Source: Nitrospirota bacterium (GTDB lineage Bacteria > Nitrospirota > Thermodesulfovibrionia > Thermodesulfovibrionales > JdFR-88). From it: a stretch of DNA of 64,000 nucleotides. Location: positions 1 to 64,000 of the forward strand of contig JAKAHV010000012.1 in NCBI GenBank assembly GCA_021825295.1, written 5' to 3'. The first letter of the stretch is position 1; each line of letters opens with the position of its first letter. Below, in pieces: positions 1 through 64,000 of this stretch. Made by a program: the position numbers and the translations under genes. The notes under the pieces were generated by a model. That model saw only the letters and a list, made by a program, of their open reading frames with translations. It was not told the DNA's origin and searched no databases.

Positions 1-48
1 GTCTTGCGGCCGGGGCGCTCAGCCCCCCCCAAAAAAAGACTGAACGAA

Positions 49-208
49 GGCCGGACCGTTATTGGAGCGCGGCTGGCAGTGAGCGAGGAGCGAAAGGTTG
101 GCAGGATGCGGCGCGTCGTGATCCGTCCGCTTGCTTCCTCTCTCAAGAACCGGGCGGATATCGGCCCACGCTGATAATTTTAACGGTTATTTCCGGGACA
201 GGACACTG
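49..208 (-). repeat. Dispersed repeat family B, copy 1 (inverted relative to copies 2 and 3)
   Basis: The reverse complement reads GTCCCGGAAATAACCGTTAAAATTATCAG...CCGATATCCGCCCGGTTCTTGAGAGAGGAAGCAAGCGGACGGATCACG...CGCATCCTGCCAACCTTTCGC. It aligns with 24266-24470 and 43868-44078. Confidence 0.8.
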
Positions 209-268
209 GCCTGTCCGCTGCAGGAACGTGATTGCGCAGGAATTCCTAAAGAGTTTTTATAATAGCGC

Positions 269-1390
269 ATGGACACCGTCGAGAAACTCCGGGTGCTATC
301 CCGCGATTCCAGGTATGACCTTGCATGCGCCTGCGGGGGAGGCCGGGATGAGCACCGCAGGAGGGGGGGCGACGGCAGATGGCTCTATCCCGTGGCCCTG
401 CCAGGCGGCGGCTACACCGTCCTGCTGAAAACCCTGCTTTCAAACGCCTGCTCCAACGACTGCAAGTACTGCCCCCTTCGGGCCGAGGCCGATTTCAAGC
501 GCTGCTCGCTCGGCCCCGATGAGGTGGCGCGGTCGTTCATGGAATATCTCAGGCGGAGGATGGCCTTCGGGGTGTTTTTAAGCTCCGCCGTCATGGGCAG
601 CGCGGATTCGACGATGGCGAGGATAAACGGGGCCGCCCGCATCCTGCGAGGGAAATACGGGTTCAGGGGGTATATCCATCTGAAGGTCATACCGGGCGCC
701 TCCGATGCCGCCATAGAGGAGGCGCTGTCGCTGGCAACCGCGGTTTCCCTGAACATAGAGACCCCCGGCGAGCGCCATTTCGCCACCCTGTCAGGAAAGA
801 AGGATTTCACCAGGGACATCATTCGCCCTCTGCAACTGATGAGCAGGCTTACGGGCAGGGGGATGAGGTTTTCCCGCGTCAAATGCACCACGCAGTTCAT
901 AGTCGGGGCGGCCGGTGAGACCGACCGGGAGATAATGGACTACGTCTACGGGGTCTATAAGGGCCTGAAATTCAAGCGCGTCTATTTTTCGGCCTACCAG
1001 AAGGGGTCAGGCGCCCCCGATATTGCAGGGGAAAAGCGCGCGGAGACCTTTCCAAACGAAGTTTTCATCCGCGAGCACCGGCTCTACCAGGCGGACTTCC
1101 TTGCCAGGAAATACGGTTTTGCCAAAGACGATATCGTCTTCGGGGCCGATGGGAACCTTTGCCTGGACAAGGACCCAAAAGAGGTCTGGGCGGATGTTCA
1201 TCCCGAATATTTTCCAGTCAGGATAAACAGCGCCGGGAGGGAGGAACTCCTGAGGGTGCCTGGCCTCGGGCCTGAGACCGTAAAGCTGATACTGGCGGCC
1301 AGGCGTGAGGGGAAAATACGGCGCCTGGAGGACCTGGGGGTCAGGGGCAGGAGGCTCCAGAAGGCCGCAGGTTATCTGATTTACGAATAA
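269..1390 (+). CDS. Radical SAM protein, putative DNA modification/repair type with C-terminal helix-hairpin-helix
   Basis: Radical SAM motif LLSNACSNDCKYCPLRA (CxxxCxxC). C-terminal HhH-like VPGLGPETVKLILAARREGKIRRLEDL. Confidence 0.8.
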   Translation: MDTVEKLRVLSRDSRYDLACACGGGRDEHRRRGGDGRWLYPVALPGGGYTVLLKTLLSNACSNDCKYCPLRAEADFKRCSLGPDEVARSFMEYLRRRMAFGVFLSSAVMGSADSTMARINGAARILRGKYGFRGYIHLKVIPGASDAAIEEALSLATAVSLNIETPGERHFATLSGKKDFTRDIIRPLQLMSRLTGRGMRFSRVKCTTQFIVGAAGETDREIMDYVYGVYKGLKFKRVYFSAYQKGSGAPDIAGEKRAETFPNEVFIREHRLYQADFLARKYGFAKDDIVFGADGNLCLDKDPKEVWADVHPEYFPVRINSAGREELLRVPGLGPETVKLILAARREGKIRRLEDLGVRGRRLQKAAGYLIYE

Positions 1391-1426
1391 AAAGTCATCA
1401 ATTGGCTGCAGATCCGGGAAAGGGCG

Positions 1427-4400
1427 TCAGTTTTTCTGGATGTCTTCTTTCAATCGCTCGGTCTCGGGGGAAGGGGAAACGCCGAAGGCGGACGAAAGCT
1501 CCTGCCTGCAGCGCTCATAGGCGGACAGGGCATCGGGCCTCCTGCCCATCCTGCTGTAGCAGGTCATAAGGCCGCGGTACAGATCTTCGGCGAGGGCGTC
1601 GGCCTCGAGTCCCCTGTGGATGAGTTCCACCGCTTTTTCCGGGTTTGCCGTTTTCTCATAATGGCCGGCGAGGGTCCTTATGCACGAGAGGAATCTGCTT
1701 TTTATTCGCTCGCGGGCGGAGACAGACCATGGTTTATCGTCGGCCGGCAGGAAATGCCCTGCATAAAGCGGCAGGGCGCTCTCGATGGATTTGATCTGCG
1801 GGGATTGAGGAAGTCTCAGCGCGTTTTCCACTATGCATTCAAAGGCCCATATGTCCACCCAGCAGCATCTCCGGTCCAGTGTCACCCTGCCGTCCTGAAG
1901 CTGGATGGCCTTCTCATTGCCTGTCAGCCTGCGCAGACGGTGCAGGGTGGTGCTGAACGATGCATGCGCGGTATTGCCTTCGGCCTCCGGCCACAGGGCA
2001 TCGGACAACCGCTCCTCCGATACCGCCTTTCCGCCATACGAAATCAGGGCCTTCAGCATCTCCAGGGGTTTTTGCTGCACTTTCCCCTTGAAAAGAAGGG
2101 GTTTGCCGTCTTTTATCAGCTCGAACCTTCCAAGCGTGTATATCTTCAGCGGCCATGGCCAGTCTTCGATATGCATTGACGTGTCTTCGGGCGCAAGACT
2201 CCTCATCCGGATGAGTTCCTTTACGTAACCGGGTTCTATCCCGTTTTGGAGTGCCTTGGCGGAGAGCCTGGACATGACCGCGTTGTCGCACCACCAAAGC
2301 GGGCAGTAATAGCCGTGTCTCCTTCCCATGGAAAGGGCTTCCCGGAGCAGTTCCATGCCCTCCTTCTCCTGCCCGCCGTCAAGGGCGAATTGCGCCATCG
2401 CGAGCCTGCAGCCAAATTCAAGGACTGTGCTGCCCGCCTGCACCGCGAGGCGGAGCGTCCATTCCAGGTATTGCCGCGCCCTGGCATTTTTGAGCGCGTG
2501 CAGCACCTGCGCCATTGCATACCGCATGAGTATTCCGGGAAATACATAACCCGTATCCCCGGACAGTTTCAGGCCGGAGCCGATGGCGCTGAATGCGGCC
2601 GGGAAATCCCCCATGAGAAATTGATATGAGCAGTTCATGAAGTGATACTGGACATGCAGTTCCTTGCGGACCGGGATGAGCATTGCGCCCATTTTTTCCA
2701 GGTATTGCCGGGCCTTTGCCATGTCCCCCTTCATCAGGGAGCCGTAGATTCCAAGGGCGTAAAGCATATGGTCCCAGAAGTGCAGGCCTGTTTTTGCTCC
2801 GAATTCAAGGGCCCCGGAGATTCTCCTGTCCGCTTCTTCAAGGCTTGACAAGTCCCATAGATGCCTGCCGGCGTGCGTGACATCCGACAAAAGCTGAAAC
2901 ATCTGGGACGCGGCAGATGAAGACCTCAGTCCCCTGGCTTGTTCGATCAGCGCGTTGCACCGGGTAAAATCTCCGGCCCAGTGGTAGTGGATATTCGCGA
3001 CTGACAATGCCTGCAGGCCGATGTCCATATCGCCGCTTTGCCCGGCCAGGGCCCAGGCCTTTTCAAAAAAACCGGTTATTTGCGGATGGCCCGGCCTGCG
3101 AAATGAAAGCGCCTGGCCGATGGCCGACATGGCGCGCGACTGGACGGATGGGGGCGTTGAGGGCAGCGCCTCCTCGATCCTTTCAAAATATACCGATATC
3201 AACCCGTCGAGGGGATGGAAGTCGTCCCATTCAAATATCACGGCTTCGACTATGTAGGACCACGACAAGACCATCCCCAGCCGGCCGCCTGTTTCCGTGA
3301 ACCGCGCAAAGGCCCCTTCGAGTTCCGTGCGGGCCGCGGAGAAATTGTATCCCATGAGGCTCATCCCCAGCCAATAGAGGAGCCAGGGGTCGGACTCCAG
3401 CACATTTGGGGGCATGCCGCGCAGCCATCCTTCAAGCGTAATGTTTCTGCCCTGCTTAAGAAGTGATGGGGCGTGGCCCAGGACCAGCGGGACAAGCCTC
3501 TCCCAGTTCTTCGTTTCCCGGTAGGCGGAGGCGGCGTCCTCGATCTGGCCGGCTTCTTCCAGCACCGAAGCCGAGCGGTTCTGCAGGAGACGGATCTCCC
3601 CGGAGCCGGCCGATTCCCTCAACCGGGCAAGCAAAAACTCCCGGAAGAGCGAATGGTACCTGTATGCCGGCTCCCCCGTCTGGCGTTTTTCCGTGAAAAA
3701 ATGGTTACGGCTCAGCTCCGACAACAGGCGGCCCGCGCGCCTGCTGCCGGTCAATTTCCCGGCCATGGAGGCGGTCATTTCCGGAAGCAATGCGGTCCTG
3801 ATGAGGAAACTCTGCGTTTCCTTATCCATTTTCCCGAGGGTTTCGCCTGCGAAATAATCGAATACGGCCTTTTGAGAAAGTTCCGGCAGCCTGTTTATCA
3901 GCTCAGGCGCGATTTCCCCATACCTTGCGCGCTCCAGAAGGAGCATCAATCCGGCAATCCAGCCCTGGGTCTTGTGATATACCCCGGAGATGATATCGTC
4001 CGCAATCCCTCTCGGACCATGCAGCCTGATGATTTCCTTGTACTCCTGCTGCGTAAATCTGATTTCATCCCATCCAAGCGTAATAACCTTGCCGGCCGCC
4101 CTCAGGCGCGCGAACCCGGCCGGAGGCTCGCTCCGGCTGATTATAATCGCGCGTATGCCTTTGCGCGCCGCGCCTTCTCCGGGCCATTCCGGGAGGGCCG
4201 AAAGGCCCTCCAGCATCACTTCATGGAACGCCGATTCAGGCGGCACGTCCTGATAGTTGTCAAATACAAGGACGAAAGGCGGCTTTAATCTGATGAAGAG
4301 TCCCTCAAAATACCTCTTTGAAAAGACGGGCACGCCAAACGCATATTCAGGGGTCAGAAGAGGCATGGGCCTTTTGTGCCCCGAGGCCGCTTTTTTGGCC

Positions 4401-4654
4401 GCGAGCCCCATGTAATAGAAGAAGGTGGAGACATCCGTGTCTCCCCCGTCGATCCGATACCAGAGGCAGGGGAGCCCGGAGGTCTCGATATAGCTTGAAA
4501 CCAGAGTCGTTTTACCCGATCCGGGGGGGCCGGTTATCCAGACAAGATTGTTATCGCTGCGGGCAAGCCTGCGGAACAATCCCCGGCGGTAGAAGGTACC
4601 TTTTGTGCCCGGCCGCGTTATCTTGGTTATCGGGGCATTGTTTTTCATTTGCAA
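1427..4654 (-). CDS. Large STAND/MalT-like ATPase transcriptional regulator with C-terminal SARP/BTAD domain
   Basis: Walker A WITGPPGSGKTTLVSSYI. MalT-like central repeats. C-terminal winged helix plus BTAD (KIYTLGRFELIKDGKPLLFKGKVQQKPLEMLKALIS...LSDALWPEAEG; DALAEDLYRGLMTCYSRMGRRPDALSAYERCRQEL). Confidence 0.85.
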   Translation of the reverse strand: MQMKNNAPITKITRPGTKGTFYRRGLFRRLARSDNNLVWITGPPGSGKTTLVSSYIETSGLPCLWYRIDGGDTDVSTFFYYMGLAAKKAASGHKRPMPLLTPEYAFGVPVFSKRYFEGLFIRLKPPFVLVFDNYQDVPPESAFHEVMLEGLSALPEWPGEGAARKGIRAIIISRSEPPAGFARLRAAGKVITLGWDEIRFTQQEYKEIIRLHGPRGIADDIISGVYHKTQGWIAGLMLLLERARYGEIAPELINRLPELSQKAVFDYFAGETLGKMDKETQSFLIRTALLPEMTASMAGKLTGSRRAGRLLSELSRNHFFTEKRQTGEPAYRYHSLFREFLLARLRESAGSGEIRLLQNRSASVLEEAGQIEDAASAYRETKNWERLVPLVLGHAPSLLKQGRNITLEGWLRGMPPNVLESDPWLLYWLGMSLMGYNFSAARTELEGAFARFTETGGRLGMVLSWSYIVEAVIFEWDDFHPLDGLISVYFERIEEALPSTPPSVQSRAMSAIGQALSFRRPGHPQITGFFEKAWALAGQSGDMDIGLQALSVANIHYHWAGDFTRCNALIEQARGLRSSSAASQMFQLLSDVTHAGRHLWDLSSLEEADRRISGALEFGAKTGLHFWDHMLYALGIYGSLMKGDMAKARQYLEKMGAMLIPVRKELHVQYHFMNCSYQFLMGDFPAAFSAIGSGLKLSGDTGYVFPGILMRYAMAQVLHALKNARARQYLEWTLRLAVQAGSTVLEFGCRLAMAQFALDGGQEKEGMELLREALSMGRRHGYYCPLWWCDNAVMSRLSAKALQNGIEPGYVKELIRMRSLAPEDTSMHIEDWPWPLKIYTLGRFELIKDGKPLLFKGKVQQKPLEMLKALISYGGKAVSEERLSDALWPEAEGNTAHASFSTTLHRLRRLTGNEKAIQLQDGRVTLDRRCCWVDIWAFECIVENALRLPQSPQIKSIESALPLYAGHFLPADDKPWSVSARERIKSRFLSCIRTLAGHYEKTANPEKAVELIHRGLEADALAEDLYRGLMTCYSRMGRRPDALSAYERCRQELSSAFGVSPSPETERLKEDIQKN

Positions 4655-5004
4655 TTAAAACAAAGAGCAATTAAAACAAAGATTTAAAAAAAGGTATTTT
4701 ACAGTTTCAACAGTGAAGTTGCAAACGATTTTCCCTCCGCCGGTTAAGCGCCATATGACACTTGCATTGCAACCCGCGTGAGTTATTTCACGCAAGGATT
4801 CCCTTTTAAAAACCTTTAAGTTTAAAAATCAAAATACAATTCATAAATAACTTACTAAATATAAATATTTTGTTATAGCATCTACAATCTGGAGTAGAAA
4901 TTGCGATTCTTCAAGGATTTGGAGAGTGCGATTTTCGTAAATGCTCTTTGAGGAAGGAGGAGCGAAATGCCAAGCCGAAAGTAACCGGCGCCGTCTGTGT
5001 ACAC

Positions 5005-5036
5005 CCCTGTTAATTAAGGCAGGGACAAGTTTTTTA
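5005..5036 (+). terminator. Candidate intrinsic terminator or leader hairpin upstream of the NHL gene
   Basis: CCCTG (5005-5009) / CAGGG (5020-5024) stem, followed by a T run at 5030-5035. Confidence 0.35.
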
Positions 5037-5140
5037 AAAGGGAGCAGGAGGGGGAATTGGCCGGCGCAATGGATTCCGGACATATCCGGGACGGCAAAAA
5101 AACGCTGGCAATAAAATCTTCATCAGAGGGAGTTAATGCC

Positions 5141-5749
5141 ATGAAAAGATGGCTGGCGATTTTAATCGTCTTTGGTCTTGCGGGATGTCTTCTTTCCAGG
5201 GCGGCGGAGGCCGCAAATTCCTACTCCTTCGACCTCACATGGGGCACTTCAGGCTCGGGCAACGGGCAGTTTTCTTATCCCTATGGGGTAGCGGTGGACG
5301 CCTCGGGAAACGTCTATGTCGCCGATAGAGGCAACAACCGCATCGAGAAATTCGATACAAACGGCAACTATCTTGCGCAGTGGGGCACTTCAGGCTCGGG
5401 CAGCGGGCAGTTTAATCAACCATTCGGAGTGGCGGTTGATTCTTCCGGCAACGTCTACGTCGCCGATACTGATAACAACCGCATCGAGAAATTCGTCCCG
5501 TACGGTACAATCAACGCAACCGTCCTTTACAACGGCCAGCCGCTCCAAAACGCATATTTATATCTGCAAGGCTCCATCCCTTACGCTCCGAGGGATTTTT
5601 ACCGGCAGCCCGCGGCCTTCATCGCCGTCAACAATCCCTCCGATGCAAACGGGATACTTTCGGCCGAAGTGCCCGCCGGCACCTGGTATGTCCGGATCAC
5701 GAAGAGAGCGGGCAATTCATCCGTCTATGGCCCGCCCCGTTTTATTTGA
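5141..5749 (+). CDS. Secreted NHL-repeat protein, possibly C-terminally truncated
   Basis: Signal peptide MKRWLAILIVFGLAGCLLSRAAEA. Two tandem NHL units (GQFSYPYGVAVDASGNVYVADRGNNRIEKF and GQFNQPFGVAVDSSGNVYVADTDNNRIEKF). The ORF track starts at 5057; the in-frame ATG at 5141 gives the signal peptide. Confidence 0.75.
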   Translation: MKRWLAILIVFGLAGCLLSRAAEAANSYSFDLTWGTSGSGNGQFSYPYGVAVDASGNVYVADRGNNRIEKFDTNGNYLAQWGTSGSGSGQFNQPFGVAVDSSGNVYVADTDNNRIEKFVPYGTINATVLYNGQPLQNAYLYLQGSIPYAPRDFYRQPAAFIAVNNPSDANGILSAEVPAGTWYVRITKRAGNSSVYGPPRFI

Positions 5750-6545
5750 TGATTATTCCGGCGTACCCGACGACCTGGGAATAATCCCCGCTGGCCTGCC
5801 CGCTGGTGGCGTACTGTGTCAGCCTGGCCTCGCTTGCGCCAAGCAGTTTTGCCGCATAGAGCATCACGGCCACGGCGGCGGCCCCGCACATCGATATCCG
5901 TTTTTCGGAGACCGTCTGCAGCAGTCCTTCGGGGTCCAGTTTCAGGATGTGCTCTATCGCGAGCGCGTCCATCTTCCTTGCCATCTCTTCCGGGACGTAG
6001 TGGCTCATGTCGGAGCTTGCTATGATGAGGACGTCTTCCCTGTCCGCCTCCAGCGCCCTCGCCAGGCCCTCGCCCGCTTTTCTGAGGTAATCGAGGAGGG
6101 CCTGCATCATCACGACGGGCACTATGGCCGCGTCCGGTCTGAGGCGGACGACAAACGGCAGTTGCACCTCCAGGGAGTGTTCGAAGATGTGGGCGGCCTC
6201 ATCGCCCGTGAAGAAAGGCACCTCGTCCAGCACCCTGCGGGCAAGCGGCGCATCGACGGGGAGCCTTCCGTTGGGGACTTCCCACTGCCCCTCCGTCATG
6301 ATTGAAAACTGCGGGCCGACCCCGGTGTGGTTCGGGCCCAGGAGGACGATTTTTTTGGGTATTTTTATGCTTGAATACACGGAACCCGCCACGCGGCCGG
6401 AGTACATGTAGCCCGCGTGCGGGCACACCGCGGCAATGGCCTTTTCCCCCGGGCCCTCCCCGGCAAGCAGATGGTCCACCTCCGCATTAAGCAGGGTGGC
6501 CGAATCCGGATAGAACCGTCCTGCCGCCGCCGCCTCCCTCGTCAT
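5742..6545 (-). CDS. MEMO1 family protein (AmmeMemoRadiSam system protein B)
   Basis: AAAGRFYPDSATLL...VCPHAGYMYSGRVAGSVYSSI...VLLGPNHTGVG...DMSHYVPEE...CGAAAVAVML are characteristic of the MEMO family. Confidence 0.9.
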   Translation of the reverse strand: MTREAAAAGRFYPDSATLLNAEVDHLLAGEGPGEKAIAAVCPHAGYMYSGRVAGSVYSSIKIPKKIVLLGPNHTGVGPQFSIMTEGQWEVPNGRLPVDAPLARRVLDEVPFFTGDEAAHIFEHSLEVQLPFVVRLRPDAAIVPVVMMQALLDYLRKAGEGLARALEADREDVLIIASSDMSHYVPEEMARKMDALAIEHILKLDPEGLLQTVSEKRISMCGAAAVAVMLYAAKLLGASEARLTQYATSGQASGDYSQVVGYAGIIIK

Positions 6546-6547
6546 GG

Positions 6548-7927
6548 TTAAAAGTCCTCCCCGCCCGGGTAGTCCTCCGGGCTGTAGTCCATGAACCTGG
6601 TGCATTTCGAGAGGAACGCCAGGTGCAGGCCGTGGGCCGTCGGCCCGTTTCTCTGCTTTGCGATGTCCAGGTTTATTACCTCCACTTCCCTGCCCGGTTC
6701 GGCCTGGTTTTTGTTCTTTTCGTCCTTGTAGAGGAAGAGTATCACGTCCGCGTCCTGCTCTATCGCGCCGGATTCCCGGAGGTCGGCCATGTTGGGATTG
6801 CGCCGCTCCCTCTCCACGGCGCGGTTAAGCTGGCTCAGGGCGATGACGGGCACGTTTATCTCCTTTGCGAGCGCCTTCAGCGAGCGCGAGATCTCGGATA
6901 TCTCCTGGACGCGCTGTTCATATCTGCCGTTGCCCCTCATGAGCTGCAGGTAGTCCACCAGGATGAGGCCGAGCCCGTGCTCCCGCTTCAGCCTCCTCGC
7001 CTTTGCCCGCATTTCCAGGGCTGAGATGCCGGAAGTCTCGTCTATGAACACGGGGGCGTCCATCAGCTTGCCGGCCGCTGCGGCCAGCTTGTGGAAGTTG
7101 TTCTTGACGTATCCCCTGCGGACGGAGCTTGCGTCCACCATCGCCTCGGAGCAGAGCATCCTCATGATTATCTGGTTCAGGGACATCTCCAGGGAAAAGA
7201 TCGCCACCGGCTCCCTGTGCTGGACCCCCACGTGCTGGGCTATATTCAGGCCGAAGGCGGTCTTTCCGGCGGAGGGCCGCCCCCCGACAATGACCAGGTC
7301 TCCGGGATGGAAGCCGGCCGTGTACTCGTCCAAATCCTTGAATCCGGAAGGGACGCCCGTTATCGCCTCTTTTCTTTCGTAGAGGCCCTCGATCATCTTG
7401 AAGGTCTCCTTTATGGCCTCCTTGAGGGGGGCGAAGTTGCCCCGTATGCGCCTGTCGGAGACCTCGAAGATCTTCTTTTCGGCCATGTCCATCATGTCGT
7501 CGGATTCGAGCTCCCCCTGGTATATTTTTTCGGCCACCTCGGTGGCCGCCTTCAGGAGCGCCCTCTGCAGGGATTTATCCTTTACTATCTTCGCGTAATA
7601 GACGACGTTTGCCGCGGTGGGCGTCTGGTTTGCCAGGGCGGAGAGGTACTCGGCGCCTCCCGTTTCCTCGAAGGCGCCGCCTTTTTTCAGCTCCTCGGAG
7701 ACGGTCACTATGTCTATGGATTCGTTTTTCTCGAAGAGGCCGAGCATCGACCTGTAAATCCTGCGGTGCGCGGCCCTGTAGAAATCGTCTTCGCCGACGA
7801 TCTCGACGGTCTTCATGATGGAGTCCCCCTCGATGAGCAGGGCGCCCAGCACGGCCTGTTCGGCCTCGACGTTCTGAGGCGGGAGTTTCTCCATGTCCGA
7901 GGGTTTGATGGTTTCAGAAGGTCTCAT
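6548..7927 (-). CDS. dnaB: Replicative DNA helicase DnaB
   Basis: PPQNVEAEQAVLGALL, GGRPSAGKTAFGLNIA, LILVDYLQLM, ALSQLNRAVERR-like motifs. Confidence 0.97.
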   Translation of the reverse strand: MRPSETIKPSDMEKLPPQNVEAEQAVLGALLIEGDSIMKTVEIVGEDDFYRAAHRRIYRSMLGLFEKNESIDIVTVSEELKKGGAFEETGGAEYLSALANQTPTAANVVYYAKIVKDKSLQRALLKAATEVAEKIYQGELESDDMMDMAEKKIFEVSDRRIRGNFAPLKEAIKETFKMIEGLYERKEAITGVPSGFKDLDEYTAGFHPGDLVIVGGRPSAGKTAFGLNIAQHVGVQHREPVAIFSLEMSLNQIIMRMLCSEAMVDASSVRRGYVKNNFHKLAAAAGKLMDAPVFIDETSGISALEMRAKARRLKREHGLGLILVDYLQLMRGNGRYEQRVQEISEISRSLKALAKEINVPVIALSQLNRAVERERRNPNMADLRESGAIEQDADVILFLYKDEKNKNQAEPGREVEVINLDIAKQRNGPTAHGLHLAFLSKCTRFMDYSPEDYPGGEDF

Positions 7928-7978
7928 AATGGCAAAGGCCGGTTCTCCCTCCCCCTATCTTAAGAAGGATGGCGTCTG

Positions 7979-8425
7979 TTATTCTTCGGCTTCCACGACA
8001 ACCTTGACCGCCGCCGTGACGTCATGATAAAGCTTTATATTTACGGTATATTCGCCCAGCCTCTTTATGGGCTCGTCAAGGACGATTTTTTTGCGGTCCA
8101 CCGCAACACCCTGCGCCTTTATGGCCTCCTCGATGTCCATGGCCGTGACGGAGCCGAAGAGCTTGCCCTCTTCACCCGCTTTGGCCTTGAAGGTGAGCGC
8201 CATTTCGTTCAGGCGCCCGGCGGCCAGCAGGGCGTCTTCCTTCTGCTTTATCGCGCGAAGGGCCAGTTGTTTTTTGAGCGCCTCGACCTGCCTGACGTTC
8301 TTTTCGCTCGCCTCGATGGCCAGACCCTGCGGGAAGAGGTAGTTTCTGGCATAGCCGGTCTTGACGTTGACCATGTCCCCCATCCTTCCCAGGTTTTTGA
8401 CATCCTCCTTGAGGATTACCTTCAT
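7979..8425 (-). CDS. rplI: 50S ribosomal protein L9
   Basis: MKVILKEDVKNLGRMGDMVNVKTGYARNYLFPQGLAIEAS; directly upstream of dnaB. Confidence 0.97.
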   Translation of the reverse strand: MKVILKEDVKNLGRMGDMVNVKTGYARNYLFPQGLAIEASEKNVRQVEALKKQLALRAIKQKEDALLAAGRLNEMALTFKAKAGEEGKLFGSVTAMDIEEAIKAQGVAVDRKKIVLDEPIKRLGEYTVNIKLYHDVTAAVKVVVEAEE

Positions 8426-8744
8426 AAGATTAAAATCTCCTTTCAGATGATAAGCGGCGCACGTGAAAAATAAACCGGATTAAACAAAACCCCGAAAATG
8501 ATAACAGTTCCACGTGGGTTTTAGTATATTTTGTCCGCCAGGATTATTTCAACTGCGCCCCACCCAACCGCAAATCTGACGCAGATCCTCGCCCATATTC
8601 CCCGCCATGCTCCATGGGTCTTCCCCCTGACAGGGTTCCGCTAAAGTTTTCCGCCTTCGGACCCGATTAAATATATATAAAATTATAATTATTTTTTAAG
8701 GATTTCAAAAAAAACAAAAAGGCTGGCAAAAGGGGAGTGATGAG

Positions 8745-10700
8745 ATGCTTGATTCAAGGAATATTTCACTGAAGTGGAAGACCGCCGTCCCGATAATAAT
8801 CTTTGTCGCCCTTGGCGTGCTGGCCACGGTTGTCGTCACCGGCTACAGGACAAAAAAGATCGTCCTGGATCAGGAGAGCAGCTCCACGCTCCACGGCTAC
8901 CGTGACACCGTATTGAACGCGCTCACGACGATGATGCTCTCCGGGGATTTCAACCGGCAGGAGGCGAGGTTTCTCGACCGGATGAAAGATATCGCGGACT
9001 TGAGGGTGGTCCGCGGGCAAAACGTGACCGGCCAGTTCGGGGCAGGCGACGGGAGCGCTTATCACCCCTCCCCGGACAGCCTGGAGGAGGAGGTCCTGCG
9101 GACGGGACGGGAGAAGGTCGATATCGAGGGGGATTACATCCGGGGGGTCTACCCTTATATTGCCAGTTCAAACTACATGGGCAGGGACTGCCTCTCCTGC
9201 CACAATGTAAAGGAAGGCGACGTCCTGGGGGCGGTGAGCATAAAGATACCCCTGAAGGAGCCCTTCGCCCGGATAAGGTCGCTGCAGCGCCTCTACGCTC
9301 TTCTCGGTCTTCTGGGCATACTGTTCATCGGCTGGCTGATCATAGCAATCGTGGAGCGCACCCACAGGCCGCTTGCGGACCTGATTGGGAACATGGAGGC
9401 GGTGACCAAGGAGCGCTCGTGCCTGGTGAGGTTCGAGGAGGGCACCGACGAGATAGCCCAGCTTGCGAAGAAAATAAACGGCGTGATCCAGTTTTTCAGC
9501 GATATGGTAAACAGCATAATGATCTCCACGAGCAAGATACTGCCGGTGATAGACATCCTCAAGGGGATGACCGAGAAGACCACGGACGGCGCCCGGAAGC
9601 AGTCCATGCAGGCCGCCCAGATCGCCACCGCCTCCGAGGAGATGAGCCAGACCATCGCCGAGATCGCAAGGAACACCTCCCAGGCGGCCCAGAACTCCGC
9701 GGAGACGATGGAGATAGCGGTGGGAGGCAAGGAAATCGCCGCCGGCGCGGCCGAAACGGAAAACAATGTCCTAACCTCCACGGTCAGGCTTGCCGAGGTG
9801 ATAGGCAAGCTCAACGCGCGGGTGGAGGAGATCGGCGGCATCGTTACGGTCATAAAGGAAATCGCGGACCAGACGAACCTGCTGGCCCTCAATGCCGCCA
9901 TAGAGGCCGCGCGGGCGGGGGACCAGGGCAGGGGATTTGCCGTGGTGGCCGACGAAGTGAGGAAACTGGCGGAAAAGACTATAAAGGCGACCGCTGAAAT
10001 CTCCGCGAAGATAGAGTCCGTTCAGGCCGAGTCCGGCGAGACGGTGAAATCCATGGAGGGGGCGAAAGGGGAAGTCGCCACGGCGACGAAGCACATAAGG
10101 CACGTGGGCGAGGCGCTGGAGAGCATAGTCGGCTCGGCGCAGAAGGTCCGCGACCAGGTGACCGCCATTTCCACTGCCGTGGAGGAGCAGTCCGCCACGA
10201 CGGCCGACGTTTCAAGGAACATAGAGCAGACCTCCACCATAGCCCATGATATAGAAAAGCTCTCCGGCAGCGTGCTTGACGAGGTCCTGAGGCTTTCAAA
10301 GATCGCCGATGAGCTGAGGGCGACCACGTCCCAGGTCCGGACCAAGGGCGGGGCGGTCATAATGATAGAGATCGCCAAGAACGACCACAGGGGGTTTGTG
10401 CAGAAAATAGCCGGCTGCGTAAGCGGAGAGATGAACATCAACGCCTCGCAGCTTCCCGACCACCACTCGTGCCGGTTTGGCAAGTGGTATTACAAGGAGG
10501 GCACCGAGATCTGCGGCGGGATGGCGGGCTTCAGGCAGATGGAGGCCCCGCATGAATTGATCCACAAGCTGGCCAAAGAGGCCGTGGCCGCCTCCGAAGC
10601 GGGCGACAAGGAAAAGGCGGAGCGCGCGTTCCGCGAGATGGAGGGCGTCTCCGGGCAGATGATCGGCCTTCTTGACAGCCTGAAGGACGAATGCTGCTGA
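8745..10700 (+). CDS. Methyl-accepting chemotaxis protein with periplasmic CxxCH heme-c motif and C-terminal CZB-type domain
   Basis: Two TM segments around a periplasmic domain containing [26 protein letters not shown]. Signalling hairpin [42 protein letters not shown]-terminal [14 protein letters not shown] with a downstream His (CZB). Confidence 0.92.
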
Positions 10701-10717
10701 GATAGGTTTTTCCGGTA

Positions 10718-10965
10718 GTGCCTCAGTTTGGCAATCAGGCCGGTCAGAAGGCGGATGGGAGCATGGCTCGTCTCATTCTCGCCGGCCATCCGTGGCCGGC
10801 TCCGAGGCTTTTGCCTATCCGGACGTCCATGTTCGGATTACGGCAAAAAAATCCGCTCGCATGCCCCCACCCGCCTTCTGCCTCACATGCGATTCGCTGG
10901 TTTGTTTGGAAGCGAGCCGATATCGCCCGGTGATTATCAAGCTTGGACACTATCAGTTTTTCCGC
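10718..10965 (+). repeat. Dispersed repeat family C, copy 1, with two internal hairpins
   Basis: Aligns with the reverse complement of about 60000-60235. Hairpins at 10781-10800 (GCCGGCCATCCGTGGCCGGC) and 10817-10838 (ATCCGGACGTCCATGTTCGGAT). Confidence 0.85.
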
Positions 10966-11083
10966 GTTTGGCAAAAAACGGGCTCCATATGATAAAATCC
11001 CATATGGCTTTGTAGCAGCCTTTCCATTCGCCCTCATTTTGGGGGCCTCCCATTATCAGTATCAAGGATAAACCACAGGCAGC

Positions 11084-13339
11084 ATGAAAATAAGACATAA
11101 ATTGACGGGCGCATTTCTTGTATTCACACTCTGCGTGACGTTTCTTTTTTACTTAAGGGGACTCAGCAGCCAGGACCGGCTGTTCAGGGGCGTGGCCGGC
11201 GAGCGGCTTACGAGGATTGAGCGCTCTTTTTCCGGTCTTGAAGAAAACGACGCCAAAATGCTCCTTGCCACCCTTGAAGCGGTCCGCTGCGACCGGCAAC
11301 TGAAGGCGGCCTACCTGAAGGGCGGCAGGGACGAGCTTTACCGCCGCACGCTGCCGCTTTTCGAGGCCATGAAATCCTCCTACGGCATTACGGACCTCAG
11401 CTTCATTTTGCCCGGCGGCCGCGTTTTCCTGAGAATGGACGACAGGACGCTTTACGGGGACCGGATAAAGACGGCCGCCCTTGAAAAGGCGGGACGAAGC
11501 CTCCTGCCCGCCTGGGACATGGGGACGGGGAGGACCGCCTTTGTCCTGAGGGCCGTGGCGCCGTACTTTGACAGGGGCAGGCTCATAGGATATGTGGCGA
11601 TGTCGGAGGGGATAAACCATTTTCTGGATTCCCTTGAAAAGGAGGAGCCGGGCAGCGAATTTGCCATCCTGGCCGAGAAGAAATACCTTGACCGGGACGA
11701 ATGGCGGCGCATGAGGCGGCAGGCCGGGCTTAGGGACAACTGGAACGACCTGAAGGACCACGTCGTTCTGGCCGCAACCGGAGGCTCCGGCGCGGCCTCG
11801 TGTTTCCCCGGCGCAAGCCTCGAACGGCTGAACTTGAAGAATGGAAACCTCTTCGAGCGGCTCCGAAGCGGCGGCAGGACCTTCATCTGCGGCGGATTCG
11901 GCCTGAAAGGCCCCGGGGGGCGGCCAATCGGCGCGGTCCTGGCGTTAATCGACATCAGCCGGCATGTGGCCCTGGGCAGAAAGGCAAACGAGTCCACGCT
12001 GCTTCTGTCGATATTTTTGTTTCTTGCCACGTTTTCAGCCGGCGTTGCCTTCGCCCGCTATATCACCGGCCCGATCCAGAAGCTGGCGGACGCGGCCAAG
12101 GCAATCGGGAGGGGCGAGCTGGACCGGAGGGTCGGCGTGAGATCATCAGATGAGATAGGAGAGCTTGCCGGCGCGTTCAACGAGATGGCCCAAATGAGAA
12201 AATCCGCCGAAGACGAATTGAGGGGGTGCAGGGACGAGCTTGAGGTGCTTGTCGGGGAGCGCACGCGGGCGCTTGCTGAAAGCGAGGAGCGCTACAGGAC
12301 TATTATCGAGGCCGCCCAGGAGGGAATATGGGTAATGGACGCCGCGGAAAGGATAATTTTTGCCAACGAGAGGATCGCCGGCATGCTGGGCTATGAGAAG
12401 GGACAGCTCCTCGGACGCCCGGTCACCGATTTTATCGACGCGGAGCTTGTCCCGGAATTCCATGCTAGGTGCGAAAGGCGGAAGCAGGGCGTCGCGGAGA
12501 AATTCGATTTCAGGCTGAGGGCCGCCGACGGCTCCGATCTGTGGGTGATCATCTCTTCCAGCCCGAGGTTCGACGCGGACGGGGAATTCCTGGGCTGGAT
12601 ATCGATGATAGTGGACATTACGGAGCGAAGACGGCTGGAATCCATCGCCGAGGCCGCCAACCTGATGGAAAACACCGGGTACATATTCAGCGGGATAAGG
12701 CATGAAATAGCAAACCCCGTGGCCACGGCCATGATCACGCTCAGCGTCCTCAGGAAAAAGATAAAGGATTTCAGGGAGGAACAGATCGGCGAGTACATCG
12801 ACAGGGCGCTCGAGCAGATGTCCAGGCTGGATTTTCTGATTAAATCCCTGAAGAGTTTCAACATGTTCGAGGCCGTGAAGCCCGAAAACGTTGAGCTCTC
12901 CGGATGCATCGAAAAATTCCTGGCCCTTGTAAGGAACGATGCAAAGGTGAAGGGCATAAAAATAGAATATTCCGCCGCGCCTGACACGGGTTGGGCGTAT
13001 ATCGATGAAAGGGCCTTCCAGCAGGTGATGCTGAATATCTTTACAAACGCCATCGACGCCCTTGAGGGGGCGGTCGGCCCCAGGATAAAAATAAGCACGG
13101 CAAGGGTAAAGAAACTGATAATGGTCCGCGTGGAGGACAACGGCAGGGGAATGAACGAAAAACAGGTCAGGGAACTCTTCAAGCCCTTCGCCACCACAAA
13201 GCCCCACGGCACGGGGCTGGGCCTGATGATAGTAAAAAAAATGCTCTCCCGCATGCAGGGCCATATCGAAATAACGAGCGAACTGAATATGGGGACGATG
13301 GTCGACATATTCATTCCCGCAGGCGGGGAAGTTTTTTAA
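11084..13339 (+). CDS. Membrane sensor histidine kinase (periplasmic sensor, HAMP, PAS, HATPase_c)
   Basis: Two TMs; HAMP RYITGPIQKLADAAKAIGRGELDRRV; PAS ESEERYRTIIEAAQEGIWVMDAAERI; HATPase VEDNGRGMNEKQVRELFKPFATTKPHGTGLGLMIVKKM. Confidence 0.92.
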   Translation: MKIRHKLTGAFLVFTLCVTFLFYLRGLSSQDRLFRGVAGERLTRIERSFSGLEENDAKMLLATLEAVRCDRQLKAAYLKGGRDELYRRTLPLFEAMKSSYGITDLSFILPGGRVFLRMDDRTLYGDRIKTAALEKAGRSLLPAWDMGTGRTAFVLRAVAPYFDRGRLIGYVAMSEGINHFLDSLEKEEPGSEFAILAEKKYLDRDEWRRMRRQAGLRDNWNDLKDHVVLAATGGSGAASCFPGASLERLNLKNGNLFERLRSGGRTFICGGFGLKGPGGRPIGAVLALIDISRHVALGRKANESTLLLSIFLFLATFSAGVAFARYITGPIQKLADAAKAIGRGELDRRVGVRSSDEIGELAGAFNEMAQMRKSAEDELRGCRDELEVLVGERTRALAESEERYRTIIEAAQEGIWVMDAAERIIFANERIAGMLGYEKGQLLGRPVTDFIDAELVPEFHARCERRKQGVAEKFDFRLRAADGSDLWVIISSSPRFDADGEFLGWISMIVDITERRRLESIAEAANLMENTGYIFSGIRHEIANPVATAMITLSVLRKKIKDFREEQIGEYIDRALEQMSRLDFLIKSLKSFNMFEAVKPENVELSGCIEKFLALVRNDAKVKGIKIEYSAAPDTGWAYIDERAFQQVMLNIFTNAIDALEGAVGPRIKISTARVKKLIMVRVEDNGRGMNEKQVRELFKPFATTKPHGTGLGLMIVKKMLSRMQGHIEITSELNMGTMVDIFIPAGGEVF

Positions 13340-13389
13340 AAAAACCTGCTTCCTGAAAAAACGGTCCTGGAATATAATATCCATGGGAT

Positions 13390-14409
13390 ATGGACTCGTT
13401 TATTTCCTCTTACTGGGGGATGTATGCCGTTCAAACGGTGCTCCACTCAATCATCGCCTCCGCGCTCATCGACTGCGCGTTCATCGCCTGGGACATAAGG
13501 GGGCCGCGCATGACGCAGAGGTTCCGTTTCCTGGTCATTTTTCTGCCCGCCTTCTCGTTTCCCGTCTACCAGTTGATCAGGCCCGGCCGGGGCGGCGTTT
13601 ATTTCAGGCTTGGCAGCCTGCTGGACAGCAACAAGTGGTTTTTTTTCAATTTTTGGGGCGTGCCGGTATTCAGGATGCTGCTTGTCCTGTCGGCCGTCAT
13701 AACAGCGCTTATCTTCATCCTGCAGGAATTCCTGCCCATGGTCGTCCACCTGATGGAGCAGCTCAGGGGGGACGGGGCCGCCGGGGGGCAGCCCGTGGAA
13801 GAGGCCTTTGCCCTGAAGATCGAGGATGCGCTTGAGGGGCTGCCAATCAGGCCCGGCAGCATTTCGGTCCTTGATGACGAGGACCTTGCTCTCTATTCCA
13901 ATACCTGGCGGGACCCGCGTATTTTTGTCTCACGCGGCCTCCTTAGGGTCCTGGACAAGCACCAGTTGCAGGCGGCCCTCGCGCACGAGATCGGCCATAT
14001 CCGCCGCAGCAGAAAGCCCGTGCTTACCATTGCCTACATCGTGAGGGTGCTCATGTTCTACAACCCGGTGGCGATGATAGAATTCAGGAAGCTGGCCCAG
14101 GAGGAGGAAAAGATCTGTGATGACTTCGCGGTTGCGCTCACTGGAAGGCCCCAGGCCCTCCGGGAGGCGGTAGGGATGCTGCGGCCTGAACCGGATGAAA
14201 ACCCGGAGGGCGGGGGCAGCCAGGGCAAAGCGGTTATCCGCAGGGGGGCCCGGGATATCGCGGCGGCCTTCGAGCGGTACAGTCTGGATGCGCTCCTGAA
14301 AAGCAGGCTCCGGAGGATCGGGCCGCCCGCGGAGGACGAGACCCCCTGGGGGGTGCCTTTTGTTATAACCTTTGCCCTGATCGCGGGCATAAACTACTTT
14401 GTCGTGTAG
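13390..14409 (+). CDS. M56/BlaR1-like membrane zinc metallopeptidase
   Basis: HExxH in LQAALAHEIGHIRRSRKP, followed by FYNPVAMIEFRKLAQEEEKICDDFAV (third-ligand region). Several hydrophobic segments. Confidence 0.85.
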   Translation: MDSFISSYWGMYAVQTVLHSIIASALIDCAFIAWDIRGPRMTQRFRFLVIFLPAFSFPVYQLIRPGRGGVYFRLGSLLDSNKWFFFNFWGVPVFRMLLVLSAVITALIFILQEFLPMVVHLMEQLRGDGAAGGQPVEEAFALKIEDALEGLPIRPGSISVLDDEDLALYSNTWRDPRIFVSRGLLRVLDKHQLQAALAHEIGHIRRSRKPVLTIAYIVRVLMFYNPVAMIEFRKLAQEEEKICDDFAVALTGRPQALREAVGMLRPEPDENPEGGGSQGKAVIRRGARDIAAAFERYSLDALLKSRLRRIGPPAEDETPWGVPFVITFALIAGINYFVV

Positions 14410-14418
14410 GCAGGGAAA

Positions 14419-14976
14419 ATGAAAATGCGTCCAGGCGCCGTCAGGATGATCCGAGGCATGGTTTACATGGCCGTGATGGCCGCGGGGGTGGTCGCGTTCC
14501 TGGCGGCGCTGAACTGGTTCCCGTCGCTGGTGCGGCCGGACCTGGCAAGGCGGTACGCCACCGTTGAAGATGCGATGCGGGCCGCGGGCTATCACGGCAT
14601 ACTGGTGCCAAAATATTTTCCCGAAGGGCTCTCCTGGCCCCCGGCCTTCATCTTCGCCCAGAAAAGGCCCTTCAGGGCGGTAGTGCTGGAATTCACAGAG
14701 CCAAAAACGATGCGGACGGCCCTTATAGTGGTCCAGTCCTCCCTGAAGGGCGGCGCCGCCGAAGCCGAAAAGCTCCAGAGAATCCGGTTTGCCCGGATAA
14801 GGGAGCAGACCGGGTACCGTCTTAAGGGAAGAGACGCGGTCCTGCAGGTGGGCATATGCGGCGATGGCAGGCCGTGCTCCAGGATAATCTGGAAGGAAGG
14901 CGGCTTTTATTCCTCCGTCCTCTACATGTCCTATCCTGTCGAGCTGATACGGATAGCTGACAGCATGGTCCGGTAG
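14419..14976 (+). CDS. Uncharacterised single-TM exported-domain protein
   Basis: N-terminal TM (MVYMAVMAAGVVAFLAALNWF) then a soluble domain (GILVPKYFPEGLSWPP...). Starts 10 nt after the M56 peptidase stop. Confidence 0.7.
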   Translation: MKMRPGAVRMIRGMVYMAVMAAGVVAFLAALNWFPSLVRPDLARRYATVEDAMRAAGYHGILVPKYFPEGLSWPPAFIFAQKRPFRAVVLEFTEPKTMRTALIVVQSSLKGGAAEAEKLQRIRFARIREQTGYRLKGRDAVLQVGICGDGRPCSRIIWKEGGFYSSVLYMSYPVELIRIADSMVR

Positions 14977-15057
14977 CCCGTCCCGCCCGCCGTATTTTTC
15001 CGCGCCCCTTGCCTTTGCCTTCTGACCAATCGGGTTGCCAGGATGCTGCCTCTTGTT

Positions 15058-15142
15058 CGTCATTGTCTCGCGGAGGCGGGAATCCAGGTTTTTCAATGAC
15101 TTATACTTAAAGTGGATTCCCCGGTCAAGCCGGGGAATGACG
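15058..15142. repeat. REP-like palindromic element (CGTCATT...GGAATCCA / TGGATTCC...AATGACG)
   Basis: Outer inverted repeat, with the inner hairpin GGATTCCCCGGTCAAGCCGGGGAATGACG. This form of repeat is widespread in bacterial genomes. Confidence 0.7.
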
Positions 15143-15302
15143 AATTTGGGACTTTTTCAAGCCTGTTTAGGAATTTTTCCCACTGCAAATAGGAAGTATT
15201 TCCAATTTCTATTGCCCGGGCGGGCTGATACCATGAAATTAAGGAAAGGGGAAGATGGCAGGGAAGAGAAAAACCCCGGAGTGGGGAAAGGAGGAATGGA
15301 CA

Positions 15303-15644
15303 ATGATGACGCTGATGATGGTGCAGAACCGGAAGGTCGAAAAAAAAGGCCCGGAGTTCGTTATCAGGAGCCGGGGCGTGAAGGCCGCGCTCATTATCCT
15401 GGCCGTAATCGGGTTTGCGATGTCGGTGGCATTTCCTTACGGCCTGGGATTGGTGGCCTTCGTGGCGTTCATCGCCGTAATAGGGGCGCTCGCCGCGGTG
15501 GGATATGCCTGCTACGGCCTCGTCAGGGACATGCTGGGCAGGACGGCGAGTTTCGGGTATAACCCGGCCACGGCTTACATGACAGGCGCGAAAACAAGGA
15601 AGAAGAGGACGGAAGCCGATCCGGGGGAAGAGGAACGGAAGTAG
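15303..15644 (+). CDS. Small two-TM protein with C-terminal NPATAYMTGAKTRKKR motif (protein A)
   Basis: ORF runs from 15255. AGGAGG-like RBS favours ATG 15303. TM segments around AALIILAVIGFAMSVAFPYGLGLVAFVAFIAVIGALAAVGYACYG. Confidence 0.75.
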   Translation: MMTLMMVQNRKVEKKGPEFVIRSRGVKAALIILAVIGFAMSVAFPYGLGLVAFVAFIAVIGALAAVGYACYGLVRDMLGRTASFGYNPATAYMTGAKTRKKRTEADPGEEERK

Positions 15645-15690
15645 ATGCAGTCGGCAATTTCAGATGGAGGACCGGGAAGGGGGAAAGCCG

Positions 15691-16089
15691 ATGTATAAGG
15701 GAGGAGAAATAGTGGGAAAAGGGCCGTACTGGAGCCCCATGGACGGCCGGAGGGTCGACCTGCGCGAGGCGGGGATGCTGCCCGGGGGCAAGGGCGCCAG
15801 TTTTCTCAGGATCTCGCCGCTTCTTCTTTTTCTGGCCGTTCCCCTTTCCGGGATGATATACGTCATGTTCCTGCCGTTTCTGGGGATAGGCGTGTTCCTG
15901 GTCTCATGGCTTGTGCCGGTCGCCGGCACATTGGTTTCGGCCGCCGCAACCGGCCTGCGCGTCTGCAGCGGCCATGAGCCAAGGAACAAGCCCTCCGCCC
16001 ACAACCCCTCAAGGGCCTATCTGACGGGCGCGGGCAAAAGGGGCGGAAAACACGATGCCCGCTGCAGGACAGGCAGGCGGAAAAAATAA
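15691..16089 (+). CDS. Small two-TM protein with C-terminal NPSRAYLTGAGKRGGK motif (protein B)
   Basis: ORF runs from 15664. ATG 15691 is preceded by GGGAAGGGGG. TMs LLLFLAVPLSGMIYVMFLPFLGIGVFLVSWLVPVAGTLVS. Confidence 0.75.
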   Translation: MYKGGEIVGKGPYWSPMDGRRVDLREAGMLPGGKGASFLRISPLLLFLAVPLSGMIYVMFLPFLGIGVFLVSWLVPVAGTLVSAAATGLRVCSGHEPRNKPSAHNPSRAYLTGAGKRGGKHDARCRTGRRKK

Positions 16090-16151
16090 AGGCGGGCAGA
16101 CGGAAAAAATAACCGGAAAGCGCACGCAAAAAGACAAGGAGGTGTTTCAAG

Positions 16152-16535
16152 ATGCACACACTTTTCGATTTCGTCACCAGCACAAACGCCGCGGAGTACG
16201 GGCTGATGCTCCTTTTCATCCTCGGGTTCATCATCTTTCTGCAGATCATGAGTCCCAGGCCGTTCAAGGGGGCGCTGGAGATGGCCGCGGATGATGTGAA
16301 GTTCCTGAGGTCGCAAAACAGGGTCAGGCTGCTGCGGTTTGCCAGGAACGCCGCGCTGGCGCCCGCATACTTCATGTTCTATCTGGCCGCGCTGCCTTTT
16401 CTCTTTGTCCAGGGCCTGGCCGCGCCGCTGGCCTCCGCCGAGTGGAGCCCCGTGCGGGCCTATTTCACTGGCAGGAAGGCGAGGGGTAAAAAGCCGGATG
16501 AAGACCCTGGCAAGAGGCCGCAGGGCGAAGATTAA
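16152..16535 (+). CDS. Small two-TM protein with C-terminal SPVRAYFTGRKARGKK motif (protein C)
   Basis: AAGGAGG RBS upstream. TMs YGLMLLFILGFIIFLQI and APAYFMFYLAALPFLFVQGLAAPL. Confidence 0.8.
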   Translation: MHTLFDFVTSTNAAEYGLMLLFILGFIIFLQIMSPRPFKGALEMAADDVKFLRSQNRVRLLRFARNAALAPAYFMFYLAALPFLFVQGLAAPLASAEWSPVRAYFTGRKARGKKPDEDPGKRPQGED

Positions 16536-16547
16536 GGGAGGCAAGCG

Positions 16548-17108
16548 ATGAAAATGAATGTGGCGCTTCTTCCGGTCTTTGTTTTTTTGCTTCCGGCGAT
16601 GTTTTTACCGTTCTCACCCGGGCCGGCCGCGTGGGGCGCCGAAAGGCAGTGGAGGGATGTCCCCGGCACCATAGTCATCAACGAGGTGCCTCCCGTCCCC
16701 CGCTCAATCGCCTGGCAGGACAGATTCGGTCCCGTGACATTTGACCACGGGATGCACACGGCCCTCACGAAATGCGGTACATGCCACCACACGCACAGGA
16801 ACATCGCCTATGGGCTCTGCGACAATTGCCACACCCAGGTCCCCGGGCTTTTTGCGGCATCGGCTACCCATATGTTCATGGGCTGCAAATACTGTCACGG
16901 CCAATACTCCCCATCCAAGCCGTGGATGCCGGGACTGAAGACCGCCCTTCACCAGACGTGCTTCGGCTGCCACGTCGGCATCGGAGAACTGGGTGTTTCG
17001 CCGGCCGGGTGCGCGAGGACATGCCATACGGGAAACAACCATACAGGGATAAAAACGGAGAAAACAAAAACCGGCGCAGGAAAGAAGACAGCGCCCCCAA
17101 AGTCATGA
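16548..17108 (+). CDS. Multiheme c-type cytochrome (4 CxxCH plus 1 CxxxCH), cytochrome c3-like
   Basis: Signal peptide. CGTCH, CDNCH, CKYCH, CFGCH and CARTCH motifs. VTFDHGMHTALTKCGTCHHTH resembles class III cytochrome. Confidence 0.88.
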   Translation: MKMNVALLPVFVFLLPAMFLPFSPGPAAWGAERQWRDVPGTIVINEVPPVPRSIAWQDRFGPVTFDHGMHTALTKCGTCHHTHRNIAYGLCDNCHTQVPGLFAASATHMFMGCKYCHGQYSPSKPWMPGLKTALHQTCFGCHVGIGELGVSPAGCARTCHTGNNHTGIKTEKTKTGAGKKTAPPKS

Positions 17109-17153
17109 AAAGACACCCATGAAAAGAGATCATGAAAAGAGGAGGGCAAGAAC

Positions 17154-18149
17154 ATGTCTCAGGGTAAGGATAAAAAACACTACAGACGGGATGCATCCGG
17201 GGCGCCGGGCAGGCTCACGAGGAGGAAATTCCTCGGCCTGTCGGCCCTGGCGGGGGCGGCGGCCGTAGGTGCGCCCGTCATTGCCCGCGCCGGCCAGAGG
17301 CAGGGCGCCCCGGAGTTCGGCGGGTGGCCGGGGGCCTACGGCATGCTGTCCGATTTCACCCGGTGCGTGGGCTGCAGGAGCTGCGAGAGGGCTTGCAACG
17401 AGGTCAATCATCTGCCCGTGCCGGAGACGCCTTTTGATGACGCATCGGTCTTCGAGAAGAGCCGGTGGCCCTCGGCCGGGGCCTACACGGTTGTAAACCG
17501 TTACAGGACCACGGACCCATCCAGGCCCGTGATGTACAGGAAAATCCAGTGCAATCATTGCCTGGAGCCCGCATGCGCCACCGCATGCCCCATCCATGCG
17601 TATACGAAGACCCCGGAGGGGCCCGTCCTTTACGACAAGGACCTCTGTTTCGGCTGCAGGTGCTGCGTCATTTCGTGCCCCTTCAATATGCCGGCATACG
17701 ATTACGGAAGCGCCCTTGACGCCAAGATCGTGAAGTGCATCTTCTGCTATCCAAGGATCAAGGAAGGCAAACTGCCCGCGTGCGCGGAGGCCTGCCCGGG
17801 CGGCGCCCTGACCTTCGGCCGCAGGGACGAGCTTCTCAAGGTGGCCAGGGAAAGGATTTCCGGCAACCCCGGCAGATACATAGACCATATCTACGGGGAG
17901 CACGAGGCCGGCGGGACGTCATGGCTTTACCTTTCGAGCGTGCCTTACGAGCAGCTTGGCTTCCCCACCGGGCTTCCGGACAAGCCCCTTGTGGAGCTTG
18001 CGAAGGGTTTTGAATCGAGCGTGCCGGTGATATTCACGACGTTTCCGGCGATATTCGGAATGATATACGGCATAATGCGCGGCAACGAAAAGGCCGCCAG
18101 GGAAGCAGCCAGTAAAGAGGCCGGAGGCGAGGAGGTGCGTCATGGCTGA
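17154..18149 (+). CDS. Tat-exported ferredoxin-like Fe-S subunit (HmcB/HybA/DsrO-type, four 4Fe-4S sites)
   Basis: Tat motif TRRKFLGLSALAGAAAVGAPVIARA. Cys clusters CVGCRSCERAC, CNHCLEPACATACP, CFGCRCCVISCP, CIFCYPRIKEGKLPACAEACP. C-terminal hydrophobic segment. Confidence 0.92.
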   Translation: MSQGKDKKHYRRDASGAPGRLTRRKFLGLSALAGAAAVGAPVIARAGQRQGAPEFGGWPGAYGMLSDFTRCVGCRSCERACNEVNHLPVPETPFDDASVFEKSRWPSAGAYTVVNRYRTTDPSRPVMYRKIQCNHCLEPACATACPIHAYTKTPEGPVLYDKDLCFGCRCCVISCPFNMPAYDYGSALDAKIVKCIFCYPRIKEGKLPACAEACPGGALTFGRRDELLKVARERISGNPGRYIDHIYGEHEAGGTSWLYLSSVPYEQLGFPTGLPDKPLVELAKGFESSVPVIFTTFPAIFGMIYGIMRGNEKAAREAASKEAGGEEVRHG

Positions 18150-19398
18150 GAATCTTGACGATCTCACGCGGGCCACAGCCCCCCCGCGCGTTTTCAGGCA
18201 GTGGTTCATGGACAAGCTTTTCATGGGGATGGGCGTCCGGGAATACTCGCGTTCCATCGCCACGCCGTTTAACCTGGTGGCGGCGCTCATCCTGGCGGCC
18301 TCCGCGCCGGTCTTCTACATTCGTTACGTGCATGGGCTGGCCTCGGTCCTCGATGCGACAAACGAATACCCCTGGGGCCTTCTGCTTTCATGGGGTATCT
18401 TCGCAGGGGAGCCGCTTTACGCCGCCGGGTTCGTGATGGCCGCCTCCTACTACGTGTTCGGCATAAAGAGCTACCGGCCCTTTGTGCGGATAGCGGTGCT
18501 TGGCGGCATGCTGGGATATATATTCGCGGCCTCCTACCTGCTCATAGACCTCGGACGGCCGTGGCGTATATATTACCCGACCATCGTCAATTTCGGGACG
18601 GCCTCGGTCTTGTTCATCATAGCCTGGCACGTCGTCCTCTACATCACCGTCCAGGTGCTGGAATTCTCCCCGGCCCTGCTGGAATGGCTTGGGGCGAAGC
18701 GCCTGCACAGATGGGCGGTCTCGGCGACCCTGGGGCTGGTCATCGGAGGCATAATCCTTTCCACCGTCCACCAGTCTGCGCTTGGCGCCCTTTATCTGAT
18801 GACGCCGGGCAAGGTGCACCCCCTCTGGTATTCCGGGTATCTGCCGGTGCTTTTTTTCAGCTCGGCGGTCTACTGCGCCATATCGTTTGCGATGCTGCTG
18901 ATCTATGCGGGGGTCCGTTATTTCAGGGACAAGTGCGACGACGCATTCCGGCGCGGCTCGACCACGGTGACGCTCGGGCTGGCCAGGGGGGCGGCCATCG
19001 CCATGTACGTTTACTTCGCACTGAAGGTCCTCGCCCTGGCCATGGACAACCGCTGGGCGTACCTCCTTAGCTCCTGGGGGGTCTGGTACCTGGCCGAGCT
19101 GCTGGGTTTCGTGGCCGCGCCGATGGCGCTGTTTACGGCCGCGGTCAGGCGCGCAAGCGCCGGGATGGCGCGTCTTGCCGCGCTCTGGGCGGCGGCGGGG
19201 GTCGTGCTGAACAGGGTCAACGTAAACCTCATCGCCTACAACTGGTATCTGCCCAAACACTTCGAGAGGATCATTCCTCCGGCCACGGAGCTCATCATGA
19301 TTGCGGCGATGATAACCCTTCACATCCTGATCTTCAGGTGGATCGTAAACAGGTTCCCGGTGACCCGGGAGCTGCCCGAATACAGGAGCGCGCACTAA
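18142..19398 (+). CDS. NrfD/PsrC/HmcC-like polytopic membrane subunit
   Basis: Overlaps the Fe-S subunit by 8 nt. About 9-10 TMs with NrfD-type motifs (EYPWGLLLSWGIFAGEPLYAAGF; STVHQSALGALYLMTPGKVHPLWYSGYLPVLFF). Confidence 0.92.
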   Translation: MAENLDDLTRATAPPRVFRQWFMDKLFMGMGVREYSRSIATPFNLVAALILAASAPVFYIRYVHGLASVLDATNEYPWGLLLSWGIFAGEPLYAAGFVMAASYYVFGIKSYRPFVRIAVLGGMLGYIFAASYLLIDLGRPWRIYYPTIVNFGTASVLFIIAWHVVLYITVQVLEFSPALLEWLGAKRLHRWAVSATLGLVIGGIILSTVHQSALGALYLMTPGKVHPLWYSGYLPVLFFSSAVYCAISFAMLLIYAGVRYFRDKCDDAFRRGSTTVTLGLARGAAIAMYVYFALKVLALAMDNRWAYLLSSWGVWYLAELLGFVAAPMALFTAAVRRASAGMARLAALWAAAGVVLNRVNVNLIAYNWYLPKHFERIIPPATELIMIAAMITLHILIFRWIVNRFPVTRELPEYRSAH

Positions 19399-19435
19399 AA
19401 CGCGCTCGAAAGGCCCGTTTTATGGAGAAAGCGCT

Positions 19436-20860
19436 ATGAAAGCCTGGTATATGCTCGGTGTTGCCATTATCATCCTCTGTCCGGCGTATCACGCCCGCGC
19501 GGCCCTTGCGCTGCCGCCGTCAGGCGGGGAAAAGCGCTGCCTTGGCTGTCACGGGGCGCAGATGTCCGCCCTGAAATTCCCGGACGGGGACACTTTGAAT
19601 ATGTACGTGGACCCCGAGGCATTCAACAGGTCGGCCCACCGGGGGCTCGGGTGCGGCGGGTGTCATCCGGAATTCGCAAAGGGACGCCATCCTGAGCGTT
19701 TCTTCAGGAGCAAGCTTCAGTACCGGCTGAAGGAATCCGTCAGGTGCCTGGCTTGCCATCCCCGGGGGGCCATCGTGGCCCGGGGCCCCCACGCGGAATT
19801 GTTCAGGCGGCAGAAAAGCGGGGAACCGGTCGTCTGCACCGACTGCCACAGCGCGCATTCCATAAGCGCCTTCGACGGGGGGCGCGGGGAGAGGAGCTAC
19901 TGTCTTGGCTGCCACCTGCGGGACGAGATGATGACTTTCGGCGGCAGGCAGGCCATATCCATACGTGTGGACGTCGCGGAGATCGGCAGGTCGCCCCATA
20001 AGGACCTGGCCTGTTCCGACTGCCACTTCGGTTTCTCGATGGAGGACCATCCCCGCCGCATGTTCGGATCGAAACGGGAATACCTGATCTCCTCCGCCCG
20101 GATTTGCAGGCGGTGCCATTTCGACAAATACGCAAGCTGGGCCGAAAGCGTCCATTACAGCAGACTGGACGAGGGGAGGCTGGATTCCGCCACCTGCATA
20201 GATTGCCACGGCGGCCATGCGGCCTACGCGCTTGGCGCAAACAGGCTTTTGGCGGTATCCAGGTGCGCCGCGTGCCATGCCGGTGTTTACCGTGTATATG
20301 CGGGCAGTGTCCACGGCAGGGCGCTTCTGGCCGGCAACGGCGATGTGCCCATATGCACCGATTGCCACTCATCGCACCAGATCAGGTCCGCCTCCTCAAA
20401 CGGTTTCCATGACGCGGTGCCGGAGATATGCGCGAAATGCCATGGCAACTCCGCCGTCATGGGCCGCTACGGCCTGTCCGCAAGCGTGGTGAAGACCTAT
20501 CTGGCCGACTTCCACGGCCTCACGCTGAGCTTGTACAGGAAGGAGGCCGGCGCCGGCAGCCGTCCGGACAGGCCGATGGCTGTCTGCACGGACTGCCACG
20601 GTGCCCACGATATCGCCTCCGTGTCGGGCGCGGACATACGCACGCTCAAATTGAGGCTGCTGGGCAGGTGCCGCAAATGCCACCCGAATGCGACCGTAAA
20701 CTTCCCCGGCGCCTGGCTCTCCCATTATGAGCCGAGCCTGAAGGCCGCCCCGGCCGTCTTCCTGGTCGGGCTGTTTTATAAAATCATCACGCCGCTCATG
20801 ATACTGGGCCTGCTCGTCCAGATAGTCCTGCACGTGTGGCGTTACCTGGCAAACAGGTAG
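19436..20860 (+). CDS. 13-heme c-type cytochrome with C-terminal TM anchor
   Basis: Thirteen CxxCH motifs counted in the translation. Signal peptide. C-terminal VFLVGLFYKIITPLMILGLLVQIVLHVWRYL. Confidence 0.92.
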   Translation: MKAWYMLGVAIIILCPAYHARAALALPPSGGEKRCLGCHGAQMSALKFPDGDTLNMYVDPEAFNRSAHRGLGCGGCHPEFAKGRHPERFFRSKLQYRLKESVRCLACHPRGAIVARGPHAELFRRQKSGEPVVCTDCHSAHSISAFDGGRGERSYCLGCHLRDEMMTFGGRQAISIRVDVAEIGRSPHKDLACSDCHFGFSMEDHPRRMFGSKREYLISSARICRRCHFDKYASWAESVHYSRLDEGRLDSATCIDCHGGHAAYALGANRLLAVSRCAACHAGVYRVYAGSVHGRALLAGNGDVPICTDCHSSHQIRSASSNGFHDAVPEICAKCHGNSAVMGRYGLSASVVKTYLADFHGLTLSLYRKEAGAGSRPDRPMAVCTDCHGAHDIASVSGADIRTLKLRLLGRCRKCHPNATVNFPGAWLSHYEPSLKAAPAVFLVGLFYKIITPLMILGLLVQIVLHVWRYLANR

Positions 20861-20874
20861 AAAGGGGGGCGTCC

Positions 20875-21600
20875 ATGGTCTCCGGAGAATCATGGGAAAG
20901 CGAAGGACGCACAAGGAGGTTCAGCAATTTCAGGATCGCCGAACACCTTGCGCTTATCGTGCTCTTTTTTTCCCTGGCGGTGACCGGACTCTGCCAGAAA
21001 TTCCACTACCTGGGCGTCTCACAGTTCGTCATCGGGGCGCTTGGGGGGATAGACAGCGCAAGGTCGCTCCACCACATGGCCGGGGTGCTTTTCACGGCCC
21101 TGCTTCTGCAGCACGCCGTCGCTTCCTTTCTGGGCGTGCTCATGTTCCGGTGGAAGCCTTCAATGCTCATTGCGCTGCGGGACGCGCAAGACGCCGTGGC
21201 GGACGTCCGCTACTACCTTGGCATCGAGGAGAGGCCCGCTCCGCAGGGCAGGTTCAGCTACAAGGAAAAATTCATCTACTGGCTTACCTTCCTGGGGGGC
21301 CTCCAGATGATCGCCACCGGCCTTACGCTCTGGTTCCCGGTGGACGCGGCAAGGTACATGCCCGGACAGTTCATAGCCGCGGCAAAGGACATGCACTCCA
21401 GCGACGCGATGCTGCTGTTTCTCATCGTTGTCGTCTGGCACATCTACGATTCGGTGCTCAACCCCGAGGTGTTTCCCCTTGATAAAAGCATATTTACGGG
21501 ATTTCAGGACCCGCGCGCGGAAGGCCGCGGGGAACCCCTTACGCCGCCTGCCGTCAAAAAGGAGGGAGCAAAACCGGTTGATGGAATGGATGCGTTGTAG
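20875..21600 (+). CDS. Di-heme cytochrome b subunit (formate dehydrogenase gamma/cytochrome b561-like)
   Basis: Four TMs with His residues: RIAEHLALIVLFFSLAVTGLCQKF, SLHHMAGVLFTALLLQHAVASF, KFIYWLTFLGGLQMIATGL, HSSDAMLLFLIVVVWHIYDSVLNPEVFP. Confidence 0.88.
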   Translation: MVSGESWESEGRTRRFSNFRIAEHLALIVLFFSLAVTGLCQKFHYLGVSQFVIGALGGIDSARSLHHMAGVLFTALLLQHAVASFLGVLMFRWKPSMLIALRDAQDAVADVRYYLGIEERPAPQGRFSYKEKFIYWLTFLGGLQMIATGLTLWFPVDAARYMPGQFIAAAKDMHSSDAMLLFLIVVVWHIYDSVLNPEVFPLDKSIFTGFQDPRAEGRGEPLTPPAVKKEGAKPVDGMDAL

Positions 21601-21613
21601 TAATTTATGGTAG

Positions 21614-23446
21614 ATGCAGAAGAAGATCATCACCTTCATAATCCTCAATGTTCTCGTAATATCGGCGACCCTCGGGGTGATAAGCTACATCGAGATCAAC
21701 AACAACCTGAGGCTGTCGATGCAAAACAGGCTCGCCCTCGCCCGGATCATCGCAAATCATATCCAGGTCATACTCGATGAAAACCTGAACAGGCTCCACG
21801 ACGTCTCCCTGCTGGGCAAGATCAACATGAAGGACAATGACTGGCGGACCAGGAGGCGGATACTCCAGACGCTGTATGAATATTCGCTCTATACGGAGGG
21901 CGTTTTCCTCCTGGACGAGCACGGCAATGAAATCCTCACATATCCGGAGCACTATGAGTACGCCCCCAACCTCACCTACATAAACGACGTCAACCAGGTG
22001 CTGCAGTCCGGCAGGCCCCTCATCTCCGACATCTACACGCTTGAGCCGATAAGGAAAAAGGTCATATTCATGATGGCCCCGCTCAAGGACAACGACGGGA
22101 GGATCACCGGGGTCATCGGGGGCATGCTCGGCCCAACGGAGCCTTACATAAGCACGCTGCTGCAGTCCAGCCAGATCGGCGGCGACAGCTACATAGAGGT
22201 AATCGACTCCAAGGGGACGATAGTGGCCTCAGACGACCCGAAGCGGGTCTTCCAGAAGCATAACTACGACGGCATCCCGGTCAGCATGATAAGGGACGGC
22301 GAGTCGGGCATCAGGGAGTACAGGCACGCGCATCCCCCCGGCGCCCGGGCGCCGGCGGACATCCTTGCCATTGTCCCCCTGAGCGTGGCCAAGTGGGGCG
22401 TGATCGTGGGGCAGCCGAAAGACGAGCTGTTTGCCCCCGCGGCCGCCCTCAGGAGAAAGTTCACCCTGCTGGTGGTTGTCTTTATCCTGACCGCCGTTTT
22501 CTTCTCCATTGCAACAAGCAGGCATATTGTCAGGCCGCTGAAATCCCTCATATCATCCACCAACAGGATCGCGTCGGGCGACCTCCAGACGCCGGTCGGC
22601 CGCCTGGGAAGCGACGAGATACTGGTGCTCAGCAGGAGCTTCGACGCAATGAGGGAGAAGCTGGCGGACTCCCTCGAGAGGATAAAGACCCATTCCATCC
22701 AGCTTGAAAACCGCGTTGCGAAGAGGACCCACCAGATAAGGCAGAGCAAGCAGAGGATTGAGCACCTGCTGAGGAAGGTCATTTCGTCGCAGGAGGACGA
22801 GCGCAAGCGCATAGCCAGGGGCATCCACGACACCATACTGCAGGACGTCTCCGCGTTTCTGATAAAGCTGGACATATGCAGGCTGCAGCCGGAGCGGGTC
22901 ACGGTCGGCAGGATAGACGAGATGCGGGAGATCGTGATGAAGACCATCGACAACGTCCATGCGGTCATCAAGGACCTCAGGCCCTCGATCCTCGACGATT
23001 TCGGCATCGACGCGGCGGTCATGTGGCTGATGAAAAAACACTTCGCGGAGAAAAAAATCCGTTACGAGCTTCTTGCCGGACCCCTGGCCGGCAGGAGGCT
23101 GCCCCCGCAGATAGAAACGACGCTTTTCCGGATACTGCAGGAGTGCATCATCAATATAGCGCGGCACGCGGGCGCAAGAAACGTCTGCGTGATGATGAGC
23201 GCAAACGAATCCTTCATAGAGATTCTGGTGGAGGACGACGGCAGCGGGTTCGACTTCCAGGAACTGATGGAGCACCCCGCCGAAGACGGCAGGGGCCTTG
23301 GCGTGCTGGGCATGAGGGAGAGGGCCTCCCTCCTTGACGGCGACCTGCAGATATGCTCGCTGCAGGACGAGGGGACCTGGGTATGCGTTCACATTCCTTT
23401 GAAAGCCGAGGTGGAGAATGTCCAAGATACGTGTGTTAATAGCTGA
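21614..23446 (+). CDS. NarX/HisKA_3-type sensor histidine kinase with periplasmic sensor and HAMP
   Basis: TM-flanked Cache-like region; HAMP SRHIVRPLKSLISSTNRIASGDLQTPV; H box DERKRIARGIHDTILQDVSAFLIKL; HATPase VEDDGSGFD...GRGLGVLGMRERASLLDG. Confidence 0.93.
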   Translation: MQKKIITFIILNVLVISATLGVISYIEINNNLRLSMQNRLALARIIANHIQVILDENLNRLHDVSLLGKINMKDNDWRTRRRILQTLYEYSLYTEGVFLLDEHGNEILTYPEHYEYAPNLTYINDVNQVLQSGRPLISDIYTLEPIRKKVIFMMAPLKDNDGRITGVIGGMLGPTEPYISTLLQSSQIGGDSYIEVIDSKGTIVASDDPKRVFQKHNYDGIPVSMIRDGESGIREYRHAHPPGARAPADILAIVPLSVAKWGVIVGQPKDELFAPAAALRRKFTLLVVVFILTAVFFSIATSRHIVRPLKSLISSTNRIASGDLQTPVGRLGSDEILVLSRSFDAMREKLADSLERIKTHSIQLENRVAKRTHQIRQSKQRIEHLLRKVISSQEDERKRIARGIHDTILQDVSAFLIKLDICRLQPERVTVGRIDEMREIVMKTIDNVHAVIKDLRPSILDDFGIDAAVMWLMKKHFAEKKIRYELLAGPLAGRRLPPQIETTLFRILQECIINIARHAGARNVCVMMSANESFIEILVEDDGSGFDFQELMEHPAEDGRGLGVLGMRERASLLDGDLQICSLQDEGTWVCVHIPLKAEVENVQDTCVNS

Positions 23447-24086
23447 CGACCACGCGCTGGTGAGGGAGGGGATTGCCGCCCTGCTGAGGCTCTCGGGCGA
23501 CATTGAAGTCGTGGGCGAGGCCTCAGACGGCATAGAGGCGGTGGAGCGCGCAAAAAAGGACAACCCCGATGTGGTCCTGATGGACATAGGCATGCCCAGG
23601 CTGGGCGGCCTGGAGGCCACCCTGGAGATCAAGAAGACCGTCCCCAACCTGAAGATAATCGTGCTCACACAGTACGACGACAGGGAGTATATCGCCCGCT
23701 TTCTGAAGGCCGGCATCACGGGCTACCTGCTGAAGAAGGCGGTGGGCAGCGAGCTGGTCAACGCGATCAGGGCGGTCCACCGGGGGGAGGTCTACCTGTT
23801 TTCCTCAATCGCGGCGGATGTCGTCGCCGGATACCTGGGCAAGGAGAAGATGCCCGCAGCCGACGACCCCTACGAGAGGTTGACTGACAGGGAGCGCCAG
23901 GTGCTGAAACTTCTGGCGGAGGGTTTCAGCCACAAGGAGATCGCCCAGTGCCTGAACATCAGCGTCAAGACCGTGACCGCGCACCAGACCAACATCTCGG
24001 AGAAGCTGGATATGCACTCGCGCGCGGCCCTTATCAGGTTTGCAATCTCGAAGGGCATAGTGAAGGTCGACGTCCCCCCGGACTAG
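23418..24086 (+). CDS. NarL/FixJ family response regulator
   Basis: Receiver IRVLIADDHALVREGIAALL...DVVLMDIGMP; LuxR-type HTH LTDRERQVLKLLAEGFSHKEIAQCLNISVKTVTAHQTNISEKL. Overlaps the kinase gene by 29 nt. Confidence 0.95.
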   Translation: MSKIRVLIADDHALVREGIAALLRLSGDIEVVGEASDGIEAVERAKKDNPDVVLMDIGMPRLGGLEATLEIKKTVPNLKIIVLTQYDDREYIARFLKAGITGYLLKKAVGSELVNAIRAVHRGEVYLFSSIAADVVAGYLGKEKMPAADDPYERLTDRERQVLKLLAEGFSHKEIAQCLNISVKTVTAHQTNISEKLDMHSRAALIRFAISKGIVKVDVPPD

Positions 24087-24265
24087 AACCTATCTCAAAA
24101 TTGATTTTGAAGCGAAAGAGAGATGAAATTGTGGCAGACAAGGAAGAAAGGGGAAATCGCCCGGAGGCGCGGCAGTGCTGCGTTGAGGACAATTTCCCCT
24201 GTATGACGCCGTATGCCGCAATTTCGGCCTCTTGCAGCCAGAAGCGATTTTGAGATAGGTTCTAG
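24083..24265. mobile_element. MITE-like palindromic element, repeat family A, short form
   Basis: Perfect 19-bp terminal inverted repeat CTAGAACCTATCTCAAAAT (24083-24101) / ATTTTGAGATAGGTTCTAG (24247-24265). Nested dyads GAAATTGTGGC/GCCGCAATTTC and AGGGGAAAT/ATTTCCCCT. Confidence 0.8.
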
Positions 24266-24470
24266 TTCCGTCCCGGAAATAACCGTTAAAATTATCAGTA
24301 TGGACGATATTCGCCCGGTTCTTGAGAGAGGGAGCAAAGCGGACGGATCACGGCGCGCCGCATCCTGCCAACCTTTCGCCATTCGCCCTGAAAGCGCTCT
24401 AAACAAATTAGTTCGTATACGCCCGGAACCGCGCGACGAACGAAAGACCGGACGGATATCGCAGGAGGAG
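24266..24470 (+). repeat. Dispersed repeat family B, copy 2
   Basis: GTCCCGGAAATAACCGTTAAAATTATCAG...GATATTCGCCCGGTTCTTGAGAGAGGGAGCAAAGCGGACGGATCACGGCG...CCAACCTTTCGC...GACCGGACGGATATCGC. Confidence 0.85.
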
Positions 24471-24522
24471 GGGTATTTCGGGAAATGACAGAATTATTTC
24501 AGGTTATTTTGGGGACGCTGCA

Positions 24523-26046
24523 CTAGAAAACCCTGTCCATGCTTCGGTATTGTATCGCTTCGGAGAGATGGTGGGGCCCGATTTCTTCCGTGCCTTCCAT
24601 GTCCGCTATCGTTCTGGAGAGTTTCAGCACCCTGGAATAGGCGCGGGCGGAGAGGGCCAGTTTCTGCACGGCGGTCTCCAGAAGGCGCTGCGCCTGATCG
24701 TTCAGGCGGCAGAACTTCTTTATATGCCTGGTCTTCATCTGTCCGTTGGAATAGATGTTTTCCCCGGCGAACCTGTGCAGTTGCCTTTCCCTGGCGGCGA
24801 TGACGCGCTCCCTTATTTTTGCGGAGCCCTCCGACTGGTGGTCCGAGCTTAAATCCCTGTAGGGGACGGCCGGCACCTCGATGTGGATGTCTATCCTGTC
24901 CAGAAGCGGCCCGGAGACCTTTGACCTGTAGCGCATTACGGCGCCCGGAGCGCAGGTGCACTGGTGCCTGTCGTCTCCCAGATAGCCGCAGGGGCAGGGG
25001 TTCATCGCGGATATGAGCATGAAACGCGCGGGATAGGTCACCGCGGCCTGGGCGCGCGAGACCGTGACCTCGCCGTTTTCGATGGGCTGCCTCAGGACCT
25101 CGAGGGCGCCCCTTTTGAACTCCGGCAGTTCATCGAGGAACAGCACCCCGTTGTGGGCAAGGCTTACCTCTCCGGGGCGGGGAAACTGGCCGCCCCCCAC
25201 GAGGGCGACGTCTGATATCGTGTGGTGCGGGGCGCGGAAGGGTCTTGAGGACAGCAGCGCCTGGCCTCCCTTCAAAAGACCGGCCACGCTGTGTATCCTG
25301 GCCGTCCCAAGGGCCTCCTCGAATGTCATGGGCGGCAATATCCCGGGCAGCCTCCTGGAGAGCATCGTTTTCCCAGCCCCCGGCGGCCCCACCATCAGTG
25401 CGTTGTGCCCGCCCGAGGCGGCCACCTCCAGCGCCCTTTTGGCGTGCTCCTGCCCCTTCACATCCAGAAAATCCTCGTCATGCCCGCTCGCGGCGGGCAG
25501 CTCGCCGCCTCCCGCCTCAAAGACCTTTAGCTGCCCCACGCCCCTTAGAAACTCGATCACCTCCGGAAGGCTTCCCGCGCCAAGCACTGTTACCCCTCTG
25601 ACTACCGCGGCCTCCGGGCCGTTGTCCGCGGGCAGGATCAGCTTCACCCCCATCTGCCTTGCGAGCATCGCGATGGAAAGCGCGCCTTTCACGGATTTTA
25701 TCTTCCCGTCCAGGGACAGCTCGCCGGTAAGCAGATAACCCGGGAGGCATCCGGCATCCAGCAGGCCCTCGGCCGCCGTGAGCCCTATCGCTATGGGCAG
25801 ATCGAAGGCGGAGCCCTCCTTCTTCAAGTCGGCGGGCGCAAGGTTTATCGTTACCGGCCTCAGGGGCATGTTGAATCCCGTATTTTTCAGGGCCGCCCTC
25901 ACCCTGTCCCTGCTCTCCTTTACTGATACGTCCGGCAGCCCGACGATGTAGAAGTGCGGCAATCCGCGGCTGGCTACGTCCACCTCCACGTCAACCGGGT
26001 GGGCCTCTATGCCGTAGAGGCTCGCGCTTTGGACCCTGGAAAGCAT
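24523..26046 (-). CDS. YifB/ComM family Mg-chelatase-like AAA+ protein
   Basis: MLSRVQSASLYGIEAHPVDVEVDVASRGLPHFYIVGLPDVSVKESRDRVRAAL; Walker A GPPGAGKTMLSRRLPGILP; AMNPCPCGYLGD. Confidence 0.95.
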   Translation of the reverse strand: MLSRVQSASLYGIEAHPVDVEVDVASRGLPHFYIVGLPDVSVKESRDRVRAALKNTGFNMPLRPVTINLAPADLKKEGSAFDLPIAIGLTAAEGLLDAGCLPGYLLTGELSLDGKIKSVKGALSIAMLARQMGVKLILPADNGPEAAVVRGVTVLGAGSLPEVIEFLRGVGQLKVFEAGGGELPAASGHDEDFLDVKGQEHAKRALEVAASGGHNALMVGPPGAGKTMLSRRLPGILPPMTFEEALGTARIHSVAGLLKGGQALLSSRPFRAPHHTISDVALVGGGQFPRPGEVSLAHNGVLFLDELPEFKRGALEVLRQPIENGEVTVSRAQAAVTYPARFMLISAMNPCPCGYLGDDRHQCTCAPGAVMRYRSKVSGPLLDRIDIHIEVPAVPYRDLSSDHQSEGSAKIRERVIAARERQLHRFAGENIYSNGQMKTRHIKKFCRLNDQAQRLLETAVQKLALSARAYSRVLKLSRTIADMEGTEEIGPHHLSEAIQYRSMDRVF

Positions 26047-26092
26047 GCAATAGATTATATTTTCCTTTATCCTAATTCAAGGAGTTTCACTT

Positions 26093-26136
26093 TCGCTTCT
26101 CCCTCTCCCGATGGGAGAGGGTTGGGGTGAGGGAGT
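26093..26136. repeat. Common REP-like hairpin (CTCCCTCTCCCgATGGGAGAGGGTTGGGGTGAGGGAG)
   Basis: Same unit as at 50625-50662. Hairpin CCCTCTCCC/GGGAGAGGG. Confidence 0.75.
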
Positions 26137-26239
26137 ACAGCTTGCTGCAAGGTGATTCATTGGATAAATTTAAATAGCCAAACGTTTAAAAAATCATGCA
26201 GACTTATTTTTTTGCTGCCGATGGCATTATCATAAATAG

Positions 26240-27010
26240 ATGACCCTTACGCTTGATTCCATAAGGGACATAAAGCTCTATCAGAGGCAGCGGGGCTACA
26301 GGTTCTCGCTTGACGCCCTTTTGCTCCATGATTTCGCCCGTCTTCAGAAAGTGGGCAGGATTGCTGACCTTGGGGCGGGCTCGGGCGTGATCGGCCTGCT
26401 GCTGGCTAAAAAATATCCTCAGTCAAGCGTGCTGCTTATTGAGCTGCAGGAGGGGCTTTACGGACTCGCCCTGAAAAACATAGCCTTAAACGGGCTGGAA
26501 TCCAGGGTAACGGCGGTAAAGGCGGACATCAGGGCCATAGGAGACGGATGCGGCGGGGACGCCGCGGATCTGTGCGGTGGGAGTTTCGATATGGCCGTCT
26601 CAAACCCGCCTTTCAGGAAGGCGACGACCGGCCGCATAAGCCTGGATGAAGAGCGGGCGCTTGCCCGGCACGAGCTTAAACTGCCTTTTCCCGCGCTTGT
26701 GAGGGCGGCAGGGCGCCTGCTCAAAAACAGGGGGAGGTTTTTCATGATATACCATCCCGAAAGGCTCAGGGAGATGTTCGAGGCGTTGCGGGCGGGTGGC
26801 CTGGAGCCCAAGCGCCTGAGATTCGTTCATGGCAGATATGATCCTGACGGGCAGGACCCGCATGGCGGGTCCGGGGCGTTCAAGGCAAAGATGGTCCTTG
26901 TGGAGTCGGTGAAAGGCGGAAGAGCCGGTCTGGCGGTCGAAAGCCCGCTTTTTGTCTACTCGCCCGACGGCTCCTACACTCCGCAAGTGCGCCGGATTTA
27001 CGGGTTGTAG
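26240..27010 (+). CDS. tRNA1(Val) A37 N6-methyltransferase-like (TrmN6/YfiC family) SAM methyltransferase
   Basis: QRQRGYRFSLDALLLHDFA; IADLGAGSGVIGLLLA; NPPF catalytic motif (MAVSNPPFRKATTGRIS). Confidence 0.85.
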   Translation: MTLTLDSIRDIKLYQRQRGYRFSLDALLLHDFARLQKVGRIADLGAGSGVIGLLLAKKYPQSSVLLIELQEGLYGLALKNIALNGLESRVTAVKADIRAIGDGCGGDAADLCGGSFDMAVSNPPFRKATTGRISLDEERALARHELKLPFPALVRAAGRLLKNRGRFFMIYHPERLREMFEALRAGGLEPKRLRFVHGRYDPDGQDPHGGSGAFKAKMVLVESVKGGRAGLAVESPLFVYSPDGSYTPQVRRIYGL

Positions 27011-27067
27011 CCGGCCATTTAAGCGTCTATAATAGGTGGATGGCGCAGGCAAAGACCGGAAATTAAT

Positions 27068-27835
27068 ATGATAAAAAACACTTTCAGCATACTGGAGGGC
27101 GTGGGCTCCAGGCTTGAACGCAGACTGTGGCAGAGGGGAATACTCGAGTGGCAGGATTTCATCAGGGCCCCCGAGATAGCCGCCATCGGTCCGGCCAGAA
27201 AAAGCGCGTTCGACCGGAAGCTCATGGATGCCGGCTCAAGGCTGGCCCGGGGCGACTCCGGATATTTCGCGAGGGTCCTCAGGCAGAAGGAGCACTGGAG
27301 GCTCTACGAAGAGTTCAGGGAAGGGGCCGTCTGCCTGGACATCGAAACCAACGGATGGCACCCGGCAGCGGGCGGTTACGTGACCGTGGCCGGCCTCTAC
27401 GACGGTTTTGACTACAAGGCGTTCGTAAGGGGCGGGAATCTCAGCGCCTCCGCCCTGCAAAAGGAACTCTCAAGGTATCGTTACCTGATCACCTTTTTCG
27501 GCTCCGGCTTCGATATGCCGTTTCTCAGGGACACGCTCGGGATCCATTTTGAAGGGGCGCACTTCGACCTCTGTTTCGGCGCAAGGAGGGTCGGAATGAA
27601 AGGCGGGCTCAAGAAGATAGAGCCGCTCGTGGGCATCCACAGGGACGAGAGCGTCCAGGGCGTGGACGGCTACCAGGCGGTGAGGCTCTGGCACGAGGCG
27701 ATGCGTGGAAGCAGGGAGGCCATGGAGCTGCTTATAACCTACAACCGGGAAGACACCGTGAACCTCATGGCCATGGCCGGCGTGCTCTACGGCAGGCTGA
27801 AGGCGCAGACCGGCATCGAGGAGTATCTGAATTGA
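27068..27835 (+). CDS. YprB-like RNase H-fold exonuclease domain protein
   Basis: CLDIETNGWHPAAGGYVTVAGLYDG; YLITFFGSGFDMPFLR; ELLITYNREDTVNLMAMAGVLY. Confidence 0.8.
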   Translation: MIKNTFSILEGVGSRLERRLWQRGILEWQDFIRAPEIAAIGPARKSAFDRKLMDAGSRLARGDSGYFARVLRQKEHWRLYEEFREGAVCLDIETNGWHPAAGGYVTVAGLYDGFDYKAFVRGGNLSASALQKELSRYRYLITFFGSGFDMPFLRDTLGIHFEGAHFDLCFGARRVGMKGGLKKIEPLVGIHRDESVQGVDGYQAVRLWHEAMRGSREAMELLITYNREDTVNLMAMAGVLYGRLKAQTGIEEYLN

Positions 27836-28716
27836 AGGCGGAAATTTCGGATTTCCTAGCGTACCTGGCCTCGGAGAAGGGGCTCTCAAAAAACACCCTG
27901 GCCTCCTACGGCAGGGACCTCTCCGGGTTCCTCAGGTTTCTCGCGGAAAGGAAGATAGGCGCGGCCAAGTGGGGCAAGGGGCACGTCCTCGATTATATCG
28001 ACGAGCTGAGGCAGAGGGGATTTTCATCCGCCACGCTGGCAAGAAACATCTCTTCCATCAGGGGGTTTTCGGGTTACCAGGTTCTGTCGGCGCTCCGGGC
28101 CGACGACCCCGCGGAGGACCTGCAGACCCCTAAAATCTGGCAGAGGCTCCCGAAGGCGCTGCCGCTTGAGGAGATAAAAAAGGTGCTTGAAAGCGGCAAG
28201 GGGGTCCGCGCAAGGTTCAGGGAAAGGGACTCCGCGATGATCGAGCTCATGTACAGCTCCGGCCTCAGGGTAAGCGAGCTGGTGGGCCTGAAGACCGCAG
28301 ACCTCAATGCCGGGGCGGGATTTGTCAGGGTAACGGGCAAGGGCATGCGCGAGAGGGTCGTCCCTGTAAGCGAAAGGACGATGAAAAAGCTGAAGCTCTA
28401 CATGTCCGGCCCCAGGGAGGCCTGTCTCAAGGGCAGAAGTCACTCCGATTACGTATTTCTTACCTCCAGGGGAGGGCCGATGACGCGCCAGAGGTTCTGG
28501 CAGGCCCTGAAATTCTATGCGCGGGCTGCCGGCGTCAGCATCAGCCCCCACGTGCTCAGGCACTCCTTCGCCACCCATATGCTGGAGGGCGGGGCCGATC
28601 TGAGGTCGCTGCAGAAGATGCTCGGCCATTCCGACATTGCGACAACCCAGATTTACACGAAGGTCTCTCTTGAGAGGGCCAGGAAGGTATACAAGGAGCA
28701 CCACCCGAGGGCGTAA
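27832..28716 (+). CDS. Tyrosine recombinase XerC/XerD
   Basis: TTG start overlapping the previous stop. Catalytic motifs YSSGLRVSELVGL, SPHVLRHSFATHMLEGGADLRSLQKMLGHSDIATTQIYTKV. Confidence 0.93.
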   Translation: MKAEISDFLAYLASEKGLSKNTLASYGRDLSGFLRFLAERKIGAAKWGKGHVLDYIDELRQRGFSSATLARNISSIRGFSGYQVLSALRADDPAEDLQTPKIWQRLPKALPLEEIKKVLESGKGVRARFRERDSAMIELMYSSGLRVSELVGLKTADLNAGAGFVRVTGKGMRERVVPVSERTMKKLKLYMSGPREACLKGRSHSDYVFLTSRGGPMTRQRFWQALKFYARAAGVSISPHVLRHSFATHMLEGGADLRSLQKMLGHSDIATTQIYTKVSLERARKVYKEHHPRA

Positions 28717-28757
28717 ACGGGTTTTTTTAATCAGGTCCGAAAGGAGGTCTTTTTATA

Positions 28758-31202
28758 ATGCCAAACAAACTCGCGCCGGAACGGCTTTACAGGTGTTGCG
28801 GGCCCGGAGAGCTCGATTTCAATACCACGGACGACGTAAAACCCCTTGAAGGCACCATAGGTCAGGACAGGGCGATGCACGCGCTCGATTTCGGCCTCAA
28901 TTTCAGCGACACTGGCTTCAATATATACATCCTGGGGGAGGCCGGCACCGGAAAGCTCACGACCATAAAGATGCTCCTCGACGAGAAGGCGGCCCGGGAG
29001 CCGGTGCCGCCGGACTGGTGTTACGTTTACAATTTCCGGGACCCCGACACCCCCAGCGCAATATCGCTTGACGCAGGCAAAGCGGCCGAATTCCAGAAGG
29101 ACATGGAAGAGTTCGTAAAAAGCGTGAAGACGGCGATACCGAAGATATTCGAGTCCAAGGAATACGAAAAGCAGCGCAGCAAGGTGATGGAGGATTTCCA
29201 GAAGAAGCAGAAGGATCTCTTTTCCCAACTGGAAAGCGAGGCGGAGCAGAAGGGTTTTACCATAAAAAGGACATTTGCCGGGCTGGCGATGGTGCCGGTA
29301 AAAAAGACTGGCGAGCCTCTTACCGAGGAGGAATTCGAGGCCCTGGACGACAAGACGAAGAAGAAGATAGAGCAGATCGGCAAGGAGCTCCAGGAAAAAC
29401 TCGACGACCTTGTGCGGACCATGAGGCAGGAGGAGAAGGCCGTCAGGGATGCCCTGAACACCGTGGAGCGCGAGGCGGTGCTCTCCGCAATCGGCCACTT
29501 CATAGAGGACCTTCAGAACAAGTACGGCAAATACGGGAAGATAAAGGAATACCTGGACGATGTCCGTGAGGACATACTGGAGCACCTGGAGGATTTCAAG
29601 CCGCAGCAGGAGGAGCATGCCGCCGCCGTCCCGATGCCGCGCCCGGTCAGGCCCGAGCCTTCTTTCGTCAGGTACGTGGTAAACGTGCTTGTGAACAATT
29701 CGGGGCTGTCGGGCGCGCCCTGCGTATTTGAGAGCAACCCTACTTACAACAACCTCTTCGGACGGATCGAATACAAATTCCAGTTCGGCGCGGCCATTAC
29801 GGACTTCTCCCTTATCAAGTCGGGGGCGCTCCATAAGGCAAACGGCGGATACCTGATTGTGGACGCCCTGGACCTGCTCAGAAACGTCTTCTCTTACGAG
29901 GCCATGAAGCGCGCCATCAGGAACAAGGAAGTCAAGCTGGAGGACATATGGGAACAGTACAGGGCGTTCACGACCGCGATGCTCAGGCCCCAGCCCATCC
30001 CGCTTAACGTGAAGGTCATCCTGGTGGGCAACCCGAACATCTATTATCTGCTCTACAGCCTGGACGACGAGTACCGCGAACTCTTCAAGGTGAAGGCCGA
30101 TTTCGACTCCTTCATGGAAAGGACGCCGGAGCACATAAGGAAGTATGCCTCTTTCATAGCCCTGAAATGCCGGGAGTCAAACCTGCTGCCTTTCGACAGG
30201 ACCGGGGTCGCAAGGATAGTCGAGTACGGCTCCAGGCTCGCCGGCCACCAGGACAAGATCACGAGCCGGTTCCGCGACGTGATGGACCTGGTGCAGGAGG
30301 CCCATTACTGGGCCAGGAACGCCGGCAGCCCGGTTGTGACCTCGGGGCATGTCGAAAAGGCCATCGACGAGAAGATCTACCGCCACAGCCGGATAAGCGA
30401 CCGCCTCCGGGACCTCATGCTGGAGGGCACCCTCATAGTCGAGACCTCGGGGGCGGTCGTGGGGCAGATCAACGGCCTTGCGGTCATGGACATGGGGGAC
30501 TACAGTTTCGGGAAACCTTCCAGGATCACCGCCCGCACCTATGCCGGGAGGGCGGGGGTCATAAACATAGAGCGCGAGACCAAGATGAGCGGCAGGATAC
30601 ACGAAAAGGCCGTTCTTATCATCACGAATTATCTCTGGAGCAAATACGCGTTCAGGAAACCGATAAGCCTTTCGGCGTCCCTTACCTTTGAGCAGCTCTA
30701 TGAGATGATAGAGGGCGACAGCGCGTCGTGCGCCGAGCTATACACCATTTTAAGCAGCATCGCCGGCGCGCCGATAAAGCAGTCCTTTGCCGTCACGGGC
30801 TCGATGGACCAGAACGGAGAGGTCCAGCCCATCGGCGGAGTGAACGAAAAGATCGAGGGTTTTTTCGAGATATGCCGCATGCGGGGCCTTGACGGCTCCC
30901 ACGGGGTGATCATACCGGAGAGGAATGTAAAACACCTCATGCTCAAAAAGGAGGTCGTCGACGCCGTCCGGGACGGGAAATTCAGCATATACCCGATAAG
31001 CAGGGCCGAGGAGGGCATAGAGCTCCTTATGGGCATGCCGGCCGGCGAGCTCGATGAGAAGGGGAATTACCCGGAAGGGACCCTGAACCGCCTGGTAACA
31101 AAGAGGCTTGAGGAGATCGCCGAGGCCGTCAAGGCCAAGAAGGAAGAGGCGGTGGCCGAGGCGGTGAGGGAAGAGAAGAAGAAAGAAAACAACAATGGCT
31201 GA
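28758..31202 (+). CDS. Lon-related ATP-dependent protease (AAA_32/S16, LonB-like)
   Basis: IGQDRAMHALDFGLNFSDTGFNIYILGEAGTGKLTTIKMLL. C-terminal S16 region GDSASCAELYTILSSIAGAPIKQSFAVTGSMDQNGEVQPIGGVNEKIEGFFEICR. Confidence 0.93.
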   Translation: MPNKLAPERLYRCCGPGELDFNTTDDVKPLEGTIGQDRAMHALDFGLNFSDTGFNIYILGEAGTGKLTTIKMLLDEKAAREPVPPDWCYVYNFRDPDTPSAISLDAGKAAEFQKDMEEFVKSVKTAIPKIFESKEYEKQRSKVMEDFQKKQKDLFSQLESEAEQKGFTIKRTFAGLAMVPVKKTGEPLTEEEFEALDDKTKKKIEQIGKELQEKLDDLVRTMRQEEKAVRDALNTVEREAVLSAIGHFIEDLQNKYGKYGKIKEYLDDVREDILEHLEDFKPQQEEHAAAVPMPRPVRPEPSFVRYVVNVLVNNSGLSGAPCVFESNPTYNNLFGRIEYKFQFGAAITDFSLIKSGALHKANGGYLIVDALDLLRNVFSYEAMKRAIRNKEVKLEDIWEQYRAFTTAMLRPQPIPLNVKVILVGNPNIYYLLYSLDDEYRELFKVKADFDSFMERTPEHIRKYASFIALKCRESNLLPFDRTGVARIVEYGSRLAGHQDKITSRFRDVMDLVQEAHYWARNAGSPVVTSGHVEKAIDEKIYRHSRISDRLRDLMLEGTLIVETSGAVVGQINGLAVMDMGDYSFGKPSRITARTYAGRAGVINIERETKMSGRIHEKAVLIITNYLWSKYAFRKPISLSASLTFEQLYEMIEGDSASCAELYTILSSIAGAPIKQSFAVTGSMDQNGEVQPIGGVNEKIEGFFEICRMRGLDGSHGVIIPERNVKHLMLKKEVVDAVRDGKFSIYPISRAEEGIELLMGMPAGELDEKGNYPEGTLNRLVTKRLEEIAEAVKAKKEEAVAEAVREEKKKENNNG

Positions 31203-31204
31203 AG

Positions 31205-32137
31205 ATGCTCACCAGGATAGCTAGGGCCGGGGAATTCTTCTTTTTCCTCATTTTGACTTTCACCCTGGCCCTGCTTCCCTTCGGCGTTGCCAGGAGGTTT
31301 GGAGCGTGCGCCGGCCGTCTGCTTTACAGGCTTTGGGGCAGCAGGCGGAGGATCGCCCTCGAAAATATCGGCGAGGCCTCCTCCAGGGGCGCCCTCCCGG
31401 ATGCGCCGCCGCCCGAAGAGATAGCCATCGGGTGTTTTGAGAACCTTGGCGTCTCGTTCGTGGAACTGGCGAAGGTCTATTACGGTTTCGGCGGCGGCCT
31501 GCTCGGGAGCATCACCTGCAAGGGGGATGAATGGATAAGGTCCAGGCAGCCCGGACGGGGGGTGATATTCGTCACCGCGCACGCCGGCAACTGGGAGTTG
31601 CTGGCCCTTAAAACCGGACTCGAGTTCGGCGGCATCGGCGTTGTCGCAAGGCCGCTTTACAACCCCTACCTGAACAGGTTTCTGGAGCGGGCCAGGGCCA
31701 GGTTCGGCAACAAGGTCATTTACAAGAAAGGGGCCCTTCGCCCGCTGCTGTCCACGCTGAAGTCCGGCGGCATGGCCGGCATACTCATGGACCAGGCCGT
31801 TATAAAGGAGGAGGGCCGCATAATCGAATTTCTGGGCAGGGGGGCGTGGACTACCAGGATGCCCGTGGTGCTGGCGAAGAGGACCGGGGCGGCCATCCAT
31901 CCGGCCTTCATAAAAAGGACCGCATCGGGGCATGAGATAACGTTCTGTCCGGAAACAGATCTCAGTGGCACGGAAGAGGAGGCCTTAAGGAGGCTGAACC
32001 TTACGATTGAGAACTTCGTGAGGGAAAACCCGTCGCAGTGGCTCTGGATACACAGGAGGTGGAAGCGGGTGGGCCCCTCCGCGGCAGAAAACAAGCCCCA
32101 AAAAGCGAAATCGCCATTGACCGGCAAATCAAGCTGA
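31205..32137 (+). CDS. Lysophospholipid/lauroyl acyltransferase family (LpxL/HtrB-like)
   Basis: GVIFVTAHAGNWELLAL (HxxxxE-type); AGILMDQAVIKEEGRIIEFLGRGAWTTRMPVVLAKRTGAAIHPAF; PSQWLWIHRRWK. Confidence 0.88.
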   Translation: MLTRIARAGEFFFFLILTFTLALLPFGVARRFGACAGRLLYRLWGSRRRIALENIGEASSRGALPDAPPPEEIAIGCFENLGVSFVELAKVYYGFGGGLLGSITCKGDEWIRSRQPGRGVIFVTAHAGNWELLALKTGLEFGGIGVVARPLYNPYLNRFLERARARFGNKVIYKKGALRPLLSTLKSGGMAGILMDQAVIKEEGRIIEFLGRGAWTTRMPVVLAKRTGAAIHPAFIKRTASGHEITFCPETDLSGTEEEALRRLNLTIENFVRENPSQWLWIHRRWKRVGPSAAENKPQKAKSPLTGKSS

Positions 32138-32201
32138 GGCATTACGCCTGTACGTTTCCGCTGACTGCGGCCCCGCTTCCTGATAAAATCAAATCGTATC
32201 C

Positions 32202-33038
32202 ATGAGCACATCAATATTCATTCTTCTCATACTGCTTGGGTCCGTGGCGGCGGGGTTCATCGGAGCCCTCACCGGCCTGGGCGGGGGCGTTGTGATCGTG
32301 CCGCTCCTGACCCTTGGCTTCGGTGTGGATATCCGTTATGCAATCGGCGCCTCGCTTGTCTCCGTGATCGCCACGTCCTCGGGGGCCGCCTCGGCCTATG
32401 TTAAGGAGGGTTTCAGCAATATCCGGATCGGAATGTTCCTTGAGATAGCGACCACCCTTGGCGCCCTTGCCGGTGCGTTTCTGGCGCAGAGAATCCCGAC
32501 TTCGGCGATAGCCATGGTGTTCGGCGGCATCCTCATCTACTCCGCCATCGTGTCGATACGCCCTCCGAGCCACGGCGCTTCCGCCGCCGGCCCGGACAGG
32601 ATAGCCACGTACCTGCGGATGAACTCGAGCTATCCCGTGCCTGGAGGCAGCCAGGAATACTATGTGCGCTCCGTGCCCGGCGGCTTCGCCATGATGTTCG
32701 GGGCCGGCGCGGTCTCCGGCCTCCTTGGCATCGGGGCGGGGGTGGTGAAGGTGCTTGCGATGGACAAGCTGATGCGCGTCCCGTTCAAGGTGTCCACCAC
32801 CACGAGCAACTTCATGATCGGGGTCACGGCCGCGGCGAGCGCGGGCGTCTATCTGAACCGCGGCTACATAGACCCGGCGCTTTCCATGCCGGTGATGCTG
32901 GGCGTCCTCCTTGGGGCGTTTCTGGGCTCCATAGAGCTCATGAAGGCGCGCACGCCTGTTTTGCGCGTGGTCTTCGGTCTCATCATACTCGTCCTGGCGT
33001 TTGAAATGATTTACAACGGGATAACAGGGAGGCTATGA
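32202..33038 (+). CDS. TauE/SafE family sulfite/anion exporter
   Basis: GFIGALTGLGGGVVIVPLLTLGFGVDIRYAIGASLVSVIATSS; second repeat GAVSGLLGIGAGVVKVLAMD. Confidence 0.92.
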   Translation: MSTSIFILLILLGSVAAGFIGALTGLGGGVVIVPLLTLGFGVDIRYAIGASLVSVIATSSGAASAYVKEGFSNIRIGMFLEIATTLGALAGAFLAQRIPTSAIAMVFGGILIYSAIVSIRPPSHGASAAGPDRIATYLRMNSSYPVPGGSQEYYVRSVPGGFAMMFGAGAVSGLLGIGAGVVKVLAMDKLMRVPFKVSTTTSNFMIGVTAAASAGVYLNRGYIDPALSMPVMLGVLLGAFLGSIELMKARTPVLRVVFGLIILVLAFEMIYNGITGRL

Positions 33039-33433
33039 TGGCCGGACGGCAGGGCAGGAGCGCGTGGACGGACAAGCGGATGGGGATTGTGATAGGCAAC
33101 CTCCTTCGAACGGGAGTGTTGATAGCGGCGATCACCGTTTTGGCCGGCGGGGTCCTCTATCTGGTGGGCCATGGCGGCGCCGCCCCCCATTACAAGGTCT
33201 TCACCGGCGAGCCCGCGGACCTGCGCAGCTTGCACGGGATAGTGCGCGACGCCCTGGGCCTGGGGAGCCGCGGGATCATGGAGCTCGGCCTTCTGCTGCT
33301 GATCGCAACCCCTGTCGCGCGGGTGGCCTTCAGCGTATTGGTCTTCGCCATCCAGCGCGACCGCCTTTATGTGGCGGTGACTGTTGTAGTCCTCTCCGTG
33401 CTCCTCTTCAGCCTGGCCGGCGGCCGCATTTAA
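33035..33433 (+). CDS. DUF1634-type membrane protein
   Basis: Overlaps the TauE/SafE gene (common pairing). Pattern IGNLLRTGVLIAAITVLAGGVLYLVGHG...IMELGLLLLIATPVARVAFSVLVF. Confidence 0.85.
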   Translation: MMAGRQGRSAWTDKRMGIVIGNLLRTGVLIAAITVLAGGVLYLVGHGGAAPHYKVFTGEPADLRSLHGIVRDALGLGSRGIMELGLLLLIATPVARVAFSVLVFAIQRDRLYVAVTVVVLSVLLFSLAGGRI

Positions 33434-33476
33434 AAGCCCTGCGTCCTGGCAAATCCCCCGCCCCGGGTCGTATAAT

Positions 33477-34337
33477 ATGCGCATGCGGGAAAAAACATCC
33501 TTGTCGCTCGGCTATTCGCCGTGCCCCAACGATACGTTCATCTTTTACGCCATGGTGCACGGGAAGATTGAAACGGGCGGCCTGTCCTTCAGGGAGGAGC
33601 TTGAGGATGTGGAGGCCCTGAACCGGAAGGCCGCCGGGGGGCTTCTGGATGTCTCCAAGATATCGTTTCATGCCTACTGCCGCCTGAGGGATGATTATGT
33701 CCTTCTGCGCTCCGGCGCGGCCCTTGGGCAGGGCTGCGGGCCTCTCCTGGTCGGCAGGCGGCCGCTTGAGCCCGCGGACCTTCCGGATAAGCTGGGGAAG
33801 ATGAAAATCGCCATCCCGGGCGGGCTCACCACCGCAAGCCTGCTTTTGCAGCTCTACGAACCCTCGCTGCGGGGAAACACCGTGCCGATGCTCTTCTCCG
33901 ATATAATGCCTGCCGTGAAGGAGGGCAGGGTGGACGCGGGGCTCGTCATCCATGAGGGACGCTTTACATTCCGCAATTACGGACTGCACTCGCTGCTGGA
34001 TCTGGGACAATGGTGGGAGGGCGTAACCGGACGTCCGATCCCGCTTGGGGGAATTGTCGCAAGGCGCTCTCTCGGGGAGGAGACGATAAAATCTGTCCAG
34101 GACGCCATCCGGCAGAGCGTGCTTTATTCGCTTAAAAACCCGGCCGAGGCCCGGGCATACATAAGAGGGCATGCTCAGGAGATGGAAGACAAGGTCATCC
34201 AAAGCCACATAGGCCTTTACGTGAACGACCATACCGTGTGGCTGGGCGGAGACGGCGAGCGGGCCATAGAGGAGCTGTTCAGCCGGGCCGCCGCGGCCGG
34301 CCTCTCGAAACCCTCCTCGAAACCCATTTTCATCTAG
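33477..34337 (+). CDS. mqnD: 1,4-dihydroxy-6-naphthoate synthase (futalosine menaquinone pathway)
   Basis: LSLGYSPCPNDTFIFYAMVHGKI; DVSKISFHAYCRLRDDYVLLRSGAALGQGCGPLLV; IHEGRFTFRNYGLHSLLDLGQWWE. Confidence 0.93.
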   Translation: MRMREKTSLSLGYSPCPNDTFIFYAMVHGKIETGGLSFREELEDVEALNRKAAGGLLDVSKISFHAYCRLRDDYVLLRSGAALGQGCGPLLVGRRPLEPADLPDKLGKMKIAIPGGLTTASLLLQLYEPSLRGNTVPMLFSDIMPAVKEGRVDAGLVIHEGRFTFRNYGLHSLLDLGQWWEGVTGRPIPLGGIVARRSLGEETIKSVQDAIRQSVLYSLKNPAEARAYIRGHAQEMEDKVIQSHIGLYVNDHTVWLGGDGERAIEELFSRAAAAGLSKPSSKPIFI

Positions 34338-34363
34338 AACCTGTCTTGAAATCGCTTCCGGCT

Positions 34364-34434
34364 GCCTCAATCCGCCATCGCCCGGCGTCTCCTGACAAAC
34401 GGGTATAAGCGAACCGCGTGTAAGGCCGGGGCGG
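34364..34434 (+). repeat. Partial family C repeat arm
   Basis: CTCAATCCGCCATCGCCCGGCGTCTC...AAGCGAACCGCGTGTAAGGC resembles 60007-60077 (CTCAATCCGGCATTGCCCGGCTTCTC...GAGCAAACGTGCGTGAGGC) and the reverse complement of the distal end of 10718-10965. Confidence 0.5.
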
Positions 34435-34437
34435 GGT

Positions 34438-35067
34438 TCATTTCCTGATGCGGGGGATGAACCGGGGCACCCTCTTCATGTAATCCCTGTAGTCCTGCCC
34501 GAACCTCTTTATGAGCCTTCTTTCCTCGATGAGCGCGCCGTAGATGAAATAGAGGTCCGCCAGGGCCGAGACCGTGAGCCAGTTTCTGGTAATGACCGGC
34601 ACGAAGCTGAATATCAAAATGCCCGCCGCGTAGAGGGGATGGCGGATGACGCCGTAAAGGCCCCGGACGATAAGCCGCTGCCTTATCCCTTCCTGGTCGC
34701 CCGGCAGGTCTTCTTTGATGCCCCTGAGATATTTTATGGCCTGCCTTATCCCTACGAACTCAAGGAAATCCATGCCGGAAAAGGCGGTCATGCCGAGGGT
34801 GAGCCCGGCAAGCTGGATGAGGGACATGACTGCCTGAACGAGGACAGGCGGCTTCCAGATGACCACATCGGGCAGTCTTGCGACCAGGTAAAAAGAGACA
34901 AGGGTCGCGGCCGAAGAGATGACCACGTACGAGAGCCGGTAAAAAGCCTTCACAAGCCCGGCCCCGGCGAATCTTATCGCCAGGTCTTTCGCGCGGCCGG
35001 CCGCAAGCGCGCTGTGCAGGAGGGCGAAGGCCGCGAATATCAGGGCGATGATGAAGGGTTTTGGCAT
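34438..35067 (-). CDS. NnrU/isoprenylcysteine carboxyl methyltransferase-like (PEMT/ICMT fold) membrane protein
   Basis: LIVRGLYGVIRHPLYAAGILIFSFVPV; EERRLIKRFGQDYRDYMKRVPRFIP. About 4-5 TMs. Confidence 0.85.
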   Translation of the reverse strand: MPKPFIIALIFAAFALLHSALAAGRAKDLAIRFAGAGLVKAFYRLSYVVISSAATLVSFYLVARLPDVVIWKPPVLVQAVMSLIQLAGLTLGMTAFSGMDFLEFVGIRQAIKYLRGIKEDLPGDQEGIRQRLIVRGLYGVIRHPLYAAGILIFSFVPVITRNWLTVSALADLYFIYGALIEERRLIKRFGQDYRDYMKRVPRFIPRIRK

Positions 35068-35125
35068 ATGCTCTCTCTTTCGCGTAAGAATCAATTTTGA
35101 AGATAGGTTCTATTATACTTTAACT

Positions 35126-36184
35126 ATGGGCGGGCAGGGCTTGAACAAACGCATATTGCACGTCGATATGGACGCCTTTTTCGCCTCGGTGGAGGTCCTC
35201 AGACGCCCTGAGCTTAAAGGCCGGCCGGTCGTGGTGGGCGGCTCCGGAGACCCGACCAGGCGGGGCGTGGTCTCCACTGCCTCCTATGAAGCGCGGCGCT
35301 TCGGGGTCCATTCCGCCATGCCCCTTAGAACGGCGCTGAAACTCTGTCCCAAATGCGTATTTCTTCCCGTGGACTATAAAGAGTATGCGAGAGTTTCGGA
35401 GAAGATAAAAAAGATGCTCCTTGAGATAAGCCCGCTCATGGAGGATGTCGGGATAGACGAGGCCTATCTGGACATCACGGCCAGAGCGGAGCCCTCCGAG
35501 CAGATTGGCAGGATGATAAAAGAGCGCATATTCAGGGAGACGGGGCTTACCTGTTCGACCGGCATCGCTCCGAACAAGCTGCTGGCCAAGATAGCCTCTG
35601 ATTTGAGGAAACCCGACGGGCTGACCATCCTTTGCCCCGGGGACGTTCCGGAGCTGATATGGCCGCTCAATGCCAGAAAACTGCCTGGAGTGGGGCCGAA
35701 GACGGAGGAGTGGCTGAAGATCCTGGGCATAAACACGATAGGTGATATTGCCTCTAAAGGCCCCGAGTGGCTACGCGATAAATTCGGGCAATCCTTTGGC
35801 CAGTACCTCTATGAGGCTGCGATGGGCGTGCATGAAAGCCCGATAATCACCGAATGGAAGCCGAAATCGATAAGCAGGGAAGAGACGTTCGAACAGGACG
35901 CCGCCAACTGGCAGACCGTGGCCAGGGCGCTTGCGCTGCTGACGAGGGATGTGGTCTCGTCGATGAGGGAAGAAGGCTACACTGCACGGACGGTCACGGT
36001 AAAGATAAGGTTCGAGGATTTCGAGACGCTGTCCAGGGCAAAGACGCTCAAGCAGGCCACTGATGACCTGGAGGTGTTCAGGAGGACCGCGTTCGAGTGC
36101 CTGGGGCGCATAGAGCTGAAGAAGAGGGTGAGGCTGGTCGGGGTGAGGGCAAGCGGCCTGGAGCCCGCAAGGGAATTTTCTTGA
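35126..36184 (+). CDS. dinB: DNA polymerase IV (Y family)
   Basis: RILHVDMDAFFASVEVLRRPELKGRPVVVGG; MEDVGIDEAYLDIT; STGIAPNKLLAKIASDLRKPDGL. Confidence 0.95.
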   Translation: MGGQGLNKRILHVDMDAFFASVEVLRRPELKGRPVVVGGSGDPTRRGVVSTASYEARRFGVHSAMPLRTALKLCPKCVFLPVDYKEYARVSEKIKKMLLEISPLMEDVGIDEAYLDITARAEPSEQIGRMIKERIFRETGLTCSTGIAPNKLLAKIASDLRKPDGLTILCPGDVPELIWPLNARKLPGVGPKTEEWLKILGINTIGDIASKGPEWLRDKFGQSFGQYLYEAAMGVHESPIITEWKPKSISREETFEQDAANWQTVARALALLTRDVVSSMREEGYTARTVTVKIRFEDFETLSRAKTLKQATDDLEVFRRTAFECLGRIELKKRVRLVGVRASGLEPAREFS

Positions 36185-36216
36185 CGAAACAGAGTGCGTG
36201 TTGGATACTAGACTGA

Positions 36217-37617
36217 ATGGAAGAGGCCGATAGAAATTTTCGCTCCCTTCTGATGGGCCTGCCCTCGGTGGACGAGCTGCTTAAAAGCGCGGAGGGCCGC
36301 GGCTGGCTTTCTCTTTATCCGCGCCGCTATGTCCTTCAGGCCATAAGGGAGAGCCTGGAGGCCCTGAGGCGGGAGATAAGAAAAGGCGGGCAGCCGCCCT
36401 GCGACCCCGCCTCCATCTCGGCCGGCATCGAGGCCCTTATAAAAAAATACGTGGCCCCCAGCCTCAGCAACGTCATAAACGCGACCGGTGTCGTCCTCCA
36501 TACCAACCTCGGGAGAGCGCCCCTGTCCCGCGCGGCCCTGGAAAAAGTGATCCTCATCGCGAAGGGTTATTCGAACCTCGAGTATGACCTCGCGGAAGGC
36601 GGCAGGGGCAAGAGGCACGCCCATCTGAGGCGGCTCCTGACCGGCATCACCGGGGCGCAGGACGCCACCGTGGTGAACAACAACGCCGCGGCGGTCATGC
36701 TCGCCCTCTCCACGCTTGCAAGGGGCAGGCAGGTGATAGTCTCCAGGGGGGAGCTGGTGGAGATAGGCGGCTCTTTCCGCATCCCGGATGTCATGGCTCA
36801 AAGCGGCGCGGTCCTCATGGAGGTGGGCACAACGAACAAGACCCATCTGAGGGACTACGAGAGGGCCATCGGCCCGGACACCGCGCTTATCCTGAAGGTG
36901 CATCAGTCGAATTACAGGATAACCGGTTTTACCTCGGAAGTCCCGATAGAGGAGCTTGTGGCGCTTGGGGCGAAGCACCGGCTGCCGGTGATGTACGACC
37001 TGGGCAGCGGATGTCTTTTTGATCTCAGGACCCACGGCATAGGCGCCGAGCCCGTGGTAAGCGAAGTCGTGCAGACCGGCGTCGATCTGGTGACGTTCAG
37101 CGGCGACAAACTCCTGGGCGGTCCCCAGGCCGGCATTGCCGCGGGCAAAACGGAGGTCATCGGCAGGATGAATGAAAACCCGCTGGCGCGGGCGCTGAGG
37201 ATAGACAAGATGACGCTCGCCGCCCTGGAGGCGACCTTCTTCGCATACGCGGACCCGGAGAAGGCCGCGTGCGAAATCCCTGTCCTGCGGATGCTCCTTG
37301 AGAAGCCGGAGGCCATTCGCGGGAGGGCGGAGCGGCTTGTTTCCGCCATAAAGGCGGCAGAGGACGTTTCAGTCGCGGTGGCCGGGGACTCCTCGGAAGC
37401 GGGAGGGGGCTCCTTGCCGGGCGTAAGGCTTCCGACCTTTGCGGTTTCTATCAGGTCGGCAAGACTCACGCCAAACGCGATAGAGGAGGGGCTAAGGACG
37501 GGGACCCCTCCGGTTATAGCGAGGATAAAGGAAGACGCGCTTCTGCTGGACGCAAGGACCATCGCGGACGATGAAGTCCCCGCGGTGGCGGCCCGGCTCG
37601 GAGAGCTGTTGGCCTAG
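36217..37617 (+). CDS. selA: L-seryl-tRNA(Sec) selenium transferase
   Basis: NVINATGVVLHTNLGRAPLSRAAL; VNNNAAAVMLALSTLARGRQVIVSRGELVEIGGSFRIPDVM; FSGDKLLGGPQAGI. Confidence 0.96.
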   Translation: MEEADRNFRSLLMGLPSVDELLKSAEGRGWLSLYPRRYVLQAIRESLEALRREIRKGGQPPCDPASISAGIEALIKKYVAPSLSNVINATGVVLHTNLGRAPLSRAALEKVILIAKGYSNLEYDLAEGGRGKRHAHLRRLLTGITGAQDATVVNNNAAAVMLALSTLARGRQVIVSRGELVEIGGSFRIPDVMAQSGAVLMEVGTTNKTHLRDYERAIGPDTALILKVHQSNYRITGFTSEVPIEELVALGAKHRLPVMYDLGSGCLFDLRTHGIGAEPVVSEVVQTGVDLVTFSGDKLLGGPQAGIAAGKTEVIGRMNENPLARALRIDKMTLAALEATFFAYADPEKAACEIPVLRMLLEKPEAIRGRAERLVSAIKAAEDVSVAVAGDSSEAGGGSLPGVRLPTFAVSIRSARLTPNAIEEGLRTGTPPVIARIKEDALLLDARTIADDEVPAVAARLGELLA

Positions 37618-37621
37618 TTCT

Positions 37622-38104
37622 TTACCCCTCCGTGTTCAATACATAGTCCACTTTGACTTCCAGGTCTTTTCTCAGGCTGTGATAAACGGAGCAGTATTTT
37701 TCATGCGAAAGGGCGACGGCCTTTTTCGCCTGCTTTTCGGTTATGTTTTTGCCCGTTATATTGAGGACCATTTCGATCCGCGTGTAATACTGTGGAGGCG
37801 TGGGGTTTCGCTCGCCGGTTATGTCTATCCTGAAATCGGATATCTCGCCCCTCATCTTCTTTATGAATGACACCGTGTCTATCGCCATGCAGCCGGCCAG
37901 CGACAGCAGCAGGCTCTCCGTGGGCGCGCAGCCCCACTCTATCTTGGCGTCGAAATCTATCTCATAGCCACGCTGCGTGCGGCCGTGGAATATGAGGTCC
38001 TTTTCCCAGTCCAGTCTGCCCTTCATCAGGGGCGCGGCCTGCTGCTTGTATCCCGCCAGCGAAGCGCCATCCAGTTCAGCCTCTTTCTTTTTGCTTTCAG
38101 ACAT
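37622..38104 (-). CDS. OsmC family peroxiredoxin-like protein
   Basis: GCAPTESLLLSLAGCMAIDTVSFIKK...AVALSHEKYCSVYHSL. Confidence 0.9.
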   Translation of the reverse strand: MSESKKKEAELDGASLAGYKQQAAPLMKGRLDWEKDLIFHGRTQRGYEIDFDAKIEWGCAPTESLLLSLAGCMAIDTVSFIKKMRGEISDFRIDITGERNPTPPQYYTRIEMVLNITGKNITEKQAKKAVALSHEKYCSVYHSLRKDLEVKVDYVLNTEG

Positions 38105-38200
38105 TTTTAATGTGCCTCCTGAATCAATAGTTTCATAAAATCTATATTAAATCATACGGGGGCAAAATTTCGAGGTTTGCCGGCCACGGCGGGCGTTTTT

Positions 38201-38290
38201 TTCGCGTCCACTGTTCGCGTCCACTTTAAAAATTTTTCTGAAAAGTGTAAATTACTACCTGGAGTAGATGTGGACTGGAGTAGACGTGGG
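38201..38290. repeat. Two short tandem duplications in the leader of a histidine kinase gene
   Basis: TTCGCGTCCACT twice (38201-38212, 38214-38225). A 16-bp tandem pair CTGGAGTAGATGTGGA / CTGGAGTAGACGTGGG (38259-38290). Confidence 0.75.
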
Positions 38291-38359
38291 GAATGCTTCC
38301 GGATACGGGGATGGATGTGAATTCAGCCTCCTTGATTCCAGTCGCGGAGTTGATTTGTC

Positions 38360-39415
38360 TTGCCGCCCGTGGAATTGGCGGCATCAGTGGAAAGGGCCGG
38401 ACAAAAAGATGGAGCCTTGTTAGAATTGGCGGTGCCCGCTAAATCATCCCCCGCAAGACGGGTGCGCTTCACCCGCTCTGCAGCCGAGGTCCTGCTTGGC
38501 AGGCTGAAGACCGTGAATCTTTGGCACATGCTCTGGGTTTCCCTGATACTTTCAGAGATATTTACAACTGCAATGAACATCCTGATGAGCCGCTTGTGGT
38601 GGGGGAGGATAAGCCGGAACCTGATTCTCATAGGTTCCGTGGACGGGTTTGTCGTGGCCCTTCTCGTATCGGCCATTGTAATTGCGTTCGTCATTGAAAT
38701 CAGGGAACATGAAAAACACGCGGAAAAAGAACTCCTCAAAAACGAGCAGGTATACCGGCAGCGGGTTGAGGTGTCCCTTAAGGAGAAGGAGGCTCTTTTG
38801 CACGAGCTTTATCACAGGACAAAGAACAACATGCAGTTGGTTTCGAGCCTCCTCAGTCTGCAGACCGACTCCATAACCGATGAGCGGGTGTCGGGCATGC
38901 TCAGGGACACCCAGGCACGGATCGAGGCCATTTCCTCCATAAACGAGCAAATGTACGAATCCAAGGACCTGGCCAATATCGACATAAAAGACTATGTCGA
39001 GGTCATGGCCAACGTACTGCTGCTGGGTTACCGGGGCCGGGAGGACAATATCACCCTGGAACTCGACGTCGACAGCATCTCCATGTCCATAGACATCGTA
39101 ATGCCCTGCGGGCTGATCCTGAATGAACTGATTTCCAATTCCGTCAAATATGCGTTCCCGGAAGGCCGCGCGGGCATAATAGGCATATCCCTGCGCGTGA
39201 ATGGAAACCAGGTCGAGCTGGTCTACCGGGATAACGGCATAGGGCTCCCATCGTCCGGTATCGAATCGGCAAAGAGCACCGGATTGAGGCTGGTAAACAA
39301 TCTTGTCACAAGGCATCTGGGCGGAAAACTCGAGGCCGGCTCCGGCGGCAAAACGGAATTCCTGATTACCTTCAAGAAGGAGATCGACTCCTTTTCGCGG
39401 CAGGCTTTTTTTTGA
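38360..39415 (+). CDS. HisKA_2-type sensor histidine kinase with two TMs
   Basis: EKEALLHELYHRTKNNMQLVSSLLSLQ; CGLILNELISNSVKYAFPEGRAG; YRDNGIGLPSS; STGLRLVNNLVTRHLGG. Translational start uncertain. Confidence 0.88.
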   Translation: MPPVELAASVERAGQKDGALLELAVPAKSSPARRVRFTRSAAEVLLGRLKTVNLWHMLWVSLILSEIFTTAMNILMSRLWWGRISRNLILIGSVDGFVVALLVSAIVIAFVIEIREHEKHAEKELLKNEQVYRQRVEVSLKEKEALLHELYHRTKNNMQLVSSLLSLQTDSITDERVSGMLRDTQARIEAISSINEQMYESKDLANIDIKDYVEVMANVLLLGYRGREDNITLELDVDSISMSIDIVMPCGLILNELISNSVKYAFPEGRAGIIGISLRVNGNQVELVYRDNGIGLPSSGIESAKSTGLRLVNNLVTRHLGGKLEAGSGGKTEFLITFKKEIDSFSRQAFF

Positions 39416-39508
39416 TGCCGGGGGAGAAAGGCCTCTTTTAAGAGGGATGCCTGATGCCGGCCGCGCGCCCAAAGGCGGGCTTATACTATAAATCCGGAAG
39501 AGCAAAAA

Positions 39509-40912
39509 CTAAAACAGGATCTCCAGTTGGCTTTCCTGGCCGGGGAAGGTTATGGGATATTCCTTTGTAAAGCAGGCCTTGCAGAAATTTTCGGCATCCG
39601 GTATTTCCTTGAAGAGCCCGTCGATGCTCAGGTAGGAGAGACTGTCCGCTGTTGTGTAACGGCGGATCTCCTCCACATTGTGGCTGGCCGCGATCAGCTC
39701 CTGCCGGGTGGGAGTGTCTATGCCATAAAAACAGGGCCCCATCGTAGGCGGAGAGCTTATCTTCATATGCACCTCGCGCACGCCTCCTCCCTCCCGGAGC
39801 ATCTTCACTATCTTCTTGCTCGTGGTGCCCCTTACGATCGAATCGTCGACGACTATCACCCTCTTGCCTTCAAGCAGGTCTCTTACGGGGTTCAGTTTTA
39901 TCTTCACCCCGAAGTGCCTTATGCTCTGTTTGGGTTCGATGAAGGTCCTGCCTATGTAGTGGTTTCTTATGAGTCCGAAGTCGAAGGGGATCCCGCTTTG
40001 CTCGGAGTAGCCTATGGCCGCTGGCACGCCGGAGTCTGGCACCGGGATGACCAGGTCCGCCTCCACCGGGCATTCGATGGCGAGCTGTTTGCCGAACTGT
40101 TTTCGCACCGCGTTTACGCTGTGCCCGCCGAAGATGCGGCTGTCCGGGCGCGCGAAATATATGTACTCGAATATGCAGAAGGCCCTCCGTGGGGCCGTGA
40201 CGCTCTTGGGGTAGGACGTAAGGCCGTTGATGTCGATCACTATCATCTCGCCCGGCTCCACGTCCCTGATATAATCGGCGCCGATAAGGTCGAAGGCGCA
40301 GGTCTCGGAGGCCACCACGTAGGCGCCGTCCACCGTGCCTATGCTGAGCGGCCTCACGCCGTAGGGGTCGCGCACTGCGATGATTTTTTTCTCCGTGAGG
40401 ATTATAAGGCTGTAAGAGCCCGCCACTTCCCTCAGGGCCGCCACCACGCGTTCCTTCAGGTCCTCCTCCCTGCTGTGGGCTATGAGGTGGATGAAGACCT
40501 CGCTGTCGGAGGAGGACTGGAAGATCGCGCCGTTTTTCTCCAGAGATTTCCTCAGCTCGTAGGCGTTTATGAGGTTGCCGTTGTGGGAGATGGCAAGCTG
40601 CCCCATGGAGAAATTGGCAAGTATCGGCTGCACGTTTTTCGGGTTGCTGCCGCCGGCCGTTGAGTACCTGTTGTGGCCGACCGCCACGTAGCCGGGGAGT
40701 TTTTTCAGCCGCTTTTCCGTGAATATGTCGGCCACGAGGCCGACGGATTTTTCCAGGTGGAGCTGCTTCTCGTCCGAGGAGCAGATGCCCGCGCTCTCCT
40801 GCCCCCGGTGCTGAAGCGCGTAGAGCCCGAGGTAGACGAGGTTGGCCGCCTCGGGATGTCCGTATATCCCGAATACCCCGCACTCCTCCCTGAACTTATC
40901 TGGCTTCCACAT
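39509..40912 (-). CDS. purF: Amidophosphoribosyltransferase
   Basis: [74 protein letters not shown]. Confidence 0.97.
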
Positions 40913-43175
40913 GCCGCCTGAGGGAATCGTTGAAGGCGCCGGAAAGCTCGCCCAGCGTCAGATTTATATCGCTGTCTATCCTGAGGCTTCCGCCCCCGGT
41001 CCGGCCAAGCTCAAACAGGGGGATATTCCATTTCCCGGCAAGACCTTTAAGGGCCCCCATATTTTTCCCGGCCAGGCTTAAAACCACCCTTCCCGCCGAT
41101 TCGCCAAAAAGAAGCGCGTCTTTTCTTGCCGGTCCGCCCGCAATAAGCGGTCCCAGGGATACCCCGGCCCCGATCCCGCCGGCCATCGCGGATTCGGCAA
41201 GGGCCACCGCAAGCCCGCCCTCGGAGCAGTCGTGGGCGGAGCTTAAAAGCGGCACGGCCTCAAACAGGAGGCCGTGGAGCCTTTTTTCGGCCTCCAGGTC
41301 GAGCGAAGGGGGCATCCCCTTTTCAATCCCGTGGATGACCGCCAGGTATTCGGAGCCCCCAAGCTCCTCTTTTGTGGCCCCAAGCAGCGCCACCACCTCG
41401 CCCTCCCGTTTGAAGCCCTGGGTCAGGTGCCTCCGCACGTCCTCGAATATACCCACCATGCCGATGGTCGGGGTGGGGTAGATGGCCGCGCCCTTCGTCT
41501 CGTTATAAAAGCTTACGTTTCCGCCCACTACCGGGGTCTCAAGGACGCGGCAGGCCTCCCCGATGCCCCTCACCGCGTTTACGAACTGCCACATCACCTC
41601 TGGTTTTTCCGGGTTGCCGAAGTTCAGGTTGTCGGTGACGGCCCTCGGTTTCGCCCCGGAGCACGCGATGTTTCTCGCCGCCTCCGCCACCGCGTGCATC
41701 CCGCCAAGATAGGGGTCCAGATAGCAGTACCGGCTGGAGCAATCGACACTCATCGCAATGCCCATCTCCAGGGGATTTCCCGCCGCCTCGCCCATCCTGC
41801 CGGTCTCTTTCACACGGATAACGGCGGCATCGGAGCCGGGCAGCACCACGGTATTCGTTCTTACCATGTGATCGTACTGCCGCCAGATCATCTGCTTGGA
41901 GGCGATGTTGGGCGACTCCAGGAGACTGATGAGGACCCTGTTATAGTCCTCGGGCAGCCCGATGGCGCCAAGGCGGAGATCCTGCAGCCCGTCCTGCCAG
42001 GAGGGTCTTTTGCAGGGCCTGTCATAGAGGGGCGCCTCGCTTGAGATCTTCTTCGCGGGTATCTGGGCGACCGTCTTGCCGTTCCACTTCACCGTTAAAA
42101 ACCCGTCGTCCGTCACCTTGCCTATCACTACGGCCTCCAGGTCCCACTTGCGGAATATCTCCAGAAGCTCCTCTTCCTTCCCGCTTTGGGCGACGATGAG
42201 CATCCGTTCCTGGCTTTCGGAGAGCATGAACTCGTACGGGATCATGTCTTTCTCCCTGGGGGGGACCTTGTCTATGTGGAGCTCGATGCCTGTGCCGGCC
42301 CTTCCCGCCATCTCGGAAGACGAGGAAGTGAGCCCGGCCCCGCCCATGTCCTGTATGCCCACGATGAGGTCCCTGTCCATCGCGTCCAGGCATGCCTCCA
42401 GGAGCAGCTTTTCCGTGAATGGATCGCCGACCTGGACGTTTGGTTTCTTTTGCTCGGCGTCGTCCGTGAACTCCTCGGAGGCCATCGTGACGCCGTGAAT
42501 GCCGTCCCTTCCGGTCTTGGAGCCCACGTATATGACGGGGTTGCCGGCGCCGGAGGCCGTCCCCCTGAATATCTTTTCCTTTTTTACTATTCCGAGATTG
42601 AACACGTTGACCAGGATGTTGCCGCTGTAGCAGGGGTGGAAGTAGACGTCCCCGCCCACGGTGGGCACGCCGATGCAGTTTCCGTATCCTGCGATGCCGG
42701 AGACGACCCCCGAAAGCAGGTGCCGCTGGAGCGGATCGTCGAGCGGCCCGAATCTCAGGGAATTCAGGCTCGCCACGGGGCGCGCCCCCATCGTGAAGAT
42801 GTCCCTCAGTATGCCGCCAACCCCGGTTGCCGCGCCCTGGTACGGCTCGATGAACGAGGGGTGGTTGTGGGATTCCATCTTGAACGCGGCGCAAAGGCCG
42901 CCGCCGATCTCTATTATCCCGGCGTTCTCCCCCGGGCCCTGGACGACCCACGGAGCGGACGTGGGGAAATTTCTGAAATGGATGCGCGAGCTTTTGTAGG
43001 AGCAGTGCTCGCTCCACATGACGGAGAAGATGCCCAGCTCGGTGAATGTGGGGGCCCTCCCCAGGATATCGAGTATCCTGGCGTATTCCTCCGCATTCAA
43101 GCCGTGCTCCCGTATGAGTTCTTCGGTTATCTCGGGCTCTTTCAAATCCGGACCATTACCGGGGAAAGGAGACAC
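40896..43175 (-). CDS. purL: Phosphoribosylformylglycinamidine synthase subunit PurL
   Basis: [64 protein letters not shown]. Overlaps purF. Confidence 0.97.
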
Positions 43176-43267
43176 CCCTTTACAAGAATTCCAATAAAGA
43201 TTTTAAAGCCCCCCAAACAACACATTATTTTATCACAGGGGCAAGGTAAAATTCCCGCCCGCAGCCC

Positions 43268-43693
43268 CTACCGGGGATAGACAAACGGGCTGCCGCTCAG
43301 GACGCCGTTGAACTTCGGGGGCGTGCCCGCAAGCTCGAATACCGCCATGCCGCGCTCGTGGTCCTTCTTGTCCCCTTTTGTCCAGACCCCTTCCCATGCA
43401 ACGTTGACGTCCATGGTCTGGCCGGTCACATCGATCCATTTCGTGGTGAAGGACAGCTCAACCGAATCGAATCTTCCCAAATTGGGCGCCACCTCACCGT
43501 ATCCCTTCTCCGTGCTGACCGTCTTTATGGCATCGGCGTCCTTGTTGATGTATCCCTTCCGGAGGGCCTGCACGACGCCGTTGGCCTCATTATAGTAAAC
43601 CGCCCCCTCCGGGACCGGCTTCATCTCTTTTTTTGAGCACCCGGCGGACAACGCCAAGGCCAGAAAAAGCGGGATCAGAAGAGACTTTTTCAT
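43268..43693 (-). CDS. Putative lipoprotein of unknown function
   Basis: Lipobox-type signal MKKSLLIPLFLALALSAGCSKKE; short soluble domain. Confidence 0.65.
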   Translation of the reverse strand: MKKSLLIPLFLALALSAGCSKKEMKPVPEGAVYYNEANGVVQALRKGYINKDADAIKTVSTEKGYGEVAPNLGRFDSVELSFTTKWIDVTGQTMDVNVAWEGVWTKGDKKDHERGMAVFELAGTPPKFNGVLSGSPFVYPR

Positions 43694-43867
43694 CTTTCCT
43701 CCATATAAGGGGACGAGTTTTCAGGCTCAGATATCCATTATCCACAAACGGCCCCCCTGCGGTCAATATCGCATTCCGCCGGAGGGCCTGTGTCCGCTCT
43801 TCGCTCCACTCCAGGAGGCAGATGCCACCCCACAAATCTGAAGCAGGTCCCCCCCTGTGCTAGCGTA

Positions 43868-44078
43868 GTGTCCCGGGAATTCGCGTTAAAATTATCGGCA
43901 TGTGAGGATATCCACCCGGACCTTGAGAGAGCGAGCAAGCGGACGGATCACGGCGGGTTGCATCTTGACAACCTTTCGTTATTCGCCCCGAAGGCGCTCT
44001 GAATCCCGCCTCGGCGGGACAGTCCGAATACGTCCGGAACCGCGCGAGCGGAACGAAAGGTCCGGGTGGATATCATGG
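43868..44078 (+). repeat. Dispersed repeat family B, copy 3, with terminal inverted repeat
   Basis: GTGTCCCGGGAATTCGCGTTAAAATTATCGG start. Perfect 18-bp inverted repeat GATATCCACCCGGACCTT (43907-43924) / AAGGTCCGGGTGGATATC (44057-44074). Confidence 0.87.
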
Positions 44079-44171
44079 CTGGCGCAAATAGTTATATATT
44101 CGTCGTTATATTTACCTTCCGGTGGCCGGGTTCTGGTATCCTAGAGATATAAGGGCACGGGGCTTTGCAGG

Positions 44172-44762
44172 ATGGAATTAAAAGAGATTGCATTTGGCCT
44201 TAGCGGGCTTTTTTCAAAGCTCGTCGCGGTTACGGAACTTCTGGGGCGAAGCGCCCTGCTTTCAAATGCGGCCTTCCTGGATGAAGCGGACACGATCCTG
44301 CCGGACGCGCGGCGGCTGACGGAGAACCTCAGCCGCGAGCTCTCCAAAAGCGCGGCGAATGAGCCGCCGGCCATGAAGTATGCGTCGGTCCCCGGCCATG
44401 CGGAGAGGATATGCGATCATTTCGAGAATTTCAGCGGGCTTCTGAGGGCAAAGGCGGCGGAGAACATACATTTCAGCGACAAGGCCATGGGCGAGATGAA
44501 CTATATGATCGGAAGGCTGAAGGACATGCTTTCAAACGCCTCCGGCATGCTGCTTGCCGGAGACGCCTTCACGGCGGAGTACATGAGGCAGGCCGAACTT
44601 TCAGTCTTGAAAAGCGCGTGTGATTTCGCGGCCCTCCATGACGAGCGCCTCAGGGAGGGGATTTGCCTGCCGAAGGCGTCTTCCCTATATCTGTCCATGC
44701 TGGAAGGCATGAAGGCTGCCGCGTGGCATTTAAAGGAGATGACGCGGGACCTTCTTGAGTAG
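44172..44762 (+). CDS. PhoU-like helical protein, uncharacterised
   Basis: All-helical heptad-rich sequence. C-terminal YLSMLEGMKAAAWHLKEMTRDLLE resembles the PhoU repeat. Confidence 0.6.
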   Translation: MELKEIAFGLSGLFSKLVAVTELLGRSALLSNAAFLDEADTILPDARRLTENLSRELSKSAANEPPAMKYASVPGHAERICDHFENFSGLLRAKAAENIHFSDKAMGEMNYMIGRLKDMLSNASGMLLAGDAFTAEYMRQAELSVLKSACDFAALHDERLREGICLPKASSLYLSMLEGMKAAAWHLKEMTRDLLE

Positions 44763-44796
44763 CCGGCAGTGTCTCAGTTTGGCGTTGCGGCTCTCG

Positions 44797-46674
44797 CTAC
44801 TGGAACGGAAGCGGTCGGCTTCCGTCAGGGGAGTAATACGTGAACAGGGTGCTGAATTTTCCCCTGACCCAGTCCGGGTACATGGCGTAGATCTGCCGGG
44901 CGTCCTGGCCGTCGCCAAGCGCGCTGAGCGCGTCGGCCTTGTTTATGTTGTAGATGGGGTTCGTCGGGTCGCCGAAGAGCAGTATGTTTTCCACGTTCAC
45001 TATCTCCTTGAGCACGGCCCTTTTGTCAATCGAGTATTGCCTGATGATATCGCCGTTTTCGGCCGTGTTTCTCACGAAGATGGCGGAATTGTCCCCGATG
45101 TAGACCAGTTTCCACTGCGGGTCGTCTATCAACGAGACCGAGATGGGGATTATATACCCCGATTCCCTGAATACTACCGGCACAAGTATGAAATTTATGT
45201 TGTAGGCGTCAAGCTCCTGCCGCCATCCCGGATAGCTTTTGAGGATGGCGTCGGCTGAGCGGCTTATGGAATCGCTAAGGGCGCGCCCGTCTATGAAGTC
45301 CTTGTATTTCGGATAGAGGTCCCAGATGAGAAATCCGCCCCACGTGTAGAAGTTGTACATGGGCGGCTTTATGTCGTGCTCTTTCAGGAAATTGTCCGCG
45401 CTTACCGGGTACCAGGGCGAGACCCACTGGTTAGTCATTCCCGGCTTGAACGCCCAGGCGTAGGACTTTGACGCATACAGGCCGAACCAGAGAGTCGTCG
45501 CTATCATGATGGCTGCAAAAAACGCCGGCGCCCGGCGGGCGCCGTTTGCGCCGAAGGTCCTCCTTTTGAAATCCCTCAGCTCAAGCAGGCTTTTCCCGTA
45601 GTAGAAGGAGAGTATGATGATCGAGAACATGAGTCCCCTGGCGTAGTAATTGGCAAAAAAGGAGATGAAACATACGGTGAAAAACTCTGTGAGGTCGATT
45701 TTCTTCCTCACCCAGTACTTAAACAGGAGCAGCACGATCAGCATGCCCGTGAATACCCAGTAGAACATGAGCCAGCGGTAGAAGAGATCGCGGTAAAAGT
45801 AGATGAGCGGCCTGTATTCGAGCACCACGTTTGCGACCCAACCGCTCCTGCCCCCAAGCCCCGCCGTGTGCTGCAGGTCCGCCAGGAACTTTGCCAGGAG
45901 GCCGTGGAGGTAGTTATAGCTCAGGGTATAGCCGTTGGGGTTTATGCCGGTGGCCAGCTCCGCCGCCAGAGCGCCGCCAAAAAAAAGATAATTCGGCCTC
46001 AGGCGCCCCTCCCTGAGCCTTCGGTAGCCCCAAGTCACAGCCTCCCCGAAGATGTAAAGCAGTATTATCACCACGCCCACTATAAACCCGGCATGAACGT
46101 TCGCCCAGAAGACCATCAAAAGAACAAGCAGGACGGCCATGGCCTTGCTGCCCCCCTTCATCTCCTCCAGGAGCATTATGGCAAGCAGGGCCAACAGGAA
46201 GGATATGCCTTGGGGCCTTTCAAACGAATAGAACAGCTCCACCGCGAGCATGAGCGCACCGAACGAACCCGTCGCCAGGGCCATCCATGGCTTTACGCCC
46301 TTCCTCACCAGCCACAGGTAAATGGCGAACATCGGCGCGACTATCAGCAGCCCCCTGAAGACGCCAACGCCCCCGTACCCGCCGATCAGGTAAGACAGAT
46401 AGAATATTACCTGGCCAAGCCAATGCGCCCTCAGGCCGTCTATCTCCATCCTGGGCAGTTGGGCCGGGGAGGTGAAGGAAAACAGGTCCTTATTCGGGAG
46501 AGACCTCGTCTCCAGCGTGACCTGGCCGGTCTTCAGGTGCCACCAGAGGTCCGGGTCGTTGAGGCTGAAATTCGTCGTTATGAAGAATATCCAGGCGAAA
46601 AAAAGCAGGGCAAGCAGGTGCCATGCCCATCTCCCCCAGTGATTATCGGTCTGCCGAACGTCCGTAGATGTCAT
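44797..46674 (-). CDS. Polytopic membrane protein, candidate GT-C-type glycosyltransferase
   Basis: About 10 TMs. N-terminal first loop NDPDLWWHLKTGQ (GT-C-like acidic motif). Overlaps the 3' end of the downstream-coordinate manC gene by 32 nt. Confidence 0.65.
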   Translation of the reverse strand: MTSTDVRQTDNHWGRWAWHLLALLFFAWIFFITTNFSLNDPDLWWHLKTGQVTLETRSLPNKDLFSFTSPAQLPRMEIDGLRAHWLGQVIFYLSYLIGGYGGVGVFRGLLIVAPMFAIYLWLVRKGVKPWMALATGSFGALMLAVELFYSFERPQGISFLLALLAIMLLEEMKGGSKAMAVLLVLLMVFWANVHAGFIVGVVIILLYIFGEAVTWGYRRLREGRLRPNYLFFGGALAAELATGINPNGYTLSYNYLHGLLAKFLADLQHTAGLGGRSGWVANVVLEYRPLIYFYRDLFYRWLMFYWVFTGMLIVLLLFKYWVRKKIDLTEFFTVCFISFFANYYARGLMFSIIILSFYYGKSLLELRDFKRRTFGANGARRAPAFFAAIMIATTLWFGLYASKSYAWAFKPGMTNQWVSPWYPVSADNFLKEHDIKPPMYNFYTWGGFLIWDLYPKYKDFIDGRALSDSISRSADAILKSYPGWRQELDAYNINFILVPVVFRESGYIIPISVSLIDDPQWKLVYIGDNSAIFVRNTAENGDIIRQYSIDKRAVLKEIVNVENILLFGDPTNPIYNINKADALSALGDGQDARQIYAMYPDWVRGKFSTLFTYYSPDGSRPLPFQ

Positions 46675-48130
46675 CGAACCGTATTATATCATCTTCCACA
46701 AGATGTTCGCCGCTTTGTATCTCTATTATCCTCAGCGGTATCATGCCGGGGTTTTCAAGCCGGTGTTTCACGGTGCTCGGTATATAGGTGCTCTCATTCT
46801 TGTTTATGTAGAAGACATCGTCTCCCCTCTGCACCCTGGCGGTGCCGGAGACCACGATCCAGTGCTCGCTTCTGTGGTTATGCATCTGCAGGGAGAGCCT
46901 AGCCTTCGGTTTCAGGCAGATGTGCTTTATCTGGTAGCCCGCGCCCTTCTCCAAAACGGAGAAATGCCCCCAGGGCCTTTCCTCCACCTTGGGCAGCAGA
47001 TATTCCTCCTTGCCGGTCTGTTTGAGCTTTTCAACCAGCTTTTTCACCTCCTGCACCCTCTCCTTGGGGCATATGAGGGTGGCGTCGGGGGTGTCGACGA
47101 CCACCATCGCCTTAAGCCCTATCGTGGCAAGGAGCCTTCCGGAGCTGAAAATTATTGAACCCTCGGGCTCTATGTTGACCGAATTGCCGAGCACCACGTT
47201 GCCGCCGGTGTCCTTCCCCATGACCTCCTCCAGGGCGTTCCAGCTCCCTATGTCGGACCATCCGAAATCGGACCTCACCACGCAGACCCGCTTCGATTTC
47301 TCCATGACCCCGTAATCGATGGAGTCCGGCTCTATCCGGCCGTACACTTCCTCCAGGGCCTTTGGCTCCTCCATGGTGCCAAGTTGGCTTTCGATCCCCG
47401 CAAAGGCCGCGTAAAGCCCGGGCATATGCTTTTTTATCTCGTTTATCACCGTCTGCGCCTTGAAGAGGAAGATGCCGCTGTTCCAGAAGTAGGAGCCGTC
47501 TTTCAGGAGCGCGCGGGCGGTTTTGGCTTCCGGTTTTTCCACAAAGCGCTCGACCTTGAAGATGTCTTTTCCGGCTGCCTTTCCGGATTTTATGTAGCCG
47601 TAGCCGGTCTCTGGCCTTGTGGGCACAATCCCGAATGTGACAAGGCAGCCGGCCTCGGCCAGCGGCACGGAGGCGTCAATGGCGGCCGAGAAGGCGGCGG
47701 TGTCCCTGATGTAATGGTCGGAGGGCAGCACCAGCAGCAGGGCGTTCCTGTCGGTCCTCTTTTTTTTGAAGGCGGCAAGGGCTATGGCGGGGGCGGTGTT
47801 TCTGCCCCTCGGCTCGGTCACCACGCATTCCGGCGGCAGCACGCCTTTCGTCTGCCAGCGGACCAGCTCCGCCTGGTTCCGGGTGGTTATGATAAGGAAA
47901 TTGCCGGGCGGCACCTTGCCCTCCAGCCGGTCTATCGTGTTTTGAAGGAGCGTCTTTTCGCCGAATATCTTCAGGAACTGCTTGGGAAAGGTCTCCCGGC
48001 TCACGGGCCAGAACCTCGTCCCCTTGCCGCCGGCCATTATCACGGCATGAAGATGCCCGCCTTTCCCCGCATTTGTCTTCCTGCCGGCAGCCTTTCTCCT
48101 TGCGACCCCGGTACTTTTCGAAGCTGTCAT
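46643..48130 (-). CDS. Mannose-1-phosphate guanylyltransferase/mannose-6-phosphate isomerase (bifunctional)
   Basis: HAVIMAGGKGTRFWPVSRETFPKQFLKIFGEKTLLQNT; RPWGHFSVLEKGAGYQIKHICLKPKARLSLQMHNHRSEHWIVVSGTARV. Confidence 0.95.
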   Translation of the reverse strand: MTASKSTGVARRKAAGRKTNAGKGGHLHAVIMAGGKGTRFWPVSRETFPKQFLKIFGEKTLLQNTIDRLEGKVPPGNFLIITTRNQAELVRWQTKGVLPPECVVTEPRGRNTAPAIALAAFKKKRTDRNALLLVLPSDHYIRDTAAFSAAIDASVPLAEAGCLVTFGIVPTRPETGYGYIKSGKAAGKDIFKVERFVEKPEAKTARALLKDGSYFWNSGIFLFKAQTVINEIKKHMPGLYAAFAGIESQLGTMEEPKALEEVYGRIEPDSIDYGVMEKSKRVCVVRSDFGWSDIGSWNALEEVMGKDTGGNVVLGNSVNIEPEGSIIFSSGRLLATIGLKAMVVVDTPDATLICPKERVQEVKKLVEKLKQTGKEEYLLPKVEERPWGHFSVLEKGAGYQIKHICLKPKARLSLQMHNHRSEHWIVVSGTARVQRGDDVFYINKNESTYIPSTVKHRLENPGMIPLRIIEIQSGEHLVEDDIIRFDDIYGRSADR

Positions 48131-48891
48131 CCCCTCGCCTCCTTGTTGATTTTTTTCAGGCCCAGGACGCGCCTGATCGAGGATTTTATACTCCGCAACC
48201 TGAGCCTCCATGGCAGCCAGACGGCCTCTTTTATGATCTCCCTGCTCATCTTGGATGTGCCGCTTGCGCGTTCGGTGAAAACTATGGGTATCTCCTTTGC
48301 CTTCATCCCGGCCCTGCAGATATTGTAGGCCATCTCGATCTGAAAGGCGTATCCCCCGGAATTGACTTCACCGAGCGCCGTCCGCTCAAGCGCCTTCCGG
48401 CTGAAGGCGCGGTAGCCGCTGGTGAGGTCGCTCAGCCTGCTGCAAAGCAGGGCCGAGGCGTAGATATTGCCGAACTTTGACAGCAGCAGCCTCCTGAAAT
48501 CCCAGCCCACCACGCTTATCTTGCCGCCTATGTACCTGGAGCCTATGACCAGGTCCGCCCCTTTGCCTATCTCCTCGATGAACCTGGGAAGGTCGCGCGG
48601 GTCGTGGGACATGTCCGAGTCCATTTCGATGAAACAGTCATAGTCGCGCTCAAGACCCCAGCGAAAGCCGGCGACATAAGCGGTGCCAAGCCCCATCTTC
48701 CCCGGCCTGTTCATTACATGCACCCTGGGGTCCCGCATGGCCCATGCCCCGGCTATTTGCCCCGTGCCGTCAGGCGAGTTGTCGTCTATTACCAGGACAT
48801 CGGCCAGTCCCTGCGAGAGAACCTTTGAAAGGACCGTGGGAAGGGTATCCTTTTCCATGTAGGTGGGCAGTATCACAAGGGCCTTTGGCAT
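48127..48891 (-). CDS. Polyprenol-phosphate mannosyltransferase (GT2, DPM1-like)
   Basis: ALVILPTYMEKDTLPTVLSKVL; VIDDNSPDGTGQIA; IEMDSDMSHDPRDLPRFI; VIGSRYIGG. Overlaps the manC start by 4 nt. Confidence 0.92.
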   Translation of the reverse strand: MPKALVILPTYMEKDTLPTVLSKVLSQGLADVLVIDDNSPDGTGQIAGAWAMRDPRVHVMNRPGKMGLGTAYVAGFRWGLERDYDCFIEMDSDMSHDPRDLPRFIEEIGKGADLVIGSRYIGGKISVVGWDFRRLLLSKFGNIYASALLCSRLSDLTSGYRAFSRKALERTALGEVNSGGYAFQIEMAYNICRAGMKAKEIPIVFTERASGTSKMSREIIKEAVWLPWRLRLRSIKSSIRRVLGLKKINKEARG

Positions 48892-48928
48892 AAATGCATA
48901 GATTATAGAGCAAAGGCGCGAAAAACTG

Positions 48929-50479
48929 TTACAGGGGCCTGGAGCCTCCGAGGGCCCACAGCCGGATGGCCTCCTCAAGGGCCTCCATGGTGGCCTCCGC
49001 GGGCATGATATCCACCTTGAGCCCAGCCTGTACGATCCTTTTTGCCGTCACCGGCCCTATCGCCGCTATCGCCACCCCCCGGAGCAGGTCTGCCGCGTCC
49101 TCTCCGACCATTTCCATGAAGTTAGTAAACGTGGCCCCGCTTGTAAAGGTGGCGACGGTTATCCTGCCTTCCTTGAGGAAGCGCTTCAGCCTTTTGCCGT
49201 GGGCCAGCGGCTTTATGGCGCGATACGAGGCGGGGACGTCCATGAAGCCGCCCATCTGCCTGACCTTCTCCGGGAATATCTCCCTGGCCTCCGCGGCGCG
49301 GGGAAGGAGGAAGCGTATGCCCGCAAGGCCGGCGGGATACAGTTCGCGGAAGGACTTTATGAGCCCCTCGGCCCTGAACTCCTCGGGCACCATGTCCACA
49401 TTCAGGCAGAACCGCCGGACGGATTGCGCCGTCTTCGAACCTACGGCGCAGATTTTCGCCCTGATGGAGCGTATGTCCATGCCAAGCCGCGCAAACCTCT
49501 CAAAAAAGAATTTCACCCCGTTTGCGCTCGTGAATATTATCCAGTCGTAGGAGCCGATCCTGCCCAGGGCCTCGTCCAGGGTCTGCCAGCTCTCAGGCGG
49601 CGCGATCTCCAGGGTGGGAAACTGCATTATCTCGGCCCCAAGGTCCTCCAGCGATTCGAACCCGGCGGCCCATTCGCTTCCGGAGGAATGCCGCCTTGTG
49701 ACGAGCACGCGGTGGCCGAAGAGCGGCTTCATCTCATACCACTTCAGTTTTTCCCGAAGCCTTACGACGTCTCCCACCACCGTCACCGCCGGAGGCTTTA
49801 TCTCGTTTTGCCTCATCTGGGCGGCGATTTCGCCCAGGGTGCTTATCAGTGTCCTTTGCTCCGGCCTCGTGCCCCATCTGATGACAGCAACCGGCGTGTC
49901 GGGCGGCTTTCCGTTTTCGATGAGCTTGCCGGCCAGCTCGTCCATGTTTTTTACGGCCATCAGGAAGACCAGCGTGCCGACCCCTGTTGCCAGTTTTTCC
50001 CAGTCGATGGAGGAGCCGTTCTTGGTTGCGTCCTCATAGCCGGGGATCACGGCGAAGGAGGAGGATATTTTTCTGTGGGTAAGGGGTATGCCCGCATAGG
50101 CGGGCGCAGCCACCGACGAGCTTACTCCTGGGACTATCTCGAATTCGAGGCCGGCCTCGGCGAGGGCGCAGGCCTCCTCGCCGCCCCGGCCAAAGACAAA
50201 CGGGTCGCCCCCCTTGAGCCGGCAGACGGTCTTGCCGCTTTTCGCCTTTTCGATGAGCGTGGCGTTTATCTCTTCCTGGCCCATCGTGTGATGGCCTCCG
50301 CGCTTCCCCGCGTAGATGAACTCCGCGTCCTTCCTGACGAAATTGAGCACCTGCGCATTCAAGTGGAAATCATAGACCACCACATCGGCCCTCTCCAGGC
50401 ACCTGGCCCCCTTTATCGTCAGGAGCCCTATGTCCCCCGGGCCCGCCCCAACCAGATAGACTTTCCCCTTTTTCCCCAT
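48929..50479 (-). CDS. Uroporphyrinogen-III C-methyltransferase/uroporphyrinogen-III synthase fusion
   Basis: CobA part: VYLVGAGPGDIGLLTIKGARCLERADVVVYD...CRLKGGDPFVFGRGGEEA. HemD part: VLVTRRHSSGSEWAAGFESLEDLGAEIMQFPTLEI...CAVGSKTAQSVR. Confidence 0.95.
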   Translation of the reverse strand: MGKKGKVYLVGAGPGDIGLLTIKGARCLERADVVVYDFHLNAQVLNFVRKDAEFIYAGKRGGHHTMGQEEINATLIEKAKSGKTVCRLKGGDPFVFGRGGEEACALAEAGLEFEIVPGVSSSVAAPAYAGIPLTHRKISSSFAVIPGYEDATKNGSSIDWEKLATGVGTLVFLMAVKNMDELAGKLIENGKPPDTPVAVIRWGTRPEQRTLISTLGEIAAQMRQNEIKPPAVTVVGDVVRLREKLKWYEMKPLFGHRVLVTRRHSSGSEWAAGFESLEDLGAEIMQFPTLEIAPPESWQTLDEALGRIGSYDWIIFTSANGVKFFFERFARLGMDIRSIRAKICAVGSKTAQSVRRFCLNVDMVPEEFRAEGLIKSFRELYPAGLAGIRFLLPRAAEAREIFPEKVRQMGGFMDVPASYRAIKPLAHGKRLKRFLKEGRITVATFTSGATFTNFMEMVGEDAADLLRGVAIAAIGPVTAKRIVQAGLKVDIMPAEATMEALEEAIRLWALGGSRPL

Positions 50480-50624
50480 GGTCATTGATTTTAACACGCA
50501 GGCAGCGAAATCGGACAGGCTACCGCCGGCCGGGACCGTGTCTCAGCTTGCTGCAGGGTCTCCTTGGGTCATTCCCTCACCCTCCGCTTGGGGACCAGTC
50601 CCCTTCGAGACCAGTCCCTTCGCT

Positions 50625-50662
50625 CCTCCCTCTCCCAATGGGAGAGGGTTGGGGTGAGGGAG
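50625..50662. repeat. Common REP-like hairpin, second copy
   Basis: CTCCCTCTCCCaATGGGAGAGGGTTGGGGTGAGGGAG; matches 26093-26136. Confidence 0.75.
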
Positions 50663-50682
50663 TCCTTAGCCTTGGTTTCGCT

Positions 50683-51879
50683 TTACGGCTCTATCTTTAC
50701 GAACCGCCTCTTGCCCACGGCAAGTATGTAGGAGCCCTCCGGGACCTTCGCGTCGGGGTCCGAAACCCTCCGGCCGTTTATCTTCACGCCCCCCTGCGTT
50801 ATGAGCCTGCGGGCCTCCCCCGTGCTTGACGCGAGCCCCGAGAGTTTCAGTATCCGCGGCAGCCACATAGGGCCTTCTTCCCACGAAAGCTTATGGACCG
50901 GGATTTCATCCGGAAGCTCCTTTTTCCTGAAGACGTGCTCGAACTCCGCCCTGGCCTTGAGCGCCTCCTGCCTGCCGTGGTACCTTTCGGCTATCTCGAG
51001 GGCGAGGGCCATCTTGGCCTCCATCGGATGGACGGCGCCGGTCTTAACCGCCTCCCGGAGCCGCCCCAGCTCCTCGTTCGATATATGGCTTAGAAGCTCG
51101 TAATAGCGGAGCATGAGATCGTCCGTAACGGACATGATCTTGCCGAACATCTCTGCCGCCGGCTCCGTGATGCCGATGTAATTGCCGAGGCTTTTGGACA
51201 TCTTTTTTACCCCGTCCAGCCCTTCAAGAAGCGGCATGAGGACTATGCCCTGGGGCTCCTGGCCGTATGATTTCTGAAGCTCGCGGCCGACGATGAGGTT
51301 GAATTTCTGGTCCGTTCCCCCGAGCTCTATGTCGGCCTTCAGGAAGACGGAGTCGTAGCCCTGGATGAGGGGGTAGAAGAACTCATGGATGCCGATGGGG
51401 CTCTGGTTCTGGAAGCGCTGCCTGAAATCCTCGCGTTCGAGCATCCTGGCCACGGTGTAATGGCCCGAAAGCCTGACAAACTCCTCCGCCTTCATGGAGG
51501 CCATCCATGAGGAGTTGAATTCCACGCGTGTCTTTTCGGCGTCCAGGACCTTGAATATCTGGGCCTTGTACGTGGCGGCGTTTCTGGCGACCTCTTCCCG
51601 AGTCAGTGGCTTTCTGGTCTCGCTTTTTCCGCTTGGGTCCCCGATCATCCCGGTGAAATCGCCTATGAGGAATATGATCTCGTGCCCAAGTTGCTGGAGC
51701 TGCCGCATCTTTTCCAGCAGCACCGTGTGGCCTATGTGGATGTCCGGCGCGGTGGGGTCGAAGCCCGCCTTCACGCGGAGGGGTTTGCCGCGTTCGAGCT
51801 TCTTTAGAATCTCCCCGGGCGTTATGACCTCCGCGGCCCCTCTTTCTATGATCTCAAGCTGTTTCCTGGGTTCAAGCAT
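50683..51879 (-). CDS. tyrS: Tyrosyl-tRNA synthetase
   Basis: VKAGFDPTAPDIHIGHTVLLEKMRQLQQLGHEIIFLIGDFTGMIGDPSGK; KMSKS motif KKMSKSLGNYIGI; C-terminal S4 domain. Confidence 0.97.
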   Translation of the reverse strand: MLEPRKQLEIIERGAAEVITPGEILKKLERGKPLRVKAGFDPTAPDIHIGHTVLLEKMRQLQQLGHEIIFLIGDFTGMIGDPSGKSETRKPLTREEVARNAATYKAQIFKVLDAEKTRVEFNSSWMASMKAEEFVRLSGHYTVARMLEREDFRQRFQNQSPIGIHEFFYPLIQGYDSVFLKADIELGGTDQKFNLIVGRELQKSYGQEPQGIVLMPLLEGLDGVKKMSKSLGNYIGITEPAAEMFGKIMSVTDDLMLRYYELLSHISNEELGRLREAVKTGAVHPMEAKMALALEIAERYHGRQEALKARAEFEHVFRKKELPDEIPVHKLSWEEGPMWLPRILKLSGLASSTGEARRLITQGGVKINGRRVSDPDAKVPEGSYILAVGKRRFVKIEP

Positions 51880-51992
51880 GGCCTTTTATGATATATAAGC
51901 CGGGCGGGAGGGGTCAACAATCGGCGGCTGTTTTCCTATTGAAGGATCAGGCGCAATCTGGTATTTTCATTACGGAATAAGGAGGCTGCGGG

Positions 51993-53114
51993 ATGATAAT
52001 AGGGGTTCCGGCGGAGATAAAAAAAGGGGAGAGCCGCGTAGGCCTTGTCCCGGACGGCGTGGCGGAGCTGGTGCGCATGGGCCATACGGTGCTGGTTGAA
52101 AAGGGCGCCGGGCTTGGAAGCGGCTTTGCAGACGGGCTTTATATCGGGGCCGGGGCCGGGATAACGGACGGCCATGCGGTTTTCGGGCGCGCGGAGCTTA
52201 TAGTGAAGGTAAAGGAGCCGCTTCCTCCGGAATACGGGCTCCTGAGGCCTGGGCAGGCGCTTTTTACCTTCCTTCATCTGGCATCGAGCCGGGAGCTGAC
52301 GGACGCGCTTATGAAAAGCGGGGTGTCCGCGCTTGCCTATGAGACGCTTGAAGAAGGCGGCGGGCTGCCGCTTCTGGCGCCGATGAGCGAGATAGCGGGC
52401 AGGATGGCCCCCCTGATGGGCGCCTTTTACCTCCAGGCCGGCAAGGGCGGCAGCGGGGTATTCGCCGCCGGGGCCGTGGGGGTCAGGCCGGCCAGGTGTC
52501 TGATACTGGGCGCGGGCAACGCCGGCACCAACGCGGCGCGCGTCTCAAGCGCGCTCGGAATGGACACTACGGTCCTTAACATTACGGCCGACAGGCTCAG
52601 GCGCATTGACGAGATGTTCTCAGGCAGGGTCAAGACCCTCATGCTGACCGGGGACGCCCTCGGCCGGGCCGTCAGGGACGCGGACCTTGTGATAGGCGCG
52701 GCGCTTGTGCCCGGGGCAAGGGCCCCCCTGCTCATAACCAGGCAGATGCTGGGGGCCATGCGGAGGGGCTCCGTCATCGTGGACATATCGATTGACCAGG
52801 GAGGCGTAACGGAGACCTCGATGCCGACCACGCACGACGACCCAGTGTACGAGGTGGACGGCATAATCCATTACTGTGTGGCGAACATGCCTGCCGCCTA
52901 CCCGCAGACTTCCACCCCGGCCCTGGCGAACGCCACCCTGCCATATGTGAAATTGCTGGCGGAAGCAGGCGTGGAGGAGGGCGTGGGAAAAAGCGGCCCC
53001 CTCAGAAGCGCGCTCAACATCTACAGGGGCCGGGTCGTCCACAAGGGGCTCGCCCGCTCCATGGGCGCGGAGCCGGCGGACATAAAAGACCTCGTGTCCG
53101 CGAGGTCCCGCTGA
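51993..53114 (+). CDS. ald: Alanine dehydrogenase
   Basis: MIIGVPAEIKKGESRVGLVPDGVAELVRMGHTVLVEKGAG; LGAGNAGTNAARVSSALGM; SIDQGGVTETSMPTTHDDPVYEVDGIIHYCVANMPAAYPQTST. Confidence 0.95.
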   Translation: MIIGVPAEIKKGESRVGLVPDGVAELVRMGHTVLVEKGAGLGSGFADGLYIGAGAGITDGHAVFGRAELIVKVKEPLPPEYGLLRPGQALFTFLHLASSRELTDALMKSGVSALAYETLEEGGGLPLLAPMSEIAGRMAPLMGAFYLQAGKGGSGVFAAGAVGVRPARCLILGAGNAGTNAARVSSALGMDTTVLNITADRLRRIDEMFSGRVKTLMLTGDALGRAVRDADLVIGAALVPGARAPLLITRQMLGAMRRGSVIVDISIDQGGVTETSMPTTHDDPVYEVDGIIHYCVANMPAAYPQTSTPALANATLPYVKLLAEAGVEEGVGKSGPLRSALNIYRGRVVHKGLARSMGAEPADIKDLVSARSR

Positions 53115-53229
53115 GGGTTGGCGCCGGCGGCATGCCCGGCCCTTTTCCCTTCCGCCGCTAAAGGCGTTAGTTAAGCAGTTTAGAAATATATTGACTATTC
53201 ATATTCATTTATGGTTATATGTTTATGTT

Positions 53230-53658
53230 ATGATGGACGGAAGAATAAAGGCCTTCAAGGCCTTGTCTGACGAAACCAGGCTCAGGATCCTCCTGCTGGT
53301 GTCCGGCGGGGAGCTCTGTGTCTGCCAGATGATGGCGGTCCTTGGCATCTCGCAGCCGCTGGTGTCGAGGAACCTGGCCGTCCTGAAGGATGCGGGCTTC
53401 CTCGTCTCCAGGCGGGAAAAGAAGCTCATGTTCTACAGGCTGAGGCCGGACCTGGACGGCGCGGGCCTGGGGTTCGCGAGGCCGGTGCTGAAGGACCTCG
53501 CTGGGTCCGGCCAGGCGGACGAGGACAGGCGCTCCCTGAGCGCGTGCCGGGAGTTCCAGAAGGCGACGGGGCGCTGCGACATGAAATCCTTCCGGGAGTT
53601 CATGAGGAGAAAGCGCGCTGCCCAAGTGAAGAGACGGGAGAGGACGAAGAAAATATGA
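53230..53658 (+). CDS. ArsR family transcriptional regulator
   Basis: IKAFKALSDETRLRILLLVSGGELCVCQMMAVLGISQPLVSRNLAVLKDAGFL (ELCVCQM metal-site-like). Confidence 0.92.
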   Translation: MMDGRIKAFKALSDETRLRILLLVSGGELCVCQMMAVLGISQPLVSRNLAVLKDAGFLVSRREKKLMFYRLRPDLDGAGLGFARPVLKDLAGSGQADEDRRSLSACREFQKATGRCDMKSFREFMRRKRAAQVKRRERTKKI

Positions 53659-55103
53659 GACGTTATCCCTTTGCCTTTCTGTTTTTGTTTTTATTTTTAA
53701 CCTTGCCGGTTCTGCTGCTTGCCGTTCCCGCCGCCTCCGCCGCGGCGGCTCCGGGCGCGCAGGTCCTCACCGCCCCGGAGAAAAAGGCCGGTCCGGCAGC
53801 GCAGGCGCAAGGCGGGCCGGAGCAGGCCGTCAATTTAAGACAGGCTGTAAGGGCCGCGCTCAGGGACAACCCGGAGATAAAGGCCCGCCACTGGGCGCTG
53901 CGGGCGTCAGAGGAGGCCGTAGGCGTCCAGAGGGGCTACTTCTATCCCTCGCTTTCGTTTGAAAGCCGCTACCTGAGAACGGACAATCCCACATACGCGT
54001 TTATGGCGAAGCTGGACCAGCAGAGGTTCTCCGCCTCCGATTTCGCGATAGACAAGCTCAATTCCCCCGCATCCGTAAACGATTTCCAGAACAGCTTCAA
54101 GCTGGACCAGGTCATCTATTCGAGGAGGCTCATTGAGGCGCTGAAGATGTCCAGGGAGGACCGCGCGGCCAAGGGGCTGGATTTCGACAGGCTCAGGCAG
54201 AAGGTGACCATGGAGACCGTGAGGGCGTACCTCGGGGTGATCACGGCCAGAAATTTCCTTGGGGCCGCGAAGAAGGCGGTCGAGGACACCGCGGAGCACG
54301 AGAGGCTGGCGAAACTCCGGTTTGGTTCCGGGCTTGGGCTTTATTCGGACGTCCTGAGGGCGGATGCGGCCCTCAAAGAGGCCCAGAGCGGGGAGGCGCG
54401 GGCTCAAAGCGCCTATGAGGTGGCGAAGCGGGCCCTCGGTCTTGTAATGGGACGCGCCGAGAGCGTCGATGCCCTTGGCACGGGCTACAAGGTGGAACTG
54501 GACCCTGTCGGGACCTATTACGCAAGCGCTGAGGAAAGACCCGATATAAAGGCGATCGAGGCGAGATACAAAAACGCAAAAAACGCGGTGGCCCTGGCCA
54601 CATCCGGTTATTACCCGGAGATCGGCGCAAGGGGCCAGTACCAGTGGAACGACCACAGAAGCCCTATTGACGGCGAGGGGTCGAGCTACCAGGTTGCCGC
54701 GTTCCTCAGGTGGAGCATCTTTGACGGCACCAGGCGGGAGCACGAGGTGAGCCAGGCAAAATCCAGGGTGCATGAGGCCCGCGAGGGACTTGATGGCGCG
54801 AAAAAGGAGGCCCTCTTCAAGGTGTTCGCGGCCTATCAGGACGTGCAGGAGGCCCAAAAATCGCTCGACTACGCCAGGGCGGAACTTGCTTCGGCCAGGG
54901 AGGGCAGGAGGCTCGTTGAACTGAGGTACAAAAACTCGCTGTCGCCTATCATAGACCTGCTGGACTCGCAGACCATGGTCGACTCCGCGAGGACCAGGAG
55001 CATCGAAGCCCAAAACAACCTCCTGGAGAAATATTTCAATCTTGGTTTTGAAAGCGGCAGGATTTCCGAATTCATAGAGAAGATAAGCCAATACAGTGAA
55101 TAG
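53655..55103 (+). CDS. TolC family outer membrane efflux protein
   Basis: Signal peptide. Duplicated TolC pattern (LRQAVRAALRDNPEIKARHWALRASEEAVGVQRGYFYPSLSF; ELRYKNSLSPIIDLLDSQ). Overlaps arsR by 4 nt. Confidence 0.93.
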   Translation: MRRYPFAFLFLFLFLTLPVLLLAVPAASAAAAPGAQVLTAPEKKAGPAAQAQGGPEQAVNLRQAVRAALRDNPEIKARHWALRASEEAVGVQRGYFYPSLSFESRYLRTDNPTYAFMAKLDQQRFSASDFAIDKLNSPASVNDFQNSFKLDQVIYSRRLIEALKMSREDRAAKGLDFDRLRQKVTMETVRAYLGVITARNFLGAAKKAVEDTAEHERLAKLRFGSGLGLYSDVLRADAALKEAQSGEARAQSAYEVAKRALGLVMGRAESVDALGTGYKVELDPVGTYYASAEERPDIKAIEARYKNAKNAVALATSGYYPEIGARGQYQWNDHRSPIDGEGSSYQVAAFLRWSIFDGTRREHEVSQAKSRVHEAREGLDGAKKEALFKVFAAYQDVQEAQKSLDYARAELASAREGRRLVELRYKNSLSPIIDLLDSQTMVDSARTRSIEAQNNLLEKYFNLGFESGRISEFIEKISQYSE

Positions 55104-55113
55104 AGGAGCAGGA

Positions 55114-56226
55114 ATGAGGAAAGTGAAAATCCCGTTGTTTTTTTCCGCCCTGGCGGCTGCTGCGCTTGTTGCCTCCTGCGGGGGAAAGATAAAGCCTGGA
55201 AGCGAGAAGATCCATAGAAGGACGGTGGAGGGCGTTAAGACGGCCCTGGTGCAGACCATGACGGTGCCTTCTTTTTATGAGACCTCGGGCGTAATCGAGT
55301 CCAGGAACTCCTCCCTGGTGGCGGCGAAAATCATGGGAACCGTCACAAGCGTGCGCGTGGACAGGGGGGCTAGGGTCAGAAAAGGGCAGGTGCTCCTTAC
55401 AATCGAGGATGCCGATGCCAGGCAGAAGGTGGCGCAGGCCGGGCAGGGGGTTTTGGAGGCCGAGCAGGCCGGCAAGATGGCGGATGAGCAGAAGGCGCTT
55501 GCCGATGTCACGTACAGGAGATACAAAAAGCTCCATGACGAGAAGGCCCTTTCCGACCAGGAGTTCGACGAGGTAAGCACGAGGCGCGCAATGGCCGCCC
55601 TCCGGGCCACGCAGGCCGCCGCGTCACTTGAACAGGCGCGCTCCGCGCTCGCCCAGGCCAGGACCTATCTGGGATATGCCACGGTGCGCGCCCCGATAAG
55701 CGGCATCGTTGTGGAAAAGAAGGTTGATGTGGGGAGCATGGCCACTCCTGGGACGCCGCTTGTGCTGATGGAGGAGCCGCGGTACAGGGTCTCGGTTGCG
55801 CTTGACGAGCGTTTCTGGGGGAAGGTGAAACGCGGCGGCCGGATTACGGTGCAAATCCAGGCGGCGGGCATAAAGGAAGAGGTGCCGGTGACCGAGGTGA
55901 CCCCCATGATGGACCCGGCGACCCGCAGTTTTACGGTCAAGGCGCGGCTGCCGTATTCCCCGGAGCTTCAGGGCGGGCGCTATGTCAAGGTCCTGGTGCC
56001 TGACGGGATGAAGACGGCCGTAATGGCTCCGGCCGCCGCCATAGGCAGGCGGGGCCAGATCGATTTCGCTTACGTGGTGGGCCCGGGCGGGGTGCTGGGG
56101 CTTCGGGCCGTGAGGACAGGCAGGCCGTATAACGGTTATGTGGAGGTGCTCTCCGGCCTCAATCCGGGCGAGCGCGTGACCGTATCAGACTTTGAAAACC
56201 TCAGCGAGGGCGATGTCCTGAAGTGA
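55114..56226 (+). CDS. RND efflux periplasmic adaptor (membrane fusion protein)
   Basis: ORF runs from 55096. GTVTSVRVDRGARVRKGQVLLTIEDADA; YLGYATVRAPISGIVVEKKVDVGSMATPGTPL. Confidence 0.93.
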   Translation: MRKVKIPLFFSALAAAALVASCGGKIKPGSEKIHRRTVEGVKTALVQTMTVPSFYETSGVIESRNSSLVAAKIMGTVTSVRVDRGARVRKGQVLLTIEDADARQKVAQAGQGVLEAEQAGKMADEQKALADVTYRRYKKLHDEKALSDQEFDEVSTRRAMAALRATQAAASLEQARSALAQARTYLGYATVRAPISGIVVEKKVDVGSMATPGTPLVLMEEPRYRVSVALDERFWGKVKRGGRITVQIQAAGIKEEVPVTEVTPMMDPATRSFTVKARLPYSPELQGGRYVKVLVPDGMKTAVMAPAAAIGRRGQIDFAYVVGPGGVLGLRAVRTGRPYNGYVEVLSGLNPGERVTVSDFENLSEGDVLK

Positions 56227-59200
56227 ATCAGAATTCCAGATCATCGGAGCAGGACTTTAAGCCGGACAGGGAATTTCCGAAACGCCGCCTGGGCGTCTCC
56301 GGCAGGATCGCAAAGGCGTTTCTCACATCCAAGCTTACACCCCTGATAGTGGCGGCGGCCCTCATAATGGGGGCATTCGCCGTTATTGTCACCCCCAGGG
56401 AAGAGGACCCGCAGATAAAGGTCCCGATGATAGACGTCTTCGTGAGCTATCCGGGGGCCTCCGCTCACGAAGTCGAAAACCTGGTCACAAAACCGATGGA
56501 GAGGCTCATCCATGAGATACCGGGGGTCGAGTACATCTATTCGACGAGCAAGACCGGCGGCGCGCTCATAATCGTCAGGTACTATGTGGGCGCGGCCATG
56601 GAAAAGAGCGTCGTGGACCTCTACACGAAGCTCATGTCCGGCTACGACCGGATCCCGCCGGGAGTAAGCCGCCCGCTTATAAAGCCCATGTCCATTGACG
56701 ATGTGCCCATCCTGGTTTACAACCTCTGGTCGGACAGGTACCAGCCCTATGAGCTGAGGCGGATCGCGGAGGAGCTTGCCGACGAGCTAAAGAAGGACAA
56801 GGACGTCTCCGACGTGACTGTGACCGGCGGCCTGAAGCGCCAGGTCCGCGTGGTGCTGGACCCGGCGAAACTCCGGGCCTACAACCAGTCCGCCTTCGGG
56901 ATAGCGGACGCCCTGCGGAAATCCAATTTCGCTACCCCGGAGGGGAAGTTCGACAGCGGCAACCAGAGTTTCCGCGTCCAGGCCGGCGGCTTTCTGCAGA
57001 GCGCGGAGCAGATCGGCGGCGTGGTGGTCGGCGTCTCGGACGGAAAGCCGGTCTATCTGAAGGACGTGGCCGCGGTCAAGGACGGCCCCCAGGAGCCGGA
57101 TAATTACCTTTTCATGGGGCTTGGCCCGGCCTTCTCGAAAAAGCCCAGGCTGGGCGGCGGATACGAAAAGGTGGATGTGAAACACCCCGGCGCGCTTTTT
57201 AACGCGGTCACGATAAGTGTCGCCAAGAAGAAGGGCACCAACGCGGCCCTCATCTCCCACAGGCTCCGCGACAGGATAGAGGCCTTAAGAGGCAGGCTCA
57301 TACCGGACGGCGTGCGCATAAACGTGGCAAGGGACTACGGGCAGACGGCCGAGGAGAAATCGGACGAGCTTCTGGAGCACATGCTGATCGCGACAATCTC
57401 CGTAGTCATCCTGATAGCCCTTGCGCTTGGCTGGAGGGAATCGATCGTGGTGGCGGTGGCCGTCCCGGTGACGCTTTCCCTCACCCTGTTGATAAACTAC
57501 CTCTACGGTTATACCCTGAACAGGGTCACGCTCTTTGCGCTCATCTTCTCGATAGGCATACTGGTGGATGACGCGATAGTAGTGGTGGAAAACATCCACA
57601 GGCATTTCAAGCTCTACGGGCCCGGCAAACACAAGGTGGCCTACGCCGTAAACGAGGTCGGCAACCCCACCATACTCGCCACCTTCACGGTCATCGCGGC
57701 CCTGCTGCCGATGGCCTTCGTGAGGGGGCTCATGGGCCCGTACATGAGGCCCATACCGGTGGGGGCATCCGCGGCGATGATATTCTCGCTGCTCATCGCC
57801 TTTATCGTGAGCCCCTGGCTGGGCTATAAAGTTCTCAAAAACGTAAGGCACACGAAGGCCGGGGAGGGGAAAGAGAAAAAGGAGATCAGGAAGCTGGACC
57901 ATTTCTACCACCGGGTGCTGTACCCGCTGCTGGAAAACAGGAAAAAGCGGATGGCGGTGCTGGGCGGCATCGGCGGGCTGCTGGTGCTTGTTTTACTGAT
58001 GATACCGCTGAAGCTGGTCACGCTGAAGATGCTGCCCTTCGACAACAAAAACGAGTTCCAGGTGATCATAGACATGCCGGAGGGCACGACGCTCGAAAAC
58101 ACGCAGAGGGCGGCCGTGGCGATGGGAGAATACCTGCGGACCGTCCCCGAGGTCACGGATTTCCAGATTTACGCCGGGACCGCGTCCCCATTCAACTTTA
58201 ACGGGCTGGTGAGGCACTACTACCTCCGCAGGGGCCCCAATGTGGCGGACATACAGGTGAACATCGTGGGCAAGAGGTTCAGGTCTGCCCAGAGCCACGA
58301 TATCGCGAAAAGGATGAGGCCTGGGCTGGACCGCATCGCCGCCCTTTACGGCGCAAAGGTGAAGATAGCGGAGATCCCGCCCGGGCCGCCGGTCCTCGAC
58401 ACCCTTGTCGCTGAGGTCTACGGGCCGAGCCTCAGGGGGCAGACCCAACTGGCAAGACAGGTGATGGACATATTCAAGAAGACCCCGGGGGTGGTCGATG
58501 TCGACTGGTATGTGGAGGCGCCACAGAAGAAGATCACATTCGCCGTGGACAAGGCCAAGGCGGCCTTAAGCGGGGTTTCGACCCAGGCGGCGGCCTCCAC
58601 CCTGAGCGCGGGCCTTTCGGGGCTTCCCGCCGGGCTTGTACATATAAAAGACGAGAGGGACCCGGTGCCGATTGTGCTCAGGCTGCCGGAAGAGGACCGC
58701 TCCAGCGTGGGCAGCCTCCTTAATCTTACGGTGCCCTCAGGCAGCGGAAAACTCGTCCCCCTGGGGGAAATCCTGAATGCTGAGGAAGGCACCATCGATC
58801 AGTCCATCTACCGCAAGAACCTGCACCGGGTTGTTTACGTGATCGGGGACGTGGCTGGAAAAGAGGAGAGCCCGGTCTATGCGATCCTGAAGATGAAGGA
58901 CAAGATCAGGGCGCTCACGATGGACGGCCGCCACGTAAAACAGTACTACACGCATCAGCCCTCGCTGGATGACAGGTATTCGGTCAAGTGGGACGGCGAG
59001 TGGCAGATAACCTACGAGGTCTTCCGCGACCTCGGGATCGCCTTTGCGGCCGTGCTCGTGCTCATCTACATACTGGTTGTCGCGTGGTTCGGCAATTTCG
59101 CCATACCGCTTATCATAATGGCGCCCATACCGCTTACGCTAGTGGGCATACTGCCGGGGCATTTCGCCTTCGGGGCGTTCTTCACGGCCACGAGCATGAT

Positions 59201-59546
59201 AGGGTTTATCGCGCTGGCGGGCATTATCGTCAGGAACTCCATCCTGCTGGTGGACTTCGTGCAGATGGAATGGGCGCAGTGCGACGACCTCAAGGCGGCC
59301 CTCGTCCGGGCGGGGGCGGTCAGGTTCCGCCCGATTGCGCTTACGGCGGCCGCGGTTGTGGTGGGCTCGTCGGTGATACTTTTTGATCCCATATTCCAGG
59401 GATTGGCGATATCGCTGATGTTCGGGGCGGTGGCCGCGACGGCGCTGACGCTCGTTGCCGTGCCACTCATCTATTACGAGGTCTTCAAAAGGAGGCCCTG
59501 CCCCAGGCTGAAGAAGGAAGAGGAGGAAGAAGATGTATCTGCTTAA
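56223..59546 (+). CDS. RND family efflux permease (AcrB/CusA superfamily)
   Basis: 1107 aa. PREEDPQIKVPMIDVFVSYPGASAHEVENLVTKPME; TLFALIFSIGILVDDAIVVVENIHRH; VRAGAVRFRPIALTAAAVVVGSSVILFDPIFQGLAISLMFG. Confidence 0.95.
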   Translation: MNQNSRSSEQDFKPDREFPKRRLGVSGRIAKAFLTSKLTPLIVAAALIMGAFAVIVTPREEDPQIKVPMIDVFVSYPGASAHEVENLVTKPMERLIHEIPGVEYIYSTSKTGGALIIVRYYVGAAMEKSVVDLYTKLMSGYDRIPPGVSRPLIKPMSIDDVPILVYNLWSDRYQPYELRRIAEELADELKKDKDVSDVTVTGGLKRQVRVVLDPAKLRAYNQSAFGIADALRKSNFATPEGKFDSGNQSFRVQAGGFLQSAEQIGGVVVGVSDGKPVYLKDVAAVKDGPQEPDNYLFMGLGPAFSKKPRLGGGYEKVDVKHPGALFNAVTISVAKKKGTNAALISHRLRDRIEALRGRLIPDGVRINVARDYGQTAEEKSDELLEHMLIATISVVILIALALGWRESIVVAVAVPVTLSLTLLINYLYGYTLNRVTLFALIFSIGILVDDAIVVVENIHRHFKLYGPGKHKVAYAVNEVGNPTILATFTVIAALLPMAFVRGLMGPYMRPIPVGASAAMIFSLLIAFIVSPWLGYKVLKNVRHTKAGEGKEKKEIRKLDHFYHRVLYPLLENRKKRMAVLGGIGGLLVLVLLMIPLKLVTLKMLPFDNKNEFQVIIDMPEGTTLENTQRAAVAMGEYLRTVPEVTDFQIYAGTASPFNFNGLVRHYYLRRGPNVADIQVNIVGKRFRSAQSHDIAKRMRPGLDRIAALYGAKVKIAEIPPGPPVLDTLVAEVYGPSLRGQTQLARQVMDIFKKTPGVVDVDWYVEAPQKKITFAVDKAKAALSGVSTQAAASTLSAGLSGLPAGLVHIKDERDPVPIVLRLPEEDRSSVGSLLNLTVPSGSGKLVPLGEILNAEEGTIDQSIYRKNLHRVVYVIGDVAGKEESPVYAILKMKDKIRALTMDGRHVKQYYTHQPSLDDRYSVKWDGEWQITYEVFRDLGIAFAAVLVLIYILVVAWFGNFAIPLIIMAPIPLTLVGILPGHFAFGAFFTATSMIGFIALAGIIVRNSILLVDFVQMEWAQCDDLKAALVRAGAVRFRPIALTAAAVVVGSSVILFDPIFQGLAISLMFGAVAATALTLVAVPLIYYEVFKRRPCPRLKKEEEEEDVSA

Positions 59547-59784
59547 GACCGATTCATGGTACCTGGAAAGGGCCGTGTATCTTGTGGCCGGCATAGTGGT
59601 GCTGCTGTCGGCGGGCCTTGCGCTTCTCGTAAGCCCGTACTGGCTGCTTCTTGCAGCTTTTGCCGGCATAAACCTGGTGGTGTTTGCGCTGAGCGGCTTT
59701 TGCCTGATGGCCAACATGCTTAAGAAATTCGCGGGCCTGGAACCCCGTCTTGGGAGAGGTAGGGAAAATGGGAGCACTTTATAA
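59533..59784 (+). CDS. YgaP-like/DUF2892 small membrane protein
   Basis: Overlaps the RND permease. SWYLERAVYLVAGIVVLLSAGLALLVSPYWLLLAAFAGINLVVFALSGFCLM. Confidence 0.85.
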   Translation: MYLLKTDSWYLERAVYLVAGIVVLLSAGLALLVSPYWLLLAAFAGINLVVFALSGFCLMANMLKKFAGLEPRLGRGRENGSTL

Positions 59785-59917
59785 CTGTCTGTGCCCCGCG
59801 TGCGGCGGCATCCAGATGGCGTATCTCGAATACGAGGGGCAGGCGGAAGGGCTCGTCTGCCCGGAGTGCGGGGCGGGCGGCCTGAAGGCGCTGCCAAGAA
59901 GCACATTCGGCACCTGA
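59768..59917 (+). CDS. 49-aa zinc-ribbon micro-protein (not in ORF track)
   Basis: Manual translation MGALYNCLCPACGGIQMAYLEYEGQAEGLVCPECGAGGLKALPRSTFGT. Two CPxC pairs. Overlaps the DUF2892 stop. Confidence 0.6.
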   Translation: MGALYNCLCPACGGIQMAYLEYEGQAEGLVCPECGAGGLKALPRSTFGT

Positions 59918-59999
59918 AGCCCCACGGGCTGCTAGCAGGGGCCGTGCGCCCCTCAAAAAGCCGGGGGGCTGTCCCGCCTTTACGGTCAATGTTAGTAGT

Positions 60000-60235
60000 C
60001 CGTCGCTCTCAATCCGGCATTGCCCGGCTTCTCAAACAGCGCCAGTCTGAGCAAACGTGCGTGAGGCGGAAGGCGGATGAGGGCATGCGAGCGGATTTTT
60101 TTGCCGAAGTCCGGACAAGGACGTCCGGACGGGCAAAAACCCTCGGAGGCGGCCATGGACGGCCGCCGAGAATGATGCGAGCCATGTCCTCTCCGCCTTC
60201 CACCCCGCCTGCTCAAACTGATGCACTATCAAGCC
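60000..60235 (-). repeat. Dispersed repeat family C, copy 2
   Basis: The reverse complement aligns with 10718-10965. Hairpins at 60109-60130 (GTCCGGACAAGGACGTCCGGAC) and 60148-60167 (GGCGGCCATGGACGGCCGCC). Confidence 0.85.
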
Positions 60236-60368
60236 GGGGGATTTCTTTACAAGCTTTCCCCCCCGATGGTAAAATCAATTCCGCTTTCAAAGCGGGTTCA
60301 AACCGTGTTTTCACGCGGGAGGATGCCCTGCGGTTTCACAAGCGACTAAATTTTTTCGTTGACAGGGG

Positions 60369-61931
60369 GTGCCGGGAAAAATGCCGAAGGTGATGAGGGC
60401 GTTGCTGAGTGTCTCCGACAAAAGCGGTCTTGTCGAGTTTGCCAGGGGGCTGTCCGGAATGGGCGTGGAGCTTGTCTCCACCGGGGGGACCGCCAAGGCC
60501 CTGAAGGACGCCGGCCTGAAGGTCGTGGACGTCGGGGAATACACCGGGTTTCCCGAGATGCTGGACGGCAGGCTGAAGACCCTGCACCCGAAGATCCATG
60601 GCGGGCTGCTTGCCAGACGGAGCGAACCGCGCCACATGGAGGATATAAGGAAGCACGGCATCGGCCTCATCGACATGGTGGTTGTGAACCTCTACCCTTT
60701 TGAGCGGACCGTGTCCAATCCCGACGTGAAATTCATGGACGCGATCGAAAACATAGACATAGGGGGGCCCACGATGCTGCGGGCCGCCTCGAAAAACTTC
60801 GAGTCCGTGGCCGTCGTTTGCGACCCGGCGGACTATCAGGCGGTGCTTGGCGAGATGGAATCCCAGGGCGGGGAGATATCCGGCAAGACGCGCTTCATGC
60901 TTGCCAGAAAGGTATTCGCACACACCGCCCGTTACGACGCCATCATCTCCGATTACCTGGAGGGCGTCACCGGCGGTCCCGGCGGCCTTCCCCCCACCCT
61001 TACGCTAACCTATAAGCTCTCCTCGCCCCTCAGGTACGGGGAGAACCCGCACCAGGCGGCCGGCTTTTACGAGGAGCGCACGGACGGACTTTCCCTGGCC
61101 AGGGCGAGGAAGATACAGGGCAAGGAGATGTCCTTCAACAATTACTGCGACGCGCACTCGGCCATCCTCCTTGCGATTGAGTTCGACAAGACGGCCTGCG
61201 CCATCATAAAGCACAATAACCCCTGCGGGGCCGCAGTCGGAGAGACCCCCGCCCAGGCATACAGGCTTGCGCTGAAGACCGACCCCGTCTCCGCCTTCGG
61301 CGGCGTTCTGGCCTTCAACCGGGAGGTGGACGAAGAGACGGCCGGGGAGATATCGAAGCTCTTCGTGGAGGTGGTGCTTGCGCCTTCATTTACGGAAGGG
61401 GCGCTCCGCGAATTTTCCGCCAGGCAAAACATCAGGGTCCTGGAGCTGCCCGAGATGCTCACAAAACCGCTGAAGGGTTTCGACATGAAGAGGATAGCGG
61501 GGGGCATCCTCACGCAGGGGTGGGACACCCTGCGGGTGGACGTTAAATCGCTCCAGGCGGTCACGAAGAGAAAGCCCTCCCCGGAGGAGCTGGAGGCCCT
61601 TGATCTTGGCTGGAAGGTCGTAAAGCACGTAAAATCAAACGCCATCGTATACGCATTCAGGGACCGGACGGCCGGCATCGGCATAGGGCAGACGAGCCGT
61701 GTATATTCCGCAAGGTGCGGCGCGGCCAACGCGGTGGAGCCCCTCACGGGTTCGGTCGTGGCCTCCGATGGTTTTTTCCCGTTCAGGGACGGCATAGACG
61801 AGATCGCGAAGGCCGGGGTCACCGCAGTCATCCAGCCGGGCGGCTCCGTGAAGGACGAAGACGTCATAAAGGCCGCTGATGAGCACGGCATGGCGATGCT
61901 CTTCACGAAGGCAAGGCATTTCAAGCACTAG
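60369..61931 (+). CDS. purH: Bifunctional AICAR transformylase/IMP cyclohydrolase
   Basis: RALLSVSDKSGLVEFARGLSGMGVELVSTGGTAKAL; LRYGENPHQAAGFY; KHNNPCGAAVGE. GTG 60369 or ATG 60381 start. Confidence 0.97.
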   Translation: MPGKMPKVMRALLSVSDKSGLVEFARGLSGMGVELVSTGGTAKALKDAGLKVVDVGEYTGFPEMLDGRLKTLHPKIHGGLLARRSEPRHMEDIRKHGIGLIDMVVVNLYPFERTVSNPDVKFMDAIENIDIGGPTMLRAASKNFESVAVVCDPADYQAVLGEMESQGGEISGKTRFMLARKVFAHTARYDAIISDYLEGVTGGPGGLPPTLTLTYKLSSPLRYGENPHQAAGFYEERTDGLSLARARKIQGKEMSFNNYCDAHSAILLAIEFDKTACAIIKHNNPCGAAVGETPAQAYRLALKTDPVSAFGGVLAFNREVDEETAGEISKLFVEVVLAPSFTEGALREFSARQNIRVLELPEMLTKPLKGFDMKRIAGGILTQGWDTLRVDVKSLQAVTKRKPSPEELEALDLGWKVVKHVKSNAIVYAFRDRTAGIGIGQTSRVYSARCGAANAVEPLTGSVVASDGFFPFRDGIDEIAKAGVTAVIQPGGSVKDEDVIKAADEHGMAMLFTKARHFKH

Positions 61932-61947
61932 CAGGCGGCGGCAAGGC

Positions 61948-63228
61948 ATGAAAGTACTGGTCATAGGGGGCGGCGGCAGGGAGCACGCGATTGTCTGGAA
62001 GCTTGCGCAAAGCAAGCGTGTGGACAAGATTTACTGCTGCCCCGGCAACGCCGGCATCGCGGAGCTTGCCGAGTGCCTGGACATAAAGCCCACGGACTTT
62101 GACGCTCTTTTGAACCTCGTCAGGTACGAGTGGATAGACCTTACCATCGTGGGCCCGGAAGACCCTCTTGCCGCGGGCATCGCGGACGTGTTCAGGAAGG
62201 ACGGCAGGAAGATATTTGGCCCCGGCGCCATGGGCGCGAGGCTGGAGTCAGGCAGGGCCTTTTCCAAGGATTTCATGCGTCGCTACGGGATACCGACGGC
62301 CGAGTACAGGGTTTTTTCCTCCTACATCCACGCGGAGGATTACGTGAGGCTGAAAGGCGCGCCTATCGTGGTGAAGGCCGACGGGCTGGCGGCAGGCAAG
62401 GGCGTTTATGTCGCAAAAACGGTCGATGAGGCATGCGAGGCCCTGAGGCTCATAATGAAAGAGAGGGTGTTCGGCGAGGCAGGCGACAGGGTCGTCGTGG
62501 AGGAGTGCGTCCAGGGGGAAGAGGCCTCTTTCATGGCATTTACTGACGGGACGACGATAATCCCCATGGTCTCCTCTCAGGACCATAAAAGGGTTTTTGA
62601 TGGCGACCTCGGCCCGAACACCGGCGGGATGGGCGCATACAGCCCCGCCCCCGTGCTCCCGGAAGAGATGGAGCGGACCGTGATGGAGAAGGTGATGAGG
62701 CCCTTCCTGCGCGGCGTGCAGGCCGAGAGGATGGATTTCCGCGGGGTGATATACGCGGGTCTCATGATAAAGGACAAAAAACCCATGGTGCTCGAATTCA
62801 ACTGCAGGTTCGGCGACCCGGAAACCCAGGCCGTGCTTGCCAGGCTGGATTCGGACTTTTTTGAGATCGCCCTGGCGGTCTCCGAAGGCAAGCTCGCCCA
62901 GGCCAGTGTCGCCTGGAAGCCGGAGGCCTCGGTCTGCGTGGTGGCGGCCTCGGGCGGTTATCCCGGCAGCTATGGGAAAGGCAAGGTAATCAAGGGACTC
63001 AATGCGGTAAAAAGGATGAAGGATGTGGTCGTGTTTCACGCGGGCACGGGCTTCGACGGGGAAAGCACGGTGACCGCCGGCGGCAGGGTCCTGGGTGTGA
63101 CGGCGACCGGGGCGGACGTGCCGGCGGCAAAGGCAAGGGCATATGAGGCCATTGCGAAGATCTCCTTCGAGGGCATGCACTACAGAAAGGACATCGCGGA
63201 CAGGGCGATCGGCAGGTCCGCATGCTGA
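61948..63228 (+). CDS. purD: Phosphoribosylamine-glycine ligase
   Basis: MKVLVIGGGGREHAIVWKLAQSKRVDKIYCCPGNAGIA; VVKADGLAAGKGVYVA; EFNCRFGDPETQAVL. Confidence 0.97.
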   Translation: MKVLVIGGGGREHAIVWKLAQSKRVDKIYCCPGNAGIAELAECLDIKPTDFDALLNLVRYEWIDLTIVGPEDPLAAGIADVFRKDGRKIFGPGAMGARLESGRAFSKDFMRRYGIPTAEYRVFSSYIHAEDYVRLKGAPIVVKADGLAAGKGVYVAKTVDEACEALRLIMKERVFGEAGDRVVVEECVQGEEASFMAFTDGTTIIPMVSSQDHKRVFDGDLGPNTGGMGAYSPAPVLPEEMERTVMEKVMRPFLRGVQAERMDFRGVIYAGLMIKDKKPMVLEFNCRFGDPETQAVLARLDSDFFEIALAVSEGKLAQASVAWKPEASVCVVAASGGYPGSYGKGKVIKGLNAVKRMKDVVVFHAGTGFDGESTVTAGGRVLGVTATGADVPAAKARAYEAIAKISFEGMHYRKDIADRAIGRSAC

Positions 63229-63235
63229 TGGGAAT

Positions 63236-63733
63236 ATGAAGATGAGGAACAAGGTGCTGATAGTGATGGGAAGCGACTCCGACCTGCCCGTCATGCGGGA
63301 GGCGGGAAAGATGCTTTCCATGTTTTCGATCCCCTATGAGATGCGGATAGCCTCCGCTCACCGGAGCCCTGAGCTTCTGAATGAGATAGTTGCCAATGCC
63401 GAGAAGGACGGAACGGCCGTCATCATAGCCGGCGCGGGCGCGGCGGCCCATCTTGCGGGGGCCATCGCCGCCAGGACCGTCCTGCCTGTGATCGGGGTGC
63501 CCATAGACAGCTCTCCCCTGAAGGGCGTGGACGCCCTGTACTCGACTGTGCAGATGCCCCCCGGCGTGCCTGTGGCGACGATGGCCATCGGGGTTGCCGG
63601 CGCAAAGAATGCCGGCATATTCGCCGCCCAGGTCCTTGCGTCTGCCGGCGGGAAGACGGAAAAGCTCCTGAAGCTGCACAGGCGCTCCATGGCCGACGAA
63701 GTAAAGAAGAAATCAAAGGTCCCGGAAAAATAA
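63236..63733 (+). CDS. purE: N5-carboxyaminoimidazole ribonucleotide mutase
   Basis: VLIVMGSDSDLPVMREAGKMLSMFSIPYEMRIASAHRSPE; VIIAGAGAAAHLAGAIAARTVLPVIGVPIDS. Confidence 0.96.
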   Translation: MKMRNKVLIVMGSDSDLPVMREAGKMLSMFSIPYEMRIASAHRSPELLNEIVANAEKDGTAVIIAGAGAAAHLAGAIAARTVLPVIGVPIDSSPLKGVDALYSTVQMPPGVPVATMAIGVAGAKNAGIFAAQVLASAGGKTEKLLKLHRRSMADEVKKKSKVPEK

Positions 63734-63757
63734 AACCATCTGAAGTAAAATAACCCG

Positions 63758-64000
63758 ATGAAGGTCCATCCGGATTGTCTGCCCTGTTTTTTAAGGCAGA
63801 CGGTCATCGCCCTCAGGCAGGGCACAAAAGACGGCAGACTGCAGGAGAAGGTGATAAAAGGCGTCCTTGAGGAGATCGAGCGGGCGGACCTCTCCAAAAG
63901 CCCCGCCCATGCCACCACCTTCATGCACCGGAGGATAAGGGATGTGCTGGGCCGCGACCCTTTCAAAAAGGTAAAATCCGATTACAACAGGATCGCAATG
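63758..64000 (+). CDS. DUF89/damage-control phosphatase-like protein, 3' truncated by window end
   Basis: Manual translation MKVHPDCLPCFLRQTVIALRQGTKDGRLQEKVIKGVLEEI... matches the N-terminal CxxC pattern of DUF89 proteins. Confidence 0.7.
   Translation, partial: MKVHPDCLPCFLRQTVIALRQGTKDGRLQEKVIKGVLEEIERADLSKSPAHATTFMHRRIRDVLGRDPFKKVKSDYNRIAM

Follow-up and report, generated by a model that had tools for sequence, protein, structure and literature searches.

An unnamed family of small membrane proteins encoded in a multiheme cytochrome operon of Nitrospirota

Gene content of the locus

The window analyzed here, a stretch of 64,000 nucleotides of contig JAKAHV010000012.1 from a Nitrospirota bacterium (GenBank assembly GCA_021825295.1), encodes three consecutive small proteins, designated A, B, and C, directly ahead of a set of cytochrome, Fe-S protein, and membrane subunit genes that ends with a sensor histidine kinase (HK) and a response regulator (RR) (Table 1). 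The parts of this operon are variants of known respiratory modules. The cytochrome next to C has the five heme motifs assigned to it in the initial annotation, but these comprise four CxxCH motifs and one CxxxCH. A second sensor kinase, with the dCache_3-HAMP-PAS domain architecture (window positions 11084 to 13339), is encoded directly upstream of the M56 protease gene. The probable starts of A and B were judged by homologs and ribosome-binding sites: A has a ggagg at 15290, and its part conserved in the congener begins with MMT, whereas B would begin with MYKGG.

TABLE 1 Features of the A/B/C locus (positions in the window)
Feature	Position	Strand	Basis and remarks
M56-type (BlaR1-like) membrane metalloprotease, HExxH present as HEIGH	13390..14409	+	PF05569, 34.9 bits (cutoff 31); PF01435, 35.4 bits, also above cutoff
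p185, one TM helix, no known family	14419..14976	+	No Pfam match; always paired with the M56 gene (synteny)
Tandem operator, TAGGAATTTTTCCC and TAGGAAGTATTTCC, 22 bp apart	15168..15203	+	Exact core found just once in the genome; conserved ahead of first B-type genes
Candidate -10 element TACCAT (family, TATnnT)	15229..15234	+	Alignment of 77 upstream regions
A, B-type paralog with degenerate N-terminal domain	15255..15644	+	Likely true start, 15303
A, helix-plus-tail domain	15414..15608	+	Tail, 15561-15608; alignment and profile match (73 bits)
B, beta domain, helix, and tail	15664..16089	+	Likely true start, 15691
B, helix-plus-tail domain	15856..16050	+	Tail, 16003-16050; alignment and profile
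C, HmcD-like N terminus, helix, and tail	16152..16535	+	NF045712; AlphaFold2
C, helix-plus-tail domain	16299..16493	+	Tail, 16446-16493; alignment and profile
5-heme cytochrome, class III type	16548..17108	+	PF02085, 36.2 bits
HmcB/HybA-like Fe-S subunit, Tat signal	17154..18149	+	NF045715, 382 bits (below cutoff, 420)
HmcC/HybB-like NrfD-type membrane subunit	18142..19398	+	NF045714, 369 bits (below cutoff, 550); PF03916, 50 bits (cutoff 25.8)
13-heme cytochrome, C-terminal TM helix	19436..20860	+	Pfam search and sequence comparison
b561/FdnI-type membrane cytochrome b	20836..21600	+	PF01292, 57 bits
Sensor kinase, Cache-HAMP-HisKA_3	21614..23446	+	Domain search
LuxR/NarL-type response regulator, candidate operator reader	23418..24086	+	PF00072, PF00196; role suggested by linkage

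A domain shared by A, B, and C

The ungapped 16-residue tails for which the three small ORFs had been singled out are present as described, and homologs in many genomes carry the tail as well; the motif was placed at the C terminus but sits 11 to 13 residues before the true C termini. The likeness also extends further than had been thought: the transmembrane (TM) regions, taken to be otherwise dissimilar, belong to a domain of ~65 residues, including a hydrophobic helix and a spacer, that aligns across all three proteins. Single-sequence phmmer searches match A with C and A with B, and a profile built from 38 helix-plus-tail segments (E ≤ 0.001) finds exactly three proteins in the 2.89-Mb genome, A, B, and C, at 73, 60, and 41 bits. 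Because the profile retrieves nothing else from this genome and the tail recurs in homologs from many others, the tail likeness exceeds chance. The proposed signature was [NS]PxxAYxTGxxxR, but the family consensus is xW[RST]PxxAY[LFM]xG followed by K/R, with no conservation of the T in TG. Family tails are of the FGWRPxEAYLxGKKK type; the A and B proteins of the window are divergent copies that lack the typical W. The helix has the consensus APFxGLxYVxxLPF. As to the two TM segments attributed to each protein, AlphaFold2 predicts two long hydrophobic helices for C, but the assignment is doubtful for A and B, since the model of a B-type protein has a single long helix.

Whole-gene dN/dS values between the window and its congener are 0.23 for A, 0.18 for B, and 0.18 for C, next to 0.19 for the HmcB-like and 0.22 for the HmcC-like gene; judged by these ratios, A, B, and C are under purifying selection.

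As the initial annotation had suspected, none of the libraries searched has a name for this protein family: Pfam, NCBIfam, PHROG, PDB, and Foldseek gave no relative of A, B, or C. Searches of the profile libraries with the three proteins and central family members returned nothing above a cutoff; the best E value was 0.26 in the PDB sequence search, and the Foldseek fold searches reached 0.088 (PDB) and 0.67 (viral). Aspartate decarboxylase and SecY were dropped as candidate relatives (E above 0.2), and an isolated PHROG match of just one C relative (E of 9e-4) was disregarded. Four tiny ORFs that seemed to consist of the tail only (L109 to L112) are genes cut at contig ends. No description of the operon was found among the titles and abstracts that searches of the open literature listed, which is weak evidence of absence.

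Two subtypes of the family

In the B type (67 aligned sequences), an N-terminal part of ~42 residues with the signature GGxxVxKGTYWN...GxRV...EGxLPG is followed by one long helix and the tail. The AlphaFold2 model of one member has four short N-terminal strands (pLDDT, ~95), a helix at residues 45 to 91, and a short helix in the tail motif. The alignment shows A to be a paralog of B whose beta domain has degenerated: its counterparts in three other loci (L033, L142, and L140) retain the full N-terminal domain, and a tree places A in a small clade of B-type sequences. The C proteins stand apart in this tree of 153 leaves, where a 46-member clade holds 44 of them, although with 63 alignment columns the support is limited. 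At some level, 18 of 20 C relatives match the HmcD model NF045712 (best E, 5.4e-6); C from the window does so at positions 2 to 29 of 38 with 16.4 bits, below the equivalog cutoff of 34. Charge statistics favor a cytoplasmic tail for the B-type proteins (net charge of +4.4 in the tail and +1.9 in the N-terminal domain) and are equivocal for C (+3.8 in the loop and +3.2 in the tail).

Operon forms and distribution

The long form of the operon, M56-p185-B(1 to 4 copies)-C-cyt5-HmcB-HmcC-cyt13-cytb-HK-RR, is found at ~40 distinct loci. Precisely this gene set, with a single B, is present at 13 of them; the rest carry additional copies of B or are truncated where the fetched DNA or the contig ends. 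The short form, M56-p185-B-cyt13-cytb-HK-RR, at ~15 loci, is devoid of C and of the Hmc-like genes, and C is restricted to the long operon except at five loci, two of them cut at contig ends. Thus, B goes with the 13-heme cytochrome/cytochrome b module and C with the Hmc-like module. The M56-p185 pair is an upstream unit kept beside both forms; almost every complete operon has it ahead of B. One c-type heme motif (CHRCH or CHQCH) is found late in the periplasmic part of 29 of 42 relatives of the operon kinase (e.g., L041:13491-15359); the copy in the window has none. The kinase is probably a heme-based sensor whose heme motif, as the sequences suggest, was lost in the sublineage of the window.

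The shared domain is present in 65 of the 396 sampled Nitrospirota genomes and the 13-heme cytochrome in 64, with both in 62 (Fisher's test, 4e-66, a value that overstates the evidence, as the genomes are related). Named matches come mostly from Nitrospirota metagenome genomes, including Thermodesulfovibrionales and UBA9217; others are labeled Deltaproteobacteria (a few), Deferribacterales (one), or Actinomycetota (one bin) and may reflect transfer or misbinning. The domain is absent from g14, the genus of relatives with closed small genomes.

The initial annotation would have abandoned its view of A, B, and C if their homologs were not found near redox clusters. The operon copies are so placed, but ~45 B-type loci are solitary, with no operon partner beside them and no widely recurrent neighbor, and as many as four of them occur in some genomes. 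Among these solitary copies, DNA similarity sets in ~50 to 220 bp before the gene and may continue to ~60 bp past it. Most of these loci carry the tandem-type operator described below, and the genomes checked also have the 13-heme operon; in the family richest in solitary B genes, the kinase and 13-heme genes are found in 12 of 12 genomes. Three of those 12 (G064, G073, and G103) have a 13-heme operon without an adjacent B; loci L273, L275, and L276 are operons of this B-less kind. Since the genomes are related, neither locus nor genome counts are independent.

A tandem operator upstream of B-type genes

The DNA upstream of B-type genes contains the core TAGGAA-N4-TTCC, often in two copies 22 to 23 bp apart; in the alignment of upstream regions, TATnnTnnAATCA comes after it with almost constant spacing. 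With at most one mismatch, the core precedes 78 of the 93 first B-type genes that have enough upstream DNA, solitary ones included, and the exact core precedes 34 of them; the expectation is 0.044 and 0.007 per gene, respectively, although these related sequences are not independent events. The element is found before 1 of 15 inner B genes and 6 of 41 C genes. In the genome of the window, the exact element occurs once, at 15190, before A, versus 12 times for the reversed control. An extension, NAATT, did no better genome-wide than its reversed control, so our claim is limited to the core and the tandem spacing. Exactly or with one mismatch, the element is also found ahead of 13-heme genes in B-less operons (L274, L280, and L281). 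The TACCAT element would serve as the promoter of A; a generic sigma-70 scan did not call it. The linkage suggests that the operator is probably read by the LuxR/NarL-type RR that ends the operon.

The exact tandem pattern has 10 matches in the 396 genomes, nine of them at B-type genes. The tenth (L297/L300, G328:C34:54684-54719) lies before a Cys-rich ORF of 50 to 60 residues, a gene for an exported protein, and an FeoB-like start, and these genes may also belong to the regulon. We considered a riboswitch as well in the conserved DNA upstream of the genes but rejected it: the sole Rfam match, a c-di-GMP-I riboswitch (L096:12365-12456, 60 bits) near one of two solitary B genes, is on the minus strand, opposite to the nearby B gene.

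Comparison with known systems

Short membrane proteins of the NapE/TorE and CydX type are, like A, B, and C, encoded in operons of respiratory enzymes; unlike them, the B-type proteins, which have no profile match to these families, add a beta domain, a conserved basic tail, and dispersed copies. The cytochrome-HmcB-like-HmcC-like gene order is that of the Hmc complex of sulfate reducers (HmcA-F), and Hmc models are the best NCBIfam matches of the HmcB- and HmcC-like proteins, though below the equivalog cutoffs (Table 1). The position of HmcA, with 16 hemes by the name of its model, is taken by a 5-heme protein that scores 39.5 of 400 bits. C resembles the small subunit HmcD in its N terminus but has an extra helix and the tail, and its gene precedes the cytochrome gene; the genes that follow in the window, for the 13-heme cytochrome, cytochrome b, HK, and RR, also differ from those of Hmc. 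With all Hmc models below cutoff and different genes following, we refer to this module as Hmc-like and not as Hmc.

The 13-heme cytochrome and cytochrome b resemble CbcL, MtoC, and MtrH (PMC9129911, PMC6295460) in layout, namely, in the combination of a periplasmic multiheme part with a HydC/FdnI-type membrane cytochrome b. These carry a multiheme c domain and a six-helix diheme b domain on a single polypeptide, whereas the window has two genes, and there are 13 hemes as opposed to nine in CbcL of G. sulfurreducens. A fusion of the two was seen only in L033 (11576-13768), as one 730-aa protein with a CbcL-like layout. The upstream M56 protease has the HExxH motif of the BlaR1-type enzymes and scores above cutoff, but its partner is p185 instead of a BlaI-type repressor.

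Possible functions of the family

The reading that we favor, slightly more likely than not when taken jointly with the docking and regulation scheme given here, is that A, B, and C serve a Nitrospirota menaquinol:multiheme-cytochrome oxidoreductase as small accessory, or adaptor, subunits in the membrane. The initial annotation had proposed accessory subunits of the redox complex, which synteny, co-occurrence in genomes, and the shared operator support well. The enzyme would combine two modules that react with quinone, with electrons presumably passing from menaquinol to the multiheme cytochromes. One module would be Hmc-like and consist of the 5-heme cytochrome, the Tat-exported Fe-S protein, and the NrfD-type subunit; the other would be CbcL-like and consist of the 13-heme cytochrome and the b561-type cytochrome b. 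C would take the place of HmcD in the former, and B, with its degenerate paralog A, would accompany the latter. The shared helix and the basic WxPxxAYxxG tail could let each protein enter the membrane next to the same partner and bind to it, the membrane cytochrome being the most plausible candidate; the modules would thereby stay connected. The promoter before A, under the dedicated tandem operator, would be the start point of transcription, and the operon-ending RR would probably read the operator.

The adaptor reading draws on the presence of B in the short operons and of C next to cyt5-HmcB-HmcC in the long ones. The HmcD-like N terminus of C, the purifying selection, and the B-type genes found ahead of other multiheme genes also speak for it. 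The solitary B loci and the B-less 13-heme operons count against a fixed subunit; they imply no need for B to be encoded together with the complex, and a loosely bound or transient partner would fit equally well. B and C could instead be assembly or maturation factors that are absent from the finished enzyme and help for a time to insert the large cytochromes into the membrane, load them with heme, or stabilize them, with the basic tail recruiting a common assembly machine. Such factors could well be encoded first in the operon, ahead of the cytochromes, have dispersed extra copies under the same operator, and vary in number (1 to 4 B copies) beside one set of redox subunits; the HmcD-like N terminus of C, however, points to a subunit, and C is tied to one module, which makes the assembly role possible but on the unlikely side.

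A regulatory role is improbable in our view: the linked M56 protease, with p185, would read or cut the tails, and B and C would report the state of the complex, in the way that BlaR1-type proteases act on a cytoplasmic partner. The nearly constant place of M56-p185 before B in complete operons of both forms, the intact HEIGH motif, and the above-cutoff family match fit this idea, but solitary B genes have no adjacent M56 gene, and M56-p185 persists beside B-less operons. The notion of the initial annotation that the three genes might be a diverged triplication, neutral or nearly so, with selection at the tail only, has very little left in its favor. The low overall identity of A, B, and C and the lineage-specific copy number agree with it, but domain-wide conservation of the helix and of the B-type beta domain contradicts it, and the dN/dS values, the conserved operator, and the distinct C clade with its HmcD-like N terminus speak against it.

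The pairing of Hmc-like and CbcL-like quinone modules in one operon appears to be undescribed. With operon partners and an operator defined, these uncharacterized proteins of about one-sixth of the sampled Nitrospirota genomes, many of them from uncultured groundwater and sediment bacteria, now form a testable family. The short operon tells the roles of B and C apart ahead of any experiment, and the regulon can be used to find further electron-transfer genes.

Other gene arrangements

A few B-type genes precede other multiheme genes: a second type of 13-heme gene (L100, L132, and L154), a 5-heme gene (L093 and L094), and an 8-heme gene (L096). A broader conjecture, which we regard as rather unlikely, is that B-type proteins are dispersed, coregulated membrane adaptors with their own operator that plug 13-, 8-, and 5-heme cytochromes into a shared quinol-oxidizing hub. 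A sensor kinase with heme would control this hub, and the whole would be a modular electron-transfer system that Nitrospirota have and that a few other lineages acquired. Genome G026 has three near-identical 3' parts of C genes (96 to 99% DNA identity) at contig ends (L051, L052, and L053), and the Hmc-like operon follows only one of the three.
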